A stretch of 64,000 nt of DNA, from positions 124,001 through 188,000 of the forward strand of contig NZ_CABJCG010000001.1 in NCBI RefSeq assembly GCF_902364025.1, read 5' to 3'. The notes under the pieces are model-generated. The model searched no databases, was not told where the DNA came from, and saw nothing but the letters and a program-made list of their open reading frames with translations. Of the stretch, positions 1 through 64,000 are shown one piece after another. Source of the stretch: Enterocloster lavalensis (GTDB lineage Bacteria; Bacillota; Clostridia; Lachnospirales; Lachnospiraceae). Within the stretch, counting starts at the first letter, position 1; every line of letters starts with the position of its first letter. The position numbers and the translations under genes are program-made.

Positions 1-1
1 C

Positions 2-403
2 GTGAAAAAGTTCTGGCTGAAACCCTATGCGGACTACGCCCAGTATTATCTTCTGACCTTTGAGGACGGCTCAAGGACCTGGGCGCTGATCGACGACGCC
101 ATCACAAAAATCCCCCGCAAAGGCCCTGTTACCCTGCCCATCGGCTATTACTGGGACGAGGGAGCCAGCCGTTTTCTCACGGACCGGGAGCGGGAGCGCT
201 ACCAGATCACGGACAGCGTCTATATGGGCAACTGCATCGATCTTTACAGCGGCTGGATGGACGGCGATGAGATGGCGGACTTTTCCAAACGCTTCTCATT
301 CCTGCAATCCGTGGCGCTCGTAGTTCTGGGCCTGGTGCTGTTCGTCAACCTGATCATATTTATGCTGCCGGACAGGAAGAAACGGGACAGGAAAAAACGC
401 TAA
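2..403 (+). CDS. Hypothetical protein with C-terminal membrane anchor (possibly 5'-partial)
   Basis: I do not recognise this 133-residue protein. The first 100 residues look soluble, rich in aromatic and acidic residues. One hydrophobic segment at about 103-122 is followed by a very basic tail (DRKKRDRKKR), which predicts a C-terminal membrane anchor with the tail in the cytoplasm. The reading frame opens with GTG at position 2, too close to the window edge to see a ribosome-binding site, so the true start may lie outside. It converges on the histidine-kinase operon and overlaps its last gene by 4 bp (tail to tail). Confidence 0.6.
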   Translation: MKKFWLKPYADYAQYYLLTFEDGSRTWALIDDAITKIPRKGPVTLPIGYYWDEGASRFLTDRERERYQITDSVYMGNCIDLYSGWMDGDEMADFSKRFSFLQSVALVVLGLVLFVNLIIFMLPDRKKRDRKKR

Positions 404-1812
404 ACTCCGGAAATCTCCTGATCTCCGGCGGCTTTTCCCGCCTGATCCGGGGGTTTAACGCCTTCTGTCCGGGGAAAGCCCAGAAGCAGTTCCTGCCGCA
501 GTACCCACCCGTTCTCCCGGCAAATCAGCTCGGACTTACTCACCCCGTCGTACAGCTCCACGATGCGGCGGATGCTCTTGATGCCGAAGCCGTGGTTGAT
601 TTTGTCGTCCTTGTCGGTCCCGAAGCCGGGATTGGATTCCAGAAGGCCGCGGTTTACCGTGTTCTCCAGCGCGCACTTAAGATAGCCGCGGAAATTGGTG
701 ATTGTAAGGTCCACGGAGGGTTTTCCCAGCCCTTTCAGGCTGCCCTCCCGGGCGTTGTCCAACAGGTTGCAGAGCAGGATTCCCAGATCCGGGGAAGAAA
801 ATCGTCCCACGGAGCCCATGATCCGGTAGGTGAACCGGACGCCGTCGCGCCGGCAGTCCTGAACGGCTTTGGTGACCGCACCGTTGAGACCGTCGTTTGC
901 GGTGTACACCGCAAATGTGCCGAACCGCTCCAATTCCCCGTCAAACTGTTCCAGACGTCTGAGCGCCTCCTCCTCCCTGCCGCAGGCCAGAAGGCCGCCC
1001 ACCGCGCCCATGGTATCCTGGAGCTCCCGGTTCATTTCCTGAAGCTCCTGTTTGAGGCCGGAGAGGCTGCAGATATACGCGTCCTGGCGGGCCAGCGACT
1101 CTTCCAGGTATTCCCGCTCCTTCCGCCTGCTCTCCCGCTCGTCGGCCTGGCGGAAGCTGATGAAAATCAGGGCCAGCAGCGCCAGGAGGCCGCAATAGAG
1201 AATGGGGAGAAACTGCACGTTCTGCCCGCCGGTGATGGTTTCAAAGACAACGCCGAACAGGGCCGTGCCCAGCAGAAAGAAGCCTGAAAGATACAGAATC
1301 CAGATGAGGTGTTCCCGCCGCCCGCCCGTATCCCGCCCGATCCGCCTGCGATGGCTGAAACACAGGATGGCCCGGGCCAGGACAGCCCGCAGCGCCATGC
1401 AGCAGACCAGACACAGGGCCCGGGACGGACTGCCGTAGCGGACTACCTCCTCCGGCGGGCAGAGGCCCGACAGGCTCAGAAAGAGCACGACCCCAAAGCC
1501 GGACAGCATCAGGACGCAGTTCCAGAAGAGGCTGAAAAATAGCTTCTGGAAAATCCCGCCCTCCAGAGCCGCCCAGGCGTAAAGAACGATCACCAGACTG
1601 TAGAAAATCCCCCCAAAGCCCTCGAACACGGAGTAAGAATTCAGCCAGGCCATCACACCGGCAAAGGCCGCAACGCCCGCGGCAAAGCAGGCGTTTCGCC
1701 TCCAGCCCTCAAATCGGCTTCCGAAATACAGGGTGCAGAGAAGAATGGTCAAAAAGCTGTCGTAAAGATTGGCCACGACCTCCAGCGCGGCCGAGAACGC
1801 GGACATTGTCAT
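400..1812 (-). CDS. GHKL-type sensor histidine kinase subunit without the phospho-accepting His
   Basis: A 470-residue membrane sensor of the AgrC/LytTR-partner type. About six hydrophobic segments fill residues 15-220, then a coiled linker leads to a GHKL ATPase domain (about 325-440). That domain has an N box (LLCNLLDNAREG, 346-357) and a glycine box (HGFGIKSI, 407-414). In the dimerisation segment (about 250-285), where its upstream paralogue has RHDARGH, this protein reads NRELQDTMG, so the usual acceptor His is missing. The start ATG overlaps the upstream stop as ATGA and has an AGGAGG-like site just before it, so it is translationally coupled to the paralogue. It probably supplies the kinase activity of a two-protein sensor; that division of labour is inference. 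Confidence 0.85.
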   Translation of the reverse strand: MTMSAFSAALEVVANLYDSFLTILLCTLYFGSRFEGWRRNACFAAGVAAFAGVMAWLNSYSVFEGFGGIFYSLVIVLYAWAALEGGIFQKLFFSLFWNCVLMLSGFGVVLFLSLSGLCPPEEVVRYGSPSRALCLVCCMALRAVLARAILCFSHRRRIGRDTGGRREHLIWILYLSGFFLLGTALFGVVFETITGGQNVQFLPILYCGLLALLALIFISFRQADERESRRKEREYLEESLARQDAYICSLSGLKQELQEMNRELQDTMGAVGGLLACGREEEALRRLEQFDGELERFGTFAVYTANDGLNGAVTKAVQDCRRDGVRFTYRIMGSVGRFSSPDLGILLCNLLDNAREGSLKGLGKPSVDLTITNFRGYLKCALENTVNRGLLESNPGFGTDKDDKINHGFGIKSIRRIVELYDGVSKSELICRENGWVLRQELLLGFPRTEGVKPPDQAGKAAGDQEISGV

Positions 1813-2738
1813 GGTTTTTTATCCTCCTCGCAGAAACATTCCATTCCGTTCTCCCTTTCATCGTCCTCCCGGAACGTCCGCGGTTTTGCGATGCCCTCCA
1901 GATAGGCGGCGGCCTGCTGGCGTTTTCCCTCCTTCAGGAGAATGTGCACTGTTACCAAATGTCCTCTGGCGTCGTGGCGCAGCAGCCGCATCTCCTGGCA
2001 GAGCTGGGAAAAGGAGTGGATATAGGCCGCCTGCTGTTCCATGCTCTCCCGCAGATACTGGGCCTCCCGGCTCTCCCGGCGTCCCATCATGCTCTGATAA
2101 AAGGCGTACAGCAGAATGAGGAACAGACCGGCCAACACGATATAAAAGACCAGGAGAAGCGCCGTTCCCTCACCCTGAATCATCACTTCCATCATCATCA
2201 AAAACGCTTCCAGACTCAGCAGAAAATAGCTCAGGAGTCCCAGGGCCCTTCTCCAGCCGCTTCCCGCAGGGGAATACCTGGGGCCGAAGCGTTTCCTCAT
2301 GGCAATGGCCAGGGCGATCATGCCTTTGATCAGGCAGCCGTACAGTAGCGCAATCGTCCGGGCGGAACCCAGAGGATGCCACAGATCGTGGATGCTCCAG
2401 CCGGTTATAAAGTGCAGCAGCACAAAACTGCCCAGAGCGGTCAGCAGAAGCGCACAATTCCAGGCCACGCAGAAAACCACCTTGTACTCCGCTCTCCCTT
2501 TGAGCGCAAGGCAGCCGTAGACGAACAGCACCAACCCGTAGAGAATGGCCGCCAGGCCCTCGAACTGGTAATGGTAGTTCAAAAAGACGATGACCCCGTA
2601 ATAGACGGCCACCGCCGCGGCCGCCGCGCCGTATCCCCGTATTCCGCGGTATTTCCGGCCGAACAGATAGGTGATCAGACCTACGGAGAGAAGGCTGCTA
2701 TAGAGATTCCCAAGGAATTCCACCCAGATCGCGTCCAT
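1809..2738 (-). CDS. Membrane sensor with His-box but no ATPase domain
   Basis: 309 residues, clearly paralogous to the downstream sensor: a similar run of about six membrane segments (10-215) and the same linker. It carries the dimerisation/H-box sequence RLLRHDARGHL (His255) expected of LytTR-associated GHKL kinases. It then stops after a short charged tail, so the whole GHKL ATPase domain (about 130 residues) is absent. The frame runs cleanly into the next gene with an ATGA overlap, so this looks like a stable gene pair rather than decay. It cannot phosphorylate itself in cis and may be phosphorylated by the partner. It lies 4 bp after the response-regulator gene. Confidence 0.82.
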   Translation of the reverse strand: MDAIWVEFLGNLYSSLLSVGLITYLFGRKYRGIRGYGAAAAAVAVYYGVIVFLNYHYQFEGLAAILYGLVLFVYGCLALKGRAEYKVVFCVAWNCALLLTALGSFVLLHFITGWSIHDLWHPLGSARTIALLYGCLIKGMIALAIAMRKRFGPRYSPAGSGWRRALGLLSYFLLSLEAFLMMMEVMIQGEGTALLLVFYIVLAGLFLILLYAFYQSMMGRRESREAQYLRESMEQQAAYIHSFSQLCQEMRLLRHDARGHLVTVHILLKEGKRQQAAAYLEGIAKPRTFREDDERENGMECFCEEDKKP

Positions 2739-2742
2739 GCCC

Positions 2743-3483
2743 TCACCCCCCTGAGAGCAGCAGTTCCTTGATCCGCTGCTTCCGGTCCTTGCTCAATGGC
2801 AGCACGCTGTAGTCCACCAGCGTTACGGTATCGCGGTTCACGGAAAACACCGCATCCACGTTCACCAGGTAGTTGCGGTGGATTCGGAAAAAGCCGAAGG
2901 GCCCCAGCTCCTGCTCCATCTGTTTTAAACTGCCGTAAATGCAGAAACGCTCCGTGCGCGTGTTGATTTCCAGATTGTGTCCGCTGCATTCCAGGTAAAA
3001 AATGTCCCGGATCCTGACCGGCTTGTAGGAGATGCCGTCCCGGAACCGGTAAGCCAGGTCGCGCTTTGCCGTCTTTTCAAGAAATTTTTTCAGCGCCCGC
3101 TCCAGCTCGGCGGAAACGCGCTCCTTGGGCAGAAACCACAGCGGTTCAAACTCGTAGGCGTCAAACACCAGATTTTCGTGGCTGGACACAAAAATAAGAA
3201 ACGGGCCGTCCTCCCGCTGACCGTCCGTTCCACAAAAGCGGATTCTCCTCGCCGCGGAAAACCCGTCCATATCGTTCATTTCAATGTCTAAAAAAATCAG
3301 ATCGAACCCGCCCGTTTCCACAGCGGCGCAGCAGTCCCGGGCGTCTGTGAAAATTTTCACGGAACAGCTCCGTTCCAGCTTTCCAAGGGTTTTCTCGATC
3401 ATCGTTGCGAACAGGCCTGCAAAGCAGCTGTCGTCGTCGCAGACCGCAATGGAAATTCTGCAGTCCGCACTGTTGTCATTCAT
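2743..3483 (-). CDS. LytTR-family response regulator
   Basis: A 246-residue two-component response regulator. The N-terminal receiver domain (about 10-130) has the acidic pair at D16/D17, the phosphorylated Asp in FLDIEMND (D66) and a conserved Lys in LPKE near 120. The C-terminal LytTR DNA-binding domain (about 145-243) includes the typical FFRIHRNYLVN stretch. It is the first gene of a three-gene operon with the two sensors. A candidate promoter lies 40-70 bp upstream. LytTR regulators of this kind often control peptide-signalled or surface functions, but no signal-peptide gene is visible nearby. Confidence 0.92.
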   Translation of the reverse strand: MNDNSADCRISIAVCDDDSCFAGLFATMIEKTLGKLERSCSVKIFTDARDCCAAVETGGFDLIFLDIEMNDMDGFSAARRIRFCGTDGQREDGPFLIFVSSHENLVFDAYEFEPLWFLPKERVSAELERALKKFLEKTAKRDLAYRFRDGISYKPVRIRDIFYLECSGHNLEINTRTERFCIYGSLKQMEQELGPFGFFRIHRNYLVNVDAVFSVNRDTVTLVDYSVLPLSKDRKQRIKELLLSGG

Positions 3484-3521
3484 CCTCTGTACCCGCCTTC
3501 CAGCACGTTTTAACGAAGTCT

Positions 3522-3550
3522 ATTTTACCACAGTCTGATTGTTTGAACAA
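3522..3550 (-). promoter_or_regulatory. Candidate promoter of the LytTR two-component operon
   Basis: On the minus strand, TTGTTC at 3545-3550, a 17-nt spacer, then TAAAAT at 3522-3527 preceded by TGG (extended -10 character). A CGTAA/TTACG inverted repeat (3551-3567) lies just upstream and could be a regulator site, though it is not the direct-repeat form usual for LytTR proteins. Confidence 0.5.
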
Positions 3551-3618
3551 CGTAATTTTATATTACGAAGCATATTGGCAGCACAGAAAGACCGGGAAGT
3601 CTCAATCCAAACTGCCGG

Positions 3619-3647
3619 TTGAATTGTTTGGCCCAATATTGCATAAT
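3619..3647 (+). promoter_or_regulatory. Candidate promoter of msrAB
   Basis: TTGAAT at 3619-3624, a 17-nt spacer, then CATAAT at 3642-3647, about 46 bp before the msrAB start, whose GAAGGAGG site is at 3676-3683. Four or five of six bases match the vegetative consensus in each box. Confidence 0.5.
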
Positions 3648-3693
3648 ACTACTGTAAAGCACGGGAAAATACCGAGAAGGAGGCGCAAACGAC

Positions 3694-4677
3694 ATGAGTG
3701 AACATCAGGAGGCAGAGCTGCGGGAAATTTATCTGGCCGGGGGATGCTTTTGGGGAGTTGAGGAATATTTTTCCAGGATTCCGGGCGTGGCCGGGGCGGT
3801 TTCAGGCTATGCCAACGGCCGGGTGGAGCGCCCGACCTATGAGCAGGTGTGCTCGGACACCACGGGATTTGCGGAGGCGGTGCGCATTTCCTATGATCCG
3901 GATGTGGTGACTCTGCGCATCCTGATCCGGCAGTTTTTTGAGATCATCGATCCGGTCAGCGTGAACCGCCAGGGCAACGACAGGGGAAGCCAGTACCGGA
4001 CGGGTATATATTATACCGACGAGAGGGACCGGCCATTGATCGAGACAATCATGAACCAGGTCCGCCGGAAGTACCGGGAGCCGCTGGCCGTGGAGCTGGA
4101 GCCGTTAAAAAATTTCTATGAGGCGGAGCAATACCACCAGGACTATCTGCGCAAAAATCCTCGCGGCTACTGCCACATTCGGTTCGGCAGCCTGGACCGG
4201 CTGGCCTTAGATGAGGACGGCCGGGTGGTCGTCCGGCTGCCGGACAAGGAGCTGCGCCAGGCGCTGACCGGCCAGCAGTACGAGGTGACCAGGAATGCCG
4301 CCACCGAGCGGCCCTTTACCGGGGCATACTGGGACCTGGACGAACCGGGCATCTACGTGGACCTGGTGACCGGGGAACCGCTGTTCTCCTCCGCTGACAA
4401 ATTTTATTCCGGCTGCGGCTGGCCCAGCTTCACAAAGCCCCTGGAGCCGGCTGCGGTTACGTGGAGGCAGGACCTCAGCCATGGCATGAACCGGGTGGAA
4501 ATCCGCAGCCGGGAGAGCGGCTCCCATCTGGGCCATGTCTTTGAGGACGGGCCGGTGAAAGACGGCGGGCTTCGCTACTGCATCAACAGCGCAGCCCTTC
4601 GCTTTATCCCTCTTAACCAGATGGAGCAGGAAGGGTACGGGGCTTACGTCCGCCTGATTTCACATGGCGCCACTTAA
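3694..4677 (+). CDS. msrAB: Fused peptide-methionine (S)-S-/(R)-S-oxide reductase MsrAB
   Basis: Repairs both stereoisomers of methionine sulfoxide in proteins. Residues 10-165 are MsrA, with catalytic Cys18 in GGCFWG and the usual GSQYRT and YHQDYL motifs. Residues 190-310 are MsrB, with SGCGWPSF, the LGHVFEDGP segment and catalytic Cys296 in RYCINS. The two CxxC zinc-binding pairs found in many MsrB domains are not present, so this is the zinc-free form. The 327-residue length fits the A-B fusion. The gene stands alone and converges on clpP, with 3 bp between the stop codons. Confidence 0.96.
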
Positions 4678-4680
4678 GGA

Positions 4681-5277
4681 TCAGCCTTGCCGTTTGGCGA
4701 TAATCGAATCGATCAGTCCGTATTCCAGGGCTTCCTCCGCGCTCATAAAGTTGTCCCGCTCCGTGTCCCGCTCAATCTCCATTGGAGTGTGCCCGGTGTT
4801 CTCCGCCAGGATGCGGTTTAAACGCTGCCTGCTCTTTTGCATGTAGTCAGACATAATGAGGATATCGCTGGCAGGCCCCTGGATGCCCCGGCCGCTCATG
4901 GCCGGCTGGTGGATCATGATCTGGCTGTTGGGCAGCGCCAGGCGTTTGCCGCGGGTTCCGCCTGCCAGGAGGAAGGCCCCGAAGCTGGCGGCAAGCCCGA
5001 TGCAGATGGTGGAAACGTCACAGCGGATATGGTGCATGGTGTCGTAGATTGCAAAACCGGCGGTCACAGAGCCGCCGGGGCTGTTGATGTATAATTGGAC
5101 GTCCTTTTGCGGGTCCTGGGCTTCCAGAAAGAGAAGCTCCGCGATGATCAGGCTTGCGGAGGTATCGTTGACCTCCTCGCCCAGAAAGATAATCCGATCC
5201 GACAGGAGGCGGGAGTAAATATCATAGCTTCTCTCCCCTCTGCCGGTCTGCTCGACCACAATGGGAATGGCGCTCAT
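4681..5277 (-). CDS. clpP: ATP-dependent Clp protease proteolytic subunit (ClpP paralogue)
   Basis: A 198-residue serine peptidase of the ClpP family with the complete triad: Ser98 in GLAASFGAF, His123 in MIHQPAMSG and Asp171 in ERDTERD. The start is ATG 5277, preceded by GGGGAGGA at suitable spacing; a longer frame exists but lacks a site. No clpX or clpA lies beside it. Instead its start overlaps the stop of an AraC-type regulator gene (ATGA), so the two are co-translated. This suggests a conditionally expressed ClpP paralogue rather than the housekeeping copy (inference). Confidence 0.93.
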
Positions 5278-5702
5278 GCTGCAATCCTCCCCGTTATGGC
5301 GGCCCGGCCTGTGCCGGACATGACACGCAGCCCGGATGAGGCGCAAAGGGAGAGCCTGTTCTGCCTTGGGATGAAAATACCCCGGTCACGGTAGACCTTT
5401 GGGGAACAGAGATAGACCCGTTTAAAGGCCAGGGAAAAGGCCTGCTGGGAGCTGTAGCCCGATTCACAGGCAATCTGCGCGATGGGCGTATCGGTCGTCG
5501 CCAGCTTTTCGGCGGCGGACGTGAGCCTGCGTGCCTGTAGATATTTGTAAATGGTACAGCCGGTCTCCCCGGCGAAAATCCGGTTGAGGTGGAATCTGGA
5601 ATAGCCTGCGCTGGCCGCTATTTTCTCCAAATCCAGATCCCCTTCCAGATTGGATTCGATATAATCAATTACCTGTCTGACAATGTCTCGCTGCGTGTTC
5701 AT
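5274..5702 (-). CDS. Small AraC/XylS-family activator, DNA-binding domain only
   Basis: 142 residues from ATG 5702, which has AGGAGG 9 bp upstream. Residues 1-100 form the two helix-turn-helix AraC domain (for example [18 protein letters not shown] and [17 protein letters not shown]). There is no sensory domain, as in MarA/SoxS-size activators, whose activity is set by their amount. A roughly 40-residue C-terminal tail is unlike known family members and is not assigned. It is translationally coupled to clpP, so it may control the level of that protease and other stress genes (inference). Confidence 0.82.
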
Positions 5703-5778
5703 GCCGCTACCTCCTGGAATGCCTGTCATGATACCTTGTCGGCAGCCACAGGATGCCGACAAGAGATGCGTTTCCTCA

Positions 5779-5807
5779 ATTTTACCAGGTCTTTTGGCCC
5801 TTGTCTT
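5779..5807 (-). promoter_or_regulatory. Candidate promoter of araC-type/clpP operon
   Basis: Minus strand: AAGACA at 5802-5807, a 17-nt spacer, TAAAAT at 5779-5784 with TGG before it (extended -10). It lies about 77 bp before the regulator start. Confidence 0.45.
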
Positions 5808-5874
5808 AATAAAAAGTGCGGAGTGCGGTTATACGGAAGGAAGCTTTGGCCGCCCGCTGCCGATGGGGCTGCGA

Positions 5875-6639
5875 TCACAAGGCAAGCGCGCATTCAAACG
5901 CTAATGTCAGATATTGATCGGCATTTGAATATCCATATTCTGCCAGATCCCGGGGCTCCCATTTTGAAGTGTCCAGGTTATCGGCTCCGTACAGGAACTG
6001 AATCAGGGGAATCCGCCGGAATTGCGCTACGGCAAAGGCTGCGGCGCACTCCATCTCAACGGCGATGCAGCCCTGCGCCTTCCGCTCCCGGATCAGCTCT
6101 CCGGTTTCCCGGTAAATGGCATCGGTGGTCCATGTCTTGCCTGAAACGTAAGGATAACCGCAGCGTTTCAGGCATTCGGTCAGGCGGTCCACGGAATACG
6201 GATCCGCAGGGATTTCCTCGGCCGCCTCTATGTAGTGATAGCTCGTGCCCTCGTCGCGAACCGCGGACGTGGGAACAATGATCTTCCCGCGGGTGCGGCC
6301 CTCGTCCAAAACGCCGCAGCAGCCGAACAGGACTAATTTTTTTGCGCCGTAAGCGATGATCTCCTCGATGCACGCGGCGCAGGCCGGAGCGCCTACCCTT
6401 GACAGGTAAAGCCCGATGGGAGTGCCCTTATAGACCGCCCGGTAAATGGGCGTGGTTCCGTTGGCGGTGTATAATCGGCCGACCACCTCCGGGTTGTGGG
6501 CGGAAACATATTGGTTTATGATATTTGCAGAGTAGGTTGACACGCACACGTTTGGAAGGTCTGGGTTGGGTTTCGTGAGATCCTCCGGGTTGATAAACGC
6601 TCTTGTTTCATGTGAAAAACGCTGAAAGACAGTTCCCAT
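5875..6639 (-). CDS. Nucleoside phosphorylase (PNP/UDP family)
   Basis: A 254-residue phosphorylase of the PNP_UDP_1 family, which cleaves nucleosides with phosphate to give a free base and a pentose 1-phosphate. Family marks are the SRVGAPACAACIEEI stretch, the phosphate-site region LFGCCGVLD, and the AVEMECAAAFAVA ribose/base-binding motif near residue 190. It resembles uridine-phosphorylase-like members more than DeoD, but the substrate cannot be read from sequence. It follows tetR by 12 bp and must share its promoter. It is a different protein from the DeoD-type enzyme at 30.3-31.0 kb. Confidence 0.85.
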   Translation of the reverse strand: MGTVFQRFSHETRAFINPEDLTKPNPDLPNVCVSTYSANIINQYVSAHNPEVVGRLYTANGTTPIYRAVYKGTPIGLYLSRVGAPACAACIEEIIAYGAKKLVLFGCCGVLDEGRTRGKIIVPTSAVRDEGTSYHYIEAAEEIPADPYSVDRLTECLKRCGYPYVSGKTWTTDAIYRETGELIRERKAQGCIAVEMECAAAFAVAQFRRIPLIQFLYGADNLDTSKWEPRDLAEYGYSNADQYLTLAFECALAL

Positions 6640-6651
6640 ACATAAATCCTC

Positions 6652-7230
6652 CTATGGCAGCAATACTTTTTTGACGTGGGAAATAATCCGCCGCGGTATC
6701 TGTTCGTCCAACGGCATGATGGTGCTGAACATGCGCACGCCCTGATAGGAAAAAAGGATCACGTCAATGATCTCAGCGGCATCCACGTTTTTAAACTCCC
6801 CCCGCTCTGCGCCGTAGGAAATGAAAGCCCTCCACATATCCGCGGAAGCGGCATACTGCTTTAAAAGCATATGGTTGCTGCTGTCCTGCTGCTGTTCGCT
6901 ATAAAACTCGAAAATAGCTGCGCTGAGCGACGTATACCGGTCCGACATCTCCCGGCAGTACCGATCCAGAATTTCCTCAAGTATCTGAGGGGCGGGACGG
7001 CCCTGATTCATCTTTTCCGAGAGCTCGTTGTCCTGAGCGCTCATCAGCTCATTGACGATTTCTGAGAAGATTTGCCGTGTGCTGTCGTAATGCCGGTACA
7101 ATCCGCCCCGGCTCAGACCGGTTTCACAGCAGATGTCTTTCATCGTGACATTTTTAAAGCCCTTTTGTGCAAACAGAGAAATTGCTTTTTCCCGTATCAG
7201 CCGCTTGGTTTCCTCACCTTTTTTACCCAT
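6652..7230 (-). CDS. TetR-family transcriptional repressor
   Basis: 192 residues from ATG 7230 (AAGGTGG site upstream). The N-terminal helix-turn-helix (about 10-55) reads KNVTMKDICCETGLSRGGLY. The C-terminal part is a variable helical ligand domain. The promoter in front carries two near-identical palindromes, one inside the spacer and one at the transcription start, the layout of an autorepressor. Because the nucleoside phosphorylase is in the same transcript, a nucleoside or base is a reasonable inducer candidate (inference). Confidence 0.92.
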   Translation of the reverse strand: MGKKGEETKRLIREKAISLFAQKGFKNVTMKDICCETGLSRGGLYRHYDSTRQIFSEIVNELMSAQDNELSEKMNQGRPAPQILEEILDRYCREMSDRYTSLSAAIFEFYSEQQQDSSNHMLLKQYAASADMWRAFISYGAERGEFKNVDAAEIIDVILFSYQGVRMFSTIMPLDEQIPRRIISHVKKVLLP

Positions 7231-7247
7231 CGAACCACCTTTTTTTG

Positions 7248-7298
7248 CGACGCATGTGTCGCTATTTGTATTATACGACACACGTGTCGCTTTGTCAA
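7248..7298 (-). promoter_or_regulatory. Consensus promoter with twin TetR operators
   Basis: Minus strand: perfect -35 TTGACA at 7293-7298, a 17-bp spacer, perfect -10 TATAAT at 7270-7275, with a predicted start near 7263. Operator 1, CGACACACGTGTCG (7276-7289), fills the spacer. Operator 2, CGACGCATGTGTCG (7248-7261), begins at the transcription start. The two match at 11 of 14 positions and are 28 bp apart centre to centre. Occupancy of either would block RNA polymerase. Confidence 0.85.
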
Positions 7299-7358
7299 TC
7301 GGATTTCAGAGTATGCCCCGGGGACGAACCCGGGAACCTGCTCCCCACTTTCCCGTGT

Positions 7359-8096
7359 CTACTCTCCCACCGCCTCGAGAAGCCGCCGTACCAGCTCTTC
7401 GGAGACCACGTCGTAGCAGTCCTCCCAGGGCGCGGGCGCAAAGGCATAGGAGACCCCGTTTACAACAGTGGTGGGATCCTGTTTCCAGTCCTTGCAGGAG
7501 CTGTGGACCTGGGAGATGCCGGTCTCATCCATGAGCTGTCTGGCATTGGAGGCGTTTACTCCGCTGCCCGCCAGAATTTCGATTTCATTGCCGTAGCGCT
7601 GCTGTAGCTTGCGGATCAGGTCCCGCCCTTCCATTGCTTTGGGCTTCAGACCGCTGGTCAGCACCCGGTCCACGCCCATGCGGATCAGCTCCTCCATGGT
7701 GCGGTACGGGTCGGCGCAGCAGTCAAAGGCCCGGTGAAACACCGCTTCCTTTCCCTGGCCGTGAATCAGGTCGATCAGCCTGGCGTTCTGATCCACGCAG
7801 AGGGAGGCGTCCCGGTTCAGGCAGCCGAAGGCGATTCCGTCCGCGCCGTGGGAGATTAGCTGGGCGCATTCCCGCTCCATCACCTGAAAATCCTCCCCGC
7901 TGTAACAGAACCCGCCGCCTCTGGGACGGACCATGGCGATCACGCTTAAATCGCAGCCCTCCTTCGTCAGCTCCAGGCTGGCCAGGGATGGCGTCAGGCC
8001 GCCCAGGTGGAGCCCGCAGTTCAGTTCGATGCGCCTGGCGCCGCCTCTGGCGGCCTGAAGGGCGTCGTAGTAGCTTCCACAGCAAATTTCAATCAT
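7359..8096 (-). CDS. cutC: CutC family TIM-barrel protein
   Basis: 245 residues, full length for CutC. It has the N-terminal IEICCGSYYDALQAARGGA strand/helix, the VMVRPRGG-like segment IAMVRPRGGGFCYS, and the barrel strands VFHRAFDC, RVLTSG and ILAGSGVN. The family was named for copper homeostasis, but that role is disputed and no metal transport genes are nearby. Here it ends a sugar-PTS operon, separated from the dipeptidase by a 98-bp gap with a long hairpin, so a role in the same carbohydrate pathway is possible (inference). An AAGGAG site precedes ATG 8096. Confidence 0.9.
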   Translation of the reverse strand: MIEICCGSYYDALQAARGGARRIELNCGLHLGGLTPSLASLELTKEGCDLSVIAMVRPRGGGFCYSGEDFQVMERECAQLISHGADGIAFGCLNRDASLCVDQNARLIDLIHGQGKEAVFHRAFDCCADPYRTMEELIRMGVDRVLTSGLKPKAMEGRDLIRKLQQRYGNEIEILAGSGVNASNARQLMDETGISQVHSSCKDWKQDPTTVVNGVSYAFAPAPWEDCYDVVSEELVRRLLEAVGE

Positions 8097-8120
8097 GTCT
8101 ACACTCCTTATCTTAACGCC

Positions 8121-8160
8121 GCTTTACGGGCCTTGTGAGAGTCCACAACGCCCGTAAAGC
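8121..8160 (-). repeat. Long intergenic hairpin before cutC
   Basis: GCTTTACGGGC (8121-8131) pairs perfectly with GCCCGTAAAGC (8150-8160), and inner TTGTG/CACAA extends the stem. There is no T-run on either side, so it is more likely an RNA-processing or attenuation structure, or a small palindromic repeat, than a simple terminator. Confidence 0.55.
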
Positions 8161-8194
8161 ATTATCATGTCCAATTTGTTCGCGCCCGTTCTCC

Positions 8195-9466
8195 TCAGAG
8201 AACGGCCAGCCGGTAAAGGGCCAGCGCGTAAATCTTCGCGTTCGTCACCAGGTCTGCGGCGGTCATCCACTCGTTGGGATTGTGCCCGATGCCCTTCTGG
8301 CCCGGAAAACTGGGACCGAAGGGGACGATTCCCGGCATGGCCTTGGCGTAGGTACCGCCGGTGGTGGTAACCGGCGTTCCGTCCAGCCCGGTCACCTGCT
8401 CGTAGCATTCCCGCAGGGCCTGAACCATGGGGCTGCCCTTGTCAAAGGCCACCGGGTCGTAATTCTGTACGAGCTCCACCTTAAGCCCAAAGGCCGCCGA
8501 CTTTGCCCTGATCCGTTCCAGGATATCCGTGACGGTGATACTCTTGGGATAGCTGAGAGCGGCCTCGAAAAAGACGCTCCCCGCTTCCCCGTTCTCCTCC
8601 GCCCCTGTGCCCAGCCGGTAGCTTCGCATCTCCATCATACCATATTCGGGATGGGAAATGTCAATCCCCAGCCGGTCCCCGTTGCTTTTTGCGCCGATAA
8701 AATACTGGTTTACAAAGTGGAAAAACCGCTCTAATTCCCCTCTGCTCCCCACGGCGCGGATCACGGCTCTGCCGCGCTCGCCGTACACCACCGGGTATTT
8801 ACAGTCCGGGGTAAAGCCGTACACGGGAGGTTTTTCCCGCTCCAGATAGTAGGCCAGGTCCTTAAACCCCGTCTCCTCGTCGCAGCCGAAGATGATCCGT
8901 ACCTGCCGCTTCAGAGGCAGTTTTAACTCCTTCAGCGCAGCCAGCCCGTAGAGACAGGCCAGCACCGGCCCTTTATTGTCCAACACTCCCCTGCCGTAAA
9001 GTACGCCGTTTTCCAGATACCCGTTAAAGGGAGGCTGTTTCCAGCCGTCCCCGGGCGGCACCACGTCTACGTGGCCGATGGCGCAGACATAATCCTGCCC
9101 TTGGCCGTACCGGGCGTAGCCGATATAATTGTCCAGGTTGACGGTCTCAAATCCCAGCTCCCGGCTGAGGGACAGCGCCCTGTGAAGGGCCGCCCGTACC
9201 CCGGGACCAAAAGGCGCGTCCGCCTCCGCCGGCTGCTCCACGCTATTGATCTGCACCAGTTCCCGTATGGAGGTGATCATGGGCTGCTCCAGGGCTTCCA
9301 CGGCCCGGAAGATTCGCTCCCGGAGCGCTGTCTCCCCGCCCTGAGCCGGCCGTTCACGGACCGCCATCCCTTCATGGCTTGCAGTCCGTTCACACTCCGC
9401 CGCCCCTTCACGTTTCGTCATCCGCTCACGGTCCGTCATCCCTTCACAGTCCACCGCCCGCCCCAT
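8195..9466 (-). CDS. M20 family dipeptidase (Sapep/PepV-like) with repeat-encoded N-terminus
   Basis: A zinc peptidase of the M20 family. Metal ligands and catalytic residues are seen in AIGHVDVVPPGDGW, YGRGVLDNKGP, FGCDEETG and, near the C-terminus, KGIGHNPNEWM. The dimerisation domain lies between. Homologues begin near the helix RERIFRAVEALEQPM. Here about 35 extra residues precede it, made of six degenerate hexapeptides encoded by six 18-bp repeats (9353-9460). The ATG at 9466 directly abuts the stop of the asparaginase gene and has GGAGGAG only 3 nt away. ATG 9367 is an alternative start that would leave most of the repeat untranslated. It probably hydrolyses dipeptides in the cytoplasm. 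Confidence 0.87.
   Translation of the reverse strand: MGRAVDCEGMTDRERMTKREGAAECERTASHEGMAVRERPAQGGETALRERIFRAVEALEQPMITSIRELVQINSVEQPAEADAPFGPGVRAALHRALSLSRELGFETVNLDNYIGYARYGQGQDYVCAIGHVDVVPPGDGWKQPPFNGYLENGVLYGRGVLDNKGPVLACLYGLAALKELKLPLKRQVRIIFGCDEETGFKDLAYYLEREKPPVYGFTPDCKYPVVYGERGRAVIRAVGSRGELERFFHFVNQYFIGAKSNGDRLGIDISHPEYGMMEMRSYRLGTGAEENGEAGSVFFEAALSYPKSITVTDILERIRAKSAAFGLKVELVQNYDPVAFDKGSPMVQALRECYEQVTGLDGTPVTTTGGTYAKAMPGIVPFGPSFPGQKGIGHNPNEWMTAADLVTNAKIYALALYRLAVL
9353..9460. repeat. Six degenerate 18-bp tandem repeats
   Basis: Six consecutive 18-nt units of the form TTCACGGTCCGTCATCCC (plus strand), each differing at several positions, at the 5' end of the dipeptidase gene. On the coding strand they give hexapeptides such as GMTDRE, RMTKRE, RTASHE and GMAVRE. 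Confidence 0.8.
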
Positions 9467-10423
9467 CTACTCCTCCACCGGCGCCATCCGCGTCCGCATA
9501 TAGTCCTCCATCCACTGGGCGGAGGCTTCCTCGCAGGCGCAGTGTCCGTCTCCGCCCCGCTTTACCAGGTAGACGGTGGGTTCCAGGGACTGGGTCACCA
9601 CGGCCACGGAGAAGCCCTCGATGTTGGTGGCAGCCCCCCACTGGCCGCGGTTGTTCATGGCCACCACCGACAGGTCGCCAGCCTCCCCCCTGCGCTCCTT
9701 AAGCTCCGCCTCCAGACGGTTTACCGCCGTCTCGCAGGCCTCCTGGGGGCTCATGCCCTCGCCCATGAGCCGCACGATCTCGTAGGAGATACAGCCCTTC
9801 ATCAGGTCCTCCCCCAGGCCGGTGGCGCTGGCCGCGCCCCGCTTGCTGTCCGCGTAGAAACCGGAACCGGAGATGGGGGAATCGCCCACCCGGCCCTTTT
9901 TCTTCATGAACAGACCGCTGGTGGAGGTGGCGGCGGTCATCCCGCCGCGGTTGTCCAGGCATGCCATGCCCACGGTGTCGTGCCCGGAATAAGGCTTTAA
10001 CTCCTGGGACTTTAATTCCTTCACCCGCTTGCGGTAGTGGGCCTTGGCCCGGTCCGTCAGCATGTTTTTGCGCTCAAAGCCCTCCTTCTGGGCGAATTTC
10101 TCCGCCCCCTCGGCCACCAGCAGGTTGTTCACCTTCTCGCTGCTTAAGCGCCTTGCGATGGAAATGGGGTTGGCGAAGTCGCGGATGGCCGCCACCGCGC
10201 CGATGGACAGAGTGTTGCCATCCATGTAGGCCGCATCCAGCTCCACCTCCATCTCCTCGTTGGGCAGGCCGCCGTAACCCACGGACTTGTAGTACGGGAA
10301 ATCCTCCACCGCCCGGATGGCTGTCTCAACAGCGTCCCCGGAGCTTTTTCCTGCCGCCAGAAGCTCCGCTCCCGCCGTTATCCCCTCAGCGGCCATGCGC
10401 CAGGTTGCGATCATACCCCACAT
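9467..10423 (-). CDS. N(4)-(beta-N-acetylglucosaminyl)-L-asparaginase / isoaspartyl peptidase family (Ntn hydrolase)
   Basis: 318 residues. This is an Ntn hydrolase that self-cleaves before a nucleophilic Thr, seen here as Thr150 in SGHDTVGM. The downstream GDSPISGSGFYAD and GAASATGLGE segments are the substrate-binding loops of the aspartylglucosaminidase branch. Members split GlcNAc-Asn or isoaspartyl peptides. With a PTS, a GH170 phosphoglycosidase and a dipeptidase in the same operon, a glycosyl-asparagine or amino-acid-linked amino sugar is a plausible substrate (inference). An AGGAGGAG site precedes ATG 10423. No signal peptide, so cytoplasmic. Confidence 0.88.
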   Translation of the reverse strand: MWGMIATWRMAAEGITAGAELLAAGKSSGDAVETAIRAVEDFPYYKSVGYGGLPNEEMEVELDAAYMDGNTLSIGAVAAIRDFANPISIARRLSSEKVNNLLVAEGAEKFAQKEGFERKNMLTDRAKAHYRKRVKELKSQELKPYSGHDTVGMACLDNRGGMTAATSTSGLFMKKKGRVGDSPISGSGFYADSKRGAASATGLGEDLMKGCISYEIVRLMGEGMSPQEACETAVNRLEAELKERRGEAGDLSVVAMNNRGQWGAATNIEGFSVAVVTQSLEPTVYLVKRGGDGHCACEEASAQWMEDYMRTRMAPVEE

Positions 10424-10456
10424 ATCAAACTCCTCCTGTGATTAAAAGCAGATTTC

Positions 10457-10963
10457 TTATTTCAGCTGCGCCGTATCCTGGCCGTCCGCCAGGGCCTTGG
10501 CCATCCTGCATAGGTTGTGCAGGGCGTCGTTTAAGCCGGAACCGCCCTTTTTCGGCGTCCTGACAATGGCCACCCGGTCCTTGTAGGCCTGGATCGTGTC
10601 CGCATTTTCCTCGGACATTGCGGCAAAAGCCCTGGACTTGGTGGTGCTGTTCACGTCACAGGCCACCCGGGCGCTCATGGCAGCGTAATCGGCATAGTTG
10701 AAGGCCGGGCCGCAGATCACCACGTCGGGGTTTAACTTGTTCACCATGGCGCACAGCTTACGGCTCACCTCGTCGGGGTCTGCCAGGTAGGTGCCGCTGC
10801 CGCAGCACAGGCAGGCCACCACATGGCCGTCCACCTCTTTTAAGAAGGGCTCCATCATAACCGCCGGGCCCACCGGCTCCTTCTTCCCGGTCAGGGGAAC
10901 CATGGCGTCGTCCTTGGATCCCAGACCAGCCTGGATCTGATCAAATATCATGATAATTTTCAT
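10457..10963 (-). CDS. GrdB-like protein (N-terminal half of glycine/sarcosine/betaine reductase component B family)
   Basis: 168 residues from ATG 10963 (GGAGGA 7 nt upstream). The order of motifs (IFDQIQAGLGSKDD, then GPAVMMEPFLKE, then NPDVVICGPAFNYADYAA) matches the N-terminal part of GrdB, where NQFFAG..., GPVGPG and DLFIAGPAFNAGRYG occur. The C-terminal half with the selenocysteine region is absent. A CLCCGSGTY motif provides cysteines at the position of the family ICGD motif. Catalytic reductase activity is therefore unlikely; its role in a PTS operon is unknown. Confidence 0.65.
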   Translation of the reverse strand: MKIIMIFDQIQAGLGSKDDAMVPLTGKKEPVGPAVMMEPFLKEVDGHVVACLCCGSGTYLADPDEVSRKLCAMVNKLNPDVVICGPAFNYADYAAMSARVACDVNSTTKSRAFAAMSEENADTIQAYKDRVAIVRTPKKGGSGLNDALHNLCRMAKALADGQDTAQLK

Positions 10964-10993
10964 GGTCGTTTCCTCCAAATTTCACTATAGGTT

Positions 10994-12328
10994 TTACAGG
11001 TCGTCAAAGGACAGATCGTCCAGGGAAATATCATCGTCATCCTGGGCGGCAGTGGCCTTGGCCTCGTCCGCCAGATACTGTTTATCCATCATCTTGATGA
11101 ACGGCATGTAGACGAAGATTCCGAGAACCAGCAGGACCAGCTGGAGCACGGCGCCCTGCCAGCCTGTGGACAGGAAACCGGAAAGCACCACCGGCATGGT
11201 CCAGGGGATCGCAACGCCGCTGCACAGCGGAACCAGCCCGATGGACATACAGATGTAGGAAATGACGATGTTGATGGTGGGCACCAGCATGAACGGGATC
11301 AAAATCATGGGGTTTAACACAATGGGCAGACCGAACACGATGGGCTCATTGATTCCGAACAAACCGGGCACCAGGGAAAGCTTGCCAAGCTCCCGGATAC
11401 GCTTGGACCGGCAGAACAACAGCATGGCGATCATCAGGGACAGGGCGGAGCCGCAGCCGCCGAAGGTTGCGAACAGATCCTGGAACTGCTGGCAGATGAT
11501 GTTCGGAATGGGAGCGCCGGCCTGATAGGCGGCCAGGTTCTCCGCGGACAATGTCTGCAGGATTGGGTTGAATACCGCAGCCACCACGGATCCTCCGTTT
11601 ACGCCGAAGAACCAGAAGAGGTGCAGGAAAATGTACGCGATCACCATTGCAGGAAGGGTGTTGCCCAGCTTTAAAAGCGGTACCTGAAGAATGGTGAAAA
11701 TAAAGTCAAAGGCGCTGTGGAATGGGGTCATGGCGAACACGATGTTGATCACAAAGAACACCAGCATGGAGACGCCTGCGGGAATCAGAGCTGCGAAGGA
11801 TTTCACCACCGTCGGCGGCACGCCCTCGGGCATCTTGATGACCCAGCCCTTCTTGTTCACCCAGGCATAGATGTGGATGGACAGGAACGCGCAGATGATA
11901 CCTACGAAAATACCCTTGGAGCCAACCCAGTCCAGCGGAATACCCTTTACAGAGCCGCCGCCTTCTAACAGAACCTCGTAAGGCATGATGAGGAACCAGC
12001 TCACCATGGCGCTGGCCGCGCCGAAGAGTTTATCCACGTTCATCTGCTCCGCAAAGGAGTATCCGATTCCGACCACGGCCAGGATCGCCATAATGGAGAA
12101 GGTGGCGTCCGTGGGTTTTGCGAAGTAGCTGACCCAGTCCTCGCCGAAGAACCGCGCCCAGAAATCGCTCCACCCTGGAATCGGGAAATTGGCGATCAGC
12201 AGGAAAAAGGAACCTACGATCAACAGCGGCATGGACAGCAGAAAACCGTCACGGACCGCGATCAGATATTTATTTTTACCGATTTTCTCAGCCAGCGGCA
12301 TGAGAACGGACTCTAATTTGCTCAACAT
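10994..12328 (-). CDS. PTS lactose/cellobiose-family EIIC permease
   Basis: 444 residues with about ten membrane segments. It is the membrane channel that binds and translocates a disaccharide while EIIB phosphorylates it. The N-terminus (LADKIGKNKYLIAVRDGFLLSMPL type), the central FWFFGVNGG loop and the LFGINEPIVFGLPIVLNP motif are typical of CelB/ChbC. An acidic C-terminal tail (DDDDISLDDL) ends the protein. With the separate EIIB and EIIA genes upstream it makes a complete transporter for a chitobiose- or cellobiose-like sugar; the true substrate is unknown. Confidence 0.95.
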   Translation of the reverse strand: MLSKLESVLMPLAEKIGKNKYLIAVRDGFLLSMPLLIVGSFFLLIANFPIPGWSDFWARFFGEDWVSYFAKPTDATFSIMAILAVVGIGYSFAEQMNVDKLFGAASAMVSWFLIMPYEVLLEGGGSVKGIPLDWVGSKGIFVGIICAFLSIHIYAWVNKKGWVIKMPEGVPPTVVKSFAALIPAGVSMLVFFVINIVFAMTPFHSAFDFIFTILQVPLLKLGNTLPAMVIAYIFLHLFWFFGVNGGSVVAAVFNPILQTLSAENLAAYQAGAPIPNIICQQFQDLFATFGGCGSALSLMIAMLLFCRSKRIRELGKLSLVPGLFGINEPIVFGLPIVLNPMILIPFMLVPTINIVISYICMSIGLVPLCSGVAIPWTMPVVLSGFLSTGWQGAVLQLVLLVLGIFVYMPFIKMMDKQYLADEAKATAAQDDDDISLDDLSFDDL

Positions 12329-12358
12329 TTTGACATTCCCCCATATCGTTCTATTTTT

Positions 12359-12679
12359 TTATTTTGCTGCTTTCATCAGCTTGATTGCGGACTTTAAAAC
12401 CTTTTCTCCGTTCATCATGCCGTAATCCGTCTGGTCGATCACCTGGATCGGGATGCCGGAGGAGCCGTACTTCTCCACAATCTCGCCGTAGCGGTATTTT
12501 ACCTGGGGGCCCAAAAGGATCACGTCGGGATGGCGCTCGCTGATGATCTGTGCGATCTTGCCGTCCGGGAACGCCTCCACCTCAATGGGGAGATCGTGAC
12601 TGTTGGCGACCTGCTGCATCTTGCTTGCCAGCATACTGGTGCTCATTCCTGCGCTGCAAAATAAATAAACTCGTTTCAT
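12359..12679 (-). CDS. PTS lactose/cellobiose-family EIIB
   Basis: 106 residues. The N-terminal phosphocysteine loop LFCSAGMSTSML carries the active Cys8, which takes phosphate from EIIA and passes it to the incoming sugar. Length and sequence fit ChbB/CelA. Lies between EIIA and EIIC, in the usual order. Confidence 0.96.
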   Translation of the reverse strand: MKRVYLFCSAGMSTSMLASKMQQVANSHDLPIEVEAFPDGKIAQIISERHPDVILLGPQVKYRYGEIVEKYGSSGIPIQVIDQTDYGMMNGEKVLKSAIKLMKAAK

Positions 12680-12711
12680 GATTGATTCCCTCCTGATTTT
12701 CCATTCAATAT

Positions 12712-13047
12712 TTAGTCTGCCAGTTTTTTCTCAAGTTCAACGATCCGCCGGTAACTGGCAATCATTTCCTCGGCAATGATTTTAAAGCTCTCGGCGCTCA
12801 TCAGCTGATCCTCCGCGTGAACCAGGATCAGGGAACCGCCCACCGGCTCTCCCGCCGCTTCCTTCTGGATCAGTTCGAAATGGGCCTCGTGTCCGGCCAG
12901 AAACTGCTTCTGCCCCGCTTCCATACACTGGGCCGCGCCGTCAAAATCCCCGGTCTTGGCCATCTGGATTGCCTCGATGTAACTGGAACGCGCTGCGCCC
13001 ACATTGGAGATGATCTGAAAACAAATCATTTCTAACCCTTCTACCAT
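12712..13047 (-). CDS. PTS lactose/cellobiose-family EIIA
   Basis: 111 residues, all helical. The phosphorylated His is His77 in LILVHAEDQLMSAE. The start ATG 13047 has a strong AAGGAGG site. It is the first gene of the transporter operon, about 120 nt downstream of a TATAAT box and the 19-bp palindrome described below. Confidence 0.95.
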   Translation of the reverse strand: MVEGLEMICFQIISNVGAARSSYIEAIQMAKTGDFDGAAQCMEAGQKQFLAGHEAHFELIQKEAAGEPVGGSLILVHAEDQLMSAESFKIIAEEMIASYRRIVELEKKLAD

Positions 13048-13174
13048 TATGATTTCCTCCTTCTGATTTTCTGTAAGCGCGGCCGCTTATGTTTTACCGG
13101 CGCCCTGCTGCCTACAAGCAGAAAATGCAACTGCGCTTTGGGGCGCTCGCTGCATTTCTTATGAACTTGCCTTT

Positions 13175-13231
13175 ATTATAAGGCCCTTATTCTATTATTT
13201 ACCGTAACCCGTTTTCCTAACAGCTAGGAAA
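13175..13231 (-). promoter_or_regulatory. PTS operon promoter with 19-bp palindromic activator site
   Basis: Minus strand: -10 TATAAT at 13175-13180; the -35 position (13198-13203) reads GGTAAA, a poor match. A perfect-arm palindrome TTTCCTAACAGCTAGGAAA (13213-13231; arms of 7 nt, 5-nt centre) lies 32 nt upstream of the -10, centred near -54. It starts right behind the stop codon of the PRD regulator. The weak -35 and upstream dyad suggest activator dependence. Confidence 0.75.
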
Positions 13232-13233
13232 TA

Positions 13234-15162
13234 TTATCCGGTAATCCGGTCGATGAACTCCTCGTAGGAGCAGGAGGAGCAGATTCTTGCCAGCTCCTGG
13301 GGCTGGTTCACTACATTGCTCACCCAGTCGAAAAAGATCTTGATCATGCGACGGTCGCCCTCGTTGATGGCGAAGAGCATCACCAGCCGCACCTCGAAGC
13401 CGCCCCATTTTATGGGATTTTTCAGCTGGGCCACCGCGATGGTGGAATTTTTTGCAAAAGCGCCGAAGGCGTGGGGAATGGCAAAGGCGTTGACAAAGGA
13501 GGTGGGGGACATCTCCTCGCGCTTTCGCACAATTTCCTTGAACTCCGGCTCCACGATTCCGGCCTGCTCCAAGTCGGCGCAGAGCAGGTCGATGACCTGG
13601 CCCGGGGTATTTAAGTCCAGATCCTGGTAGTAATGTTCCTTCCGCACCAGATTGCCGATGTGGGAGGCGAATTCCAGCTTGAAACGCTTCTGGTCCAGCC
13701 GGTTTACGGCCTGGAGAATATTGGATTCGGTCTGGGAATCCACAAACAGGTTGATGTTCACTGTCTCCACGTCCAGCTTGTGCTCGATGGGAAAGGTGCA
13801 CAGAATCAGGTCCGGGTCCATTTCCCGCACAATCTCCTCCTCAAAATAGGAGAAGGTTCGGACCACCTCCATCCGCTCCCGGAACATGTCGGAAATCTTC
13901 TTCTCGCACATGGCGGAGAAGGACTGGTTGTGGGGCAGAATCATCACGGCCCGGTACCGGCGGGCCGCGTTCAGTCGCTCGCTGGCAGCGCCCAGGTGCA
14001 GGGCGATAAAACCGCTCTCCACGTCGGAGATGCTAAGGCCCAGCTTTTCTTTGAGAAATTCGCCCACGTAGATCCCCATCTCAAACACCAGGGGATATTT
14101 GCGCTTGATTTCGTCCAGAAAGACGTCCTCCAGCTTCACGCCGGTTTTCAGGCGGTCGATGAGGCCGTGGATATGCATTTTCAGGCCCGCGATCAGGTCG
14201 GCGTCCTCCCGGAAATCCAGGCCGAACAGGCAGAGCACCTTGTCCAGGGCCTCGGCCACCAGCTTTTTTGTGTTCAGCCACCGGCCGTTCAGATTCACAT
14301 AGTCGCTGGTATAGTTGGAGGCTCTCCGTCCCATGATCACCAGGGCGAACATGCCGATCTCCCCGTCGTGGACCTGGATGTGCAGCCGCTTGCCGATGCG
14401 GTCGAAAAATGTTTTGGAGATCTGGTATTCAATGGTGTCCGAAAGCCCCTGGCTGTTGTCCTCCATGTTGATGTAGTTGGAGCAGTTCATCCGCTCGATG
14501 CTGGTTCCCGCGTGGAGAATCAGCATGGGAAACAATGCCTCGTGGATGGCGTAATCGTATTCCTCCAGCACTTCCACGAAAATGTCCTTGACCTCGATCA
14601 AGTCAAAGCTTCGGTACAGGTGGGCCAGGGTATTTAAGTTCAGGAAATTCTCCTGCACTTCGGCCACCAGCAAATCCCGGTAAAACCTGCGTTTGCTGGC
14701 CTCGTCGCCCTTTAGGGAGATGCACTCCCGGCTGCGCACCAGCTTTAAATTGGCATAAGGCTCCAGCATGCGCCGTATACGCTTTAAATCGTTCTCGATG
14801 GAGTACCCGCTCACATAAATCTGGCCCTGAAGCACGGTCAGATTCAGCTCGCGGACCTCGAACAGAAGCTTGTGGATGATGTAAATGCAGCGGTCCCCCG
14901 GTGTCTGCGGAAGCTGGTCCTTTTGAATCCCCGCATCAAGTTCAGAGGCCGGCGGTAAAACCGCGGCCTCCGGATTCAGGCGATAACCCTGGCGAACATT
15001 TGACTCGATGGGCGGCGGACTGCTCCGCCGGTTGATGGCTTCCACATCGGACCGGATGGTACGGTCCGACACCTGCAGAATTTCCGCCAGCTGCCGGCTT
15101 GTCATGTAGTCCCGCCGTTCGGCCAGCAGGGCCAGAAGCTGTTCCTGTCGTTTGTTCTGCAT
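13234..15162 (-). CDS. PRD-containing PTS transcriptional regulator (LicR/MtlR type)
   Basis: 642 residues. An N-terminal helix-turn-helix (about 9-45, TSRQLAEILQVSDRTIRSD) is followed by a second DNA-binding segment, two PTS-regulation domains (about 190-290 and 305-415), an EIIB-like segment that lacks an obvious phospho-Cys motif (ILPHNQSFSAMCEK), and a C-terminal EIIA domain with the active His in FAIPHAFGA. Phosphorylation by HPr or EIIB would report sugar flux and set its activity. It is co-transcribed behind the MupG-like gene (12-bp gap) and sits just before the PTS promoter, so it most likely binds the shared palindrome. Confidence 0.93.
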   Translation of the reverse strand: MQNKRQEQLLALLAERRDYMTSRQLAEILQVSDRTIRSDVEAINRRSSPPPIESNVRQGYRLNPEAAVLPPASELDAGIQKDQLPQTPGDRCIYIIHKLLFEVRELNLTVLQGQIYVSGYSIENDLKRIRRMLEPYANLKLVRSRECISLKGDEASKRRFYRDLLVAEVQENFLNLNTLAHLYRSFDLIEVKDIFVEVLEEYDYAIHEALFPMLILHAGTSIERMNCSNYINMEDNSQGLSDTIEYQISKTFFDRIGKRLHIQVHDGEIGMFALVIMGRRASNYTSDYVNLNGRWLNTKKLVAEALDKVLCLFGLDFREDADLIAGLKMHIHGLIDRLKTGVKLEDVFLDEIKRKYPLVFEMGIYVGEFLKEKLGLSISDVESGFIALHLGAASERLNAARRYRAVMILPHNQSFSAMCEKKISDMFRERMEVVRTFSYFEEEIVREMDPDLILCTFPIEHKLDVETVNINLFVDSQTESNILQAVNRLDQKRFKLEFASHIGNLVRKEHYYQDLDLNTPGQVIDLLCADLEQAGIVEPEFKEIVRKREEMSPTSFVNAFAIPHAFGAFAKNSTIAVAQLKNPIKWGGFEVRLVMLFAINEGDRRMIKIFFDWVSNVVNQPQELARICSSCSYEEFIDRITG

Positions 15163-15174
15163 GTTTTTTCTCCT

Positions 15175-16272
15175 CTAGCGAACTTCGCGGAACGCGAACA
15201 CCTTCCACGGCTCAATATAATCCAGTAAGACATGCTCGTAATCCGGCAGACGGCCGATCACGTTCTTGCGCCCGTCGTTTGGCATGTTCTTTAACACGAT
15301 GTGTAACTCGCCCTTGTATTTGGAGTATCCCTCGTTTAAGATCACCACGTCGCCACGCTTCAAATCCCGGGTATTGGCAGCGGGCAGAGGCTCATCGGCG
15401 TAGGTCACCCTGGGCCAGGTGGAGCGGATCATATACTCGCTTAAATCGCCCCGGACCACATGCTTGGGCTCATAATAGAGAATCTTTTGCTCCAGGGGTG
15501 TCAGCTCCTTCTCCAGCTCAAGGCCGAAGGTGAGAATGGACGGGTTGACAGCCGCGCAGGCCGCCATCTCCTCGTCCGAGGCGTAAGCGTTGGCGATGAT
15601 CACGTCGTCCACCATGCCGGTGGCAAACAAATGGCGTACCTGGAAATCCATGGGCGTAAAACGGTGCATCTCCAGGGTGCAGAGCCCCTCGTTCACCGGC
15701 CATGGGCCATAGGTGCCGGGCGCGTTGCTGGAGACAAAGGCCGCTACCTGTAACCCCATTCCCTTCATAACGCTGTTGCAGCGGTTAAAATGGTCCAGGC
15801 TTAAACCCGTGTACTGCTGAGGATAAAAGTTGTGGCAGGTGATCAGCTTGCTTTTGTCCGGGTGGTGGTCCATCACGTTTGCCACATAGACCAGCTGGGT
15901 GCTGGCGTTGAGCTCGATCTTAAGCCCCTGGGGATTGTAGGTCATCAGGCTTTCCTTCATGCCGTCAAAGCCCTCGTCCAGGCGGATGCCATCCACGTGC
16001 ATCTCGCCGAAAACCGAGAGATCCTCATAGGTGATTCCCATCCGGGAGAACACCGCCGGACTCACGTCCGTGATGATCTCCAGGCCCGCCTGGTGCGCTG
16101 CGTCCGCCCGGGCCTTAAACTCCTCGATTACAGTCTCCCGGCTTTTCCCCTCCATGCTTAAAAGGCAGGTAAAGATTCGTTTGAATCCGTACGTTCCCGC
16201 CTTTTTAATGTAAGCGATATCCTCCTGTAAATCCGAATGTTCCGGGTAAATCGATATTCCCAATCTTGCCAT
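15175..16272 (-). CDS. mupG: MupG-like 6-phosphoglycosidase (DUF871, GH170 family)
   Basis: 365 residues from ATG 16272, which has AGGAGGGG 6 nt upstream. The protein matches the DUF871/MupG family: an N-terminal TIM barrel (LGISIYPEH, FKRIFTCLL, LEIITDVSP, VDGIRLDEGF, LIELNAS-like KIELNAST, CHNFYPQQYTGLS) plus a C-terminal small beta domain (RGDVVILNEGYSKYKGELHI). Characterised MupG hydrolyses MurNAc-6P-GlcNAc after PTS uptake. Here the Lac-family PTS in the regulon would supply the 6-phospho-disaccharide; no murQ etherase is present, so the substrate may differ. It heads the unit mupG-regulator and has a remarkable hairpin in its leader. Confidence 0.88.
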   Translation of the reverse strand: MARLGISIYPEHSDLQEDIAYIKKAGTYGFKRIFTCLLSMEGKSRETVIEEFKARADAAHQAGLEIITDVSPAVFSRMGITYEDLSVFGEMHVDGIRLDEGFDGMKESLMTYNPQGLKIELNASTQLVYVANVMDHHPDKSKLITCHNFYPQQYTGLSLDHFNRCNSVMKGMGLQVAAFVSSNAPGTYGPWPVNEGLCTLEMHRFTPMDFQVRHLFATGMVDDVIIANAYASDEEMAACAAVNPSILTFGLELEKELTPLEQKILYYEPKHVVRGDLSEYMIRSTWPRVTYADEPLPAANTRDLKRGDVVILNEGYSKYKGELHIVLKNMPNDGRKNVIGRLPDYEHVLLDYIEPWKVFAFREVR

Positions 16273-16295
16273 GGTGTTCCCCTCCTGATTAGTTT

Positions 16296-16393
16296 GTAAC
16301 AGTTCAGACGGCGGGAAAATTGGCGAGGGAAGCCGCGTCAAGCTTGCTTGTAAGCGGATTTTCGTGCCAATTTCCCGCCGTCTGAACTGTTAC
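16296..16393. repeat. 98-nt near-perfect hairpin in the mupG leader
   Basis: The left arm (16296-16324, beginning GTAACAGTTCAGACGGCG) and right arm (16366-16393, ending CTGTTAC) are reverse complements over 28 nt with one bulged A. The 41-nt interior contains a smaller CCGC/GCGG stem. It ends 9 nt before the mupG ribosome-binding site and starts about 30 nt after the predicted transcription start. Confidence 0.9.
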
Positions 16394-16426
16394 GATTAGT
16401 TTGCCGTCTGGCGGCTTCTGCTGACT

Positions 16427-16483
16427 ATTATAAGCGGATCAGCAGCCAAAAACAGGGAAATGTGTTTCCTAGCTGTTAGGAAA
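16427..16483 (-). promoter_or_regulatory. mupG promoter with second copy of the 19-bp palindrome
   Basis: Minus strand: -10 TATAAT at 16427-16432; the -35 position reads CTGTTT (weak). The palindrome TTTCCTAGCTGTTAGGAAA (16465-16483) is the exact reverse complement of the one at the PTS promoter and is again 32 nt upstream of the -10. The matched geometry strongly supports a common activator. Confidence 0.78.
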
Positions 16484-16505
16484 TTTCCCCTGCGGAGCGG
16501 AAACA

Positions 16506-16766
16506 TCACAGTATCATCTTGAGAAATCCCACCAGGTATCCGATGGCCGCTTCCTCATCCGGTCCCTGGACGGTTATAACCAGAGAATCCCCCTGGCGGG
16601 CGCCCAGGCTCATGAGAGCCAGCACATTTTTACAGTCCACCGGAGCGCGGTCTCCCACCTGAAGGGTGATGCGGCTCTCATAACCGGAAGCCGCCCGTGA
16701 CAGCTCCATGGCGTTTTTGGCGTGAAGCCCCTGTTTTACTGAAATGACATATTTAAAACGTTCCAT
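16506..16766 (-). CDS. HPr-family phosphocarrier paralogue lacking the regulatory Ser
   Basis: 86 residues, HPr length. The phosphotransfer His15 is kept in QGLHAKNAMEL, but the following Arg-Pro of HPr (HARPA) is replaced by Lys-Asn. In the regulatory loop the HPr sequence KSIMG is CKNVLALMSLG here, so Ser46 is replaced by Asn47 and HPr kinase could not modify it. It is probably a dedicated phosphate carrier for this PTS or its regulator rather than the general HPr (inference). It lies upstream of mupG on the same strand, with the mupG operator between them. Confidence 0.88.
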   Translation of the reverse strand: MERFKYVISVKQGLHAKNAMELSRAASGYESRITLQVGDRAPVDCKNVLALMSLGARQGDSLVITVQGPDEEAAIGYLVGFLKMIL

Positions 16767-16911
16767 AATTTATCCTGTCCTTTGTTTATCATTTGTATGC
16801 GTTGCTATTCCGCAGATCATTTCCATTTTAACACAATTCACTTTGCTTGACAATGCCAAGGGGCGCGGGTAGAATAAAGGAAATGTAACAGAATGGAAAG
16901 GATTCAGACCT

Positions 16912-17634
16912 ATGAAGCTTCAACGACTGCTCAGCCTGACGCGCCAGGCCGTGGACCATTACAATATGATTGAGGAGGGCGACCGCGTGGCCCTGGGAAT
17001 GTCCGGCGGTAAGGACAGCCTGACCCTGCTCTACGCCCTTTGCCATCTCCGGAAATTTTATCCCAAACACTTTGAACTGTGCGCCATCACCGTGGATCTG
17101 GGACTGGGCAACCTGGAGCTGGATCCCATCCGGGCGCTCTGTGAGGAGTTCGCCGTGCCTTACGAGGTGGTGCCCACACAGATCGGCAAGGTGCTCTTCG
17201 AGACCCGCAAAGAGTCTAATCCATGCTCTCTCTGCGCCAAGATGCGCAAGGGCGCGCTGAACAACAAGGCGTTGGAATTAGGATGCAATAAGGTGGCCTA
17301 CGCCCACCACAGGGACGACCTGATCGAGACCGCCCTGATGTCGCTGATCTACGAGGGGCATTTCTACGCCTTCTCCCCCCGCACCAGGCTGGACCGCACC
17401 GGCCTCACAGTGATCCGGCCCCTGCTCTACGCCTCCGAGGCCGAGGTGGTGGGATTTAAGAATAAGTACCACCTGCCGGTCTGCAAAAACCCCTGCCCCA
17501 TGGACGGGCACACCAAACGGGAGTACGTGAAAAACCTGATCCGGGATCTGCAGCGGGACAACCCCACTGTCAAGGACTGTCTGTTCCACGCGGTGGTGAA
17601 TGGAAAAATAGAAGGGTGGCCGGACGTCGAATGA
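16912..17634 (+). CDS. TtcA-like PP-loop ATPase (tRNA thiolation family)
   Basis: 240 residues. The PP-loop SGGKDS (31-36) adenylates a tRNA base. A CSLC pair (about 104-107) and a further Cys in CKNPCPMDG (near 180) match the cluster-binding cysteines of TtcA, which makes 2-thiocytidine in tRNA. It lacks the N-terminal extension of E. coli TtcA, so a related thiolase of the Clostridia is possible. It is transcribed alone, divergent from the HPr paralogue. Confidence 0.85.
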   Translation: MKLQRLLSLTRQAVDHYNMIEEGDRVALGMSGGKDSLTLLYALCHLRKFYPKHFELCAITVDLGLGNLELDPIRALCEEFAVPYEVVPTQIGKVLFETRKESNPCSLCAKMRKGALNNKALELGCNKVAYAHHRDDLIETALMSLIYEGHFYAFSPRTRLDRTGLTVIRPLLYASEAEVVGFKNKYHLPVCKNPCPMDGHTKREYVKNLIRDLQRDNPTVKDCLFHAVVNGKIEGWPDVE

Positions 17635-17652
17635 CGTCTGGGCCACCCTTCT
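17610..17652 (-). terminator. Terminator of the galactitol-type PTS operon, overlapping the ttcA 3' end
   Basis: AGAAGGGTGGCC (17610-17621) pairs perfectly with GGCCACCCTTCT (17641-17652), and inner GACGTC repeats add a second stem. The minus-strand tail reads TTCTATTTTTCC, so it ends transcripts coming from the right. The TtcA-like coding region ends inside the hairpin. Confidence 0.8.
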
Positions 17653-17668
17653 GGGTTGCGGCATCGGG

Positions 17669-18499
17669 CTATAGATTCATTACTGTTTTCACGGTCGTTG
17701 TCGTGGCCTCCTGGCAGATGTTGTCCAGAGCGGTGGACATCACCAGAATGTCAAACCCCAGCTTTTTTACCGCGCCGATGTTTCCGGGCTTAATGCCGCC
17801 TTCCAGGGCCTTTACCACATGGGTGTTCTCGATAAACAGGCGGATGCGGTGCAGGCACTCTTCGCTGAATCCGGTGGCTCCCTGGCCCTGATAAATCATC
17901 CCCGTGCACAGCCCCAGAATATCCACTCCGACGCCCTCATAATCCTTAATGGCCTGCAGAAGCAGCTCGTCCGTGGGCGCCTGTACCCCGAAGGTATCAT
18001 AGGCGGATATGTAGGCCTCACAGAGAAGTCCTGCACGGTGGCAGTATTCTGCAAGTTGAGCGATATCTTCGATGGAGGACTTATGGGAGTGGACGCAGTC
18101 CGCACCTGCATAGGCCAGCTTTAGCACATCTTCCTGGGTAAAGGGAACCGGCTGCTGCTCTGTAAATGTGCCGGCCGCCGCGCAGGTGATAAATACCTCA
18201 TCTCCCAGCACTGCCCTCAGTCCTTCCACCGCGGTAGTCATCCGTGAGAGCGGCACCAAATGGCGGATGGCCTCGGCCTCATTCATGGTGGTGGCTCCGC
18301 TTAGCCCCATCTGAAGCGCCATAGCCGGATGGTTCGGCTCAAAGATGCGGCAGCCGCCCCGGTAAGCCGCTCTGGCGATGCGCATGTCTGTGGCCATGAT
18401 ACCGCCCAGCATCAGAGCGGTTCCCTGATCTTCCAGGATACCGTCCAGCTTCTCCCTGCGCTGTTTTACATTGCTTTCCGCTTCAAATCTTGTCGTCAT
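17669..18499 (-). CDS. Unassigned TIM-barrel enzyme of a PTS operon
   Basis: 276 residues from ATG 18499 (GAGAGG site). I do not recognise the family. The alternation of strands such as ALMLGGI, RIFEPNHP, VFITCAAAG, GADCVHSHKSS, LCEAYISAYD, VDILGLC and VVKALEGGIKPGNI suggests a beta/alpha barrel of the phosphate-binding superfamily, the last stretch resembling a phosphate-gripping loop. Position as the last gene after EIIA-EIIB-EIIC suggests it works on the phosphorylated product of that transporter, perhaps as an aldolase or epimerase. No catalytic residue can be named. Confidence 0.6.
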   Translation of the reverse strand: MTTRFEAESNVKQRREKLDGILEDQGTALMLGGIMATDMRIARAAYRGGCRIFEPNHPAMALQMGLSGATTMNEAEAIRHLVPLSRMTTAVEGLRAVLGDEVFITCAAAGTFTEQQPVPFTQEDVLKLAYAGADCVHSHKSSIEDIAQLAEYCHRAGLLCEAYISAYDTFGVQAPTDELLLQAIKDYEGVGVDILGLCTGMIYQGQGATGFSEECLHRIRLFIENTHVVKALEGGIKPGNIGAVKKLGFDILVMSTALDNICQEATTTTVKTVMNL

Positions 18500-18523
18500 A
18501 ATCAATTACCTCTCCCTAAATTT

Positions 18524-19798
18524 TTATGCGCCCAGTCCCAGCAGACGGCAGATTGCCAGCAAGATGGAATACAGGGGATTTCCAGCGCTAATGCTGGAGA
18601 CAAAGTTGGTTCCAGCGGGGATCATATCCGCGCAGGCCGCCTGAGCCGCCTGCGTGTAGACACCGGCTACAAATGTACCGCAGAGAAGGTATACCGCCGC
18701 TCCCACCGTACCGGCGATCAGAGCCCGGAACATGTTGTTTTTGCTTGTGATCACCGCCCATAAAATATACAGCGTCATACTGGAGAGATCTGCGAAGGGC
18801 AGCATACGGTTACCCGGAAGCAGGACCGCTTCCACCAGCATAATGGGAATGATAATAATACCCAAAATCAACACGTTTGGATTGCCAACGCCAATCGCGG
18901 CGTCCATGCCAATTCGGATTTCCCGCCCTTTAAATTTCCGGCTGGCCAGTTCCTGGGTCGCTTCTGAGATGGGGGCCAGCCCCTCCATCAGGATTCCGCA
19001 TACCTTGGGCATCAGCACCATGGTGGCGGCGGAAACCATAGCCAGATTCAGGATTCCAGGCACATCAAACCCGGCGCACACGCCCAAAAGAGCGCCTAAA
19101 ATCATCCCCATGATGGACGGTTCCCCGAACACGCCGATCTTCTCCTGCAGGCTTTCCAGAGAGAAATTCCAATCCCGTACCCTGGGAATCCGGTCAATGA
19201 TTTTGTTGACCAGCCAGTAAACCGGCGCCATGGTGATGGTGTCTAAATGAGGCAGGGTGATCCCCTCTGGTATAAAGTCACCGTCCCAGGCACGGTCTGC
19301 GAACAGGTCCGCCAGTTTTACCACCACCACAAACGAGATCAGGATTGCGGCCAGGCCGATGACATAGCTGCCGGTGAAACGATAGACCAGGACGCCGCCG
19401 GTGATGATAATCCAGTAGTTCCAGATATCGATGTTTAAGGTTTTTACAAAGCCCAGGAAGATCAGCAGAATGTTGATGCCAATGCAGCCGATCAGGGCTA
19501 CGGGAAGCAGGGAGGATGAGAAAGCCATGGTCGAACCAAGCATCCATCCCGCGTCTATAACCGTAAGATTCAGCCCCAGATTGGTGCTGATTCCGTTTGC
19601 CGCTTCCCCCAGAGCAGCCATAAAGAAGTCCAGAACCAGCCACAGACCGGAGAAACCGATGCCGTACATCAGGCCGGATTTTAGTGCCTGGCTGAATTTC
19701 ATCCCAATTAACAGTCCCAAAATGGTAAAAATAATGGGCATGGTGATGGTAGCGCCCAACGCATTGATTTGACTGAATATCGCAGTAATAATCTCCAT
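18524..19798 (-). CDS. PTS galactitol-family EIIC permease
   Basis: 424 residues with about eleven hydrophobic segments. Family marks are the N-terminal LGATITMPIIFTILGLLIG and, in the centre, FGEPSIMGMILGALLG and the stretch after AAIGVGNPNVLILG, all seen in GatC-type permeases. It moves a polyol or related sugar across the membrane, with EIIB and EIIA encoded upstream. Confidence 0.92.
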   Translation of the reverse strand: MEIITAIFSQINALGATITMPIIFTILGLLIGMKFSQALKSGLMYGIGFSGLWLVLDFFMAALGEAANGISTNLGLNLTVIDAGWMLGSTMAFSSSLLPVALIGCIGINILLIFLGFVKTLNIDIWNYWIIITGGVLVYRFTGSYVIGLAAILISFVVVVKLADLFADRAWDGDFIPEGITLPHLDTITMAPVYWLVNKIIDRIPRVRDWNFSLESLQEKIGVFGEPSIMGMILGALLGVCAGFDVPGILNLAMVSAATMVLMPKVCGILMEGLAPISEATQELASRKFKGREIRIGMDAAIGVGNPNVLILGIIIIPIMLVEAVLLPGNRMLPFADLSSMTLYILWAVITSKNNMFRALIAGTVGAAVYLLCGTFVAGVYTQAAQAACADMIPAGTNFVSSISAGNPLYSILLAICRLLGLGA

Positions 19799-19816
19799 TT
19801 ATTCCCCAGCCTTTCC

Positions 19817-20113
19817 TTATTTGTTCAAATGTTCCAGAATCTCGTCCCAGGTTGCATCCATCTCCCGGCCGGACAAAAGATTCACCCCATACACCACCGG
19901 AATACCTTCGGGCACTTTGATGGATTTGCCCACGTTGGAAATGATCAGATCCGGTTTCATACGCTGTGCCTTACTTTTTACCTCCAGGCTTGTACAGGTG
20001 GAAACTTCCGCTGTAATCCCCATTTCCTTGAATTTGTTTTTGCATTTCATTGCCACGAACGTAGAGGTCGCAACCCCGTTGGCGCAGCAGATTAACACTT
20101 TTTTACTCTCCAT
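19817..20113 (-). CDS. PTS galactitol-type EIIB
   Basis: 98 residues from ATG 20113, preceded by TAGGGGGAT. The phosphocysteine loop is LICCANGVATST (Cys9/Cys10), and the C-terminal half has the expected GIPVVYGVNLLSG. Takes phosphate from EIIA and gives it to the sugar at EIIC. Confidence 0.93.
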   Translation of the reverse strand: MESKKVLICCANGVATSTFVAMKCKNKFKEMGITAEVSTCTSLEVKSKAQRMKPDLIISNVGKSIKVPEGIPVVYGVNLLSGREMDATWDEILEHLNK

Positions 20114-20123
20114 ACCGATCCCC

Positions 20124-20591
20124 CTAATCAAATTGTAATTGTTCAAACTCCCCCAGAATACTGCAAATTTCTTCGGCCGAACCGGCTGCTCGGATCCGCG
20201 TCAGTACGGATCCATCTGAAAAAATCCCCAGAATGTCCGACAGAAATTCCAGATGCCGTTCGCTGCCGTCAATGGCCAGCAGCAGCATGATCTCAGCTGG
20301 TATCCGTTCTTCCTCGCTTCCCATCTGGCGGAACATCACCGGGTTATCAAACACGATCATACAGAACATACTTCTGTTTACATGTTCACTTCCTGTGTGG
20401 GGAATTGCGATGGGGACCGGCTGGGTGGGAAGCCCTGTGGGAAAAAGTTTTTCACGGGCCAGAACGGAGTCCGTATATGTATCCTTGACGTATCCCAGCC
20501 GGTACAGGATACTGCCCCCATATCGGATCGCCGCCTCACAGTCCGGGAAATTCTTTTCCCGGACGATCAACTGACTGTCAATCAACAACAT
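20124..20591 (-). CDS. PTS fructose/galactitol-type EIIA
   Basis: 155 residues from ATG 20591 (GAGGAGGTG site). The phosphorylated His is His65 in VPIAIPHTGSEHV. The first 14 bp overlap the 3' end of the regulator gene, so translation is probably coupled. Followed by EIIB and EIIC in the same transcript. Confidence 0.93.
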   Translation of the reverse strand: MLLIDSQLIVREKNFPDCEAAIRYGGSILYRLGYVKDTYTDSVLAREKLFPTGLPTQPVPIAIPHTGSEHVNRSMFCMIVFDNPVMFRQMGSEEERIPAEIMLLLAIDGSERHLEFLSDILGIFSDGSVLTRIRAAGSAEEICSILGEFEQLQFD

Positions 20592-22731
20592 CACCTCCTC
20601 TCTCTTTCTGATTATTGATTGCAACAAATTTGTCCAGCAGCTCTTTAAACTGAGACGGCAGACAAACCTGCTCCAATTCGCTCATCATCCAACTCTCCGC
20701 AAGGATTTGTGAGAGCTGCTCCAGGGCGGTCAGGTGCCCGGTTCTGCCCTCGGCAGCCAGGGTGAAAATCCAGCGGATACCGCCCGGTCCGCTGTCGTTT
20801 AAGGAAACCGGAGTTTTCAGACGGATCACGCTGACAGCTGTTTGAAATACGTGTTCCGCCGCCCGTGAATGTGGCATCAGGATGCCGTCTCCGATCAGCA
20901 TATACTCCGGAGCGCGGCGGATATTTTCCACAATCTCCTCCACATATACCGGATCGATGGCTCCGGCCTGCAACAGCAGAAGTCCGGATTTCCGCACTGC
21001 CTCCTCCAGACCGCTGCATGGGAAATCCAGAAGAATATTTCGGGTGTCAATTATCCCGCTGATTCCGGGAGCGTGGAAGAAAGAACGTTCCTTGGTGGGC
21101 AGCCCCAAAATCGTTTCCAGGCGGCCGGCGAAGCCTTCCGGGTCCGTCACTGCGCCGCTCTCCCGCGCCGCCTCCAGGATCTGTTCTACCAGTTGATCCT
21201 GTACGCTGCGCGGAGGTAAAATACGCCGGAGCCTTCCCAAATCCTCCCCGGATAAATAGGAGTTGACCTGGATAACCGCTGTGTCACTCTGTAGTACCGG
21301 GACCGTAGTGATAATATAGTCGACTGAATGGTTCTTCAGAAAATGATTCATCTCATATATACTGACACACCCCAGCATTTTGATCTGAAACAGGGACTGC
21401 AGCTTCCGGCAGATCAGCCTTGATGACACCAGACCGCTGTTGCAGACAATCAGTACCTGCGGGGCAGGTACTGCCCCTTTTATCTCTTCGCAGGCGTCCA
21501 CAAAATGCAGGGCCAGCCGGCCAATCTGCTGTCCGCTCAGCGGATGGTTCATCAGCTTGCAAAGCGGTTTTGCACCCTGCTCCACAGCGTTCCACAGATG
21601 TTCATAGTCGTTTTGAATCATATTGGCCAGATCATGGTTTTCATGTTCAACGCCTCCTCTCCCTCCGATGCAGATTCGGCAGATTTCTGACTGCACTTCC
21701 TCGATCAGTTTTTGATTGGGGGTTAAGCCCGCTAAGCGGCAGATTTCGGCGGTAATGTTAGCTGCAAGAATTTTGAAGTCGATCCGGCTGGCCAGGTAGA
21801 CTTTAAATCCGGTGCTTTCCTCCGCTCCTGCGGCAATCAGCGCCACAAAAGCCGCCAGATTTCCGGGGGTGGAAACGGGAACGTAGAAATTGATCTTTTC
21901 CACAAGACGGCGTGCGGCATCGAAGGAGGCAAGATTCGCCATAAATTCCATGCGGGACCGGCTGACCGTCAGATGATGGCCGGATTGTTCCCGGATCATG
22001 GAGATCATAATTCCGCACAGGCAATTACACAACAACCGGTAAGGAAGATCGATATCCGAAGCGCTCTCCTCAATGAGTTCGGCCAGCCGTCCAAAGGACA
22101 GGTCGCCCATGCAGTGGAGATAAAAGCAGTATGGTCTGAACTGCCAGATATGCGTTTCCTGAACCATGCGGTAAAAACCATGATTCACATTCAGCAGATG
22201 AGCCATATGTCCGGCTGCAACGAGGCGAACGGAGAATTCATCACTCTGGGGAATGGTTTGTCCCGCAGTATGCTTTAATTGGACGGAACGCTGGGAAAAA
22301 TACTCCCGCAGCAGTTCCAGGTCTTTGAGCACAGTGGATTTGGATACAGCGAATTCTTCCGTCAAATCCGGAATTCGGATGGATTTCCCCGTCAAAACGC
22401 GGTAAAGCAGTTCCAGTTGGCGTTCCTCCTGGCTCAGGGCAATTTCGTAGCGGGCATCATCCAGAATACGGCCGATCAACATGTTCCGGTTGTCGGGGAA
22501 ATGTCCTCCGAGTTTAAGGCAGCCATCTGCACATTGCAGGGACATGGGGCCGGGGCTGTATTTGTCTTTTGCCAGCTCTTCCAAATATTTGTCAATGTTC
22601 TCCGCGTTATAGTAGATCACACGCGCCGTGACGCCGTAGTAATTGGCCAGCGCTGAAATCCGGTATGTTGCTCCGGACATCAGCAGCAGGAGCAGACTGT
22701 ATTCCCGGCTGATCAGCATCAACTGTATCAT
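20578..22731 (-). CDS. PRD regulator with EIIB and EIIA domains (second PTS)
   Basis: 717 residues. Two N-terminal helix-turn-helix segments (about 20-55 and 105-140, IPDLTEEFAVSKSTVLKD) are followed by PRD domains, a GatB-like EIIB domain with a real phospho-Cys loop (VLIVCNSGLVSSRL, about 405-420) and a C-terminal EIIA domain with the active His in ILMPHSRAAEHV. It heads its own PTS operon and presumably activates it when the sugar is present. It differs in sequence and domain content from the regulator at 13.2-15.2 kb. Confidence 0.9.
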   Translation of the reverse strand: MIQLMLISREYSLLLLLMSGATYRISALANYYGVTARVIYYNAENIDKYLEELAKDKYSPGPMSLQCADGCLKLGGHFPDNRNMLIGRILDDARYEIALSQEERQLELLYRVLTGKSIRIPDLTEEFAVSKSTVLKDLELLREYFSQRSVQLKHTAGQTIPQSDEFSVRLVAAGHMAHLLNVNHGFYRMVQETHIWQFRPYCFYLHCMGDLSFGRLAELIEESASDIDLPYRLLCNCLCGIMISMIREQSGHHLTVSRSRMEFMANLASFDAARRLVEKINFYVPVSTPGNLAAFVALIAAGAEESTGFKVYLASRIDFKILAANITAEICRLAGLTPNQKLIEEVQSEICRICIGGRGGVEHENHDLANMIQNDYEHLWNAVEQGAKPLCKLMNHPLSGQQIGRLALHFVDACEEIKGAVPAPQVLIVCNSGLVSSRLICRKLQSLFQIKMLGCVSIYEMNHFLKNHSVDYIITTVPVLQSDTAVIQVNSYLSGEDLGRLRRILPPRSVQDQLVEQILEAARESGAVTDPEGFAGRLETILGLPTKERSFFHAPGISGIIDTRNILLDFPCSGLEEAVRKSGLLLLQAGAIDPVYVEEIVENIRRAPEYMLIGDGILMPHSRAAEHVFQTAVSVIRLKTPVSLNDSGPGGIRWIFTLAAEGRTGHLTALEQLSQILAESWMMSELEQVCLPSQFKELLDKFVAINNQKERGGDVVD

Positions 22732-22846
22732 CCCCTTTCTTGCCTATAATCTTAATCGTGGCTGCATCAAAACCGCAAGTTCATTTTTCGAACGGCCCTT
22801 TCTTCGTTAAATGGACTTGTATTTCCGGTATATTACAGGGTAGCAT

Positions 22847-22860
22847 CACCTTATAAGGTG
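22847..22860. promoter_or_regulatory. Perfect 14-bp palindrome before the CobW-like gene
   Basis: CACCTTATAAGGTG sits 26 bp before the start codon of the CobW-like GTPase, in the 155-bp gap divergent from the PRD regulator. A further GGTGAA half-like copy follows. It is a candidate operator, possibly for a metal-responsive repressor given the gene it fronts. Confidence 0.45.
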
Positions 22861-22886
22861 AATCGCATGGTGAATGGAGGGAAAAT

Positions 22887-23807
22887 ATGACGGAGGTCAT
22901 GATTGTCAGCGGATTCCTGGGCGCGGGAAAGACTACGTTTATCAACCGGTTTCTTGAATATGGTCTGGCCGGCCCGCGCTGCCTGCTGCTTGAAAATGAT
23001 TTTGGCGATACAGGCGTGGATGCAGCGCTCATGGAGCGGACAGAAGGCCTGGTGATCAGCGAAATAAATTCGGGCTGCGTATGCTGCTCCCTGGCAGGAA
23101 ATCTGCAAACGTACATAAGAGAGGCCTTAAAAGAGCTGGAACCGGAGCGCATAATCCTGGAGCCGTCGGGAGTCGCAGGCCTGTCCGGTATCTTAAGGTC
23201 CCTGAAGCCGTTTGTGCAGGAGGGCATGATCCGGTTGGAAGGACCTGTGACGGTGTTGGGCCCGCCCCGGACCAGAGCGTATCTAAGCCGTTTTGGAGGT
23301 ATTCTGCGGGATCAGATGGAGAACGCCGGAGTGCTGGTTCTGCGGCCAGGGACCGACCCGGCCGCATATTCAATATACGGTCAGGGAGCACCTGTATTCA
23401 GCCTGGATTGGACGAGAGAGAACTTTGAGCATATGCTGCTGCCGCTGATTCGTGGAGGGCAGGGAATGGCCGAAATCATTTCGGAGATGACGGTGGGTGA
23501 CATTAAAACGGCAGGCTTGGCTTATTATACCCTCTGTCCGGATCGGACATACACTGCAAAAGAGGCAGAGGAAATTTTGTACAGACTTCGACGGGCTTTC
23601 GGATTAAAACTGCTGCGGCTGAAAGGGTTTCTGTCCAGAACCGGGGGCGGACTTTGGCATGTGGAATACACGGTCAGCGGTCAGGAAATCCTGGAATTTG
23701 AAGGCAGCCGGAACGCGGGGATCAACATAATTGGAAGGGGAATTCAGAGAGAACAGATTGAACGGTTTTTTTACAGAGAGATGGGACCAATGAGAATCCG
23801 GGTGTAA
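22887..23807 (+). CDS. CobW/COG0523-type GTPase
   Basis: 306 residues. The Walker A motif is GFLGAGKT (9-16). The CxCC metal-binding motif is SGCVCCS (Cys64, Cys66, Cys67). The switch region ILEPSGVAG follows. Such GTPases deliver or insert metals, commonly zinc or cobalt. The C-terminal part is not a clear CobW_C domain. It is monocistronic with a terminator behind it. The metal is not inferable beyond the candidate palindrome in its promoter. Confidence 0.87.
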   Translation: MTEVMIVSGFLGAGKTTFINRFLEYGLAGPRCLLLENDFGDTGVDAALMERTEGLVISEINSGCVCCSLAGNLQTYIREALKELEPERIILEPSGVAGLSGILRSLKPFVQEGMIRLEGPVTVLGPPRTRAYLSRFGGILRDQMENAGVLVLRPGTDPAAYSIYGQGAPVFSLDWTRENFEHMLLPLIRGGQGMAEIISEMTVGDIKTAGLAYYTLCPDRTYTAKEAEEILYRLRRAFGLKLLRLKGFLSRTGGGLWHVEYTVSGQEILEFEGSRNAGINIIGRGIQREQIERFFYREMGPMRIRV

Positions 23808-23875
23808 TCAGAGATAGGTAGGGGCAAGGATTTCGATGGTTACTGCGTAGAGCAGCACTGCATTCGATATATAAG

Positions 23876-23910
23876 AAAGCCCGCTTTTGCGCATTGCAAA
23901 AGCAGGCTTT
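23876..23910. terminator. Bidirectional terminator between cobW-like and LCP genes
   Basis: AAAGCCCGCTTTTGC (23876-23890) and GCAAAAGCAGGCTTT (23896-23910) form a 15-bp stem with one mismatch and a 5-nt loop. Short T-runs follow on both strands, and it lies between convergent genes. Confidence 0.75.
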
Positions 23911-23969
23911 TGCCGGATCACCGGCTTATAAATTATCTAAAATATAAAGTACACGGAACAACCTGAATA

Positions 23970-25892
23970 TCAGTTGCTCCCCGGTCCCCCTCCAGGACCG
24001 TCCTCTCCGGCCGCACTGCCCGAGCCGCTGTTCCCGCCGGGAGTCCCGCTTCCGCCGGGGGCCTCCCCTGTTCCGGGAGCGCTGTTTCCGCCGGGCGTAC
24101 CTCCCCCGCCGTTGCCGCCGGGGCCATCGCCGGGCGCTGAAGAGCTGGTTTCCTTTTCCGGAGCGCTGGTCGGCTGAACAACGGGCTTTCCGCCCGGGCC
24201 TTCCGATTCGCCGGAAGCCGAGGTGGTCTCACGGGCTTCAGTGGTGGGGGTCACGCCGGGACCAACTTCCCCGGTGGTCTCAGGTTCCGTCTCCTCAGCG
24301 GTAGTCTCCTCCTGGGAGGTTTCCTCCACCGTCTCCTCGGCGGTGGTCTCCTCAGTGGGAGCCTCGGTTACCGGCTCGGTTGCCGCCGGCTGGGCGGGCG
24401 CTTCCGTCTGTTTGGAACCGCCGCCGGAACTGCTCCCGCCGGTGGGAGCAGGTTTTCCCTCCTCGTAGAGACCGCTGTCCTCGGAAACCTTATTGCTGAT
24501 CTTGCGAACCGTCGACGAAGGCTTGTAGTTCTCCTCGCCGTACAGGAACTGGTGCAGCTGGATCACGTTGCTCTCCAGGGTGGTGGGGACGACGCAGTCC
24601 ATTCTGCCGATCCGCTTGGCCTGGCGGGAGAATGGGAATCCGCCGGTCTGGGCGATATTATACTTGCTTACATTCTTGGCCATGGGCAGAACGTCGTCGA
24701 TGCCGATGTCCGTGGACAGCTGCGGAAGCACCGCGGACACCAGGTTGACCAAGGTCTTGGTATCTGCCTGCTTGGCCTTGTCCAGAGCCAGGGAAATCAC
24801 CTTGCGCTGACGCTCCGTCCGCTGGTAATCCGTGTCCATCAGACGCAGGCGGCAGTAAGCCACAGCCTGAACGCCGTCCAGATGGTTGAGTCCGGCGCTC
24901 TCCAGGTGGTGGGAGCCGATGCCGGTGGATTCCACGGTCTCGGTGATAAAGGAGTTGATGTAAGCAAACTCCGGCCCCGTGATCTCTAGGTCCACCCCGC
25001 CCAGAATATTGATGGCGTCCGCCACCGCTTTCCAGTTAAAGGTGGCGTAGTTGTCGATGGATAAATCCAGATTTTCCTCAAGGGCTTTTACCGCCTGCTT
25101 GTGCCCGCCCTTGAAGTAGGCTTCGTTGATCTTGTGGTAGGTGCCCTCCGAATTGATCTTTAAGTACGTGTCGCGGTATACGCTGACCAGCTTGATATCG
25201 CCGGTGGCCCGGTCCACGGTACAGATCATCTGCACATCCGCCAGAGCGTTTTTCTCCACGCTTCCGTCCCGGGAATCCACTCCGAACACCGCCACGGTCC
25301 AGGTGCCCGTCTGTTTGTGAACAAAGGCCCAGGCCAGGCTGCCAAGCCAGAACACCAGGGCCAGCAGAATCAGATTGCGGATTATTTTGCCGATACGCCG
25401 TTTCCGGCGCTTTGGCGTCCTTTGGCTCCGTTTGCTCCCTGCCATCTCCTGTTCCTCCTCATAAGCCTGCCGTCTGCGGGGAGCCGCCTTCTTAGCGGCG
25501 CCTGAGCGCGCTCCGGGATTGCGGGAATTACTCTGGCTTCGGGAATTTCCCTGAGGCCGTGAAGCTCTGCGGGCCTGAGCCGGGGCTGCGCTGCGAGGCG
25601 GCCTGCCGTTTCTCATTGGTCTGCCGGACGGCGTCTCTTCCAGGGAAATGGGTTCCAGGCCGTCCTCATCGTCCATATATGCTTCATTGTCATATGCTCC
25701 GTCATAATCGTCGTCGAGCCAGTCCTCCTCCTCGTAATCTTCCTCGTAGAAGTCCTCCGGCTCATCCCTGTATTGCTCCCGCTGCCGGGCAGTTTCCCGC
25801 ACCGGCCTTTCTCCTGCGGGCCGCCGTCCTGCGGTCCGGGATTTTCTGGAACGCATGCGCTCCAGCTCGTCGTCATAATCATTGTATCGCAT
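23970..25892 (-). CDS. LytR-CpsA-Psr (LCP) family cell-wall glycopolymer transferase
   Basis: 640 residues. A long charged cytoplasmic N-terminus (1-165, acidic then Arg/Ser/Asn-rich) is followed by one membrane segment (about 170-190). The LCP domain (about 200-430) shows VFGVDSRDG, VSVYRDTYLKI, KINEAYFKGG, INILGGVDLEI and an RLRLMDTDYQRTERQR loop, whose Arg/Asp residues bind the polyprenyl-phosphate donor. It attaches anionic polymers or glycans to peptidoglycan outside the membrane. The last 170 residues are low-complexity Glu/Thr then Gly/Pro/Ser. It follows the NlpC/P60 gene by 25 bp, so the pair is probably an operon. Confidence 0.92.
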   Translation of the reverse strand: MRYNDYDDELERMRSRKSRTAGRRPAGERPVRETARQREQYRDEPEDFYEEDYEEEDWLDDDYDGAYDNEAYMDDEDGLEPISLEETPSGRPMRNGRPPRSAAPAQARRASRPQGNSRSQSNSRNPGARSGAAKKAAPRRRQAYEEEQEMAGSKRSQRTPKRRKRRIGKIIRNLILLALVFWLGSLAWAFVHKQTGTWTVAVFGVDSRDGSVEKNALADVQMICTVDRATGDIKLVSVYRDTYLKINSEGTYHKINEAYFKGGHKQAVKALEENLDLSIDNYATFNWKAVADAINILGGVDLEITGPEFAYINSFITETVESTGIGSHHLESAGLNHLDGVQAVAYCRLRLMDTDYQRTERQRKVISLALDKAKQADTKTLVNLVSAVLPQLSTDIGIDDVLPMAKNVSKYNIAQTGGFPFSRQAKRIGRMDCVVPTTLESNVIQLHQFLYGEENYKPSSTVRKISNKVSEDSGLYEEGKPAPTGGSSSGGGSKQTEAPAQPAATEPVTEAPTEETTAEETVEETSQEETTAEETEPETTGEVGPGVTPTTEARETTSASGESEGPGGKPVVQPTSAPEKETSSSAPGDGPGGNGGGGTPGGNSAPGTGEAPGGSGTPGGNSGSGSAAGEDGPGGGPGSN

Positions 25893-25917
25893 CGCTTTAC
25901 AGCTCCTCTTTTATCGG

Positions 25918-27780
25918 TTAGTCGATCAGTCTGCGGTAATGGGCCCATTCGGGTGTGCAAATTCCCACTTCCACGTTGTTGATATTGCCGCTGGTCTCCT
26001 GCAGGCAGATCATCTGTCCCTCGGCGGTCCAGCCCAGGAACATGACGACATGAGCATTTTCGCCGGGGCGGATGCAGATATCGCCCGGAAGCAGCTCATC
26101 CTTGCCCACGGCCGTGCCGCAGGAGACCAGCGTGCTGGTGCTCTCCCCGCCCAGACGCTTTCCGGTGGCGGACCAGTAGACCCAGTTGATCCATCCGGAG
26201 CAGTCCAGGCCTTTTAGAAAACGCCCGTCCGCGTCGGGGGATACCACCACGCCGAACCGGTTGCCCATATAACCGGGATTTCCGGGTTTTCCGCCCCAAT
26301 AGTAGGGGATCCGTCCCACAGAGGCCAGCGCGTAGCGGACCACGTTCCGGCGCTCGGCGGAGACGCCGTCCGGCACCATTTTCATGTAAAGGTCAATTTC
26401 CAGGGAGGTCAGGGGATTGCGGACCACCACGCCTTCCACGGCGATGCCGTAGCGCTCGTACCAATCCTCTCCCACCAGCGTGTTCACATATCCGCGGGTT
26501 TCTGCGTTCCAGCCCGGCCAGCAGCCCTCTCGCAGGTTCGCCGGATCATTGCCCGCGGCATCCCGCGCAAACAGACCGTTTTCCTCCGTTAGTCCCGCCA
26601 CCTGGAGCTGGATCTGAAGATCCACATGTCCGGGACAGGCAGGCGCAGAGGCTTCTGTCTCCGCCGCCGCGGTCGTGGCGTCTTCTGGCGGGGTCGTCAC
26701 GCCGGGGCCTCCGTCCACACCTTCCACGATTACCCGCTCCTGGGTGGGAACGTCGGGGGATTGAGATTCCTCCCCGGATTCTACCGTTCCCACTGCGTTC
26801 CCCCCGCTTTCGCTATTGGCCGCGGAGGCTTCCGGATGAGAGCCTTCCGAGGGCTGCTGCGCTTCGCCGGACGGATCCGCCGCCGCTGCTTCCTCATTGC
26901 CGCCTGCCGTGGCAGCTGCGCCGTCCGTTTCCCCGGCGCTGTTCGTCTCAGCCGTCTCACTCCCGCTACTCGTCCCGGCCGTTTCCCCCGCGCCGTTCAC
27001 ACCAGCCGTCTGGACCGCCTCCGCTTCTCCCCCATCGTCCGTCAGACAGCCGTCGCAGTAATAGACCGGGCTGATCTGGCAGGTGTAACTATGGGAGCCG
27101 CCCCAAAGCTCCAGCGCATAGGCTTCAAGCTCCTCCAGCCCTGAATCCGGCTCATAATACTGGTACACGTTGGTCATCGCCAGGATGTCCTTGATGTTGG
27201 AACGCCACTCCGAGGCCGTCCCGTCGCCGTTTAAATACGTCACCTGAATGCCGGAGAACTCCGGCACAATCCAGGTGGCGGGATCGGCGGGATTCTGGCC
27301 CTGGGCCGACGGGTTGTATGTTCCCAGCAGCTGGTCGGCCGGCACGCCGAGTTTTGCGGCCACCGAGGAGGGCGTCTGGTTGTAAAGGTCGTAAATCTCC
27401 GAATTCCACTGGGACTCCCGGGAGGAGAGATCCTCGTAAATCTGTTCCGCGTAGCTGACGGCTCCCGGACCGCCCTGTTCCCCGCCTTCCGGGTAAAGCT
27501 CCGCCAGGTTGAGAACGTCCGGCCTCGCCGTTTGTTCCGTCTCCGCAGGGCTTGCGGTATCCGGGCTTGCGGCGGCGGGGCTTGCGACAGCCTGAGACGG
27601 AGTCGCCTGCGCCGGTTTTGTACCGGCAGGCAGAGCCGCCACGGGTACCGGGACTATGGTGCGCACCGGAGTCCACTGCTCCGACAGCGCGCCCACAGCC
27701 AGCCCGGCGCAGGCCATCACAACCCCCACAGCCATCTTATATCTGTATGTAAACCACATCTTGCGTATATCGATACTCAT
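25918..27780 (-). CDS. Secreted NlpC/P60-type cell-wall hydrolase with long low-complexity linker
   Basis: 620 residues from ATG 27780. An N-terminal signal or anchor segment (about 15-32, MAVGVVMACAGLAVGAL) is followed by an Ala/Thr/Pro-rich stretch, a region containing a LysM-like segment (SSVAAKLGVPADQLLGTYN), an Ala/Gly/Glu/Thr-rich linker (about 240-370), and a C-terminal NlpC/P60 domain. The catalytic Cys is in LDCSGWINW and the His in NAHVVMFLGW. It probably cleaves peptidoglycan stem peptides on the cell surface. An LCP gene follows. Confidence 0.85.
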   Translation of the reverse strand: MSIDIRKMWFTYRYKMAVGVVMACAGLAVGALSEQWTPVRTIVPVPVAALPAGTKPAQATPSQAVASPAAASPDTASPAETEQTARPDVLNLAELYPEGGEQGGPGAVSYAEQIYEDLSSRESQWNSEIYDLYNQTPSSVAAKLGVPADQLLGTYNPSAQGQNPADPATWIVPEFSGIQVTYLNGDGTASEWRSNIKDILAMTNVYQYYEPDSGLEELEAYALELWGGSHSYTCQISPVYYCDGCLTDDGGEAEAVQTAGVNGAGETAGTSSGSETAETNSAGETDGAAATAGGNEEAAAADPSGEAQQPSEGSHPEASAANSESGGNAVGTVESGEESQSPDVPTQERVIVEGVDGGPGVTTPPEDATTAAAETEASAPACPGHVDLQIQLQVAGLTEENGLFARDAAGNDPANLREGCWPGWNAETRGYVNTLVGEDWYERYGIAVEGVVVRNPLTSLEIDLYMKMVPDGVSAERRNVVRYALASVGRIPYYWGGKPGNPGYMGNRFGVVVSPDADGRFLKGLDCSGWINWVYWSATGKRLGGESTSTLVSCGTAVGKDELLPGDICIRPGENAHVVMFLGWTAEGQMICLQETSGNINNVEVGICTPEWAHYRRLID

Positions 27781-27910
27781 AACTTCCCCATGTCTTTTGT
27801 ATACAGGTTTCCAATGCACCGCATGCCATTATACCACATTGCGGTGTGAAAAAACAGAACAAATCTCTTAATAAATCATTACATGTAACCGGCAGTGCGC
27901 ACAAAAAACA

Positions 27911-27954
27911 CAGGCTCCGGTCCGCCGCTTCAAAGCCGGCAAAACCGGAGCCTG
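27911..27954 (-). terminator. Terminator of the amidohydrolase gene
   Basis: CAGGCTCCGGT (27911-27921) and ACCGGAGCCTG (27944-27954) form an 11-bp stem. On the minus strand it is followed by TGTTTTTTG, a proper T-tail, shortly after the hydrolase stop codon. Confidence 0.85.
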
Positions 27955-27976
27955 TCTGGCTCGTTCTCTATAAAAT

Positions 27977-29206
27977 TTAATATGATCCCCCGGCAAGCTC
28001 CCTCACCACATCCAGGAACACGTTTGCCCCGGCAACGGCGTCCTCGTCGCGGGTATATTCCCTCGGGTTATGGCTGATCCCGCCGATGCTGGGAACAAAG
28101 ATCATGGCCGTCGGGCAGATTCTTGCCAGCATCTGGGCATCCTGGCCTGCACCGGAGGTCATACGCCTGCAGCTTAACCCGCGGGCCGCTGCCGCCTGCT
28201 CAATCGTTCTCACGATCCCCTGGTCAAACAGGACGGGATCAAACTCCGTCAGGCGTTCGGTGGAGATTTTAACATGATCGGACTGTTCCAGCTCGTTAAA
28301 GTACCCGGCCAGCGCCTTCTCATCCGCTTCCAGCTTCGCCTTGTCCGGATTGCGCAGATCCACGGTAAATACCGCCCCGGATGGGATCACATTGATCGCG
28401 TTGGGTTCCAGCCGGATGGTGCCCACCGTGGCCACGCCGCCGGATTTTTCCACCAACTGCCGCAGAAATACGTTGACCTTAGCCGCGGCAAGCCCGGCGT
28501 CCGCCCTCAGAGCCGTTGGCGTGGTTCCTGCGTGATTGGCCGCCCCCTGGATGGTTACCCGCTGCCAGTGGATGCCCTGCAGATTCTCCACCGCGCCGAT
28601 TTTTACGTTCTCCACGTCCATGATCGGCCCCTGCTCAATGTGAAGCTCCACAAATGCCTCCGGCTGCAGAAAGCCCGGCTGGACCGTCCCCTCGTAACCG
28701 GTCCGCTTCAGCTCTTCCCCCAGAACCGTGCCGTCCGTCCCCACCGTGGCGAGTGCCTCATCCACTGCCATACCTCCTGCGTAGACCAGGGAACCCATCA
28801 TATCCGGGGAATAGCGCACGCCCTCTTCGTTGGTGAAAGCGCCGACGACAACCGGTCTTGCGGTCCTTATGCCCGCCTCCATCAGGGTTTTGATCACCTC
28901 AATCCCGCCGATCACACCCAGGCAGCCGTCGTACTGCCCGGCATTGATCACCGTGTCGATGTGGGAGCCGATCATCAGAGGCTTCTCCAGTCTGTTTTCC
29001 TCCGTCTGCCAGATGCCGAACATATTTCCGATCCTGTCCACCACCAGCTCAAGGCCCGCCTCCCGGATCCAGCCCGCCACCAGGTCCCGGCCTTCCTTCT
29101 CCGCGTCCGAGGCTGCAAGGCGGGTTCTTCTGCCCTCCGCATCCTTTCCAATTTCTCCCAAAGCATGGATTCTCTCCATCAGTCTTGTACCATTGATTGA
29201 TAACAT
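27977..29206 (-). CDS. Zn-dependent M20 amidohydrolase (N-carbamoyl-L-amino acid hydrolase/allantoate amidohydrolase type)
   Basis: 409 residues from ATG 29206 with AGGAG 8 nt upstream; a GTG two codons earlier is possible. Metal ligands are in IGSHIDTVINAGQYDGCLGV and later in ELHIEQGP and SHNPREYT. The lid domain carries HAGTTP. These features match hydantoinase/carbamoylase enzymes that cleave N-carbamoyl or ureido groups. It is divergent from an AraC regulator (200-bp gap) that may control it. Substrate unknown. Confidence 0.88.
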   Translation of the reverse strand: MLSINGTRLMERIHALGEIGKDAEGRRTRLAASDAEKEGRDLVAGWIREAGLELVVDRIGNMFGIWQTEENRLEKPLMIGSHIDTVINAGQYDGCLGVIGGIEVIKTLMEAGIRTARPVVVGAFTNEEGVRYSPDMMGSLVYAGGMAVDEALATVGTDGTVLGEELKRTGYEGTVQPGFLQPEAFVELHIEQGPIMDVENVKIGAVENLQGIHWQRVTIQGAANHAGTTPTALRADAGLAAAKVNVFLRQLVEKSGGVATVGTIRLEPNAINVIPSGAVFTVDLRNPDKAKLEADEKALAGYFNELEQSDHVKISTERLTEFDPVLFDQGIVRTIEQAAAARGLSCRRMTSGAGQDAQMLARICPTAMIFVPSIGGISHNPREYTRDEDAVAGANVFLDVVRELAGGSY

Positions 29207-29406
29207 ACACACATCTCCTGTCTGACTCGTATTTCAGTTCAAGCGCTTTCCCTGTTTGTTTGACCGTATACCGGAATTGTATCAGGAACCGGCGTGAAAT
29301 TCTATCAATAACAGCCCGGCTTCTATCAGATTTATCCTGAATTTTTGTTCCGGTCTTTTATTTGCGCAGAATTCATGTAAAATAGAGTCAGAGGAGGTGT
29401 GGCGGA

Positions 29407-30384
29407 ATGAAACAGTCGTTTCCGAAATGCAATCAGTCCGACATGGAATTTGTGATATCCACCAATGAAAAACAGCAGGAAGAGGTTCGGTTTCTCTCCG
29501 GGGATTTCCCGGTTTCCGTCTATACCCAGCACTACCGGCATGCCGCGTCCGACTATGTGCCGCTCCACTGGCACGGCGAGCTTCAGGTTCACTGGATCGC
29601 AGAAGGCGCGCTGGAATACAGCGTCAACGGCCGCCATTTTGTCCTCGGCCCCGACAAGCTTCTCCTGATCAACCGCCGCCAGCTCCACGGCTCCCGGACC
29701 ATGGATGGGGACACCCGGACTCTGTGCATCAACTTTACGCCCGACATCTTTCATCCGCTGATCCGGGAAAACTACGTCCTCCCATTGCTGCAGAGCGATT
29801 CATTCACGCACTCCCTGCTGCTCCTTTTGCCCTACCAGACCGAGAAGCTTAAAACATTTTTGAACTGGAAATGCGAACCTCTGCAGTATTTTTCCGTTAT
29901 CAATTTTCTGTCTCTGGTTTTCGAAGATATTTTAGGAAGCGGCGGGAACACACAAAATCCGCAAGACTATGAAGAGATCAAATTGATCCAGACCATGATC
30001 CGCTTCGTCCAGACCCACTACGCCGAACCGCTGACCGTCCGGCAGATCAGCGACCACGCCATCACCAATAAAAACCGGTGCACTGCGCTGTTCCGCAAAT
30101 ACACCGGCCTGTCTCCCATCAAATATTTAAATGAGTACCGCCTCTACACTGCCAAAAATATGATCGTCAACTCCGACAAACCGATCTCGGAAATCAGCGC
30201 GGATGTGGGCTACAACCAGATCAGCTACTTTATCGAACAGTTTCGCGGCAGCTACGGCCTGCCGCCCCTGAAATACCGGAATCAGTTTGGACGCAGGCAG
30301 ACGTCGGGGCAGGAATCCGGTCAGACTGCCATCTCCCACGCTGTTTCCAGGGCTACCGACATCATATCCCGGAAAGATTCCTGA
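29407..30384 (+). CDS. AraC-family regulator with cupin sensor domain
   Basis: 325 residues with AGGAGG before the ATG. The N-terminal cupin-like sensing domain (about 35-130) has HWHGELQVHWI and a later histidine-containing strand. The C-terminal AraC DNA-binding domain (about 195-300) has LTVRQISDHAITNKNRC and ISEISADVGYNQISYF. A roughly 30-residue tail overlaps the 3' end of deoD on the other strand by 64 bp. Likely target: the divergent amidohydrolase gene or the nearby nucleoside operon (inference). Confidence 0.9.
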   Translation: MKQSFPKCNQSDMEFVISTNEKQQEEVRFLSGDFPVSVYTQHYRHAASDYVPLHWHGELQVHWIAEGALEYSVNGRHFVLGPDKLLLINRRQLHGSRTMDGDTRTLCINFTPDIFHPLIRENYVLPLLQSDSFTHSLLLLLPYQTEKLKTFLNWKCEPLQYFSVINFLSLVFEDILGSGGNTQNPQDYEEIKLIQTMIRFVQTHYAEPLTVRQISDHAITNKNRCTALFRKYTGLSPIKYLNEYRLYTAKNMIVNSDKPISEISADVGYNQISYFIEQFRGSYGLPPLKYRNQFGRRQTSGQESGQTAISHAVSRATDIISRKDS

Positions 30385-31049
30385 CGCTCCAGTGCGGTCA
30401 GGGACTTGTGGGTGACCAGCTGGTCGGAAATCGTCACCATGCCCAGGGCCTTTTTGCCGCAAACGGCGGCGGTGAGGTACAGAGCGGCAATCTCCATTTC
30501 CACGGCCAGAACGCCCAGTTTTGCCAGCTTGTCGTTGAAATCGGCCTGGGGGTGGTAGAAATAATCGCTGGTGCAGACAGTTCCCACATGGCAGCCGATT
30601 TTATTCTGCCCGGCTGTTTTCACAGCGGCTGCCAGCATCGGATAGTCCGCCGCGGGAGCCAGCGTACAGGGGATTCCCAGAGCGTTCGCCATGCCCGAAT
30701 CCGTGGCGCAGGTCATGGCGAGAACCAGATCGCCCAGATCAATATCCGGCTGAATGGCTCCTGCGGAACCGATGCGGATGATTCGTTCCACGTCGAACTG
30801 CGAAAACAGCTCTGTGGCGTAAATACTGATGGAGGGACAGCCCATACCGTGTCCCATGACGGACAGCGTTTTTCCCTTGTAGGTGCCTGTATAGCCCAGC
30901 ATGCCCCGCACGGTATTAAAACAGACAGGATTTTCCAGATAATGTTCTGCGATGAATTTGGCGCGCAGGGGGTCTCCAGGCATAATTACGGTCTTGGCAA
31001 TTTCAGCGTTTTGTACATAGATGGAAGCGGATACAGATTGTTTATTCAT
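30321..31049 (-). CDS. deoD: Purine-nucleoside phosphorylase, DeoD type
   Basis: 242 residues, usual for hexameric DeoD. Motifs include IMPGDPLRAKFIA, MGHGMGCPSISIY, RIGSAGAI and LAVEMEIAALY, and the base-binding Ser-Asp pair in TISDQ. It converts purine nucleosides and phosphate to base and ribose 1-phosphate; some members also take 5'-deoxy or 5'-methylthio analogues. It is the last gene of the importer operon, 14 bp behind the isomerase, and supplies the substrate type that the isomerase needs. Confidence 0.94.
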   Translation of the reverse strand: MNKQSVSASIYVQNAEIAKTVIMPGDPLRAKFIAEHYLENPVCFNTVRGMLGYTGTYKGKTLSVMGHGMGCPSISIYATELFSQFDVERIIRIGSAGAIQPDIDLGDLVLAMTCATDSGMANALGIPCTLAPAADYPMLAAAVKTAGQNKIGCHVGTVCTSDYFYHPQADFNDKLAKLGVLAVEMEIAALYLTAAVCGKKALGMVTISDQLVTHKSLTALERQESFRDMMSVALETAWEMAV

Positions 31050-31063
31050 GGTACTCCCCTTTC

Positions 31064-32131
31064 TCAGTCAAACAGTAAGCGCAGGCTGTCGGAATAAGGC
31101 GGATAGCAGATGCCCTTTTCCGTGATAATTGCGGTGATCAGGCTGTGGTCCGTCACGTCAAAGGCCGGGTTGTAGCACTTGACCTCGGGCAGAGCCTTGG
31201 GTTGTGTATAGAATTTTTCCTTGATCTCCTCCGGCGCGCGCAGCTCGATTTCAATGTCCTCGCCGGTGGGACACTCCAAATCAATGGTGGAGGTGGGGCC
31301 CAGCACATAGAAGGGTATGTTATAATGCCTGGCCAGAATCGCTACGCCGCTTGTGCCGATCTTGTTGGCGGTATCGCCGTTGGCCGCCACCCGGTCGCAG
31401 CCAACCAGGCAGGCCTGTACCCAGCCGTTTTTCATCACAAGGGAGGCCATATTGTCGCAGATCAGCGTGACGTCCACCCCGGCCTTGTAAAGCTCAAAGG
31501 CGGTCAGCCGCGCTCCCTGTAAAAGCGGCCGGGTTTCGTCGGCGAAAACCTTGAAATTGAGGCCCCGCTCGTGGCCCAGCAGAACGGGGCCGATGGCCGT
31601 GCCGTAGCGGGAGGTGGCCAGGGGGCCGGTGTTGCAGTGGGTCAGGATGCTGTCTCCGTCCTTCAGCACTTTCAGACCATTTTCCGATATGGCCGTGCAC
31701 ATGGCGATATCTTCTTTACGAATCGCCAGGCTTTCCCGTTCCAAAAGCTGTAAAATCTCCGGGACCGTTTTATGGGGATTGTCCCGGACCACGCCATCCA
31801 TCCGGCGCAGGGCCCACTCCAGGTTCACTGCGGTGGGACGCGCGGAATTCAGATACGCGGTATTTTTGAAAAACATCCCGGAAAATTCCTTATAGTCCTG
31901 GGTTTTAATCTGCCTGCCCAGCACATAGCTCGCAAAACCGGCGAAAATACCGATTGCAGGGGCGCCGCGGACGCGGAGCATCACAATGGCGTCGTATAAA
32001 TCCTCAGCCTTGGATAAGGTGAGGTATTCCAGCCGGTTGGGAAGCAGCGTCTGGTCGATGATGACGACGCTGTTTTTGTCCGGAGACAATACAACGTTGT
32101 CAAGTTGTTCAATGCGGTCTGTTGTGTCCAT
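31064..32131 (-). CDS. mtnA: MtnA-type aldose-1-phosphate isomerase (5-methylthioribose-1-phosphate isomerase family)
   Basis: 355 residues. Family features: [12 protein letters not shown], the catalytic Cys in [10 protein letters not shown], the catalytic Asp in [18 protein letters not shown], and GPTSTIDL near the end. It isomerises 5-substituted ribose 1-phosphates to ribulose 1-phosphates. The active-site loop reads HCNTGP where classical MtnA has HCNAGA, so the 5-substituent preference may differ. The next enzymes of the classical methionine salvage pathway are absent; instead a class II aldolase gene precedes it by 15 bp. Confidence 0.9.
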
Positions 32132-32146
32132 ATCAGTAGTCCTTTC

Positions 32147-32791
32147 TCATTTATGATTGAAATAGTTCTGCGCTAAAGACTTCATAACGGCGATCTGCTC
32201 CGCCTCGATGAGGTTGGGCGTGCCGATTTGCAGGCACATCTGATAGATCTGAGCCGTCATCTCCAGCACAGCACAGCATTTGAAGGCCATCTCCATGGTC
32301 GCCCCCAGGCACACGGCGCCGTGATTGGCCATCAGGCAGGCGTTATTTTCCCGTCCCAGCGCCTGTATCACATGATCGGCCAATTCCCGGGACCCGGGTA
32401 GGCCATATTTGGCTACGGGCACATCTCCGCCGAATACCTGGGCGCTCTCGTCAATGATGGCCGGGATGGGCATTCCCAGCACTGCAAACACCTGGGAATA
32501 GACGGGATGGGTATGGATCACCGCGTTGACGTCCGGCCGGTTGGCCAGGATGCCAAGGTGCATATCCTTTTCAATAGTGGGCCTCCTGCCGCCCTCCATA
32601 TGATGTCCGGCAGCGTCAAACACCACCACGTCCTCCTCGGTTAAAAGGCTGTAATTCATGCCGGATGGCGTGAGATAGATATAACCTGTCTGTGGATCTC
32701 TCAGGCTGATATTTCCCCATGTTTCCACCGTCAGACCACGGCCCAGCATATTTTTTCCCGCTTCAATCAGCGCCTGTTTCATATTCTCCAT
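32147..32791 (-). CDS. Class II aldolase (fuculose/ribulose-1-phosphate aldolase type)
   Basis: 214 residues from ATG 32791 (GAGGTG site). Zinc ligands are the His pair in VIHTHPVYS and the His in MANHGAVCLG; the acidic residue is in PTIEKDMHL. Such enzymes split ketose 1-phosphates to DHAP and an aldehyde. Placed between a nucleoside importer and an MtnA-type isomerase, it fits the aldolase of the DHAP shunt known for 5-methylthio- and 5-deoxyribulose 1-phosphate. Fuculose or rhamnulose phosphate would be the alternative, but no kinase or isomerase for those is here. Confidence 0.88.
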   Translation of the reverse strand: MENMKQALIEAGKNMLGRGLTVETWGNISLRDPQTGYIYLTPSGMNYSLLTEEDVVVFDAAGHHMEGGRRPTIEKDMHLGILANRPDVNAVIHTHPVYSQVFAVLGMPIPAIIDESAQVFGGDVPVAKYGLPGSRELADHVIQALGRENNACLMANHGAVCLGATMEMAFKCCAVLEMTAQIYQMCLQIGTPNLIEAEQIAVMKSLAQNYFNHK

Positions 32792-32804
32792 AATTTCACC
32801 TCTA

Positions 32805-33728
32805 TTATTTGACTTCTTCAAAATGTTTCCCCTCAAAGGCCGCCATGCCCCGATTGCCCCTGACAAACATGAGCGCAACCACGGTCACGCAGTATGGGAG
32901 CATACGCAGCAGCTGGGAAGGAATGTTCAGGTCCTGCAGAGACAGCTGCGCCGCATCCGCCAGGCCGAAAAGCAGGCTTGCGCCCAGAATCCCGGCGGGA
33001 TTGCTGGAGCCAAGAGCGCAGATTACGTTGGAAATGTAACCTCTGTCCGAGGACATGCCCTCCACAAACATATTCATCTGGCAGACTGAAAGGAACGCCC
33101 CGGCCAGACCGGCCAGAATGCCACAGAGCAGCATACACATGTACTTGTAGCGGTTGACCCGGATTCCGGATGTGCTGGCAACGTAAGGGTTATTTCCGAT
33201 GATGCGGACCCGCATGCCGAATTTTGTCCGGAACATCAAAAACCAGGTCAGGGGCACAAGTAAAATGGCGAGGTAGGTCACCAGAAACTGCCCGGTAAAG
33301 AGCGCTCCCACCAACGGGATATCTGCCAGAAGAGGCAGATCCAGCCCCTTGATGGAGGCCACCGGCGGAGAGTTTGTGGACGAGCCCCACATAGTCTGGA
33401 GGAAAATGCCAACCAATGCGGCCACCAGCATGTTCAGGCCCAGGCCGCCGATGATGTGATTGACATGACAGCGGATGCAGAGCCAGCCGTTGAGCAGCGC
33501 CAGCGCGGTGGAGGCAGATATGCCCATCAGTAAACCCAGCCACGGATTTGCGGTGAGATGGGAACCGACCACGGCTGAGAAAGCGCCGATTGTGATCATC
33601 CCCTCTACGCCCAGGGGCATAATACCGCATCGGCTGGCGAACATGCCTCCGACGGAGGCCAGCAGCAGCGGGGTGCCCATGCGCAGCGTTGCGCTTAAGG
33701 TCATCTCTAAAAGTTTAAGAATATCCAT
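32805..33728 (-). CDS. Nucleoside ABC transporter permease (NupQ/YufQ-like)
   Basis: 307 residues with about eight to nine membrane segments. It has the family stretches LLLASVGGMFASRCGIMPLGVEG (N-terminal third) and NNPYVASTSGIRVNRYKYM. The second of two permeases in a BMP-type importer. Separated by 27 bp from the first permease gene and by 13 bp from the aldolase gene. Confidence 0.92.
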   Translation of the reverse strand: MDILKLLEMTLSATLRMGTPLLLASVGGMFASRCGIMPLGVEGMITIGAFSAVVGSHLTANPWLGLLMGISASTALALLNGWLCIRCHVNHIIGGLGLNMLVAALVGIFLQTMWGSSTNSPPVASIKGLDLPLLADIPLVGALFTGQFLVTYLAILLVPLTWFLMFRTKFGMRVRIIGNNPYVASTSGIRVNRYKYMCMLLCGILAGLAGAFLSVCQMNMFVEGMSSDRGYISNVICALGSSNPAGILGASLLFGLADAAQLSLQDLNIPSQLLRMLPYCVTVVALMFVRGNRGMAAFEGKHFEEVK

Positions 33729-33755
33729 AATAATCCTGCCTTTCTGCCGTGCAAG

Positions 33756-34847
33756 TCACCGCTGGGTTGCGGGCGATTGTTGTTCCGCCTCTTTTACACG
33801 GTTGGATTTTTTGCGCCCCCAGGCTTCAAGGGACGAGGTAAGCTTTGGCGCGGCGATTAAGATAATGGCCACCGCCTGGATGAGATCCACGAACTCCATC
33901 GGAGCCTTTGTCATAATATTCAGGCGGATGGCTCCAGCCTTAAGCCCGCCAAAAAGCAGCGAGGATGCGATACAGGCCAGGGGATTGCCGCCTGCCAGCG
34001 TGGAGACGGCCACCCCGTCAAATCCAAAGCCGGGTGAAAAGTCGTTGATATAGCGTCCCAGGTAACCCAGCACATGGATCGCGCCGCAGAGCCCTGCTAT
34101 ACCACCGCTTAAAAACATGGTGTGGTAAATCGTGCGATTGATATGGATGCCGGAGAAACGCGCAACCGCTGGGCTGTTTCCGACGATGTTCATTTCAAAG
34201 CCCCTTGCGGTGCGTTTAAAGTAAAAATACAGCACCACGGCCAGCGCCAGCGCGATCAGAATACCAATGGACAGATTATTGCGCTGGCTGAGCATAGGCA
34301 GCATGATGTCCTCACTCACAGACTGGGTTTGGGCAACATCCCCCGGGGTGCGCAGGGGGCCGGATACAAAATAGCCGGTGATATATGTAACGATGGAGTT
34401 CATCATAATGGATGTGATAAACTCATGGGCATTAAAACGGATTTTCATGAACGCGATAAACGCGCCGCACAGTCCCCCTCCCGCCATGGCCGCCGCTATC
34501 GTCACGAAAATGTGCGCGAAGGGTGGAAGTCCCTGGGCGTACAGGCCTACCAGCGTGGCGATAAACGCGCCTGCACAGAGCTGGCCCTCTATTCCGATGT
34601 TGATCAGTCCCGCCCGGGTGGCCACGGTAAAAGCCAGACCGGTGATCAGTATGGGCGTCATGCGGAACAGGGTGCCCAGGAGCGCATTTTTATTTCCAAA
34701 AGCGCCTTTAAAGATAGAGCCGAAGATATTGAGAGGGGAATAGCCGATGACCAGAATCATCACCGAAGTCACAGCGAAGGCGGTCAGGAGGGCCGCGGCG
34801 GGATGAATCAATTTCCTTCCAACCAATTTAAAACCTTGTTTATTCAT
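33756..34847 (-). CDS. Nucleoside ABC transporter permease (NupP/YufP-like)
   Basis: 363 residues, about ten membrane segments. The central LINIGIEGQLCAGAF and, later, GNSPAVARFSGIHINR are typical of the larger permease of BMP/Nup importers. The start overlaps the ATPase gene by 8 bp, so translation is probably coupled. A Gln/Glu-rich cytoplasmic tail ends the protein. Confidence 0.92.
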   Translation of the reverse strand: MNKQGFKLVGRKLIHPAAALLTAFAVTSVMILVIGYSPLNIFGSIFKGAFGNKNALLGTLFRMTPILITGLAFTVATRAGLINIGIEGQLCAGAFIATLVGLYAQGLPPFAHIFVTIAAAMAGGGLCGAFIAFMKIRFNAHEFITSIMMNSIVTYITGYFVSGPLRTPGDVAQTQSVSEDIMLPMLSQRNNLSIGILIALALAVVLYFYFKRTARGFEMNIVGNSPAVARFSGIHINRTIYHTMFLSGGIAGLCGAIHVLGYLGRYINDFSPGFGFDGVAVSTLAGGNPLACIASSLLFGGLKAGAIRLNIMTKAPMEFVDLIQAVAIILIAAPKLTSSLEAWGRKKSNRVKEAEQQSPATQR

Positions 34848-36375
34848 GCTTAACCCCCTCTTTCTCCAGCCGGCCGGTCAGCATCAGCATCCCCAGCTCC
34901 AACTCTGTGAAATCGTCGCTTTTGCCGTCCGCCACGATTTTTCCCTCGTACATGACGATCAGATGATCCGCCAGCGCCCGCACCTCGTCTAAATCCGCCG
35001 AAATGACCAGCGCCGCGTTCCCCTGATCCCGGTACTCGAAAATCCGGCTGTGGATGTTGTGAATGGCCCCGATGTCCACGCCGCGGGTCGGCTGGGCAAA
35101 AATGGCAAATCGCGGCTCCCTGCTCAGCACCCGGGCGATAATGACCTTCTGCTGGTTCCCGCCGGACAAGCTGCCGATGGGCACGCGGTAAGATGGCGCT
35201 TTCACCGCAAATTTTCCCATGGCCTCCTTTGCGAACTGTTTCCATTGCTTCAATCGCAGAAATCCATGCCTTGTGGCAAATTTTTCAGCCCTGTGATAGC
35301 CCAGCACCACATTGTCGCAGATGCTTAAGGAGGGAACCAGGCCGGTGGACAGGCGGTCCTCGGGAACCAGGGCGATGCCCTTATCGATCATGGCTCTGGT
35401 GTCTCCTCCCACCTTTTCACCGTAGAGATACAGATCCATGGTGTCCGGCTTCAGATTGCCGCTGAGGGCCTCCTGGAGCTCGCGCTGGCCGTTGCCCTCG
35501 ATGCCCGCCACGCCCACGATTTCCCCCTTGGCGATATAGAAGCCGATGTTGTCCAGGACTTTCTTGCCATTGACGGTATAATTCAGGTTTTCCACTCTGA
35601 CGGCAATCTCTGGGGAAATGACTTCACTTCGCTGCGTAACGTTCAGCGGAACATTGCGGCCCACCATGAGATCGGCCAGAATCTGAGGCGTCAAATCCCG
35701 GTTCTCCATATTGGTGGAGATCATTCGGCCGTCGCGCATGACGGAGATGCGGTCGGCAATCTCCAGACATTCCTTGAGCTTGTGGGTGATCATCACGATG
35801 CTGGTGCCCTGAGCCTTTAGAATCTCGATGATTTCAAAGAGAACCTCCACCTCCTGAGGCGTCAGTACCGCGGTGGGTTCGTCCAGGATAATGATTTTCG
35901 AGTGCCGGTAAATGGTTTTTAGAATCTCGATTCGCTGCTTCTCTCCCACCGTCAGGTCGCAGACCATGGCCAGGGGATCGATGTCGAACCGCAACCTCTG
36001 GGCCAGCTCGTTGATTTTTTCGATGATTTTGCGCTTATCCAGCCTCAGGCCGGTTTCGTCCTCAAAGCCCACCGCCACGTTTTCATACACGGTCATGTTC
36101 TCCACCAGCATAAAATGCTGATGGACCATGCCGATGCCGCAGTCAATGGCATCCCGGTTATGCTTAAAATGCACTTCTTTGTTGTTGACCAGTATTTTAC
36201 CGCTGTCCGGCCGCATCATGCCGTACAGAATGCGCATCAGCGTGGTCTTACCCGCTCCGTTTTCGCCCAGTAGCACATGGGTCTGGCCGCCTTCCAGCCG
36301 GATACTGGCATCCGTCAGGGCCTGTACCGAGCCGAAGCTCTTGCTGATGTGTTGAAGCTCCACCGTATTCATCAT
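34840..36375 (-). CDS. Nucleoside ABC transporter double ATPase (NupO/YufO-like)
   Basis: 511 residues with two fused ABC domains. Domain 1 has Walker A LGENGAGKTT (about 36-45), signature LTVGEKQRIEIL and Walker B IIILDEPTAVLT. Domain 2 has the degenerate Walker A GVAGIEGNGQ, signature LSGGNQQKVIIARVL and FAQPTRGVD. This is the arrangement of sugar and nucleoside importers of the RbsA/NupO class. It lies 15 bp after the binding-protein gene. Confidence 0.94.
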   Translation of the reverse strand: MMNTVELQHISKSFGSVQALTDASIRLEGGQTHVLLGENGAGKTTLMRILYGMMRPDSGKILVNNKEVHFKHNRDAIDCGIGMVHQHFMLVENMTVYENVAVGFEDETGLRLDKRKIIEKINELAQRLRFDIDPLAMVCDLTVGEKQRIEILKTIYRHSKIIILDEPTAVLTPQEVEVLFEIIEILKAQGTSIVMITHKLKECLEIADRISVMRDGRMISTNMENRDLTPQILADLMVGRNVPLNVTQRSEVISPEIAVRVENLNYTVNGKKVLDNIGFYIAKGEIVGVAGIEGNGQRELQEALSGNLKPDTMDLYLYGEKVGGDTRAMIDKGIALVPEDRLSTGLVPSLSICDNVVLGYHRAEKFATRHGFLRLKQWKQFAKEAMGKFAVKAPSYRVPIGSLSGGNQQKVIIARVLSREPRFAIFAQPTRGVDIGAIHNIHSRIFEYRDQGNAALVISADLDEVRALADHLIVMYEGKIVADGKSDDFTELELGMLMLTGRLEKEGVKHE

Positions 36376-36390
36376 TACGCCCTCCGCTGT

Positions 36391-37452
36391 TTACTTGCAG
36401 TTTTCCGTGACCCACTGATCGATCTCGTCGAATGTGGTTGGTAATTTCAGTTCGCCGCCAGCAACCTTCTCGGCCGCGGCGTAGGCCTCGTCGATGATCT
36501 CCTGGGGTACCTTCAAATTGGAGTCCTCGAAATACATAACGAATAATCCGCTCTCAATACCGCCGTACTTCGTCTTGGAGGTCCAAGTGCCATCCTGCAC
36601 GGCTTTGATGTCGTCAAAAATCTGATTCTCAATGGGGTTCAGAGTAGAATGAGGCACCAGATCAGGGGACATGGCATTCAAATTGGTCGCCGCCCCGGTG
36701 ACATACCCGCCGCTGAGCTCAGCGGCATTCAAAAGGCCAAAGCCGGCCTTGCCGCAAAAATCCTGGATGATATCCGCGCCCTTGCTGTACTGGGCGATGG
36801 CCAGTTCCTGGGCTCTGTTGGTGTCCACAAAATCCCCCACCACGCTGGTCAGCACTTCCACCTGGCTGTTGGCGTACTTCGCGCCGCAGATATAACCCAC
36901 TACAGGTCTGGTTTGAGGCGGTATTTCCATGGCATTTATGATGCCGATGACAGCCTGATCATTGGCGTTGGGAAGGGCGTCCATGGTGGTCAGCTTGCTG
37001 TTTAGGTAGCCGGACATAAACAAAAACTCTTCCCAGAGCGCCGACTGGCATGAAATGTTATCCATGGTGACTTCAAAACTGTTGGCGGAAAATTTCTGCT
37101 CAGGAAAACTCTTGGCCGCGCTCACCAGCGCCTCTTTCTGTTCCGCGCCCAACGCGATGATCAGGTCGAACTCCCCGGAGCTTGCCAGCTCCATAAAGTA
37201 GGCATCGTAGTCGCTGTACTCCTTGGGTTCCACGTTCGTATAGCTGACGCCCAGTTCCTCCTTTGCGCGCTCCAGCGCAATCAGGCCGCTGTCGTTGATG
37301 GATTTGTCCCCAAGTCCCGAGGTTGTGTGCACCATGGCCACCTTGATCTGGTCTGAGGCTTTCCCGTCCTCGGCTGCGCCGCAGCCGCTTGCATTTGTCA
37401 GTACAACTCCCATAAGCAGTACAAGTGTCAATGCTCTTTTCATGATTTTCAC
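36391..37452 (-). CDS. BMP-family nucleoside-binding lipoprotein
   Basis: 353 residues, starting at GTG 37452, which has AAGGGGG 9 nt upstream; ATG 37443 lies too far from that site. A signal peptide ends in the lipobox NASGC (Cys near residue 24). The mature part is a BmpA/PnrA-type binding protein (VAMVHTTSGLGDKSIND, DLIIALGAEQKEAL, ADIIQDFCGKAGFG). This family binds purine nucleosides in characterised members. It is the first gene of the importer-catabolism operon. Confidence 0.92.
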   Translation of the reverse strand: MKIMKRALTLVLLMGVVLTNASGCGAAEDGKASDQIKVAMVHTTSGLGDKSINDSGLIALERAKEELGVSYTNVEPKEYSDYDAYFMELASSGEFDLIIALGAEQKEALVSAAKSFPEQKFSANSFEVTMDNISCQSALWEEFLFMSGYLNSKLTTMDALPNANDQAVIGIINAMEIPPQTRPVVGYICGAKYANSQVEVLTSVVGDFVDTNRAQELAIAQYSKGADIIQDFCGKAGFGLLNAAELSGGYVTGAATNLNAMSPDLVPHSTLNPIENQIFDDIKAVQDGTWTSKTKYGGIESGLFVMYFEDSNLKVPQEIIDEAYAAAEKVAGGELKLPTTFDEIDQWVTENCK

Positions 37453-37536
37453 AGTTTTGTTCCCCCTTGTCATTTTTTATAAACTGTTTCAGAAATGCTG
37501 TAATACCATTTCCCATCGATCTGTTTCTTGTAGGTG

Positions 37537-37576
37537 ATTATATCATGACGCCCTGATCGGGATTATGACATTTGTC
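37537..37576 (-). promoter_or_regulatory. Importer operon promoter with Crp/Fnr-type operator at -41.5
   Basis: Minus strand: -10 TATAAT at 37537-37542, predicted start near 37530, -35 position TAATCC (poor). The inverted repeat GACATTTGTC (37567-37576) is centred at about -41.5. That is the classical class II position, where a Crp-family activator replaces the -35 contact. The 12-nt ATGACATTTGTC (37565-37576) recurs at the SAHH-like promoter. Confidence 0.75.
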
Positions 37577-37613
37577 CTCTTTTTAAATTTTTTTGGCAGA
37601 CAGGCATAAAAAA

Positions 37614-37651
37614 TGCACAACGCTGTTCCCCTCCAGGTACAACGTTGTGCA
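37614..37651 (-). terminator. Terminator of the Crp/Fnr-type gene
   Basis: TGCACAACG (37614-37622) and CGTTGTGCA (37643-37651) form a 9-bp stem, followed on the minus strand by TTTTTT. It separates the regulator transcript from the importer operon promoter just downstream. Confidence 0.85.
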
Positions 37652-37664
37652 CGATCCATCTATA

Positions 37665-38345
37665 TTAAAGTTTGAAATTAATGAACGCATCGGTCTGTTT
37701 TAATATCTTAAGTCCACCCGGTACTTTTTCCACAACACCCTCCGAAACCAGCTCGTCCAGGATTCTGCACATATGCCGGTAGCTGATTCCCAATTTCAAC
37801 GCCACCTCCGTGGGCTTGAAGGCGATCACATCGCCGTCTGTGCTCCGGTGCTCGTCAATATAACCCAGGGTGCGCGACTTTGCATCGTAAACCAGACTTT
37901 TGGACAGTCCCCGCGAGCTGACATCCAGTTTTTCCATGGTTTTGGTACAGATATATAACAGAAACTGTGCCCTGCCGGTTAAAACCTGCTGCACATATCT
38001 GCTTGGAATTGCGACGGCCTTCCCGGCCTTAAACATCTTCACATCATAATAGGACTTTTTAATCTCGGCCAGATTCAAAAGCAATTCCAGATCCCCGCAG
38101 ACCTCGCCTGCGTTCAGATAATCCAGCAAAGCCTGTTTGCCATCCTTGGAGAGGGGCAGAACCTGGGCGCATCCCGTCAGGAAGATATAAAGGTACGACG
38201 GCTGTACGCCCGCCCGGGTCACATACTCGCCCCGCTCAAACTCTGCGATAAAAATATGATCCAGATCGCAGGGATCAAAAATATGTTCCAGGTCATGCTT
38301 TTTCAAATTATGTAAAATGTATTTCTTAGAATCGTTTTTCTTCAT
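37665..38345 (-). CDS. Crp/Fnr-family transcriptional regulator
   Basis: 226 residues from ATG 38345 (GGAG site). The N-terminal beta-roll (about 25-125, FERGEYVTRAGVQPSYLYIF, LNAGEVCGDLELL) is a cyclic-nucleotide-type effector domain. A dimer helix follows, and the C-terminal winged helix has PTEVALKLGISYRHMCRIL (about 175-200). No cysteine cluster typical of Fnr is present, so a small molecule, perhaps nucleoside-related, is a likelier signal (inference). It lies between the importer operon and the divergent SAHH-like gene, both of which have the same operator. Confidence 0.92.
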   Translation of the reverse strand: MKKNDSKKYILHNLKKHDLEHIFDPCDLDHIFIAEFERGEYVTRAGVQPSYLYIFLTGCAQVLPLSKDGKQALLDYLNAGEVCGDLELLLNLAEIKKSYYDVKMFKAGKAVAIPSRYVQQVLTGRAQFLLYICTKTMEKLDVSSRGLSKSLVYDAKSRTLGYIDEHRSTDGDVIAFKPTEVALKLGISYRHMCRILDELVSEGVVEKVPGGLKILKQTDAFINFKL

Positions 38346-38362
38346 TTTTTCTCCAAAATGTA

Positions 38363-38403
38363 GACAAATGTCATGTCGGAAGGCTGCAAAATACGTATAT
38401 ACT
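38363..38403 (+). promoter_or_regulatory. SAHH-like gene promoter with the shared Crp/Fnr-type operator
   Basis: GACAAATGTCAT (38363-38374) is the exact reverse complement of the 12-nt site at the importer promoter. A -10-like TATACT at 38398-38403 lies 25 nt downstream (24 nt in the importer promoter), placing the operator centre near -42. No good -35 is seen. The site also lies in front of the divergent regulator gene, so autoregulation is possible. Confidence 0.7.
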
Positions 38404-38444
38404 GGCGGTATCAAATCTCAAATGTTGAAAGGAGACAACATCAT

Positions 38445-39629
38445 ATGAAGTCCATAGTCAAAAACCCGGAACTGGCGGCCAGCGGCGCAGAACGTATGAA
38501 ATGGTTTCGTGAAAGGATGCCCATCGTCACCGCCTACAACGAACGTTTTAAGAGAGAGCAGACCTTCAAGGGTAAGGTGATCGCCACCACCATGCACATT
38601 GAACCCAAATCCGCCTACTGGGTCGAGGGCATGCTGGCCGGAGGCGCGGAGCACATCTACTTTGTGGGTTATCTGGGCACAACCAAGGACGACACCGCCG
38701 CTTATCTGGCCTCCCTTCCCCGCATGACGGTTCTGGGCAAATCCGATGATACATACGAGGAGCATCTGGCCAATCTGGACGCCGTAATCAACAACGGCAA
38801 AAAAATCGACCTCTTCCTGGACAACGGAGCCGCCTTCATCCTTGCCCACAAACGCTGCAACCCGGGCTGGCTGCCGGACGGCGCCAACGAGGAGACGCGC
38901 TCCGGACGGCTTTACGTGGAGCAGGAACACTACGAAGCTCCCTACCCCATCGCAGTCATCGACGATTCCGCCCTGAAACGCCTGCTGGAAAACTACACAG
39001 GCGTGGGCCAGTCCGTGGTAGACGGATTCATGCGGGCCACCAGCCTGCTTGTAGGCGGTAAAAATGTCCTGGTGTTCGGCTACGGCTACTGCGGCTCCGG
39101 CGTGGCGGCCAAATTCAAGGGCCTGGGAGCCAACACTATGGTCTACGACAACAACCCTCTCTACCAGCTCAAAGCCAAGGTGGACGGGCACATTGTGGGC
39201 GACAAGGAGGAGCTCATCTCCCGGGCGGACGTCATTGTAACGGTCACGGGCAGCTTCGGCGTCATCACCACCGATCATATCCCGCTGTTCAAGAACAAGG
39301 TGATTCTGGCTAATGCCGGTTGTCTCGGCTTTGAGATCGACTTAAAGGGCCTGGAGGAAAAGGCTGACAGCAAATCGAACATGCGGGCCGGCGTGGAGAA
39401 ATACACCTACGGTGATAAAGATATCTACGTTCTGGCCGGCACCCACGCCCTGAATCTGGCGGCGGCGGACGGCAATCCTATCGAGATTATGGACCTGGGA
39501 CTCGCCCTGCAGGCAGGCTGCGCCGAGCGAATCGTCAAAGCGCCCGAAACCCTTGTAAACGGCTTGCAAAACGTCCCAGACGACATCAGCCTGGAAGTCT
39601 GCAGAATGTCGCTGGAAGCACAAAAATAA
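38445..39629 (+). CDS. S-adenosylhomocysteine hydrolase-like protein with altered active site
   Basis: 394 residues from ATG 38445 (GAAAGGAG). It is clearly of the SAHH family: NAD-binding GYGYCGSGVAAKFKGLGA (212-229), ETRSG (Glu150), DDSALKRLLEN (Lys178, Asn183) and LNLAAADGNP. Compared with the well-studied enzyme by my alignment: His55 is kept (His51), but Thr57 becomes Glu53, Glu59 becomes Lys55, Asp190 becomes Glu182, His301 becomes Cys293 and His353 becomes Asn344. The C-terminal Lys/Tyr (HYRY) tail that reaches the neighbouring subunit's NAD is missing. NAD-dependent 3'-oxidation chemistry may survive, but SAH is probably not the substrate. It is divergent from the Crp/Fnr-type gene. 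Confidence 0.85.
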   Translation: MKSIVKNPELAASGAERMKWFRERMPIVTAYNERFKREQTFKGKVIATTMHIEPKSAYWVEGMLAGGAEHIYFVGYLGTTKDDTAAYLASLPRMTVLGKSDDTYEEHLANLDAVINNGKKIDLFLDNGAAFILAHKRCNPGWLPDGANEETRSGRLYVEQEHYEAPYPIAVIDDSALKRLLENYTGVGQSVVDGFMRATSLLVGGKNVLVFGYGYCGSGVAAKFKGLGANTMVYDNNPLYQLKAKVDGHIVGDKEELISRADVIVTVTGSFGVITTDHIPLFKNKVILANAGCLGFEIDLKGLEEKADSKSNMRAGVEKYTYGDKDIYVLAGTHALNLAAADGNPIEIMDLGLALQAGCAERIVKAPETLVNGLQNVPDDISLEVCRMSLEAQK

Positions 39630-39736
39630 AGCCCTTGCCCAAGAGGCTGAAAGGCATATTTTCTTATATCACCATTATAGTTGGGCAGTAAAATAATGTC
39701 AATCGGCTATGACAAAGGCGACCTGAAAATGAAACG

Positions 39737-39784
39737 ATTCCCACAGGAGTCAAGGCTTTCAAACGCTTGACACCCTGTGGGAAT
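39737..39784 (+). terminator. Hairpin after the SAHH-like gene, possible terminator
   Basis: ATTCCCACAGG pairs with CCTGTGGGAAT, and inner GTCAAG with CTTGAC, giving a 17-bp stem with small bulges. The T-tail is weak (ATTTGCG). It lies 108 bp after the stop codon and 25 bp before the glmS promoter. Confidence 0.45.
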
Positions 39785-39809
39785 ATTTGCGTCAGAACAA
39801 AATTTCCGG

Positions 39810-39838
39810 TTGACGCATATTTTATAGTGAGCTATAAT
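39810..39838 (+). promoter_or_regulatory. glmS promoter
   Basis: TTGACG at 39810-39815, a 17-nt spacer, TATAAT at 39833-39838. Predicted start near 39845, about 38 nt before the ribozyme cleavage site. Confidence 0.8.
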
Positions 39839-39874
39839 AAATCACAATCTATCTGGGAGGAATAGAGAACATAG

Positions 39875-40100
39875 CATAGCTAAGCGCCAAGCACCTTTTT
39901 CCGGGACCGTGAACAGTCGGAGGCTTCAAACGCCCTGCGCTGCCGGAGAGAAGGTTAACGAGGTGGAGAGAGAATCGAAGTTTTCGGCGGGTGCTCTCCC
40001 ATGCCGTCCGGGCGTGTAATGCGCAGTGAAATATGCGGGTAACCGCAAAACAAACGCGGCGCAACCGGACGCCCTGTCCCATCGTCAGGGTCATTCAGAA
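39875..40100 (+). ncRNA. glmS ribozyme (glucosamine-6-phosphate riboswitch)
   Basis: The conserved core is plain: AAGCGCC at 39882-39888, with cleavage expected between A39883 and G39884. The metabolite-binding core follows as TTAACGAGGTGGAG and TCGAAGTTTTCGGCGGGTG, then CTCTCCC (about 39955-40000). Arms such as CGTCCGG/CCGGACG close the 3' domain. The RNA cleaves itself when glucosamine 6-phosphate binds, which leads to decay of the glmS mRNA and so limits amino-sugar synthesis. The exact 3' end is estimated. Confidence 0.93.
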
Positions 40101-40508
40101 ACAAGTTCCAGAAACAAAAACTGATTCGCACCCGAAAACGCCCAAGCTGTGCTCGGGTATGTTTGAAAATTCATTCCTGCCATCTGCACATCCCACTTTG
40201 CGGTATATTTGCCCCGAATTCGGTCAACGTAGCCCGCTACGCCTCCCTCATCCGGGACAAATCTCCCACAAACTGGGACGCACAGATGTCAGAAAGCAAT
40301 TTCCAAACACACCCCAGGGCGCTTTTGAGGCATGCCAAAAGCTATTTTTGCCGGCAAAACGGGCCGCGAAGCAGGAAACGCGAAAAAATGCATCGACAGA
40401 CAGAAACCTGTGAAACTGCCGAAAATATCGGCGGCTTATTTTCTGATGGCAAAAAACAGGAAACACAACAAAAATGACCGGAATTTGAGAGAGAGGAAGT
40501 AAAAATCT
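40101..40508 (+). other. Long glmS leader downstream of the ribozyme
   Basis: A 400-nt stretch with no credible gene: short frames here lack ribosome-binding sites. It contains the 108-nt imperfect palindrome at 40181-40288, an A-rich 3' part, and the GAGAGAGGAAG ribosome-binding site of glmS near 40488. It would be part of the 5' leader left after ribozyme cleavage. Confidence 0.6.
40181..40288. repeat. 108-nt imperfect palindrome
   Basis: The left arm, beginning CATCTGCACATCCCACTTTG, and the right arm, ending CACAGATG, align as inverted repeats over 43 nt with about a dozen mismatches. A central GTAGC/GCTAC stem sits between them. The G-U-compatible mismatches and central stem suggest a folded RNA or a degenerate palindromic repeat element. 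Confidence 0.75.
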
Positions 40509-42335
<1,827 letters not shown>

Positions 42336-42360
42336 GAACATTTATTGCACATCAAAAAAC

Positions 42361-42388
42361 GGGCCGCGCAGTTGATTCTGCGCGGCCC
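42361..42388 (-). terminator. Terminator between glmS and the cytidylate-kinase-like gene
   Basis: GGGCCGCGCAG (42361-42371) and CTGCGCGGCCC (42378-42388) form a perfect 11-bp stem with a 6-nt loop. On the minus strand it is followed by GTTTTTTG, so it mainly ends the minus-strand transcript. It may also block glmS read-through. Confidence 0.88.
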
Positions 42389-42409
42389 TCTGTGCGGTTC
42401 TGTAATTTG

Positions 42410-43054
42410 TTACTGCTTTTTCTCCTTGTTCCATCTCTGCTTTACTTCCGCGAAGTTTAAGATCACGTCCACCGCGCCGTCCAGACCGGTGGCGCTGCTG
42501 TTCAGGCAGAGATCATAGCTGCGGGGATCGCCCCACTTCTTGTTGGAATAGTAGTTGTAGTAGCTGGAACGCTTCTTGTCGGACTTGATCATGATATCCT
42601 TGGCCTTGGAGAGGTCCACCTTGTAGGTCTCCTGCATTCTGGCCAGCTTGTCGTTCTCATCGCCGCAGATAAAAACGGAAACTACGTTGGGGAAATCCGC
42701 CAGCGCGTAATCCGCACATCGACCTACGATCACGCAGGATTTTTCGCTGGCCAGCTTTTTGATGGCGTCGAACTGGGCCAAAAAGATCTTGTGGTTGATG
42801 GGCATGTCGGAGTAGCCGGATGCCGTGTAACCCATGGAGTAAGAATCCATCACCAGGGAGTATAAGAAACTGCTGGTGGGACGCTCGTCGTGCTTTTCAA
42901 ACAATTCCTCACACAGCCCGCTCTGTTTGGCCGCCAGGGACAAAAGCTCCTTGTCGTAACACTCCACGCCCATGCGCTCCGCCAGCTTCTGGCCGATCAC
43001 CTTACCGCCGCTTCCACTTTGTCTGCCGATTGTAATAATCAGATTTCCGTTCAT
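42410..43054 (-). CDS. Cytidylate kinase-like family protein
   Basis: 214 residues. A P-loop with an unusual spacing (ITIGRQSGSGGKVIG, about 7-21), a nucleoside-kinase-like middle, and the motif VIVGRCADYALAD are typical of the Cytidylate_kin2 family, common in Clostridia. The substrate is not established for this family. A Lys/Arg/Tyr-rich lid (SDKKRSSYYNYYSNKKWG) and a basic tail follow. It is monocistronic, with a strong terminator behind it. Confidence 0.85.
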   Translation of the reverse strand: MNGNLIITIGRQSGSGGKVIGQKLAERMGVECYDKELLSLAAKQSGLCEELFEKHDERPTSSFLYSLVMDSYSMGYTASGYSDMPINHKIFLAQFDAIKKLASEKSCVIVGRCADYALADFPNVVSVFICGDENDKLARMQETYKVDLSKAKDIMIKSDKKRSSYYNYYSNKKWGDPRSYDLCLNSSATGLDGAVDVILNFAEVKQRWNKEKKQ

Positions 43055-43207
43055 TGCACATTCCCCTTTCCGCTATAACCATTCTATAATGCATGCGATG
43101 TCTTCCATCTATATTCATATTATACCGCAAAGTTTCAGAAAAGTATAGAGAAATGAGCAAAAAAATCAAATTATTGCAAATGTATTTCCACAAAACATAC
43201 AACAAAG

Positions 43208-43260
43208 GCCAAGAATTGGCGTATTTCCCGTAAATACAAGGGATTCCGCTCATTCTTGGC
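43208..43260 (-). terminator. Nested hairpin after the RluD-like gene, possible terminator
   Basis: GCCAAGAAT (43208-43216) pairs with ATTCTTGGC (43252-43260), enclosing a smaller GTATTT/AAATAC hairpin (43221-43237). The minus-strand tail CCTTTGTTGT is only moderately T-rich. It occupies the gap between the RluD-like and kinase-like genes, close to the RluD-like 3' end. Confidence 0.45.
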
Positions 43261-43306
43261 TCGTCTGCCTGCAATGTCTGATTTTCAGCCGGCTGCGCCG
43301 GAAATG

Positions 43307-44218
43307 CTACTCCGGAAGGGTCCGCAGCAGCTTGGCAAAATAGTCCGGAAGGGGCGCGGTGAACTCCATGTAGGCTCCGGTCCGGGGATGTCGGATGCCC
43401 AAAACACCGGCGTGTAATGTCTGCCCCTGCAGTCCCGGAATGGGACACCGGGCCGGGCCGTACACCGCGTCGCCCAGCAGGGGATGGTGGATGCTGGCCA
43501 TGTGTACGCGGATCTGATGGGTTCTTCCCGTCTCCAGACGGCACTCCACATGGGTGTACTGCCGGAAACGGCGCAGCACCTTGTAGTGGGTCACCGCCTC
43601 CCGTCCGTTGTTGTAGTTGATGCTCATCTTCTTGCGCTCCACCGGATGGCGTCCGATGGGCGCGTCTACCGTGCCCTCGTCCTCCTTCAGCACGCCATGG
43701 ACAATGGCCTGATAGCGTCGCGTGATGGAGTGTTCCTTGAGCTGTTCGGCCAGGCAGCTGTGGGCCAGGTCGTTTTTACAGGCGATGATCACCCCGGTGG
43801 TGTCCATGTCGATGCGGTGGACAATTCCGGGGCGCATGACCCCGTTGATACCCGAGAGCTGGCCGCGGCAGTGGTCTAAAAGGCCGTTGACCAGGGTGTG
43901 GGTGTAATGTCCGGCCGCCGGGTGCACCACCATCCCTTTGGGTTTGTTGATGAGGATAATGTCCTCGTCCTCGTAGAGCACGTCCAGGTCCATGGGCTCG
44001 GCCAGAATCTCCGGCTCCACGGCCTCCGGCACTTCCAGCTCGATCAGGTCGCCCTCCTGGACCGCATAGCTGGCCTTCACACCCTGGCCGCCCACCAGCA
44101 CCTGGCCGGATTTCAGCAGCTTTTGCAGGTAGGAACGGCTCAACCCCTCGCAGACGGAGGTCAGATACTTGTCGATGCGCACGCCGCCGTCCTCATCCGT
44201 CACCCGGAATCGCTCCAT
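43307..44218 (-). CDS. RluA/RluD-family pseudouridine synthase
   Basis: 303 residues from ATG 44218. An N-terminal S4 RNA-binding domain (about 13-70, RIDKYLTSVCEGLSRSYLQKL) precedes the catalytic domain, whose nucleophile Asp lies in VHRIDMDTTGV. INKPKGMVVHPA and GRTHQIRVH are further family motifs. It isomerises uridines in 23S rRNA in the RluD pattern, though the exact site cannot be told. The start overlaps the lspA stop by 1 nt, as is common for this lspA-rlu pair. Confidence 0.93.
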   Translation of the reverse strand: MERFRVTDEDGGVRIDKYLTSVCEGLSRSYLQKLLKSGQVLVGGQGVKASYAVQEGDLIELEVPEAVEPEILAEPMDLDVLYEDEDIILINKPKGMVVHPAAGHYTHTLVNGLLDHCRGQLSGINGVMRPGIVHRIDMDTTGVIIACKNDLAHSCLAEQLKEHSITRRYQAIVHGVLKEDEGTVDAPIGRHPVERKKMSINYNNGREAVTHYKVLRRFRQYTHVECRLETGRTHQIRVHMASIHHPLLGDAVYGPARCPIPGLQGQTLHAGVLGIRHPRTGAYMEFTAPLPDYFAKLLRTLPE

Positions 44219-44739
44219 CACTCCGATTTCTCCTCCTTCTTGCGCAGGGAAAAGCAGGCCATCTCCTCCTCGCGGTAGTAAAAGAACACCAGCAGAATCA
44301 ACAGAAAGGCGGAGATGGTCACATAGCAGTCCGCCACGTTGAAGATCGGGAAATTGATCAGCTTAAAGTAGAGAAAGTCCACCACGTAACCCTGTCCGAT
44401 GCGGTCGATCATATTTCCCACCGCGCCTGCGGCAACCATCATCAGGCAGACGGCCATGGGCATGTAGCGCTCCGTGACCGGCATCTTCCAGAGCAGATAA
44501 ATCACCGCGGCCAGCACGACCAGCGCGATGAGGAAAAAGAAAAACTGTTTGCCCTGCATCATGCCGAAGGCCGCGCCCCGGTTCTCCGAGTACAGCAGCT
44601 CAAACACACCGTCCCATATCACAAAGGGCGGCTGGTGCATCAGGTGCTTAACGGCCAGACCTTTGGTCCACTGGTCCAGGCCCACCAGGATCACAAACCC
44701 GATGAGAAAACTGGTGAAAAACGAACGTTTTTGTTTCAT
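44218..44739 (-). CDS. lspA: Lipoprotein signal peptidase
   Basis: 173 residues with four membrane helices. The two catalytic Asp residues lie in GAVGNMIDRIGQGYVVDF and IFNVADCYVTI. It removes signal peptides from prolipoproteins at the conserved Cys; the window holds at least two predicted clients (the BMP protein and the DD-carboxypeptidase). Basic C-terminal tail. Lies between aroB and the rluD-like gene. Confidence 0.96.
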   Translation of the reverse strand: MKQKRSFFTSFLIGFVILVGLDQWTKGLAVKHLMHQPPFVIWDGVFELLYSENRGAAFGMMQGKQFFFFLIALVVLAAVIYLLWKMPVTERYMPMAVCLMMVAAGAVGNMIDRIGQGYVVDFLYFKLINFPIFNVADCYVTISAFLLILLVFFYYREEEMACFSLRKKEEKSE

Positions 44740-44746
44740 ATGTCGA

Positions 44747-45844
44747 TTACTCCTTTGTCTCCATGATGTATTCCAGGCCGGCCTTCATCTCAGCTTCCGT
44801 CACCGTGCGGTCCACGTAGGCTTTTCCAATCTCATTCAGCAGAACAAATTTCACCACTCCGGCATCCATTTTCTTATCGTTTAGGGTGGCGCGTATCACC
44901 TCTCCGGTTTCAAGGCCGTCCACGGCCACCGGGATGGAGAATTGCAGCATGGTATCCCGGATATCCCGCACCTCTTCCTCTGAAATCAGGCCCCTTCGCG
45001 CGCTGATCTTAGCGGCGGCTACGCAGCCCGCGCCCACGCAGTGCCCGTGAAACATGGAGAAATCCTTCAGCTTCTCCACCGCGTGGCCCAGAGTATGGCC
45101 AAAGTTTAACAGCGCCCTCTCCCCCTGCTCCGTGGGATCCTGCTCCACCACGTCCCGCTTGATGCGGTTGCTCTCCAGAACCATCTCCTCGCAGACAGAC
45201 GGATCACGGGCCAGGATCCGGTCCCGGTTCGCCTTCAGCCAGCCATAGTATTCCCGGTTCTTGATCAGCCCATGCTTGATCACCTCGCCCATTCCGGAGG
45301 AAAACTGCTCCCCGCCCAGGGTTTTTAAGGTTGCCAGATTGGTGTAAACCAGTCTGGGCATGTGAAAGGCTCCCACCATGTTCTTGTAGGCGTCAAAGTC
45401 CACGCCGGTCTTGCCGCCCACGCTGGAATCCACCTGTGACAGCAGCGTGGTGGGAATCTGGATAAAGTCCACGCCCCGCAGATAGGTGGCCGCGGCGAAG
45501 CCGCATAAGTCTCCCACCACCCCTCCGCCCAGGGCCGCCATCAGGTCCTTGCGGTCAAAATGATTCAGGATCAGATGCTCGTACAGACTGCGCACCGTGT
45601 CCAGATTCTTGTGCTCCTCTCCCGCCGGAAATACGAAGGTGAGAACCGTTTTGCAGCATTTGGACAGAATCGTTGCCACCTCGTCCAGATAGAGCGCCGC
45701 CACGTTGGAATCCGTCACCAGGCAGATCTTGCGCTCTGAGAGCCCCAGCTTTTCCACCTCCGGGCCAAGGCCGTTAAAATCCGGCTCCATCACAATGTCG
45801 TAAATCGCTTCCCCGTCCCGGTGGACGGTCAATCTCTGTGCCAT
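44747..45844 (-). CDS. aroB: 3-dehydroquinate synthase
   Basis: 365 residues from ATG 45844 with AGGAGG upstream. The NAD-binding GGGVVGDLCGFAAATYLRG, the IPTTLLSQVDSSVGGKTGVD signature, and zinc ligands in MGEVIKHG, NFGHTLGHA and MFHGHCVG are all present. It catalyses the second step of the shikimate pathway. No other aro genes are adjacent. It leads the aroB-lspA-rluD unit. Confidence 0.96.
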   Translation of the reverse strand: MAQRLTVHRDGEAIYDIVMEPDFNGLGPEVEKLGLSERKICLVTDSNVAALYLDEVATILSKCCKTVLTFVFPAGEEHKNLDTVRSLYEHLILNHFDRKDLMAALGGGVVGDLCGFAAATYLRGVDFIQIPTTLLSQVDSSVGGKTGVDFDAYKNMVGAFHMPRLVYTNLATLKTLGGEQFSSGMGEVIKHGLIKNREYYGWLKANRDRILARDPSVCEEMVLESNRIKRDVVEQDPTEQGERALLNFGHTLGHAVEKLKDFSMFHGHCVGAGCVAAAKISARRGLISEEEVRDIRDTMLQFSIPVAVDGLETGEVIRATLNDKKMDAGVVKFVLLNEIGKAYVDRTVTEAEMKAGLEYIMETKE

Positions 45845-45871
45845 CACATTTCCTCCTTTGAAAACCAGAAT

Positions 45872-45894
45872 GGGCAGACCGGATTCGTCTGCCC
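45872..45894 (-). terminator. Small hairpin between sepF and aroB
   Basis: GGGCAGAC (45872-45879) and GTCTGCCC (45887-45894) form an 8-bp stem with a 7-nt loop. The minus-strand tail ATTCTGGTTTTC is weak. It could end sepF transcripts or attenuate aroB. Confidence 0.4.
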
Positions 45895-46020
45895 TCCCAA
45901 AATTGAACCACGAAGAAACAGACCATCTCTTTGCCGGCCAATCCGCCGCCCGCCTGTCAGGGCTTGGCGGGAGCGGGCCCGCACAGCTAAAAAACAGTCT
46001 GCTTGTCCATCATGTTCTGT

Positions 46021-46530
46021 TTATAACCGGATATTCAGCCCGGAGATGTTGTCAATCGCTCCTCCGGCTGCCAGGATGTCCTGAAAATCACCGGACAATT
46101 CCACACAATCAGGCGTTGCAATGAAGATATAATTGGATATCTTCTGCAGGTTCCCGTTCATGGAGTAGGTCGCTCCCGACGTAAAGTCAATGATCCGCTG
46201 CGCAGTCTCCGTATGTATTCCCTCCATATTCAGAACCACTGCCTTTCCTGCCAGCAGGTAGTCGCAGATATCACGGGAATCCTCCATGGAGGTAGGCTTG
46301 ATCATGGTCACTTCCATGCTCCGTCTCATAGGTACCACTTTGGGGTTTGGCCTGCCTAAAAACCTAGTTTTTCCTTCCGGTTCGTCTTCATCTTCGTAAT
46401 CGGTATTCCGCTTGGAGAACAATCCCTTTTTAGGAGCTTCATCCTCAAAGTCTTCATCCAGGTAGTAGTCGTCATCCTCTTCGTCACCATTTAATCTCAT
46501 GGTATCCATTAACTTGCCCAACAGACTCAT
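46021..46530 (-). CDS. sepF: Cell division protein SepF
   Basis: 169 residues. An N-terminal amphipathic segment (SLLGKLMDTMRL) binds the membrane, followed by a very acidic linker (about 14-60). The C-terminal SepF core (about 75-165) has VMIKPTSMEDSRDICDYL-like and VLNMEGIHTETAQRIIDF motifs. SepF links FtsZ to the membrane. Standing beside yggS, as in most Gram-positive bacteria. Confidence 0.95.
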   Translation of the reverse strand: MSLLGKLMDTMRLNGDEEDDDYYLDEDFEDEAPKKGLFSKRNTDYEDEDEPEGKTRFLGRPNPKVVPMRRSMEVTMIKPTSMEDSRDICDYLLAGKAVVLNMEGIHTETAQRIIDFTSGATYSMNGNLQKISNYIFIATPDCVELSGDFQDILAAGGAIDNISGLNIRL

Positions 46531-46580
46531 TTTACACTCTCCAATCCTATATCCGGGCGCTCCGGCAATTTGATGCGCCC

Positions 46581-47264
46581 TTATCGTGCACCAAAGATAC
46601 TGGTGCCGACTCTCACCATGGTTGCGCCTTCCTCAATGGCCACTTCAAAGTCACCGCTCATTCCCATTGAGAGCACACCCATAGTAACATTATCGATGTT
46701 TTTGTCATTGATGTCAACAGAAAATTGATATAATTTTTGAAAAATTCCGCGATTTTCCTCAGGATTTTCTACAAAAGGCGCAATTGTCATGAGCCCCCTG
46801 ATGTGCACATGGGGGAGGGCGCTAATCCGGCGGATGGCCTCCTCGGCATCTTCCAGGAAGAAACCGTACTTGCTCTCCTCTTTCGCCACGTTGATCTCCA
46901 AAAGCACGTCCACATCCAGATTTCGCTTGGCAGCCTCCTGTTCGATCTGCTCCGCTAAGCGCAGGGAATCCACCGCGTGGATCAGAACCGCCTTGCCGAT
47001 CACCTGGTGCACCTTGTTGCGCTGCAGATGGCCGATCATATGCCAGCGGATATCCTGGGGCAGGACCGGCTGTTTCTGAAGAATCTCCTGCACTTTATTT
47101 TCACCGAAATCCCGGGCGCCGGCCTCGTAGGCCTCCTGCACCGCCTGGGCGGGTTTGGTCTTGCTCACCGCGATCAGGGTGACGCTCTTCGGATCCCTGC
47201 CGGCTCTGAGACAGGCCGCGTTCACCCGCTCTCTCACTTCTTCCAGCTGTTCTTTTATCATCAT
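46581..47264 (-). CDS. yggS: YggS-family pyridoxal-phosphate homeostasis protein
   Basis: 227 residues from ATG 47264 (GGAGGAAG site). A PLP-binding single barrel: the PLP Lys is in LIAVSKTKP, followed by FGENKVQE, WHMIGHLQRNK and GLMTIAP. The C-terminal LSMGMSGDFEVAIEEGATMVRVG binds the cofactor phosphate (quoted in part). It balances cellular vitamin B6 and amino acid pools. It is followed by sepF. Confidence 0.94.
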   Translation of the reverse strand: MMIKEQLEEVRERVNAACLRAGRDPKSVTLIAVSKTKPAQAVQEAYEAGARDFGENKVQEILQKQPVLPQDIRWHMIGHLQRNKVHQVIGKAVLIHAVDSLRLAEQIEQEAAKRNLDVDVLLEINVAKEESKYGFFLEDAEEAIRRISALPHVHIRGLMTIAPFVENPEENRGIFQKLYQFSVDINDKNIDNVTMGVLSMGMSGDFEVAIEEGATMVRVGTSIFGAR

Positions 47265-47304
47265 GATCTTCCTCCAATCTTGTTTGGCAGGCCGTTTCAA
47301 ACCG

Positions 47305-48705
47305 TTACTGATAAAGGATCTGACCCTCGTGCACCAGCGACGCATCCAATACGATGTGGTCGTACACGGACAGGCCGTATTTCATGCCCCGGGTCACGGT
47401 GTAATACTCGTTGTTGGAATCCTTGATCTCGATCTGCTTAAACACGGTATAGCCCTTATTGATATTGTAAACTCCCTTTAAGGAAGCGGTCCGCCCGATC
47501 TGATAGCGTTCCGTGGACTGGGGCTTCACCACGTAGTCCCCGGCTTTGAACTCCGCGCTGTCCCCCAGGTCCACATAGTAATATTCGTCGTCCGACGAGT
47601 AGATGGTGGTTGGGACAAATACCACGGAGGTGCCGTTGGCGTCGTACACTTCCTTATTAAAGCCCGGGTCCGAGCTGTCCCCGCCCTGGGTCATATATTC
47701 CACGGGAATCAGGTAAAAGCTCTTTTCCGTCACCGCGCTGATGGGAATCTTGAGCCCCGTGGTCTGGTCGGTCACGATCTCAAAATTCACAAACCGGTCG
47801 GAAATGAACTGTTCCAGGTATTTTGAAAAGTCCAGCCGTCCGTAGGTCTTGCCGTCCTTTCCGGTGTAGGTGGAATAGCTGCCCGGAACGGTCATGGAAT
47901 AGTCGGTAAAGCGGACCTTCAGAGTATTTTTTCCGTTGTAGAGCTCCCGGTCCTCGTCGCTGAGCGGAAATACGATGGACCAGTTTTCCGAGGTAATGAT
48001 CTTGTAAGCCTCCTTGTTGCTGTCGATGCGGGCCCCGGACTGGTTGATCTTTTTGGAGTAATTGGTGCGGTCGAAGTCCTTCTCCTCCACATCCTCGGGC
48101 TTTTTGCCCTCGTATCCGTCAAATCCGTAGGAGACCACCCCGGAGATGTCCGAGGTCACCTGCTCGAAGCTTAATCCCGCCTGGCTGGCCAGCTTGTCCA
48201 GTTGGTCCAGGGCGCTGAAGCTGGCGTACTCCATCACCGCCGCCTCCAGATTGTAGCGGCTGTCGTAAAGGGTGGAAAAATTATCGTCCTTAAAAGAAAG
48301 GACAAAGGAATTCAACTGCTTTTTCAAATCCGCCAGGTTCTCGGAGGAGATCGCCTTCTCTCCCTCCGGGGAATCCTTTAACAGATCCTTTAACCCGCCG
48401 GTTTCATCCAGGGAGTAGATGCGCGTGCCAACAGAGGCGCGCTTGCCCTCCCGCAGGTAGAAATTGATATAGCCGGGGCGGTCGGTGTAGCGGATCGCCT
48501 CCTCCCGCAGGATCAGTCCCGTATAGCTCTTGTCGTTGACGATGCCGCCCTCCACCACCTCGTAGAACTGAACCTTTTCCCTGCGCAGGTAGGCGGACAC
48601 GGAGAATGTAAGGTACACGAAGATGATCGCAAATATGATCATGCCCACGTTTAAGTTTAAGGGCCTGCGGTACCGGACGAGCTTTTTTGGCTTTCGTTGC
48701 GCCAT
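47305..48705 (-). CDS. HlyD-like membrane-anchored protein of the sepF cluster
   Basis: 466 residues from ATG 48705, with AAAGGAG somewhat far (13 nt) upstream. A basic N-terminus and one membrane segment (about 20-42, VGMIIFAIIFVYLTFSVSAY) lead to a large extracellular part. It starts with a beta-rich lipoyl/HlyD-like segment (EVVEGGIVND, ILREEAIRY), passes through a coiled region, and returns to beta strands. Proteins like this sit next to yggS-sepF in many Clostridia; no transporter partner is encoded here. The function is not established. Confidence 0.75.
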   Translation of the reverse strand: MAQRKPKKLVRYRRPLNLNVGMIIFAIIFVYLTFSVSAYLRREKVQFYEVVEGGIVNDKSYTGLILREEAIRYTDRPGYINFYLREGKRASVGTRIYSLDETGGLKDLLKDSPEGEKAISSENLADLKKQLNSFVLSFKDDNFSTLYDSRYNLEAAVMEYASFSALDQLDKLASQAGLSFEQVTSDISGVVSYGFDGYEGKKPEDVEEKDFDRTNYSKKINQSGARIDSNKEAYKIITSENWSIVFPLSDEDRELYNGKNTLKVRFTDYSMTVPGSYSTYTGKDGKTYGRLDFSKYLEQFISDRFVNFEIVTDQTTGLKIPISAVTEKSFYLIPVEYMTQGGDSSDPGFNKEVYDANGTSVVFVPTTIYSSDDEYYYVDLGDSAEFKAGDYVVKPQSTERYQIGRTASLKGVYNINKGYTVFKQIEIKDSNNEYYTVTRGMKYGLSVYDHIVLDASLVHEGQILYQ

Positions 48706-48874
48706 GAGGCCGGACCAACTCCTTTCCGGAAAATTCTTCACATGAAAAGCTGCCTCCCGGCCCGGCATACTTACGCCACAGCACGGCAGGCAGCCTATCA
48801 CTCCTGTCAGTCATTTTATCATAGGTTCATCCATCTGTCCATCACTCCTGACCGCAAAATCAGGCAGGACAGCG

Positions 48875-48985
48875 GTCTATTTATTACTGTACACTCCGTT
48901 CCCAGTAACACGCTTCGCGGTGCACAGAAACGGCAAAAAACGCCTCGCGGGATATTGCCTGTGAACAGTAACGTCTATTTATTAC
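48875..48985. repeat. 13-bp direct repeats bounding a short intergenic segment
   Basis: GTCTATTTATTAC occurs at 48875-48887 and 48973-48985. Near the inner edges are imperfect inverted repeats (TTACTGTACAC against GTGAACAGTAA). The second copy covers the stop codon of the P-loop gene. The intervening 85 bp contain two similar GC-rich stretches (CGCTTCGCGG, CGCCTCGCGG). It resembles a small inserted element or a local duplication. Confidence 0.5.
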
Positions 48986-49401
48986 AGGGAAATCACTACA
49001 TCGCCCTTGGCGCACTCCGGAAGCTCAGTGGCATCCAGCGAGATGCTCAACACGAAGTTTACATGATACACTTCACTGATTTTTTTCAAAGTTATGTAGG
49101 TGTCGGAAATATCCTCACCTTCCAGAACGGCCAGCTTTAAAAAGCTATCCAGATACATCGTCTCCAGATCGTGATCCTGAGAGATGATACCGCAGATAAA
49201 TCCTACAAATGCTTCACTGGTTGTAATGGGGAAATTCTGAACAGTAATCAGACGGATTTTATTGTTCAGCTCATACATGTGCTGAGAACTTTTATCGAGA
49301 TAAACCACTGTGCCCTTGGCACCCTTGATGGCCGAATTCGCCATATCCAGCAGATGTTTCGTCTTGCCTTTTCCTTTTCTTCCTGCAATAATCTGAACCA
49401 T
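48982..49401 (-). CDS. Small P-loop NTP-binding protein of unknown function
   Basis: 139 residues with AAGGAGGAG before ATG. The N-terminal Walker A is AGRKGKGKT (about 6-14), followed by VVYLDKSSQHMYELN. There is no clear second nucleotide motif beyond DLETMYLD. Such proteins are sometimes labelled PilT-like in Clostridia, but they are far too short for a real PilT and no pilus genes are nearby. Function unknown. Confidence 0.7.
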   Translation of the reverse strand: MVQIIAGRKGKGKTKHLLDMANSAIKGAKGTVVYLDKSSQHMYELNNKIRLITVQNFPITTSEAFVGFICGIISQDHDLETMYLDSFLKLAVLEGEDISDTYITLKKISEVYHVNFVLSISLDATELPECAKGDVVISL

Positions 49402-49491
49402 AGCTATCTCCTCCTTGAGTTATATATGTTGTATAAAAAATCAAATGAGATTAATCTAATTATAGTATAAATATATATAAAACGCAATCAC

Positions 49492-50463
49492 TTATTTGAC
49501 TATTTTTGAAATTATATTTGTCATATTGTCATATAGGCCCGGACGGCTGTCCGCTTTCATCACGACGGATATGTATTCGCGGTCCTCGTCGTCGCGACTC
49601 GCCATGACCAGACAGTAACCTGCGGCCTTGGTGGTGCCGGTCTTTCCGCCGAAAACGGTGAGTCCGTCCGGAGTCTTGCGCTCGCCGGTCATAAACCAGT
49701 TGCCACCCTTCCAGGTCTTGGAGACCGTCTTGCCGTCGGCGCCGCGGTAATTGGCCGTGTAGGCGGTGGAGCCGGTGATCTTGCGGAACATGGGCTGTTT
49801 CAGCGCCTCGTTGAAGATCAGGTAAAGGTCGTAGGCCGTGGTGTAATGGTTGGGATCGTTTAAGCCGTGGGGATTCATGAAATGAGTGCCCGTGGCGCCC
49901 AGACGTCTGGCCTCCTCGTTCATCATATCCGCGAATTTTTCGATGCTGCCCGCCATGTGGACGGCGATGGCCGCTCCGGCATCGTTTCCGGAGGGGAGCA
50001 TCAGCCCGTACAGGAGCTGCTCCATGGTCAGCTTGTCCCCGGGTTTGATCCCGGCCAGGGTGGCCCCTGCTTCCGTGATCACCGCATCTTCCGTCACCGT
50101 CACCTCATCGGCCAGATTGCCGTACTTGATCGCAATGAGGGCCGTCATCACCTTGGTGGTGCTGGCCGGATACAGGCGCTCAAAGGCGTTCTTGCTGTAG
50201 ATCGCGCTGCAGTTGTCCAGATCAAAGACCGCCGCCGCTTCGGAGGTGACGGAGTCGTCCGCATAGGACTGTTCGTCGCCGACCACGCAGAGATCCCGGG
50301 CAAAGGCGGGGGCATACAGTTCCTCTTCTGAGAGCACTGTGGGCGCGCTCAAAACGGGCATACGCTCTTCCAGGGAATAGCTCCCGGACAGACCGGCGGA
50401 ACAGCCCGCCAGCGAGACAGCCAGAAATAAGGCCGCCCCAGTGCCGAGTAATTTGGATCGCAT
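49492..50463 (-). CDS. Serine-type D-alanyl-D-alanine carboxypeptidase, lipoprotein form
   Basis: 323 residues from ATG 50463. The signal sequence ends in the lipobox SLAGC (about 17-21), so the protein should be anchored as a lipoprotein. The penicillin-binding fold has SxxK in PASTTKVM, SxN in PSGNDAG and KTG in GGKTGTTKAAG. It lacks the usual C-terminal beta-domain and amphipathic helix of DacA/PBP5. It trims peptidoglycan pentapeptides. The start overlaps the mgsA stop by 1 nt. Confidence 0.93.
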   Translation of the reverse strand: MRSKLLGTGAALFLAVSLAGCSAGLSGSYSLEERMPVLSAPTVLSEEELYAPAFARDLCVVGDEQSYADDSVTSEAAAVFDLDNCSAIYSKNAFERLYPASTTKVMTALIAIKYGNLADEVTVTEDAVITEAGATLAGIKPGDKLTMEQLLYGLMLPSGNDAGAAIAVHMAGSIEKFADMMNEEARRLGATGTHFMNPHGLNDPNHYTTAYDLYLIFNEALKQPMFRKITGSTAYTANYRGADGKTVSKTWKGGNWFMTGERKTPDGLTVFGGKTGTTKAAGYCLVMASRDDEDREYISVVMKADSRPGLYDNMTNIISKIVK

Positions 50464-50858
50464 TATTTGTAGGCCTCTCTCCACTCCAGATCTCCGCGGT
50501 CCAGAGCCTTGATCAGCAGTTCCGCGGTGGCCAGATTGGAGGCCAGGGGAATGTTGTAGCTGTCGCACAGGCGGATCACGTTGTTGACATCCGGCTCGTG
50601 GGTCTTGGGGGTGAAGGGATCCCGGAGGAAAATCACCAGGTCCATCTCATTGTGCTCAATCTGAGCGGCCATCTGCTGCATGCCTCCCAGGTGTCCGGCC
50701 AGATACTTGTGGATATTCAAGTTGGCCACCTCCTCGATCAGACGTCCGGTGGTGCCTGTGGCGTACAGTTCATGTTTATTCAGAATGCCTCTGTATGCAA
50801 TACAGAAGTTCTGCATCAGCTTTTTCTTGGAATCATGGGCTACCAATCCTACATTCAT
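50463..50858 (-). CDS. mgsA: Methylglyoxal synthase
   Basis: 131 residues. VGLVAHDSKK at the start, ATGTTG, the substrate phosphate and catalytic region LAGHLGGMQQMAAQI and FLRDP match MgsA, which converts DHAP to methylglyoxal and phosphate under sugar-phosphate overload. Curiously located in a cell-shape cluster, an arrangement shared by related Clostridia. If the locus at 31-38 kb really makes DHAP, this enzyme shares the pool. Confidence 0.95.
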   Translation of the reverse strand: MNVGLVAHDSKKKLMQNFCIAYRGILNKHELYATGTTGRLIEEVANLNIHKYLAGHLGGMQQMAAQIEHNEMDLVIFLRDPFTPKTHEPDVNNVIRLCDSYNIPLASNLATAELLIKALDRGDLEWREAYK

Positions 50859-50903
50859 TATTATACCCTCCTTAATATTTTAGCACTTGCTTGTGCACAG
50901 TGG

Positions 50904-52022
50904 TTAATGTCGTGTTTCGCGCTGCAATCCAACGTTTAGAACCAGCCCCATCCCGATGAAGATACTGATGAGGGAACTGCTGCCAAAACTGATAAACGGC
51001 AGCGGCAGGCCCGTGTTGGGGAAAATTGCCGTGGCGACGGCGATGTTGGCAAATGCCTGGAACGCAATCAGCGTGGCCATTCCGGCGCAGATCAGACGTC
51101 CGCCTAAGTCCCTTGCCCGGGCCGCCATAATCAGGCATTCGTATATGATCAATAAAAATAATATGATAACTGCCATGCAGCCTATGAATCCCAATTCTTC
51201 ACCGATCACGGCGAAAATGAAATCCGTCTGCTCCTCTGACAGAAAATTGCCGTTTTTAACGGAAGCGATGGTGGTGTTGTACAACCCTTTGCCGTTTAGC
51301 TGGCCGGAACCGATGGCGATGATGGAGTTGGCCTGTTGATAGTAAGCCTGCCCGTATTTTTCCGGGTTAAACCACGCCAGGATCCGTCCGGCCTGATATT
51401 CGCGGATAAATGGGATCAACCCGTTTAGCAGCAAATAGATGAAGGTCCCCGTCACCGGCAGCACCACTGCCAGGGTGCCCGCGATCCAGCGGTAACTGAT
51501 GCCGCTGGCGAACACGATGCCGGCAACCATAATCACCATCACCAGGCTGGTGGATAGGTTTGGCTGGTCAAAAACCAGGTAGGCGGGCAGCGCAAACAGC
51601 AGCGCCGCCGCCCCGATCACCGACGGCTGGTTGATCCGCTCCTGGTATTTCATAAAATACCAGGAGAAGAAAACAATCAGGCCGATTTTGACAAATTCCG
51701 ATGGCTGAAGCTGGCCGATCACCGGCACTTCAATCCAACGCTTCGCATTGTTGACTTCCTTACCCCAGACCAGCACCGCCACCAGGCTCAAAAAGCAGAT
51801 GATGTAGATCACCGCGCTGAGGTTCAAAATCCGGTGGTAGTCCACCAGGGACAGCCCAACCGCCACCGCCATGCCGATGAGCACGCCAAGAATCTGCTTG
51901 CTCACCATGGTCTCATTTAAGTTGGTGGCGCTGCGGATCACCAGGATCCCCAGAATGTTGAGCGCCGTCATATACAAAATCAGGCGAATATTATAGTGTT
52001 TAAACTCATAATCATAGAACAT
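50904..52022 (-). CDS. rodA: RodA/FtsW-family peptidoglycan glycosyltransferase (SEDS)
   Basis: 372 residues with about ten membrane segments. Family stretches include LQPSEFVKIGLIVFF, the PNLSTSLVMV loop and, near the end, GLPLPFISFGSSSL. It polymerises glycan strands with a class B PBP, presumably the large PBP2 encoded about 2 kb upstream in the same cluster. Follows minE by 2 bp. Confidence 0.95.
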   Translation of the reverse strand: MFYDYEFKHYNIRLILYMTALNILGILVIRSATNLNETMVSKQILGVLIGMAVAVGLSLVDYHRILNLSAVIYIICFLSLVAVLVWGKEVNNAKRWIEVPVIGQLQPSEFVKIGLIVFFSWYFMKYQERINQPSVIGAAALLFALPAYLVFDQPNLSTSLVMVIMVAGIVFASGISYRWIAGTLAVVLPVTGTFIYLLLNGLIPFIREYQAGRILAWFNPEKYGQAYYQQANSIIAIGSGQLNGKGLYNTTIASVKNGNFLSEEQTDFIFAVIGEELGFIGCMAVIILFLLIIYECLIMAARARDLGGRLICAGMATLIAFQAFANIAVATAIFPNTGLPLPFISFGSSSLISIFIGMGLVLNVGLQRETRH

Positions 52023-52024
52023 AA

Positions 52025-52306
52025 TCAGTACAGCCCCTTATTCGGTATGGAACGAATGGGTATATTGGCACAGAGCATGGTCGGGGGCCTGTCCGCCCCC
52101 TCCAGACCGCCTGGAGTATCCATACGGATCTGGACCTTGTCTTTTTCGATCTCCATGTATTTGGAAATGACGAAAATCATGTCATTTTTAATCATTCGTA
52201 TCATCTCCGGCGAACAGCCCGCCTTATCCGACACCAGCAAAAGCTTCAGTCGGGCTTTGGCGATGTCCCCGGAGCGCTTTGCCTGAAAACCGCTTAACCA
52301 TCCCAC
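52025..52306 (-). CDS. minE: Cell division topological specificity factor MinE
   Basis: 93 residues, GTG start at 52306 with AGAGGGGA upstream. The anti-MinCD helix region (SGDIAKARLKLLLVSDKAG) and the C-terminal dimerisation domain (MIFVISKYMEIEKDKVQIRMD) are typical. Drives oscillation of MinCD. Gap of 16 bp to minD. Confidence 0.93.
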   Translation of the reverse strand: MGWLSGFQAKRSGDIAKARLKLLLVSDKAGCSPEMIRMIKNDMIFVISKYMEIEKDKVQIRMDTPGGLEGADRPPTMLCANIPIRSIPNKGLY

Positions 52307-52322
52307 ATTTACACCGTCCCCT

Positions 52323-53114
52323 CTAAGCGCGCTTTAAGATGCCGCACAGTCTGGCGAGGAACCGCTTGGGCTGCTCCGGTCCGACTACGGGAATGTTCTC
52401 TCCCAGAATCCGCCGGCAGATGTCCAGATAAGCGGATCCGGACTGGGATCCCATTCCAACCAGAGGTTCTCCCTGATTGGTGGATACGACGATGTTTTCA
52501 TCGTCCGGCACGGCGCCGATAATGTTTACTGCCAGAATGTCCGACACATCGCTGAGAGACATCATATCGCCCCGGCGCACCATATCCATGCGGATGCGGT
52601 TGACGATCAGATCGATCTCCTCCATCTCCGCGTGTTCCAGCAGGCCGATGATACGGTCCGCGTCGCGGATGGCGGATACCTCCGGGGTCGTCACGACCAG
52701 GGCCCGGTCCGCGCCTGCAATGGCGTTGCGGAAGCCCTGTTCGATGCCGGCCGGGCAATCGAGCAGTATGTAGTCAAAGTCGGAGCGCAAATCATCTACC
52801 AGCTTGACCATCTGTTCCGGTGTTACGCTTGTCTTATCCCGGGTCTGCGCTGAGGGCAGCAGATAAAGATTGGGATATCTTTTGTCTCTTATCAGGGCCT
52901 GCTTCATACGGCAGTTGCCTTCCACCACGTCCACAAGATTGTAGACAATGCGGTTCTCCAGTCCCATGACCACATCCAGGTTGCGCAGGCCGATGTCTGT
53001 ATCAATCAGCACCACGCGCTTGCCAAGGATGGCCAGGCCGGTTCCCACATTGGCAGAAGTAGTCGTCTTGCCTACCCCGCCTTTTCCAGAAGTAATCACA
53101 ATGACTTCACTCAT
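52323..53114 (-). CDS. minD: Septum-site determining ATPase MinD
   Basis: 263 residues. The deviant Walker A GKGGVGKTT (10-18), DTDIGLRNLDVVMGLENR and the C-terminal amphipathic membrane helix (RFLARLCGILKRA) identify MinD. It recruits MinC to the membrane to block FtsZ rings at the poles. Part of the minC-minD-minE run. Confidence 0.97.
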   Translation of the reverse strand: MSEVIVITSGKGGVGKTTTSANVGTGLAILGKRVVLIDTDIGLRNLDVVMGLENRIVYNLVDVVEGNCRMKQALIRDKRYPNLYLLPSAQTRDKTSVTPEQMVKLVDDLRSDFDYILLDCPAGIEQGFRNAIAGADRALVVTTPEVSAIRDADRIIGLLEHAEMEEIDLIVNRIRMDMVRRGDMMSLSDVSDILAVNIIGAVPDDENIVVSTNQGEPLVGMGSQSGSAYLDICRRILGENIPVVGPEQPKRFLARLCGILKRA

Positions 53115-53226
53115 GTTGAAATCCTCCTGAAAAATGATATTATAATAAGCGGTATCATACCGATGGCATTATACCACCATATTATTGTACATTAAATTTC
53201 ATGAATTTACCAGTATTTTTTTGGTT

Positions 53227-53895
53227 TTATGTGAAATTTAACATATTGTTAAGAAATGTTTTTTTAATTGGCCGGATCTGGACCTCATCCTGCTCCACCG
53301 AAGCGATCATGGGGCCTCTTCCCAGCCGTTTGTTCTTCTCGTTGAAGCGGCTGGTGGCGTCGGAGATGCGGATCTGGGTGGGGGCCATTTCCAGCGCCAC
53401 CACCACCGCCTCCCGGTTGCCGGCCATTCCGGCCGCCGCGGTGCCCTTTAACTCGCCAAGGACGATGATGTTGCCCTTGGCGATGATGCGGGCGCCGTGG
53501 TCCACGTCTCCGATGACCACGATGCTGGCCTCGGACTCCAGGCTGTCGCCCTTTTTCAGGCTGCCCCGGTAGAACTGGCCGGTCTGGGAATTCAGTTCCA
53601 TCAGTTTATCGTTCAGTGCTTTTTCACATCGCTCGATCCGCTCCGCATCCGTGTCCAGGAGACAGAGAATCTCAACCTGTGAATTTCTCGTAATCGTATC
53701 AACAATCAGGAACTCTTCCTCGGGAGTCAGCTCCCTGCCCTCCAGGGTCAGGGTCATCTGAACCGAGCCCCAGAAACGGGCGCTCTCCCGGAATTTTGTT
53801 CCGATGGCGGCCAGCAGCTCGTCAAAGGGAAGGCTGTCGTCCAGAATTACCGTCATACCAGCCTTGCTGCTCTTGATTACCACTGCATTGCGCAT
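53227..53895 (-). CDS. minC: Septum-site determining protein MinC
   Basis: 222 residues. The N-terminal domain inhibits FtsZ. The C-terminal beta-helix (about 115-210, SIVVIGDVDHGARIIAKGNI, VLGELKGTAAAGMAG) binds MinD and septal proteins. Follows the PBP2 gene by 23 bp. Confidence 0.95.
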   Translation of the reverse strand: MRNAVVIKSSKAGMTVILDDSLPFDELLAAIGTKFRESARFWGSVQMTLTLEGRELTPEEEFLIVDTITRNSQVEILCLLDTDAERIERCEKALNDKLMELNSQTGQFYRGSLKKGDSLESEASIVVIGDVDHGARIIAKGNIIVLGELKGTAAAGMAGNREAVVVALEMAPTQIRISDATSRFNEKNKRLGRGPMIASVEQDEVQIRPIKKTFLNNMLNFT

Positions 53896-53918
53896 ACAAT
53901 CACCTCATTCCTCAACTA

Positions 53919-56837
53919 TCAGTCGTTAATCGTTACATTGGATACGCCCAGTGCTCCGGAGTTCTCAATCTGTTCCAGAGTGGTGTATTTGTAATAATAT
54001 TGATAAACCCGCTTGCCCAGGATCGCCGCGTTGGTACCGGCATAACCGTAGGGAATGTTTACGGTCACGCAGACTTCCGGGTTTCCGAAGGGCGCGAAGG
54101 AAATAAAGAAGCCATGGTTCGCCCGGTTTAGGTTCTCCTGGGCGGTACCCGTCTTGCCGGCCACCGCCACGGGCAGGTCGGCGAAAATGGACTTGGCGGA
54201 GCTGTCGGTGATCACCCGGCGCATACCGTTCTGCACCGCATCCCAGGTGCTGTCCTGGATCTCGATTTTGGAGTGCACGGCCGGCGTGTAGTCCTCGATC
54301 AGGTTTCCGTCGGAATCCGTCCGCTTATCCAGGATACTCAGCTCAAACACGGTTCCCCGGTTGGCCAGGGCGGCCACGTACCGGGAAAGCTGTACGTTGG
54401 TAAACTGGTGCGTGCCCTGTCCCATTGCGGAGCGCTCGGGGTCCGTGTCTGAGAGCTGGGGATCGTTCTCCGGTATCTCCACCCCGGAGGTGTGGTCCAG
54501 GCCAAACATACTGGCGTACTCACGGATCGTGGTCAGGCCCTGGTCCGGCGAGTAGGTGCCGTCCGGCTTCATGCTCATCCGGTGGGCCAGCTCGGCGAAG
54601 AAATAGTTGCAGGAGTTCTGGATACCCTCCTCGATGGTCTGGGCATTGTGGCGCCCCGGCCAGATCCAGCACTTGATGGGCTGGGCGATCTCGTCGTAAA
54701 GGCCCGTGCAGGTGATGGTGTCGGTGGGACTTAAAACTCCGGTCTCCAGGGCCGCCACCGCCGTGATGGGCTTGAAGGTGGAACCGGGGGCCTTTCGGGC
54801 CTGGGTGGCGTTGTTGTAGAGCGGCTTGGACATGTCGTCGTTGAGCTGGGCGAAATAGGTGGCGTCCACATAACCGGACATCCGGTTGTTGTCGTAGCTG
54901 GGGTAAGTGACCAGTGCCCTCACCTCGCCGGTGTTGACGTCCGTCACCACCACACCCGCGGTACAGGGGTCCAAAGCCAGCTGGGCCGGCGTGATCTCGA
55001 TCTGGGAGATCTTTTTGCGCAGGAAGGTGAAGGCGTAATCCTCCCCTCCTACCGTCAGGCTGGCGATCTCCTCCGGGTCGTTCTCCAGAACGCCCTGGGC
55101 GTACAGCGCCAGACACAGTTGGCGGCCAGTGATGGTGCCGCTGTTTACCAGGTAGCGGAACATCCGCTTGGTGAATTTACCGTCGTTCTCCAGGCTCTCG
55201 ATGATATAATCCACCAGCTGGGCGAAAATGTCGTCCGCGTCGGAGTATTTGGTGGTCACGTTCAGCTTGGTGGTGTCCACCCAGTTGTCCGCAATGCCGC
55301 TGTAGATATACTCCCGCAGGCTGATGCTGTCCTCCGCCCACTTTTTGTAGCTCTCGCTGTTGGGATCGATCTTGTCCTTCTGGATGATACCCGCGGTATC
55401 CGCCAGATAGGTGTAGATGTAATTCATGTAGGTGGTCATGTCCTCGGGCAGGTCGGACATGGGCTGGGGATGGCTGCTCATCAGCTGGTTACGGATGTTC
55501 TCCATGATCTGGTTCTTGGAGGACTGGTAAATGCTGTAGATCTCCTTCTCAATGGGCTCGGCATCCTCCTCCGCCATAGCCTGCAGGGAGAGCACGTTGT
55601 TGTTGATCAGCTGGTAGTAGGCGTCCTTGATGGGGATCATCCGCTTGGAGGAGTCCACCCGGACGTTGGGGTCCAGATCCTCGTTGACCAGCTTTGCAGT
55701 CAGAATACCCGCCAGCTGCTGCTCGATCAGCTTATAGATACCGATCTGCAGGTCCCGGTCTATGGTCAGATAGATATCGTTTCCGGCCTTGGGGTCCGTC
55801 TGCTCGATGACCTCCCTGGGGCGTCCCATGTTGTCCACGTACATCCGGGCAAAGCCCTTCTCGCCCTGCAGCTCCAGCTCCAGGGATTTCTCGATGCCGG
55901 TCCGGCCAACCACGTCGTTTAAGTCGTATTTGTCCTCGGCATCCGGCGGCAGGTCCTTCGCCTCCTCGGACTGGCGCCACTCCTCGTTGAGCTCCGCCAG
56001 CTGGTCCTCCTGGACCTTGCCGGTGTACCCGATGATGGGGGCGAAGTACAGGCTGTCGTTGTAGACGCGCACGGAGGAGCGCTCCACCTCCACGCCCTGG
56101 AGATCCGCGATGTTCTCGTTGATCTCCGCCATGGTCTCCAGGCTGATGTTGGATGCCACGGTGGTGGTCTCGTACTTCTGGTACCGGGTCAGCTCCATGG
56201 TGAAAATGATATTGACCATGGACAGGGCCGTCTGATCCGGAATAATCAGCGCATTTCCCTTGTCGTCCTTCATCTGGTCCAGACCGTAATCCCGTTTCTT
56301 CTTCTCAAAGGCCTCTCTGGCCGTGATGTTGGTGGGGTATTTCCCGGCCGGGTCATCCAGCTTGTCGGAGGAGGGCTGGCCGTAAAAGTTCAGCATAAAG
56401 CGGGTCTTTGCGGAATCCGACGTGGAGGTGAACACCATGTCCCCGTCCGCGTCCAGCGCCACCTCGAATTTGCCCTCCACGGTCTCGCCACGGCGCTCCA
56501 GGATTTTGACCAGGCGGTACAGCATGGCGTTACGGTCGGCGGTCTTGGAGTAAGCGCCGATGTCGCGGATGGTCACGGAGTAGGCCAGCTTGTTGTAGGC
56601 CAGTATGTTGCCGTTTACGTCGTAGATGATCCCGCGGGTTCCCGGGGTGGTCACGCTGCGCTCCGTCTTCTGCAGATACTTGTCCTGGTAATCAGCGCCG
56701 TTTAAAATCTGCATGTGGAACAGCTTCACCACCAGGCCGGAAAACATCAGGGTGAATATCAGCGCAAGGGCAAACAGGCGGGAGGTGAACAGCCGCTTAA
56801 AGAATTCCTGCACTATTTCTATCAGTTCGCTAAACAA
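53919..56837 (-). CDS. mrdA: Penicillin-binding protein 2 (class B transpeptidase, elongation), unusually large
   Basis: 972 residues; typical PBP2 proteins have about 600-720. One N-terminal membrane anchor (about 17-36) is followed by a dimerisation domain expanded with long acidic helical inserts (about 370-560). The transpeptidase domain has SxxK in APGSTFKPIT, SxN in NSCNYFFAEL and KTG in AGKTGTAQE. It cross-links peptidoglycan during side-wall growth with RodA. The start overlaps mreD by 8 bp. Confidence 0.95.
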   Translation of the reverse strand: MFSELIEIVQEFFKRLFTSRLFALALIFTLMFSGLVVKLFHMQILNGADYQDKYLQKTERSVTTPGTRGIIYDVNGNILAYNKLAYSVTIRDIGAYSKTADRNAMLYRLVKILERRGETVEGKFEVALDADGDMVFTSTSDSAKTRFMLNFYGQPSSDKLDDPAGKYPTNITAREAFEKKKRDYGLDQMKDDKGNALIIPDQTALSMVNIIFTMELTRYQKYETTTVASNISLETMAEINENIADLQGVEVERSSVRVYNDSLYFAPIIGYTGKVQEDQLAELNEEWRQSEEAKDLPPDAEDKYDLNDVVGRTGIEKSLELELQGEKGFARMYVDNMGRPREVIEQTDPKAGNDIYLTIDRDLQIGIYKLIEQQLAGILTAKLVNEDLDPNVRVDSSKRMIPIKDAYYQLINNNVLSLQAMAEEDAEPIEKEIYSIYQSSKNQIMENIRNQLMSSHPQPMSDLPEDMTTYMNYIYTYLADTAGIIQKDKIDPNSESYKKWAEDSISLREYIYSGIADNWVDTTKLNVTTKYSDADDIFAQLVDYIIESLENDGKFTKRMFRYLVNSGTITGRQLCLALYAQGVLENDPEEIASLTVGGEDYAFTFLRKKISQIEITPAQLALDPCTAGVVVTDVNTGEVRALVTYPSYDNNRMSGYVDATYFAQLNDDMSKPLYNNATQARKAPGSTFKPITAVAALETGVLSPTDTITCTGLYDEIAQPIKCWIWPGRHNAQTIEEGIQNSCNYFFAELAHRMSMKPDGTYSPDQGLTTIREYASMFGLDHTSGVEIPENDPQLSDTDPERSAMGQGTHQFTNVQLSRYVAALANRGTVFELSILDKRTDSDGNLIEDYTPAVHSKIEIQDSTWDAVQNGMRRVITDSSAKSIFADLPVAVAGKTGTAQENLNRANHGFFISFAPFGNPEVCVTVNIPYGYAGTNAAILGKRVYQYYYKYTTLEQIENSGALGVSNVTIND

Positions 56838-57372
56838 TCGTCGAGTCTCTCCTTTTTCCCATATCTTCCAGACGTCTGCTGGCGGATAAGAACAGCCGGT
56901 AGACCAAAAGGGTGGTCACCACTGTAAATATGATCTCCGGCAGCATGATGTTGCGGAAGTAATACGGCAGGTCCAACCGCCCGCGGATCAAAAACCGGAA
57001 CACATACACGTACATGCTGTAGGCCAGCTCGTTGAACACGCTGAGAATCAGCGGCAGGGTAATGTAGTCTTCATAGTAGTAGCGGGTAAAAATCCCGTTG
57101 ATGTAGCCGATATAGATGTAGGCCAGGGTGTAAAAGCCGAAAGGGCCGCTGTAGAATAAGTCCAGCAGCAGGCCGGATAACACGCCGTAGAGCATCCCCG
57201 CCCCTTTTCCGTGGATGAAGCCGAAGGAAAAGGTCAGGATCAGCAGCAGGTTGGGCGTGGCCGCCAGAAACGGCAGCAGCGGAAACACACAGTTCTGGAT
57301 GGTGAAGGCCAGAAGGATCAGCACCACGTTTAACAGGAACTGTTTGATTTTGGCGTTGGTGTGAATATTCAT
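56830..57372 (-). CDS. mreD: Rod shape-determining protein MreD
   Basis: 180 residues with five to six membrane helices; FGFIHGKGAGMLYGVLSG and the following LLLDLFYSGPFGFYTL match MreD. The ATG directly abuts the mreC stop codon. A membrane partner of MreC and RodA-PBP2. Confidence 0.93.
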   Translation of the reverse strand: MNIHTNAKIKQFLLNVVLILLAFTIQNCVFPLLPFLAATPNLLLILTFSFGFIHGKGAGMLYGVLSGLLLDLFYSGPFGFYTLAYIYIGYINGIFTRYYYEDYITLPLILSVFNELAYSMYVYVFRFLIRGRLDLPYYFRNIMLPEIIFTVVTTLLVYRLFLSASRRLEDMGKRRDSTIV

Positions 57373-58218
57373 CTACTGTGGGGTCGCCTCCTCCATCTCC
57401 TTGACATCCGTGATCACAAATACTTCCTGGAGGTTGTCGAAATCCACCACCGGAATCAGATAGCCGGACTGGGTCAGATGCTCGGAGTCCACCGTGACGT
57501 CCACCGCGTAGCCGATCAGGATGCCGGGCAGGAATTTGGTGCTGATGTTGGAGGTGACGATCTGATCACCGTCCTGCACCACCTCGTCCTTGGAAAAATC
57601 GGTGATGCGCAGGCGGCCCTGCTCATACTGGGTCAGATCGCCCGCCACGATGCAGCTGTATTCGGAGTCCACAGGCATTGCGGAAACGCGGCTGGAGTCG
57701 TCGATGATGGAGCGCACCGTGGCGTAGTTGGCGCCCACGTCGGTGACAATGCCCACCAGGCCGCCGTCGGCCATCACGTTCATATCTACCCGCACGCCGT
57801 CTGCGGAGCCCTTGTTGATGCGGAAGACCTGAAACCATTTCTCGGAGTCCCGGGCGATCACGCGGGCGCCGATCTTGTCGTACTGCATGTAGTCCTGGTC
57901 CAGCTGGTAAAGGCTGCGCAGCCGTTCCAGCTCCGAGCGCTCGGCCTGGAGTCGGCTGTTGTCCTCGGTCAGGCGGGCGATCTCATCCTTCAGTTTCTCG
58001 TTTTCCGCCAGAGCGCCCTTCAACTTGGTGAAATCCGTCAGCTCGTTGTAGATGCCGGTGCCCACCTTATTCACGCCGGACTGGATGGGGATCAGAAAGT
58101 ACCCCACGCCGGTGCGAAGCGGGTCCATCACCCCGTCCCGCAGGGAGGTGATGCCGATGAGCAGCACGCACAGGGCCGTGAGCACGATCAAGATATATTT
58201 ACTGTATTTGGACTCCAT
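57373..58218 (-). CDS. mreC: Rod shape-determining protein MreC
   Basis: 281 residues. One N-terminal membrane segment (about 8-25), a coiled coil (about 65-105, ENEKLKDEIARLTEDNSRLQ), and two beta-barrel domains with VNKGSADGVRVDM-like, GLVGIVTDVG and SMLPVDSEY-like motifs. It organises the elongation machinery outside the membrane. No mreB gene precedes it; radC does. Confidence 0.94.
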   Translation of the reverse strand: MESKYSKYILIVLTALCVLLIGITSLRDGVMDPLRTGVGYFLIPIQSGVNKVGTGIYNELTDFTKLKGALAENEKLKDEIARLTEDNSRLQAERSELERLRSLYQLDQDYMQYDKIGARVIARDSEKWFQVFRINKGSADGVRVDMNVMADGGLVGIVTDVGANYATVRSIIDDSSRVSAMPVDSEYSCIVAGDLTQYEQGRLRITDFSKDEVVQDGDQIVTSNISTKFLPGILIGYAVDVTVDSEHLTQSGYLIPVVDFDNLQEVFVITDVKEMEEATPQ

Positions 58219-58231
58219 GTATCATCTTCCT

Positions 58232-58927
58232 CTATAATAAATTCTGTTCACGGAAACTTAAGTAGCGCAGGTCTCCGATGACGATGTGGTCGATCAGTGG
58301 GATGCCCACCAGGCCGCCGGCCTCGCTGATCCGCCTGGTCAGGTTGATATCTTCGCGGCTGGGGGTGGGGTCTCCGCTGGGATGGTTGTGCACCAGCACC
58401 ATGGTGACGGCCCGGCAGCGCAGGGCTTCGATCAGAACTTCCCGTGGCGAGAGCACCGACGCGTTCACGGTCCCACGGGACAGCAGCACGTCCTTTAACA
58501 GTGCCTGCTTGGTGTCCAGGAACATGGCGCGGATCTCCTCCTTCTCCAGGTGGCGCATATCTTCCATATAATAATCCGCAATTTCATCCGGGCAGGAAAA
58601 CAGCGTCCGGCAGGTCAGGGTTTTCCGCTTCCAGATTCGTCTGGACAGCTCAGCCACGCAGGCCAGCTGTACGCCCTTCACCACACCGATGCCCTTCACC
58701 TTCATGAGATCGGGCAGGGAATGGTGCAAAAGCCCTACCAGCCCGTCCCCGGGCCCGCCCAGCTCCAGTATCCGCTCGGCCAGCTTCAGAGAACTCTCCT
58801 CTCTGCTGCCGGTGCGGATGATGACGGACAAAAGTTCTCCGTCGCTTAAAGTCTCCGGGCCGTTTTTCCGGCATTTTTCGTAGGGACGCTGTTCGGTGGG
58901 CAGATCTTTCATTCTTATTCTTTCCAT
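58232..58927 (-). CDS. radC: RadC-family JAB/MPN-domain protein
   Basis: 231 residues from ATG 58927 (58912 also possible). The N-terminal UPF0758 helix-hairpin region (PETLSDGELL, IGVVKGVQLA) is followed by the JAB domain with the metal motif LVHNHPSGDPTPSRED. A DNA-repair role has been doubted for the family. It commonly precedes mre genes in Gram-positive bacteria. Confidence 0.93.
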   Translation of the reverse strand: MERIRMKDLPTEQRPYEKCRKNGPETLSDGELLSVIIRTGSREESSLKLAERILELGGPGDGLVGLLHHSLPDLMKVKGIGVVKGVQLACVAELSRRIWKRKTLTCRTLFSCPDEIADYYMEDMRHLEKEEIRAMFLDTKQALLKDVLLSRGTVNASVLSPREVLIEALRCRAVTMVLVHNHPSGDPTPSREDINLTRRISEAGGLVGIPLIDHIVIGDLRYLSFREQNLL

Positions 58928-58990
58928 ATCTCTCCTAACTACGCACCTCTCCAAGCACATTGTTAAGGGATATCGTTTCCTTGCCGGAAT

Positions 58991-59242
58991 TTAGATCCAG
59001 CGGTAAATGATCAGAGCCACTGCGACTCCGATGATGCTGGCCATTGTGATCTTGATGGTCAGGCCGAAGGTGACGACCAGTATTCCGAAATTGACCACAA
59101 GGGGGGAATCCAGGCCAAAGGACTGTCCGAAATTCAGCCAGGACAGCCAGGACACCCCCTCCGCCAGCTGGCCCATAAAGCCGCCCAGCACGATGCCGGT
59201 CAGCAGCATGATAAGTAAAATCCAGAAATTCTTGTTGCGCAT
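58991..59242 (-). CDS. Small two-helix membrane protein (DUF4321-type)
   Basis: 83 residues from ATG 59242 with AAGGAG about 10 nt upstream. The first hydrophobic helix (about 6-24, WILLIMLLTGIVLGGFMGQL) and a second long hydrophobic region (about 48-82) match the small DUF4321 proteins found next to mre/radC genes in Clostridia. Function unknown; a role in shape or division is suggested only by position. Confidence 0.8.
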   Translation of the reverse strand: MRNKNFWILLIMLLTGIVLGGFMGQLAEGVSWLSWLNFGQSFGLDSPLVVNFGILVVTFGLTIKITMASIIGVAVALIIYRWI

Positions 59243-59394
59243 ATGTAGCAATTCTCCTTCAGTCCGTCCGGTCTTTTAAGGGAAGCATGTCCCGCGCCAA
59301 CCCGGCAGGATCCGCGCAAAACCGCCGCCGTGAACCGGCAAACTCTCATACATATTACCATAATCTTCTAGCTGTGTATACAAAAATGCAGGAT

Positions 59395-60693
59395 TTACTG
59401 CAGATTTTTTACCACGCCGTCATTCACCAGCTCCTGGAGGGATTTGAGGATTCCCAGCTTGGCGTGGTACCAGGTGAGGCCTCCCTGGAAGTAGACGGCG
59501 TAGGGCGGCTTGATGGGGCCGTCGGCTGAGAGCTCGATGGAGGAGCCCTGCACAAAGGCGCCCGCCGCCATGATCACCTGGCTGTCGTAGCCGGGCATAT
59601 CCCAGGGCTCGGGGGTAACGTAGCTGTCCACCGGCGCCGCCGCCTGGATACCCTTGCAGAAGCCGATCACACCCTCCGGGGTTCCAAAGGTGATGGCCTG
59701 GATGATGTCGTGGCGGCTTTCCGTGCTGTTTGGAACCACGGAAAAGCCCAGGCGCTCGTAAACATTGGCCGCGAAGATGGCTCCCTTTAACGCGCCTGCA
59801 ACCACCGTGGGGGAAAGAAACAGTCCCTGGTAAAGCTGCTGGTTGATTCCCAGGCTGGCGCCCACCTCCTTGCCCAGGCCCGGGGCGCTTAAGCGGTAGG
59901 AGGCGCGGTCCACGCAGTCTTTACGGCCCACGATATAGCCGCCGATGGGGGCCAATCCGCCGCCGGGGTTCTTGATCAGGGAACCCACGATCATATCCGC
60001 TCCCACGTCCGTGGGCTCGATGGTCTCCACAAACTCACCGTAGCAGTTGTCCACCATGCAGATGACTTCCGGCTTGATCTGCTTGACGAAGGCGATCAGC
60101 TCGCCGATCTGTTTGACGGAAAAGGTGGGTCTTGGGTCGTAGCCCTTGGAGCGCTGGATGGTGACCAGCTTGGTCCTATCGTTGATGGCCCTGGCGATAT
60201 TGTCGTAGTCAAAGGTGCCGTCGGGCTTTAAATCCACCTGGCGGTAAACGACGCCATACTCCTTTAAGGAGCCCACGGAATCGCGGATGCCGATCACCTC
60301 CTCCAGGGTGTCGTAGGGTTTTCCCACCGGGGAAAGCAGCTCGTCTCCGGGGCGGAGGTTGCCGGAAAGGGCCACGTGCAGGGCGTGGGTGCCGCTGATC
60401 AGCTGAGGGCGCACCAGGGCGCTCTCGCCGTGAAATACGCTGGCGTAAACGTCCTCCAGGGTGTCCCGGCCCAGATCGTTGTAACCGTAACCGGTGGTGG
60501 CGGCAAAGTGGATGTCGCTGACCCGGTTGTCCTGCATGCCTTTTATCACCTTCATCTGGTTGTACTCCGCCGTCCGGTCGATGGCCTCAAAGCGTTCCTT
60601 TAACGTTTCCTCCACCCGGCGTCCGTATTCCAGCACCTGGGCGCTTATGCCCAACTGGCCGTACATTTGATTCATTTCAGTCTGTGTATCCAT
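59395..60693 (-). CDS. Methionine gamma-lyase family PLP enzyme (YnbB/aluminium-resistance type)
   Basis: 432 residues from ATG 60693. A fold-type I PLP enzyme: RPQLISGTHALHVAL, CMVDNCYGEF, and the PLP Lys in GSLIKNPGGGLAPIGGY. The family is annotated as methionine gamma-lyase-like or aluminium resistance, and its true reaction is unsettled. In many Clostridia and bacilli it lies next to miaA or mutL, as here (miaA is 41 bp upstream). Confidence 0.88.
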   Translation of the reverse strand: MDTQTEMNQMYGQLGISAQVLEYGRRVEETLKERFEAIDRTAEYNQMKVIKGMQDNRVSDIHFAATTGYGYNDLGRDTLEDVYASVFHGESALVRPQLISGTHALHVALSGNLRPGDELLSPVGKPYDTLEEVIGIRDSVGSLKEYGVVYRQVDLKPDGTFDYDNIARAINDRTKLVTIQRSKGYDPRPTFSVKQIGELIAFVKQIKPEVICMVDNCYGEFVETIEPTDVGADMIVGSLIKNPGGGLAPIGGYIVGRKDCVDRASYRLSAPGLGKEVGASLGINQQLYQGLFLSPTVVAGALKGAIFAANVYERLGFSVVPNSTESRHDIIQAITFGTPEGVIGFCKGIQAAAPVDSYVTPEPWDMPGYDSQVIMAAGAFVQGSSIELSADGPIKPPYAVYFQGGLTWYHAKLGILKSLQELVNDGVVKNLQ

Positions 60694-60733
60694 AATTCGG
60701 TTGATTCTCCCTTTATTTCTGTATGCGTGATCG

Positions 60734-61684
60734 TTATTGTAGCACAATTTTTTCCGCCACGCAATCCTCTATTATGGCGCGAAGCACCCGGTCCGGATCA
60801 TTTTCAAAGTCGGGCAGGTTCAGGAAACGCACGTCCCGCTCGCGTTTGAACCAGGTCAGCTGGCGCTTGGCAAAGTGCCGCGTGTCGCGCTTGAGCACGT
60901 AGACCGCCTCCTCTAGGGTGCAGGCTCCGTTTAAATAGTCCAGAATTTCCTTGTAGCCAAGCCCCTGCATGGAGGTCAGGCCCCGATGGCAGCCCCGCTC
61001 CTTCAGGCGGCGGACCTCCTCCACCAAACCGTTTTCCATCATCTGATCCACCCGGCTGTCGATGCGCCGGTACAGCAGGCTGCGGTCCGTGGTGACGGCA
61101 TAGTATAGGAAATGGTAGGGGGACTGCTTTCCCCTCTCCGCCTCGTTGTGAACGGAAATCTGCTCCCCGGTCTGCCGGAAATACTCGATGGCGCGGATGA
61201 CCCGCTTGATATTGTTGGGGTGGATCTGTCCGGCCGCTTTGGGATCGATCTCCTGAAGCATGGCGTGCACCCGGAGATTACCCTCACTCTGGGCCAGGGC
61301 TTCCAGCTCCGCGCGGATCGCACTGCCCTCCTCGTTTTCCTTGAAGTCGATGTCGTACAGCAGGGCCTGGATGTAAAATCCGGTTCCGCCGGCCACGATG
61401 GGGATGTTGCCGCGGCTGTAGATGCCTGCCAGGGCTTCCGTTGCCATCTGCTTAAACACCACCACGTTGAACTCTTCCTCGGGTTCCAGCACATCGATCA
61501 GGTGATGGGGCACTCCGTCCATCTCCTCCTTTGTCACCTTGGCGGACCCGATGTCCATGTGGCGGTAGACCTGCATGGAGTCGGCGCTGATGATCTCCCC
61601 GCCGATGGCCTTGGCCAGACGGATGGAGAGGGCCGTTTTCCCCACCGCGGTGGGGCCTGTGAGAATGATCAGCGGCTGTTTCAT
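60734..61684 (-). CDS. miaA: tRNA dimethylallyltransferase
   Basis: 316 residues from ATG 61684 (AAGGAG site). P-loop GPTAVGKT (about 9-16), SADSMQVYRHMDIGSAK, HLIDVLEP and GGTGFYIQALLYD are family motifs, and the C-terminus has the QLTWFKRERDV segment. It adds a dimethylallyl group to A37 of tRNAs reading UNN codons. Lies 16 bp after mutL, the usual mutL-miaA order. Confidence 0.97.
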   Translation of the reverse strand: MKQPLIILTGPTAVGKTALSIRLAKAIGGEIISADSMQVYRHMDIGSAKVTKEEMDGVPHHLIDVLEPEEEFNVVVFKQMATEALAGIYSRGNIPIVAGGTGFYIQALLYDIDFKENEEGSAIRAELEALAQSEGNLRVHAMLQEIDPKAAGQIHPNNIKRVIRAIEYFRQTGEQISVHNEAERGKQSPYHFLYYAVTTDRSLLYRRIDSRVDQMMENGLVEEVRRLKERGCHRGLTSMQGLGYKEILDYLNGACTLEEAVYVLKRDTRHFAKRQLTWFKRERDVRFLNLPDFENDPDRVLRAIIEDCVAEKIVLQ

Positions 61685-61700
61685 GATTTTATAACTCCTT

Positions 61701-64000
61701 TTACACAATGCGTTTGAATTTCTTTTCCAGCTCGTATTTTGTCATGGAAATGATCACCGGCCTGCCGTGGGGACAATTATAGGGATTGTCCAGGTGCAGC
61801 AGCTGGTCGATCAGCTCGTTAGCCTCCATGGCGGACATGGACATGTGGCCCTTCACCGCGGCCTTGCAGGACATGGAAGCCACTTTTTCGTAGATGATAT
61901 CCGGATTTCGGACCGCGGCCTCGTCGGAGAGGCCGTCGATCATCTCGATTAAAAGCTCCCGCTTGGCGATGGAGAACAGGTTGGCGGGAACGCCCCGCAC
62001 CGCGTACTCCCGGCCGCCGAAGTTTTCGATCTCAAAGCCCAGGTTGGTGAAATAGTCCATGTATTTGTTCAGCAGCAGCTCCTCGTTCATGCTCAGCGTC
62101 AGAATGATGGGAGGATTGACCATCTGGGTGTCGTACTGCCGGGTCTTTAAGGATTTCATGGTGTTCTCATAGAGAATTTTCTCGTGTGCCGCGTGCTGGT
62201 CGATGATCACCAGCATTCCGTCGTACTCCACCAACCAGTAGGTGTCGAACAGCTGTCCGATCAGTTTGTGCCGCAGCCTGGACTTGGGGTCCAGAAATTT
62301 GGTGTCGAACAGGTCCAGCTGTTCCGGGGAGGCGTCTGCGGTGCCGGAAGTTTCCTCGCCTTGGGAAGCTGCCCTGGGGGCGCGTTCCGGCTGAGGACCG
62401 GCGCTTCCGGAGGCGGCAGGATGATCCTCAGCTTTGGTCTCATGACCGTCTGCGGTGACGCCGCCGGGCGTGGCCGGAAAACCGGTGCCGGGCTTGTCTG
62501 CGAAATCGGTGCCGGGCCTGGCCGCGAAACCAGTGCTGGGCCTGGCCGCGAAATCGGTGCCGGGCCTGGCCGCGAAATCGGTGCCGGAGCTGCTCAGGAC
62601 CGCCTGTGCCAGGTCCGCCGGTAGCTTGCAGTCCGCTGGCTGGTTTTCCGGCTCCTGCGCGCCGCCGAACAGCTCCCGCTCCAGATCGGCGGTGTGGGAG
62701 GCGGGACGGGCGGCTTTGCCCGGCGCTGCGGTGCTGCCGTTCCAGCTCCCGCTTGTCTCACGCAGCTGGTTTTGAGATTTATGTGGGATCAAGCGGTAAT
62801 CAATCGGGGTGTTTTGCACTGCTTGTGGAGGCGTATGTGCATCAAAACCGGAATTATTTGACGAAAGTGGGGAGATGGATTCGCTCTTGCGATCCGTTGT
62901 CCCTCCGTTCTCCAGCGTCTGGCGTCTCCGGACCTCAAAAGGCTCCGGCCTGGGAGTCAGGCGTTCCTTCTGCTGGGCCTCCTCACGGGCGCGTTTCTCC
63001 TCCAGACTCACCAGGGGAATCAGTTCCCGGTGGGAAAGGGCCTCCCCAACCGCGTTCAGCACGGTTTTGAACATCAGCTCGCCGTCCCTGAAGCGCAGCT
63101 CCATTTTGGTGGGGTGGACGTTCACGTCCAAAAACTCCGGTTCTATGGAAAAATGCAACAGGGTGAAGGGGTATTTGTGCTGCATCATGTAGGGCTTGTA
63201 CGCTTCCTCGATGGCCTTGGAAATGATGCTGCTCTTGATATACCGTCCGTTGATGAAGTAGTTTTCATAATTCCGGTTGCCGCGGGCGATCAGGGGTTTG
63301 CCGATAAAACCGGATACCTTGATATCCTGCGCCTGGACGTCGATGGGCAGCAGGTTGGCGGTTACCTCCCGGCCGTAAACCGTATACACCAGATCCCGCA
63401 GATTGTGGTTTCCCGAGGTATAGAGTTTGTTCTGGTTATTTTGGATAAAGCGTATGGAGATTTCCGGGTGGGACAGGGCGATCTTTTCCACCAGGTCCGC
63501 CACATAGGCGCCCTCGGTCACAGGGCGCTTGAGGAATTTTTTGCGGGCGGGCGTGTTGTAGAACAGATTCCTGGCGATAAAGGTGGTGCCGTCCGGCGCG
63601 CCCACCTCCTCCAGGCCCCGCTCCGCTCCGCCTTCGATCTGATAGCGGAAGCCGGTCAGGCTGTCTCCGGTTTTGGTGATCAGCTCCACCTGGGCCACGG
63701 CCGCGATGCTGGCCAGGGCCTCGCCCCGAAACCCAAGGGAGGACACGGTGAACAAGTCCTCCACGGATTTGATCTTGCTGGTGGCGTGACGCAGGAAGGC
63801 CAGGCTGATCTGGTCTTTGGGAATGCCGCAGCCGTTGTCCGTCACCCGGATCAGGGTGGTTCCGCCCTCCTTGATCTCAATGGTCACGGCTGTGGCCTGG
63901 GCGTCGATGGCGTTTTCCAGCAGTTCCTTCACCACGGAGGCCGGGCGCTCGATCACCTCGCCCGCGGCGATTTTATTGATGGTATTCTGGTCAAGTACCG
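61701..64000 (-). CDS. mutL: DNA mismatch repair protein MutL (5' end beyond the window)
   Basis: About 766 residues are visible; the coding frame continues to the window edge, where VLDQNTINKIAAGE can be read, so only the first few codons are missing. The GHKL ATPase part has LLENAIDAQAT, VTDNGCGIP and LGFRGEALASIAA. The C-terminal domain has the metal-dependent nicking motif DQHAAHEKILYE plus SCKAAVKG and CPHGRP, so it is the endonuclease-active form. A roughly 190-residue low-complexity linker lies between, containing four 24-bp tandem repeats. Confidence 0.96.
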   Translation of the reverse strand, partial: VLDQNTINKIAAGEVIERPASVVKELLENAIDAQATAVTIEIKEGGTTLIRVTDNGCGIPKDQISLAFLRHATSKIKSVEDLFTVSSLGFRGEALASIAAVAQVELITKTGDSLTGFRYQIEGGAERGLEEVGAPDGTTFIARNLFYNTPARKKFLKRPVTEGAYVADLVEKIALSHPEISIRFIQNNQNKLYTSGNHNLRDLVYTVYGREVTANLLPIDVQAQDIKVSGFIGKPLIARGNRNYENYFINGRYIKSSIISKAIEEAYKPYMMQHKYPFTLLHFSIEPEFLDVNVHPTKMELRFRDGELMFKTVLNAVGEALSHRELIPLVSLEEKRAREEAQQKERLTPRPEPFEVRRRQTLENGGTTDRKSESISPLSSNNSGFDAHTPPQAVQNTPIDYRLIPHKSQNQLRETSGSWNGSTAAPGKAARPASHTADLERELFGGAQEPENQPADCKLPADLAQAVLSSSGTDFAARPGTDFAARPSTGFAARPGTDFADKPGTGFPATPGGVTADGHETKAEDHPAASGSAGPQPERAPRAASQGEETSGTADASPEQLDLFDTKFLDPKSRLRHKLIGQLFDTYWLVEYDGMLVIIDQHAAHEKILYENTMKSLKTRQYDTQMVNPPIILTLSMNEELLLNKYMDYFTNLGFEIENFGGREYAVRGVPANLFSIAKRELLIEMIDGLSDEAAVRNPDIIYEKVASMSCKAAVKGHMSMSAMEANELIDQLLHLDNPYNCPHGRPVIISMTKYELEKKFKRIV
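62484..62579. repeat. Four 24-bp tandem repeats in the mutL linker
   Basis: Units at 62484-62507, 62508-62531, 62532-62555 and 62556-62579 follow the pattern GGTGCCGGGCCTGGCC-GCGAAATC with one to four differences; a partial fifth unit follows. Each encodes an octapeptide of the FAARPGTD type, so copy changes keep the frame. Confidence 0.85.

Follow-up and report, generated by a model that had tools for sequence, protein, structure and literature searches.

A misleadingly named clade of SAHH-like proteins with a probable role in nucleoside salvage and a predicted chemistry

The window analyzed here, a 64,000-nucleotide stretch of an Enterocloster lavalensis contig, carries a gene for a 394-aa SAHH-fold enzyme (38445–39629, + strand) that we placed in an Asn/Glu/Asn clade from its open reading frame, family matches, alignment, tree, and model. 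Its ribosome-binding site, AAAGGAG, was read from the sequence at 38428–38434 (+). The protein has the SAHH fold with an NAD-binding Rossmann domain, and its closest sequence match was MmaSIHH (7r3a). It scored above the cut-off of the NCBIfam model NF004005 ‘adenosylhomocysteinase’ (306.3 vs 275 bits) and below that of TIGR00936 (277.3 vs 497.6 bits). Rfam found no SAH or SAM riboswitch in the window (glmS ribozyme only) or in seven related loci (one tRNA only). The glmS ribozyme (RF00234, 50.9 bits; 39872–40072, +) lies upstream of a glmS-like gene (40509–42335).

The gene faces a minus-strand operon across a divergent Crp/Fnr-family regulator (37665–38345, −), assigned by family match, whose start we chose by eye as an ATG lying within the ORF 37665–38414 and whose closest NCBIfam model, YeiL, stayed below cut-off. 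The operon encodes a nucleoside ABC importer, consisting of a BMP-type (PnrA-like) lipoprotein as binding protein (36391–37473, −; Pfam Bmp), a double ATPase (34840–36375, −; family match), and two permeases (33756–34847 and 32805–33728, both −; BPD_transp_2). These are followed by a class II aldolase (32147–32791, −; Aldolase_II; start set by eye at an internal ATG), an MtnA-type 5-methylthioribose-1-phosphate isomerase (31064–32131, −; TIGR00512, 396.3 bits, cut-off 279), and a DeoD-type purine-nucleoside phosphorylase (30321–31049, −; TIGR00107, 293.3 bits, cut-off 232.25). The aldolase passed no curated NCBIfam equivalog (Ald2 is 5-deoxyribulose-1-phosphate aldolase). By analogy, this importer-phosphorylase-MtnA-aldolase set appears to resemble the DHAP shunt. 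Escherichia coli with mtnK-mtnA-ald2 grows on 5'-deoxynucleosides according to the available portions of PMC12632272 and PMC10986504, and a 5'-modified nucleoside as substrate of the window enzyme would therefore suit these genes. The stretch 30321–37473 (−) is possibly a pathway for exogenous 5'-deoxynucleosides in a Clostridia relative; it has a BMP-type importer of its own, and a DeoD-type phosphorylase stands where Pfs/MtnK would be. On the contig of the closest relative (L001:4947-7595), the importer operon breaks off within permease 1, after which comes a gene resembling, by eye, uracil phosphoribosyltransferase; the break is either an assembly join or a real loss.

We assigned residues by alignment to PfuSAHH, with the numbering checked at seven residues. 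The window protein retains H51, E150, K178, and N183 (Pfu H55, E153, K183, and N188), and where the human enzyme has Thr57, Glu59, His301, and His353, it has E53, K55, C293, and N344, just as a first-pass annotation had read from an alignment made by eye. That annotation took the four replacements and the missing C-terminal tail as signs of a new function, and here it held only in part. E53 and K55 (codons within 38601–38609, +; aligned to PfuSAHH E57/K59) belong with H51 to the base-binding HxExK motif, which in the available text of PMC10978960 marks SIH-preferring archaeal and archaeal-type bacterial SAHHs and contacts base N1 and O6 through its Glu and Lys; the same text gives archaeal enzymes a short C-terminus. 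Since active archaeal-type SAHH/SIHH have all of these features, neither Thr57Glu and Glu59Lys nor the short C-terminus was accepted as a sign of novelty. His301Cys (codon C293, 39321–39323, +) keeps its value for the closest kin of the window protein and was discarded as a general clade feature, since this gate position is His in 154 of 164 clade rows and Cys in 6. The Gly-His-Phe gate, completely conserved among the SAHHs compared in the portion of PMC4647836 at hand, reads G-C-L in the window protein.

The first-pass annotation had overlooked two changes. N127 (codon 38823–38825, +) stands at the position of Pfu D128 and human Asp131, and E182 (38988–38990, +) at that of Pfu D187 and human Asp190. 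According to parts of PMC4647836, Asp131 donates a proton to C4', the 5'-OH is bound by His55, Asp131, and His301, the 2'-OH by Glu156 and Asp190, and the 3'-OH by Thr157 and Lys186, while Cys79 and Asn80 line the homocysteine channel; D139 of lupin SAHH has the role of Asp131 in C4' proton transfer in the accessible text of PMC13406329. The window protein thus lacks both the catalytic Asp131 and the Asp190 contact to the 2'-OH, in addition to His353, replaced by N344 (codon 39474–39476, +).

To place these changes in the family, we aligned 221 distinct rows, dropping identical rows and proteins of ≤370 aa; most rows came from a search that used the window protein as its starting query and are not a random sample. 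With the clade defined as Asn or Thr at Pfu 128 plus Glu at Pfu 187, 164 rows fell in the clade, 48 were canonical, and 9 were neither. Pfu D128 was Asn in 163/164 clade rows and Asp in 48/48 canonical rows, and D187 was Glu in 164/164 and Asp in 48/48, counts that are descriptive because these columns define the clade. Position 350 and the tree served as checks. Pfu H350 (human His353) was Asn in 163/164 clade rows and His in 48/48 canonical rows. A tree of 62 rows put all 34 clade rows sampled on one side of a single branch (support 100/100), and support was 93/100 in a 63-row tree that included a very divergent Klebsiella row (L082), bearing out the separate clade for which the first-pass annotation had proposed a phylogeny. 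This clade, across Bacillota and Pseudomonadota, is jointly marked by Asn/Glu/Asn, and our literature searches, which had partial coverage, found no description of it. It comprises three groups: F (Bacillota, including the window), P (Pseudomonadota), and V (a Vibrio nigripulchritudo plasmid, Ensifer, and Paenibacillus). Six rows outside the clade, five from actinobacterial/mixed MAGs plus L036, had His350Asn with both Asp retained. A tree joining them to the clade was not rejected (p-AU 0.103), and the His350Asn of the clade, L036, and the actinobacterial rows may have a single origin.

The rest of the active site divides into conserved and altered parts. The HxExK motif and the 3'-oxidation and NAD residues E153, T154, K183, and N188 (Pfu numbers) were present in 164/164 clade rows, and the equivalents of catalytic His55, Glu156, Lys186, and Asn191 were invariant. 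The changes outside the defining columns lie mainly close to the 5' end of the nucleoside. They include S79G (163/164), L82G (162/164), and Thr192Val (164/164), and N80 was retained in 43/164 rows and gate Phe299 in 57/164. D128, L82, S79, N80, and the gate H298-F299 (Pfu) showed little or no variation among the 48 canonical rows.

Clade members were uncommon, and the following figures are lower bounds with weak matches only partly checked. We found them in at least 4/398 Bacillota genomes (by score gap), 14/245 Paenibacillaceae, 2/25 genomes in the order of G428, 2/385 in the class of the Agrobacterium genome (G513 confirmed, one of the two being the query centre), and 1/369 in the class of the Vibrio genome, this being the query centre itself with two copies. 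None occurred among 61 relatives of the nearest genome, where all 7 strong matches were canonical at the checked positions. Twenty gammaproteobacterial regions picked by score as candidate members were all rejected: 18 held SAHH with canonical residues and 2 (L147, L164) no SAHH above threshold. Of three more regions, L167 was in the clade, L169 was canonical, and L168 carried a pair of very divergent SAHH-like genes on one gammaproteobacterial contig (L168:4576-5718 and 9604-10758), one beside an adenosine deaminase-like gene. Other divergent relatives were SAHH-like proteins with Pro at the place of His55 and DDR for DDG (L038:2949-5400 and L081:7989-9251), the former encoded in tandem with an H350N SAHH-like gene, and the Klebsiella record in the tree (L082:5986-7095), which is annotated adenosylhomocysteinase and is without several catalytic residues.

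The genomes with a clade gene that we sampled had other means of disposing of SAH. They comprised 20 records, counted as 19 genomes since G428 and G466 had identical coordinates, all other than the genome of the window. A separate canonical SAHH above the TIGR00936 cut-off was present in 13/19, and the remaining 6 (Acidaminobacter, Vibrio, two Shewanella, Photobacterium, and Ferrimonas) all had an MTA/SAH nucleosidase above cut-off, so that 19/19 had a second SAH-disposal enzyme. This redundancy bears on whether the clade consists of ordinary archaeal-type SIH/SAH hydrolases co-regulated with nucleoside genes by chance, which we regard as distinctly unlikely. HxExK, the closest match to MmaSIHH, and the NF004005 score would fit an ordinary hydrolase, and so would L036, a locus outside the clade whose enzyme has canonical Asp residues and His350Asn (L036:8206-16192, in the order MtnA, Crp-family, SAHH-like, BMP, ABC importer), suggesting that an operon of this kind can accommodate SAHH chemistry. 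Against it stand the replacement of both Asp131 and Asp190, the missed TIGR00936 cut-off, and the second enzyme in every genome tested; a rat D130N enzyme, moreover, reportedly retains <1% activity.

Gene neighborhoods pointed to nucleosides and to regulation. A Crp-family gene adjoined the enzyme in 16/16 F loci (window, L001-L011, L113, L114, L170, and L171); the two genes are divergent in all of these except L010, where they lie tail to tail. Together with the exchange of two catalytic Asp, this could suggest a catalytically weak nucleoside-binding protein serving as a sensor, a role made highly improbable by the four invariant catalytic residues in 164 rows. P loci frequently had a LysR gene (18 loci), with NupC downstream. 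In a Paenibacillus locus (L170) the SAHH-like gene was followed by PNP, a xanthine/uracil-family permease, a nucleoside:H+ symporter, and a Gfo/Idh/MocA oxidoreductase, and in L003 by PNP, a permease, a symporter, and a metalloenzyme-superfamily gene that we read as DeoB. The L003 phosphorylase passed an inosine/guanosine-specific model, which fits HxExK. The V. nigripulchritudo plasmid (L078) had the order nucleoside hydrolase, SAHH-like, adenosine deaminase, ribokinase, then NupC, and in L028 adenosine deaminase lay directly upstream of the SAHH-like gene.

We counted nucleoside genes within 6 kb, using query genes drawn partly from clade loci and excluding L115, whose region is that of L009, and six loci from outside the clade (L036 and the five from Actinobacteria). 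They were present in 19/52 clade loci (F 6/16, P 12/28, V 1/8), which are related rather than independent, many being Vibrionaceae or Shewanella, compared to 0/20 other SAHH loci, mostly gammaproteobacterial (Fisher p = 0.0008), and 0/13 canonical loci of the 13 genomes that also had a clade member (Fisher p = 0.007). Both flanks reached 6 kb in 46/52 clade loci and in 13/20 and 13/13 control loci. Pairing by genome weakened the linkage to 3/13 clade vs 0/13 canonical loci, which alone is not significant, and 33/52 clade loci had no nucleoside gene inside 6 kb. A Gfo/Idh/MocA gene lay within 6 kb in 6/8 V loci, 6/16 F loci (L170 with a V-type homologue), and 0/33 controls. It recurred beside the SAHH-like gene in Paenibacillus (L170:2339-3331, L175:5768-6760, homologues), and another member of the family adjoined the SAHH-like gene in Ensifer (L079). 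Solved structures of the family include sugar 3-ketoreductases and 3-dehydrogenases, and the oxidoreductase is possibly a functional partner of the SAHH-like enzyme.

The separate clade, the altered catalytic Asp, the second SAH-disposal enzyme, and the recurring nucleoside genes support reading the clade as a nucleoside-salvage paralogue rather than the cell's SAH hydrolase, which at the class level, with activity predicted, we consider likely. The NAD-dependent nucleoside-processing enzyme of the first-pass annotation is compatible with these same lines of evidence, although two of its four residue arguments and the C-terminus fell away; its suggestion of corrinoid-like nucleosides found no echo in any result of this analysis. 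Several observations count against salvage. With His55 invariant and His301 kept in most rows, SAHH-like 5' chemistry may persist; the NF004005 cut-off is passed; most loci are without a nearby nucleoside gene, the linked loci are kin, and the paired test is weak; and Asp190Glu is left unaccounted for by 5' specificity.

A complete mechanism for such a paralogue is nearly evenly balanced between right and wrong in our judgment. An archaeal-type SAHH/SIHH paralogue would have been recruited to salvage, with E53 and K55, judging from the HxExK motif, binding a 6-oxopurine (hypoxanthine- or guanine-type) nucleoside. The conserved residues suggest that bound NAD+ would oxidize the ribose 3'-OH with K178, N183, and E182, and the 3'-keto group would activate a neighboring C-H for an elimination/addition step before NADH restored the 3'-OH. 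The net effect would most likely be to turn an imported phosphorylase-resistant nucleoside into an ordinary one, to be cleaved by the linked phosphorylase or nucleosidase. The altered channel residues point to a substrate most likely changed at its 5' end and without homocysteine. After the loss of Asp131 we infer acid/base catalysis at C4' or C2'. Either the carboxylate would have shifted from 127 to 182 with 5' chemistry kept, as favored by the conserved His55 and the altered channel, or 5' chemistry would be off and C1'-C3' chemistry left, as favored by Asp131Asn.

The second option can also stand as an account of its own, in which only C1'-C3' chemistry occurs, with 3'-oxidation followed by base loss (an NAD-dependent nucleoside hydrolase) or epimerization; Asp131Asn would have disabled 4',5' chemistry. 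We think this unlikely. The residue assigned to C4' proton transfer (PMC13406329 and PMC4647836, in the portions cited above) is Asn in nearly all clade rows, base release is a side reaction of SAHH described in part of PMC10978960, and the oxidoreductase is linked in 6 V loci and L170. Yet the 5'-acting His55 is invariant, several operons already hold a phosphorylase or nucleosidase that would make base release redundant, and five of the six oxidoreductase-bearing V loci belong to one genus. Also rather unlikely, in our view, is that the clade represents the first SAHH-fold group with a reaction other than thioether hydrolysis, acting on phosphorylase-resistant nucleosides either as an NAD-dependent nucleoside hydrolase or as a sugar isomerase/epimerase, with a Gfo/Idh/MocA partner in some bacteria. 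Such an enzyme would need no oxygen and would therefore be open to anaerobes.

The nucleoside-salvage reading matters for annotation. The clade scores above the NCBI adenosylhomocysteinase cut-off and its members with names shown are mostly so called, probably misleadingly, and pathway reconstructions would credit such bacteria with an SAH hydrolase that the clade gene may not provide. If the salvage reading is true, SAHH 3'-oxidation chemistry extends to nucleoside catabolism and offers a testable entry into modified-nucleoside use by bacteria, including anaerobes. The available text of PMC12709175 calls bacterial use of 2'-O-methyl nucleosides largely unexplored and brings up SAH hydrolases solely as potential targets for inhibition.

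Among known systems, the clade shares with archaeal-type SAHH/SIHH (MmaSIHH 7r3a, PfuSAHH 7r37) the fold, NAD domain, HxExK, short C-terminus, and 3'-oxidation residues, and differs in the replaced equivalents of Asp131, Asp190, and His353, the changed homocysteine-channel loop, the separate branch, and the linkage to nucleoside genes. With canonical bacterial and eukaryotic SAHH (EC 3.13.2.1) it has in common the fold and the His55, Glu156, Lys186, and Asn191 equivalents, whereas the canonical enzymes have the base motif HxTxE/Q, a long C-terminus, and catalytic Asp131. The DHAP shunt of 5'-deoxynucleoside catabolism consists of a nucleosidase or phosphorylase, MtnK, MtnA, and Ald2, and the operon facing the window enzyme shares with it a phosphorylase, MtnA, and a class II aldolase. 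Compared to the E. coli DHAP-shunt operon, as far as the available accounts describe it, the DeoD-type phosphorylase, dedicated BMP-type importer, and SAHH-like enzyme are found in the window only.
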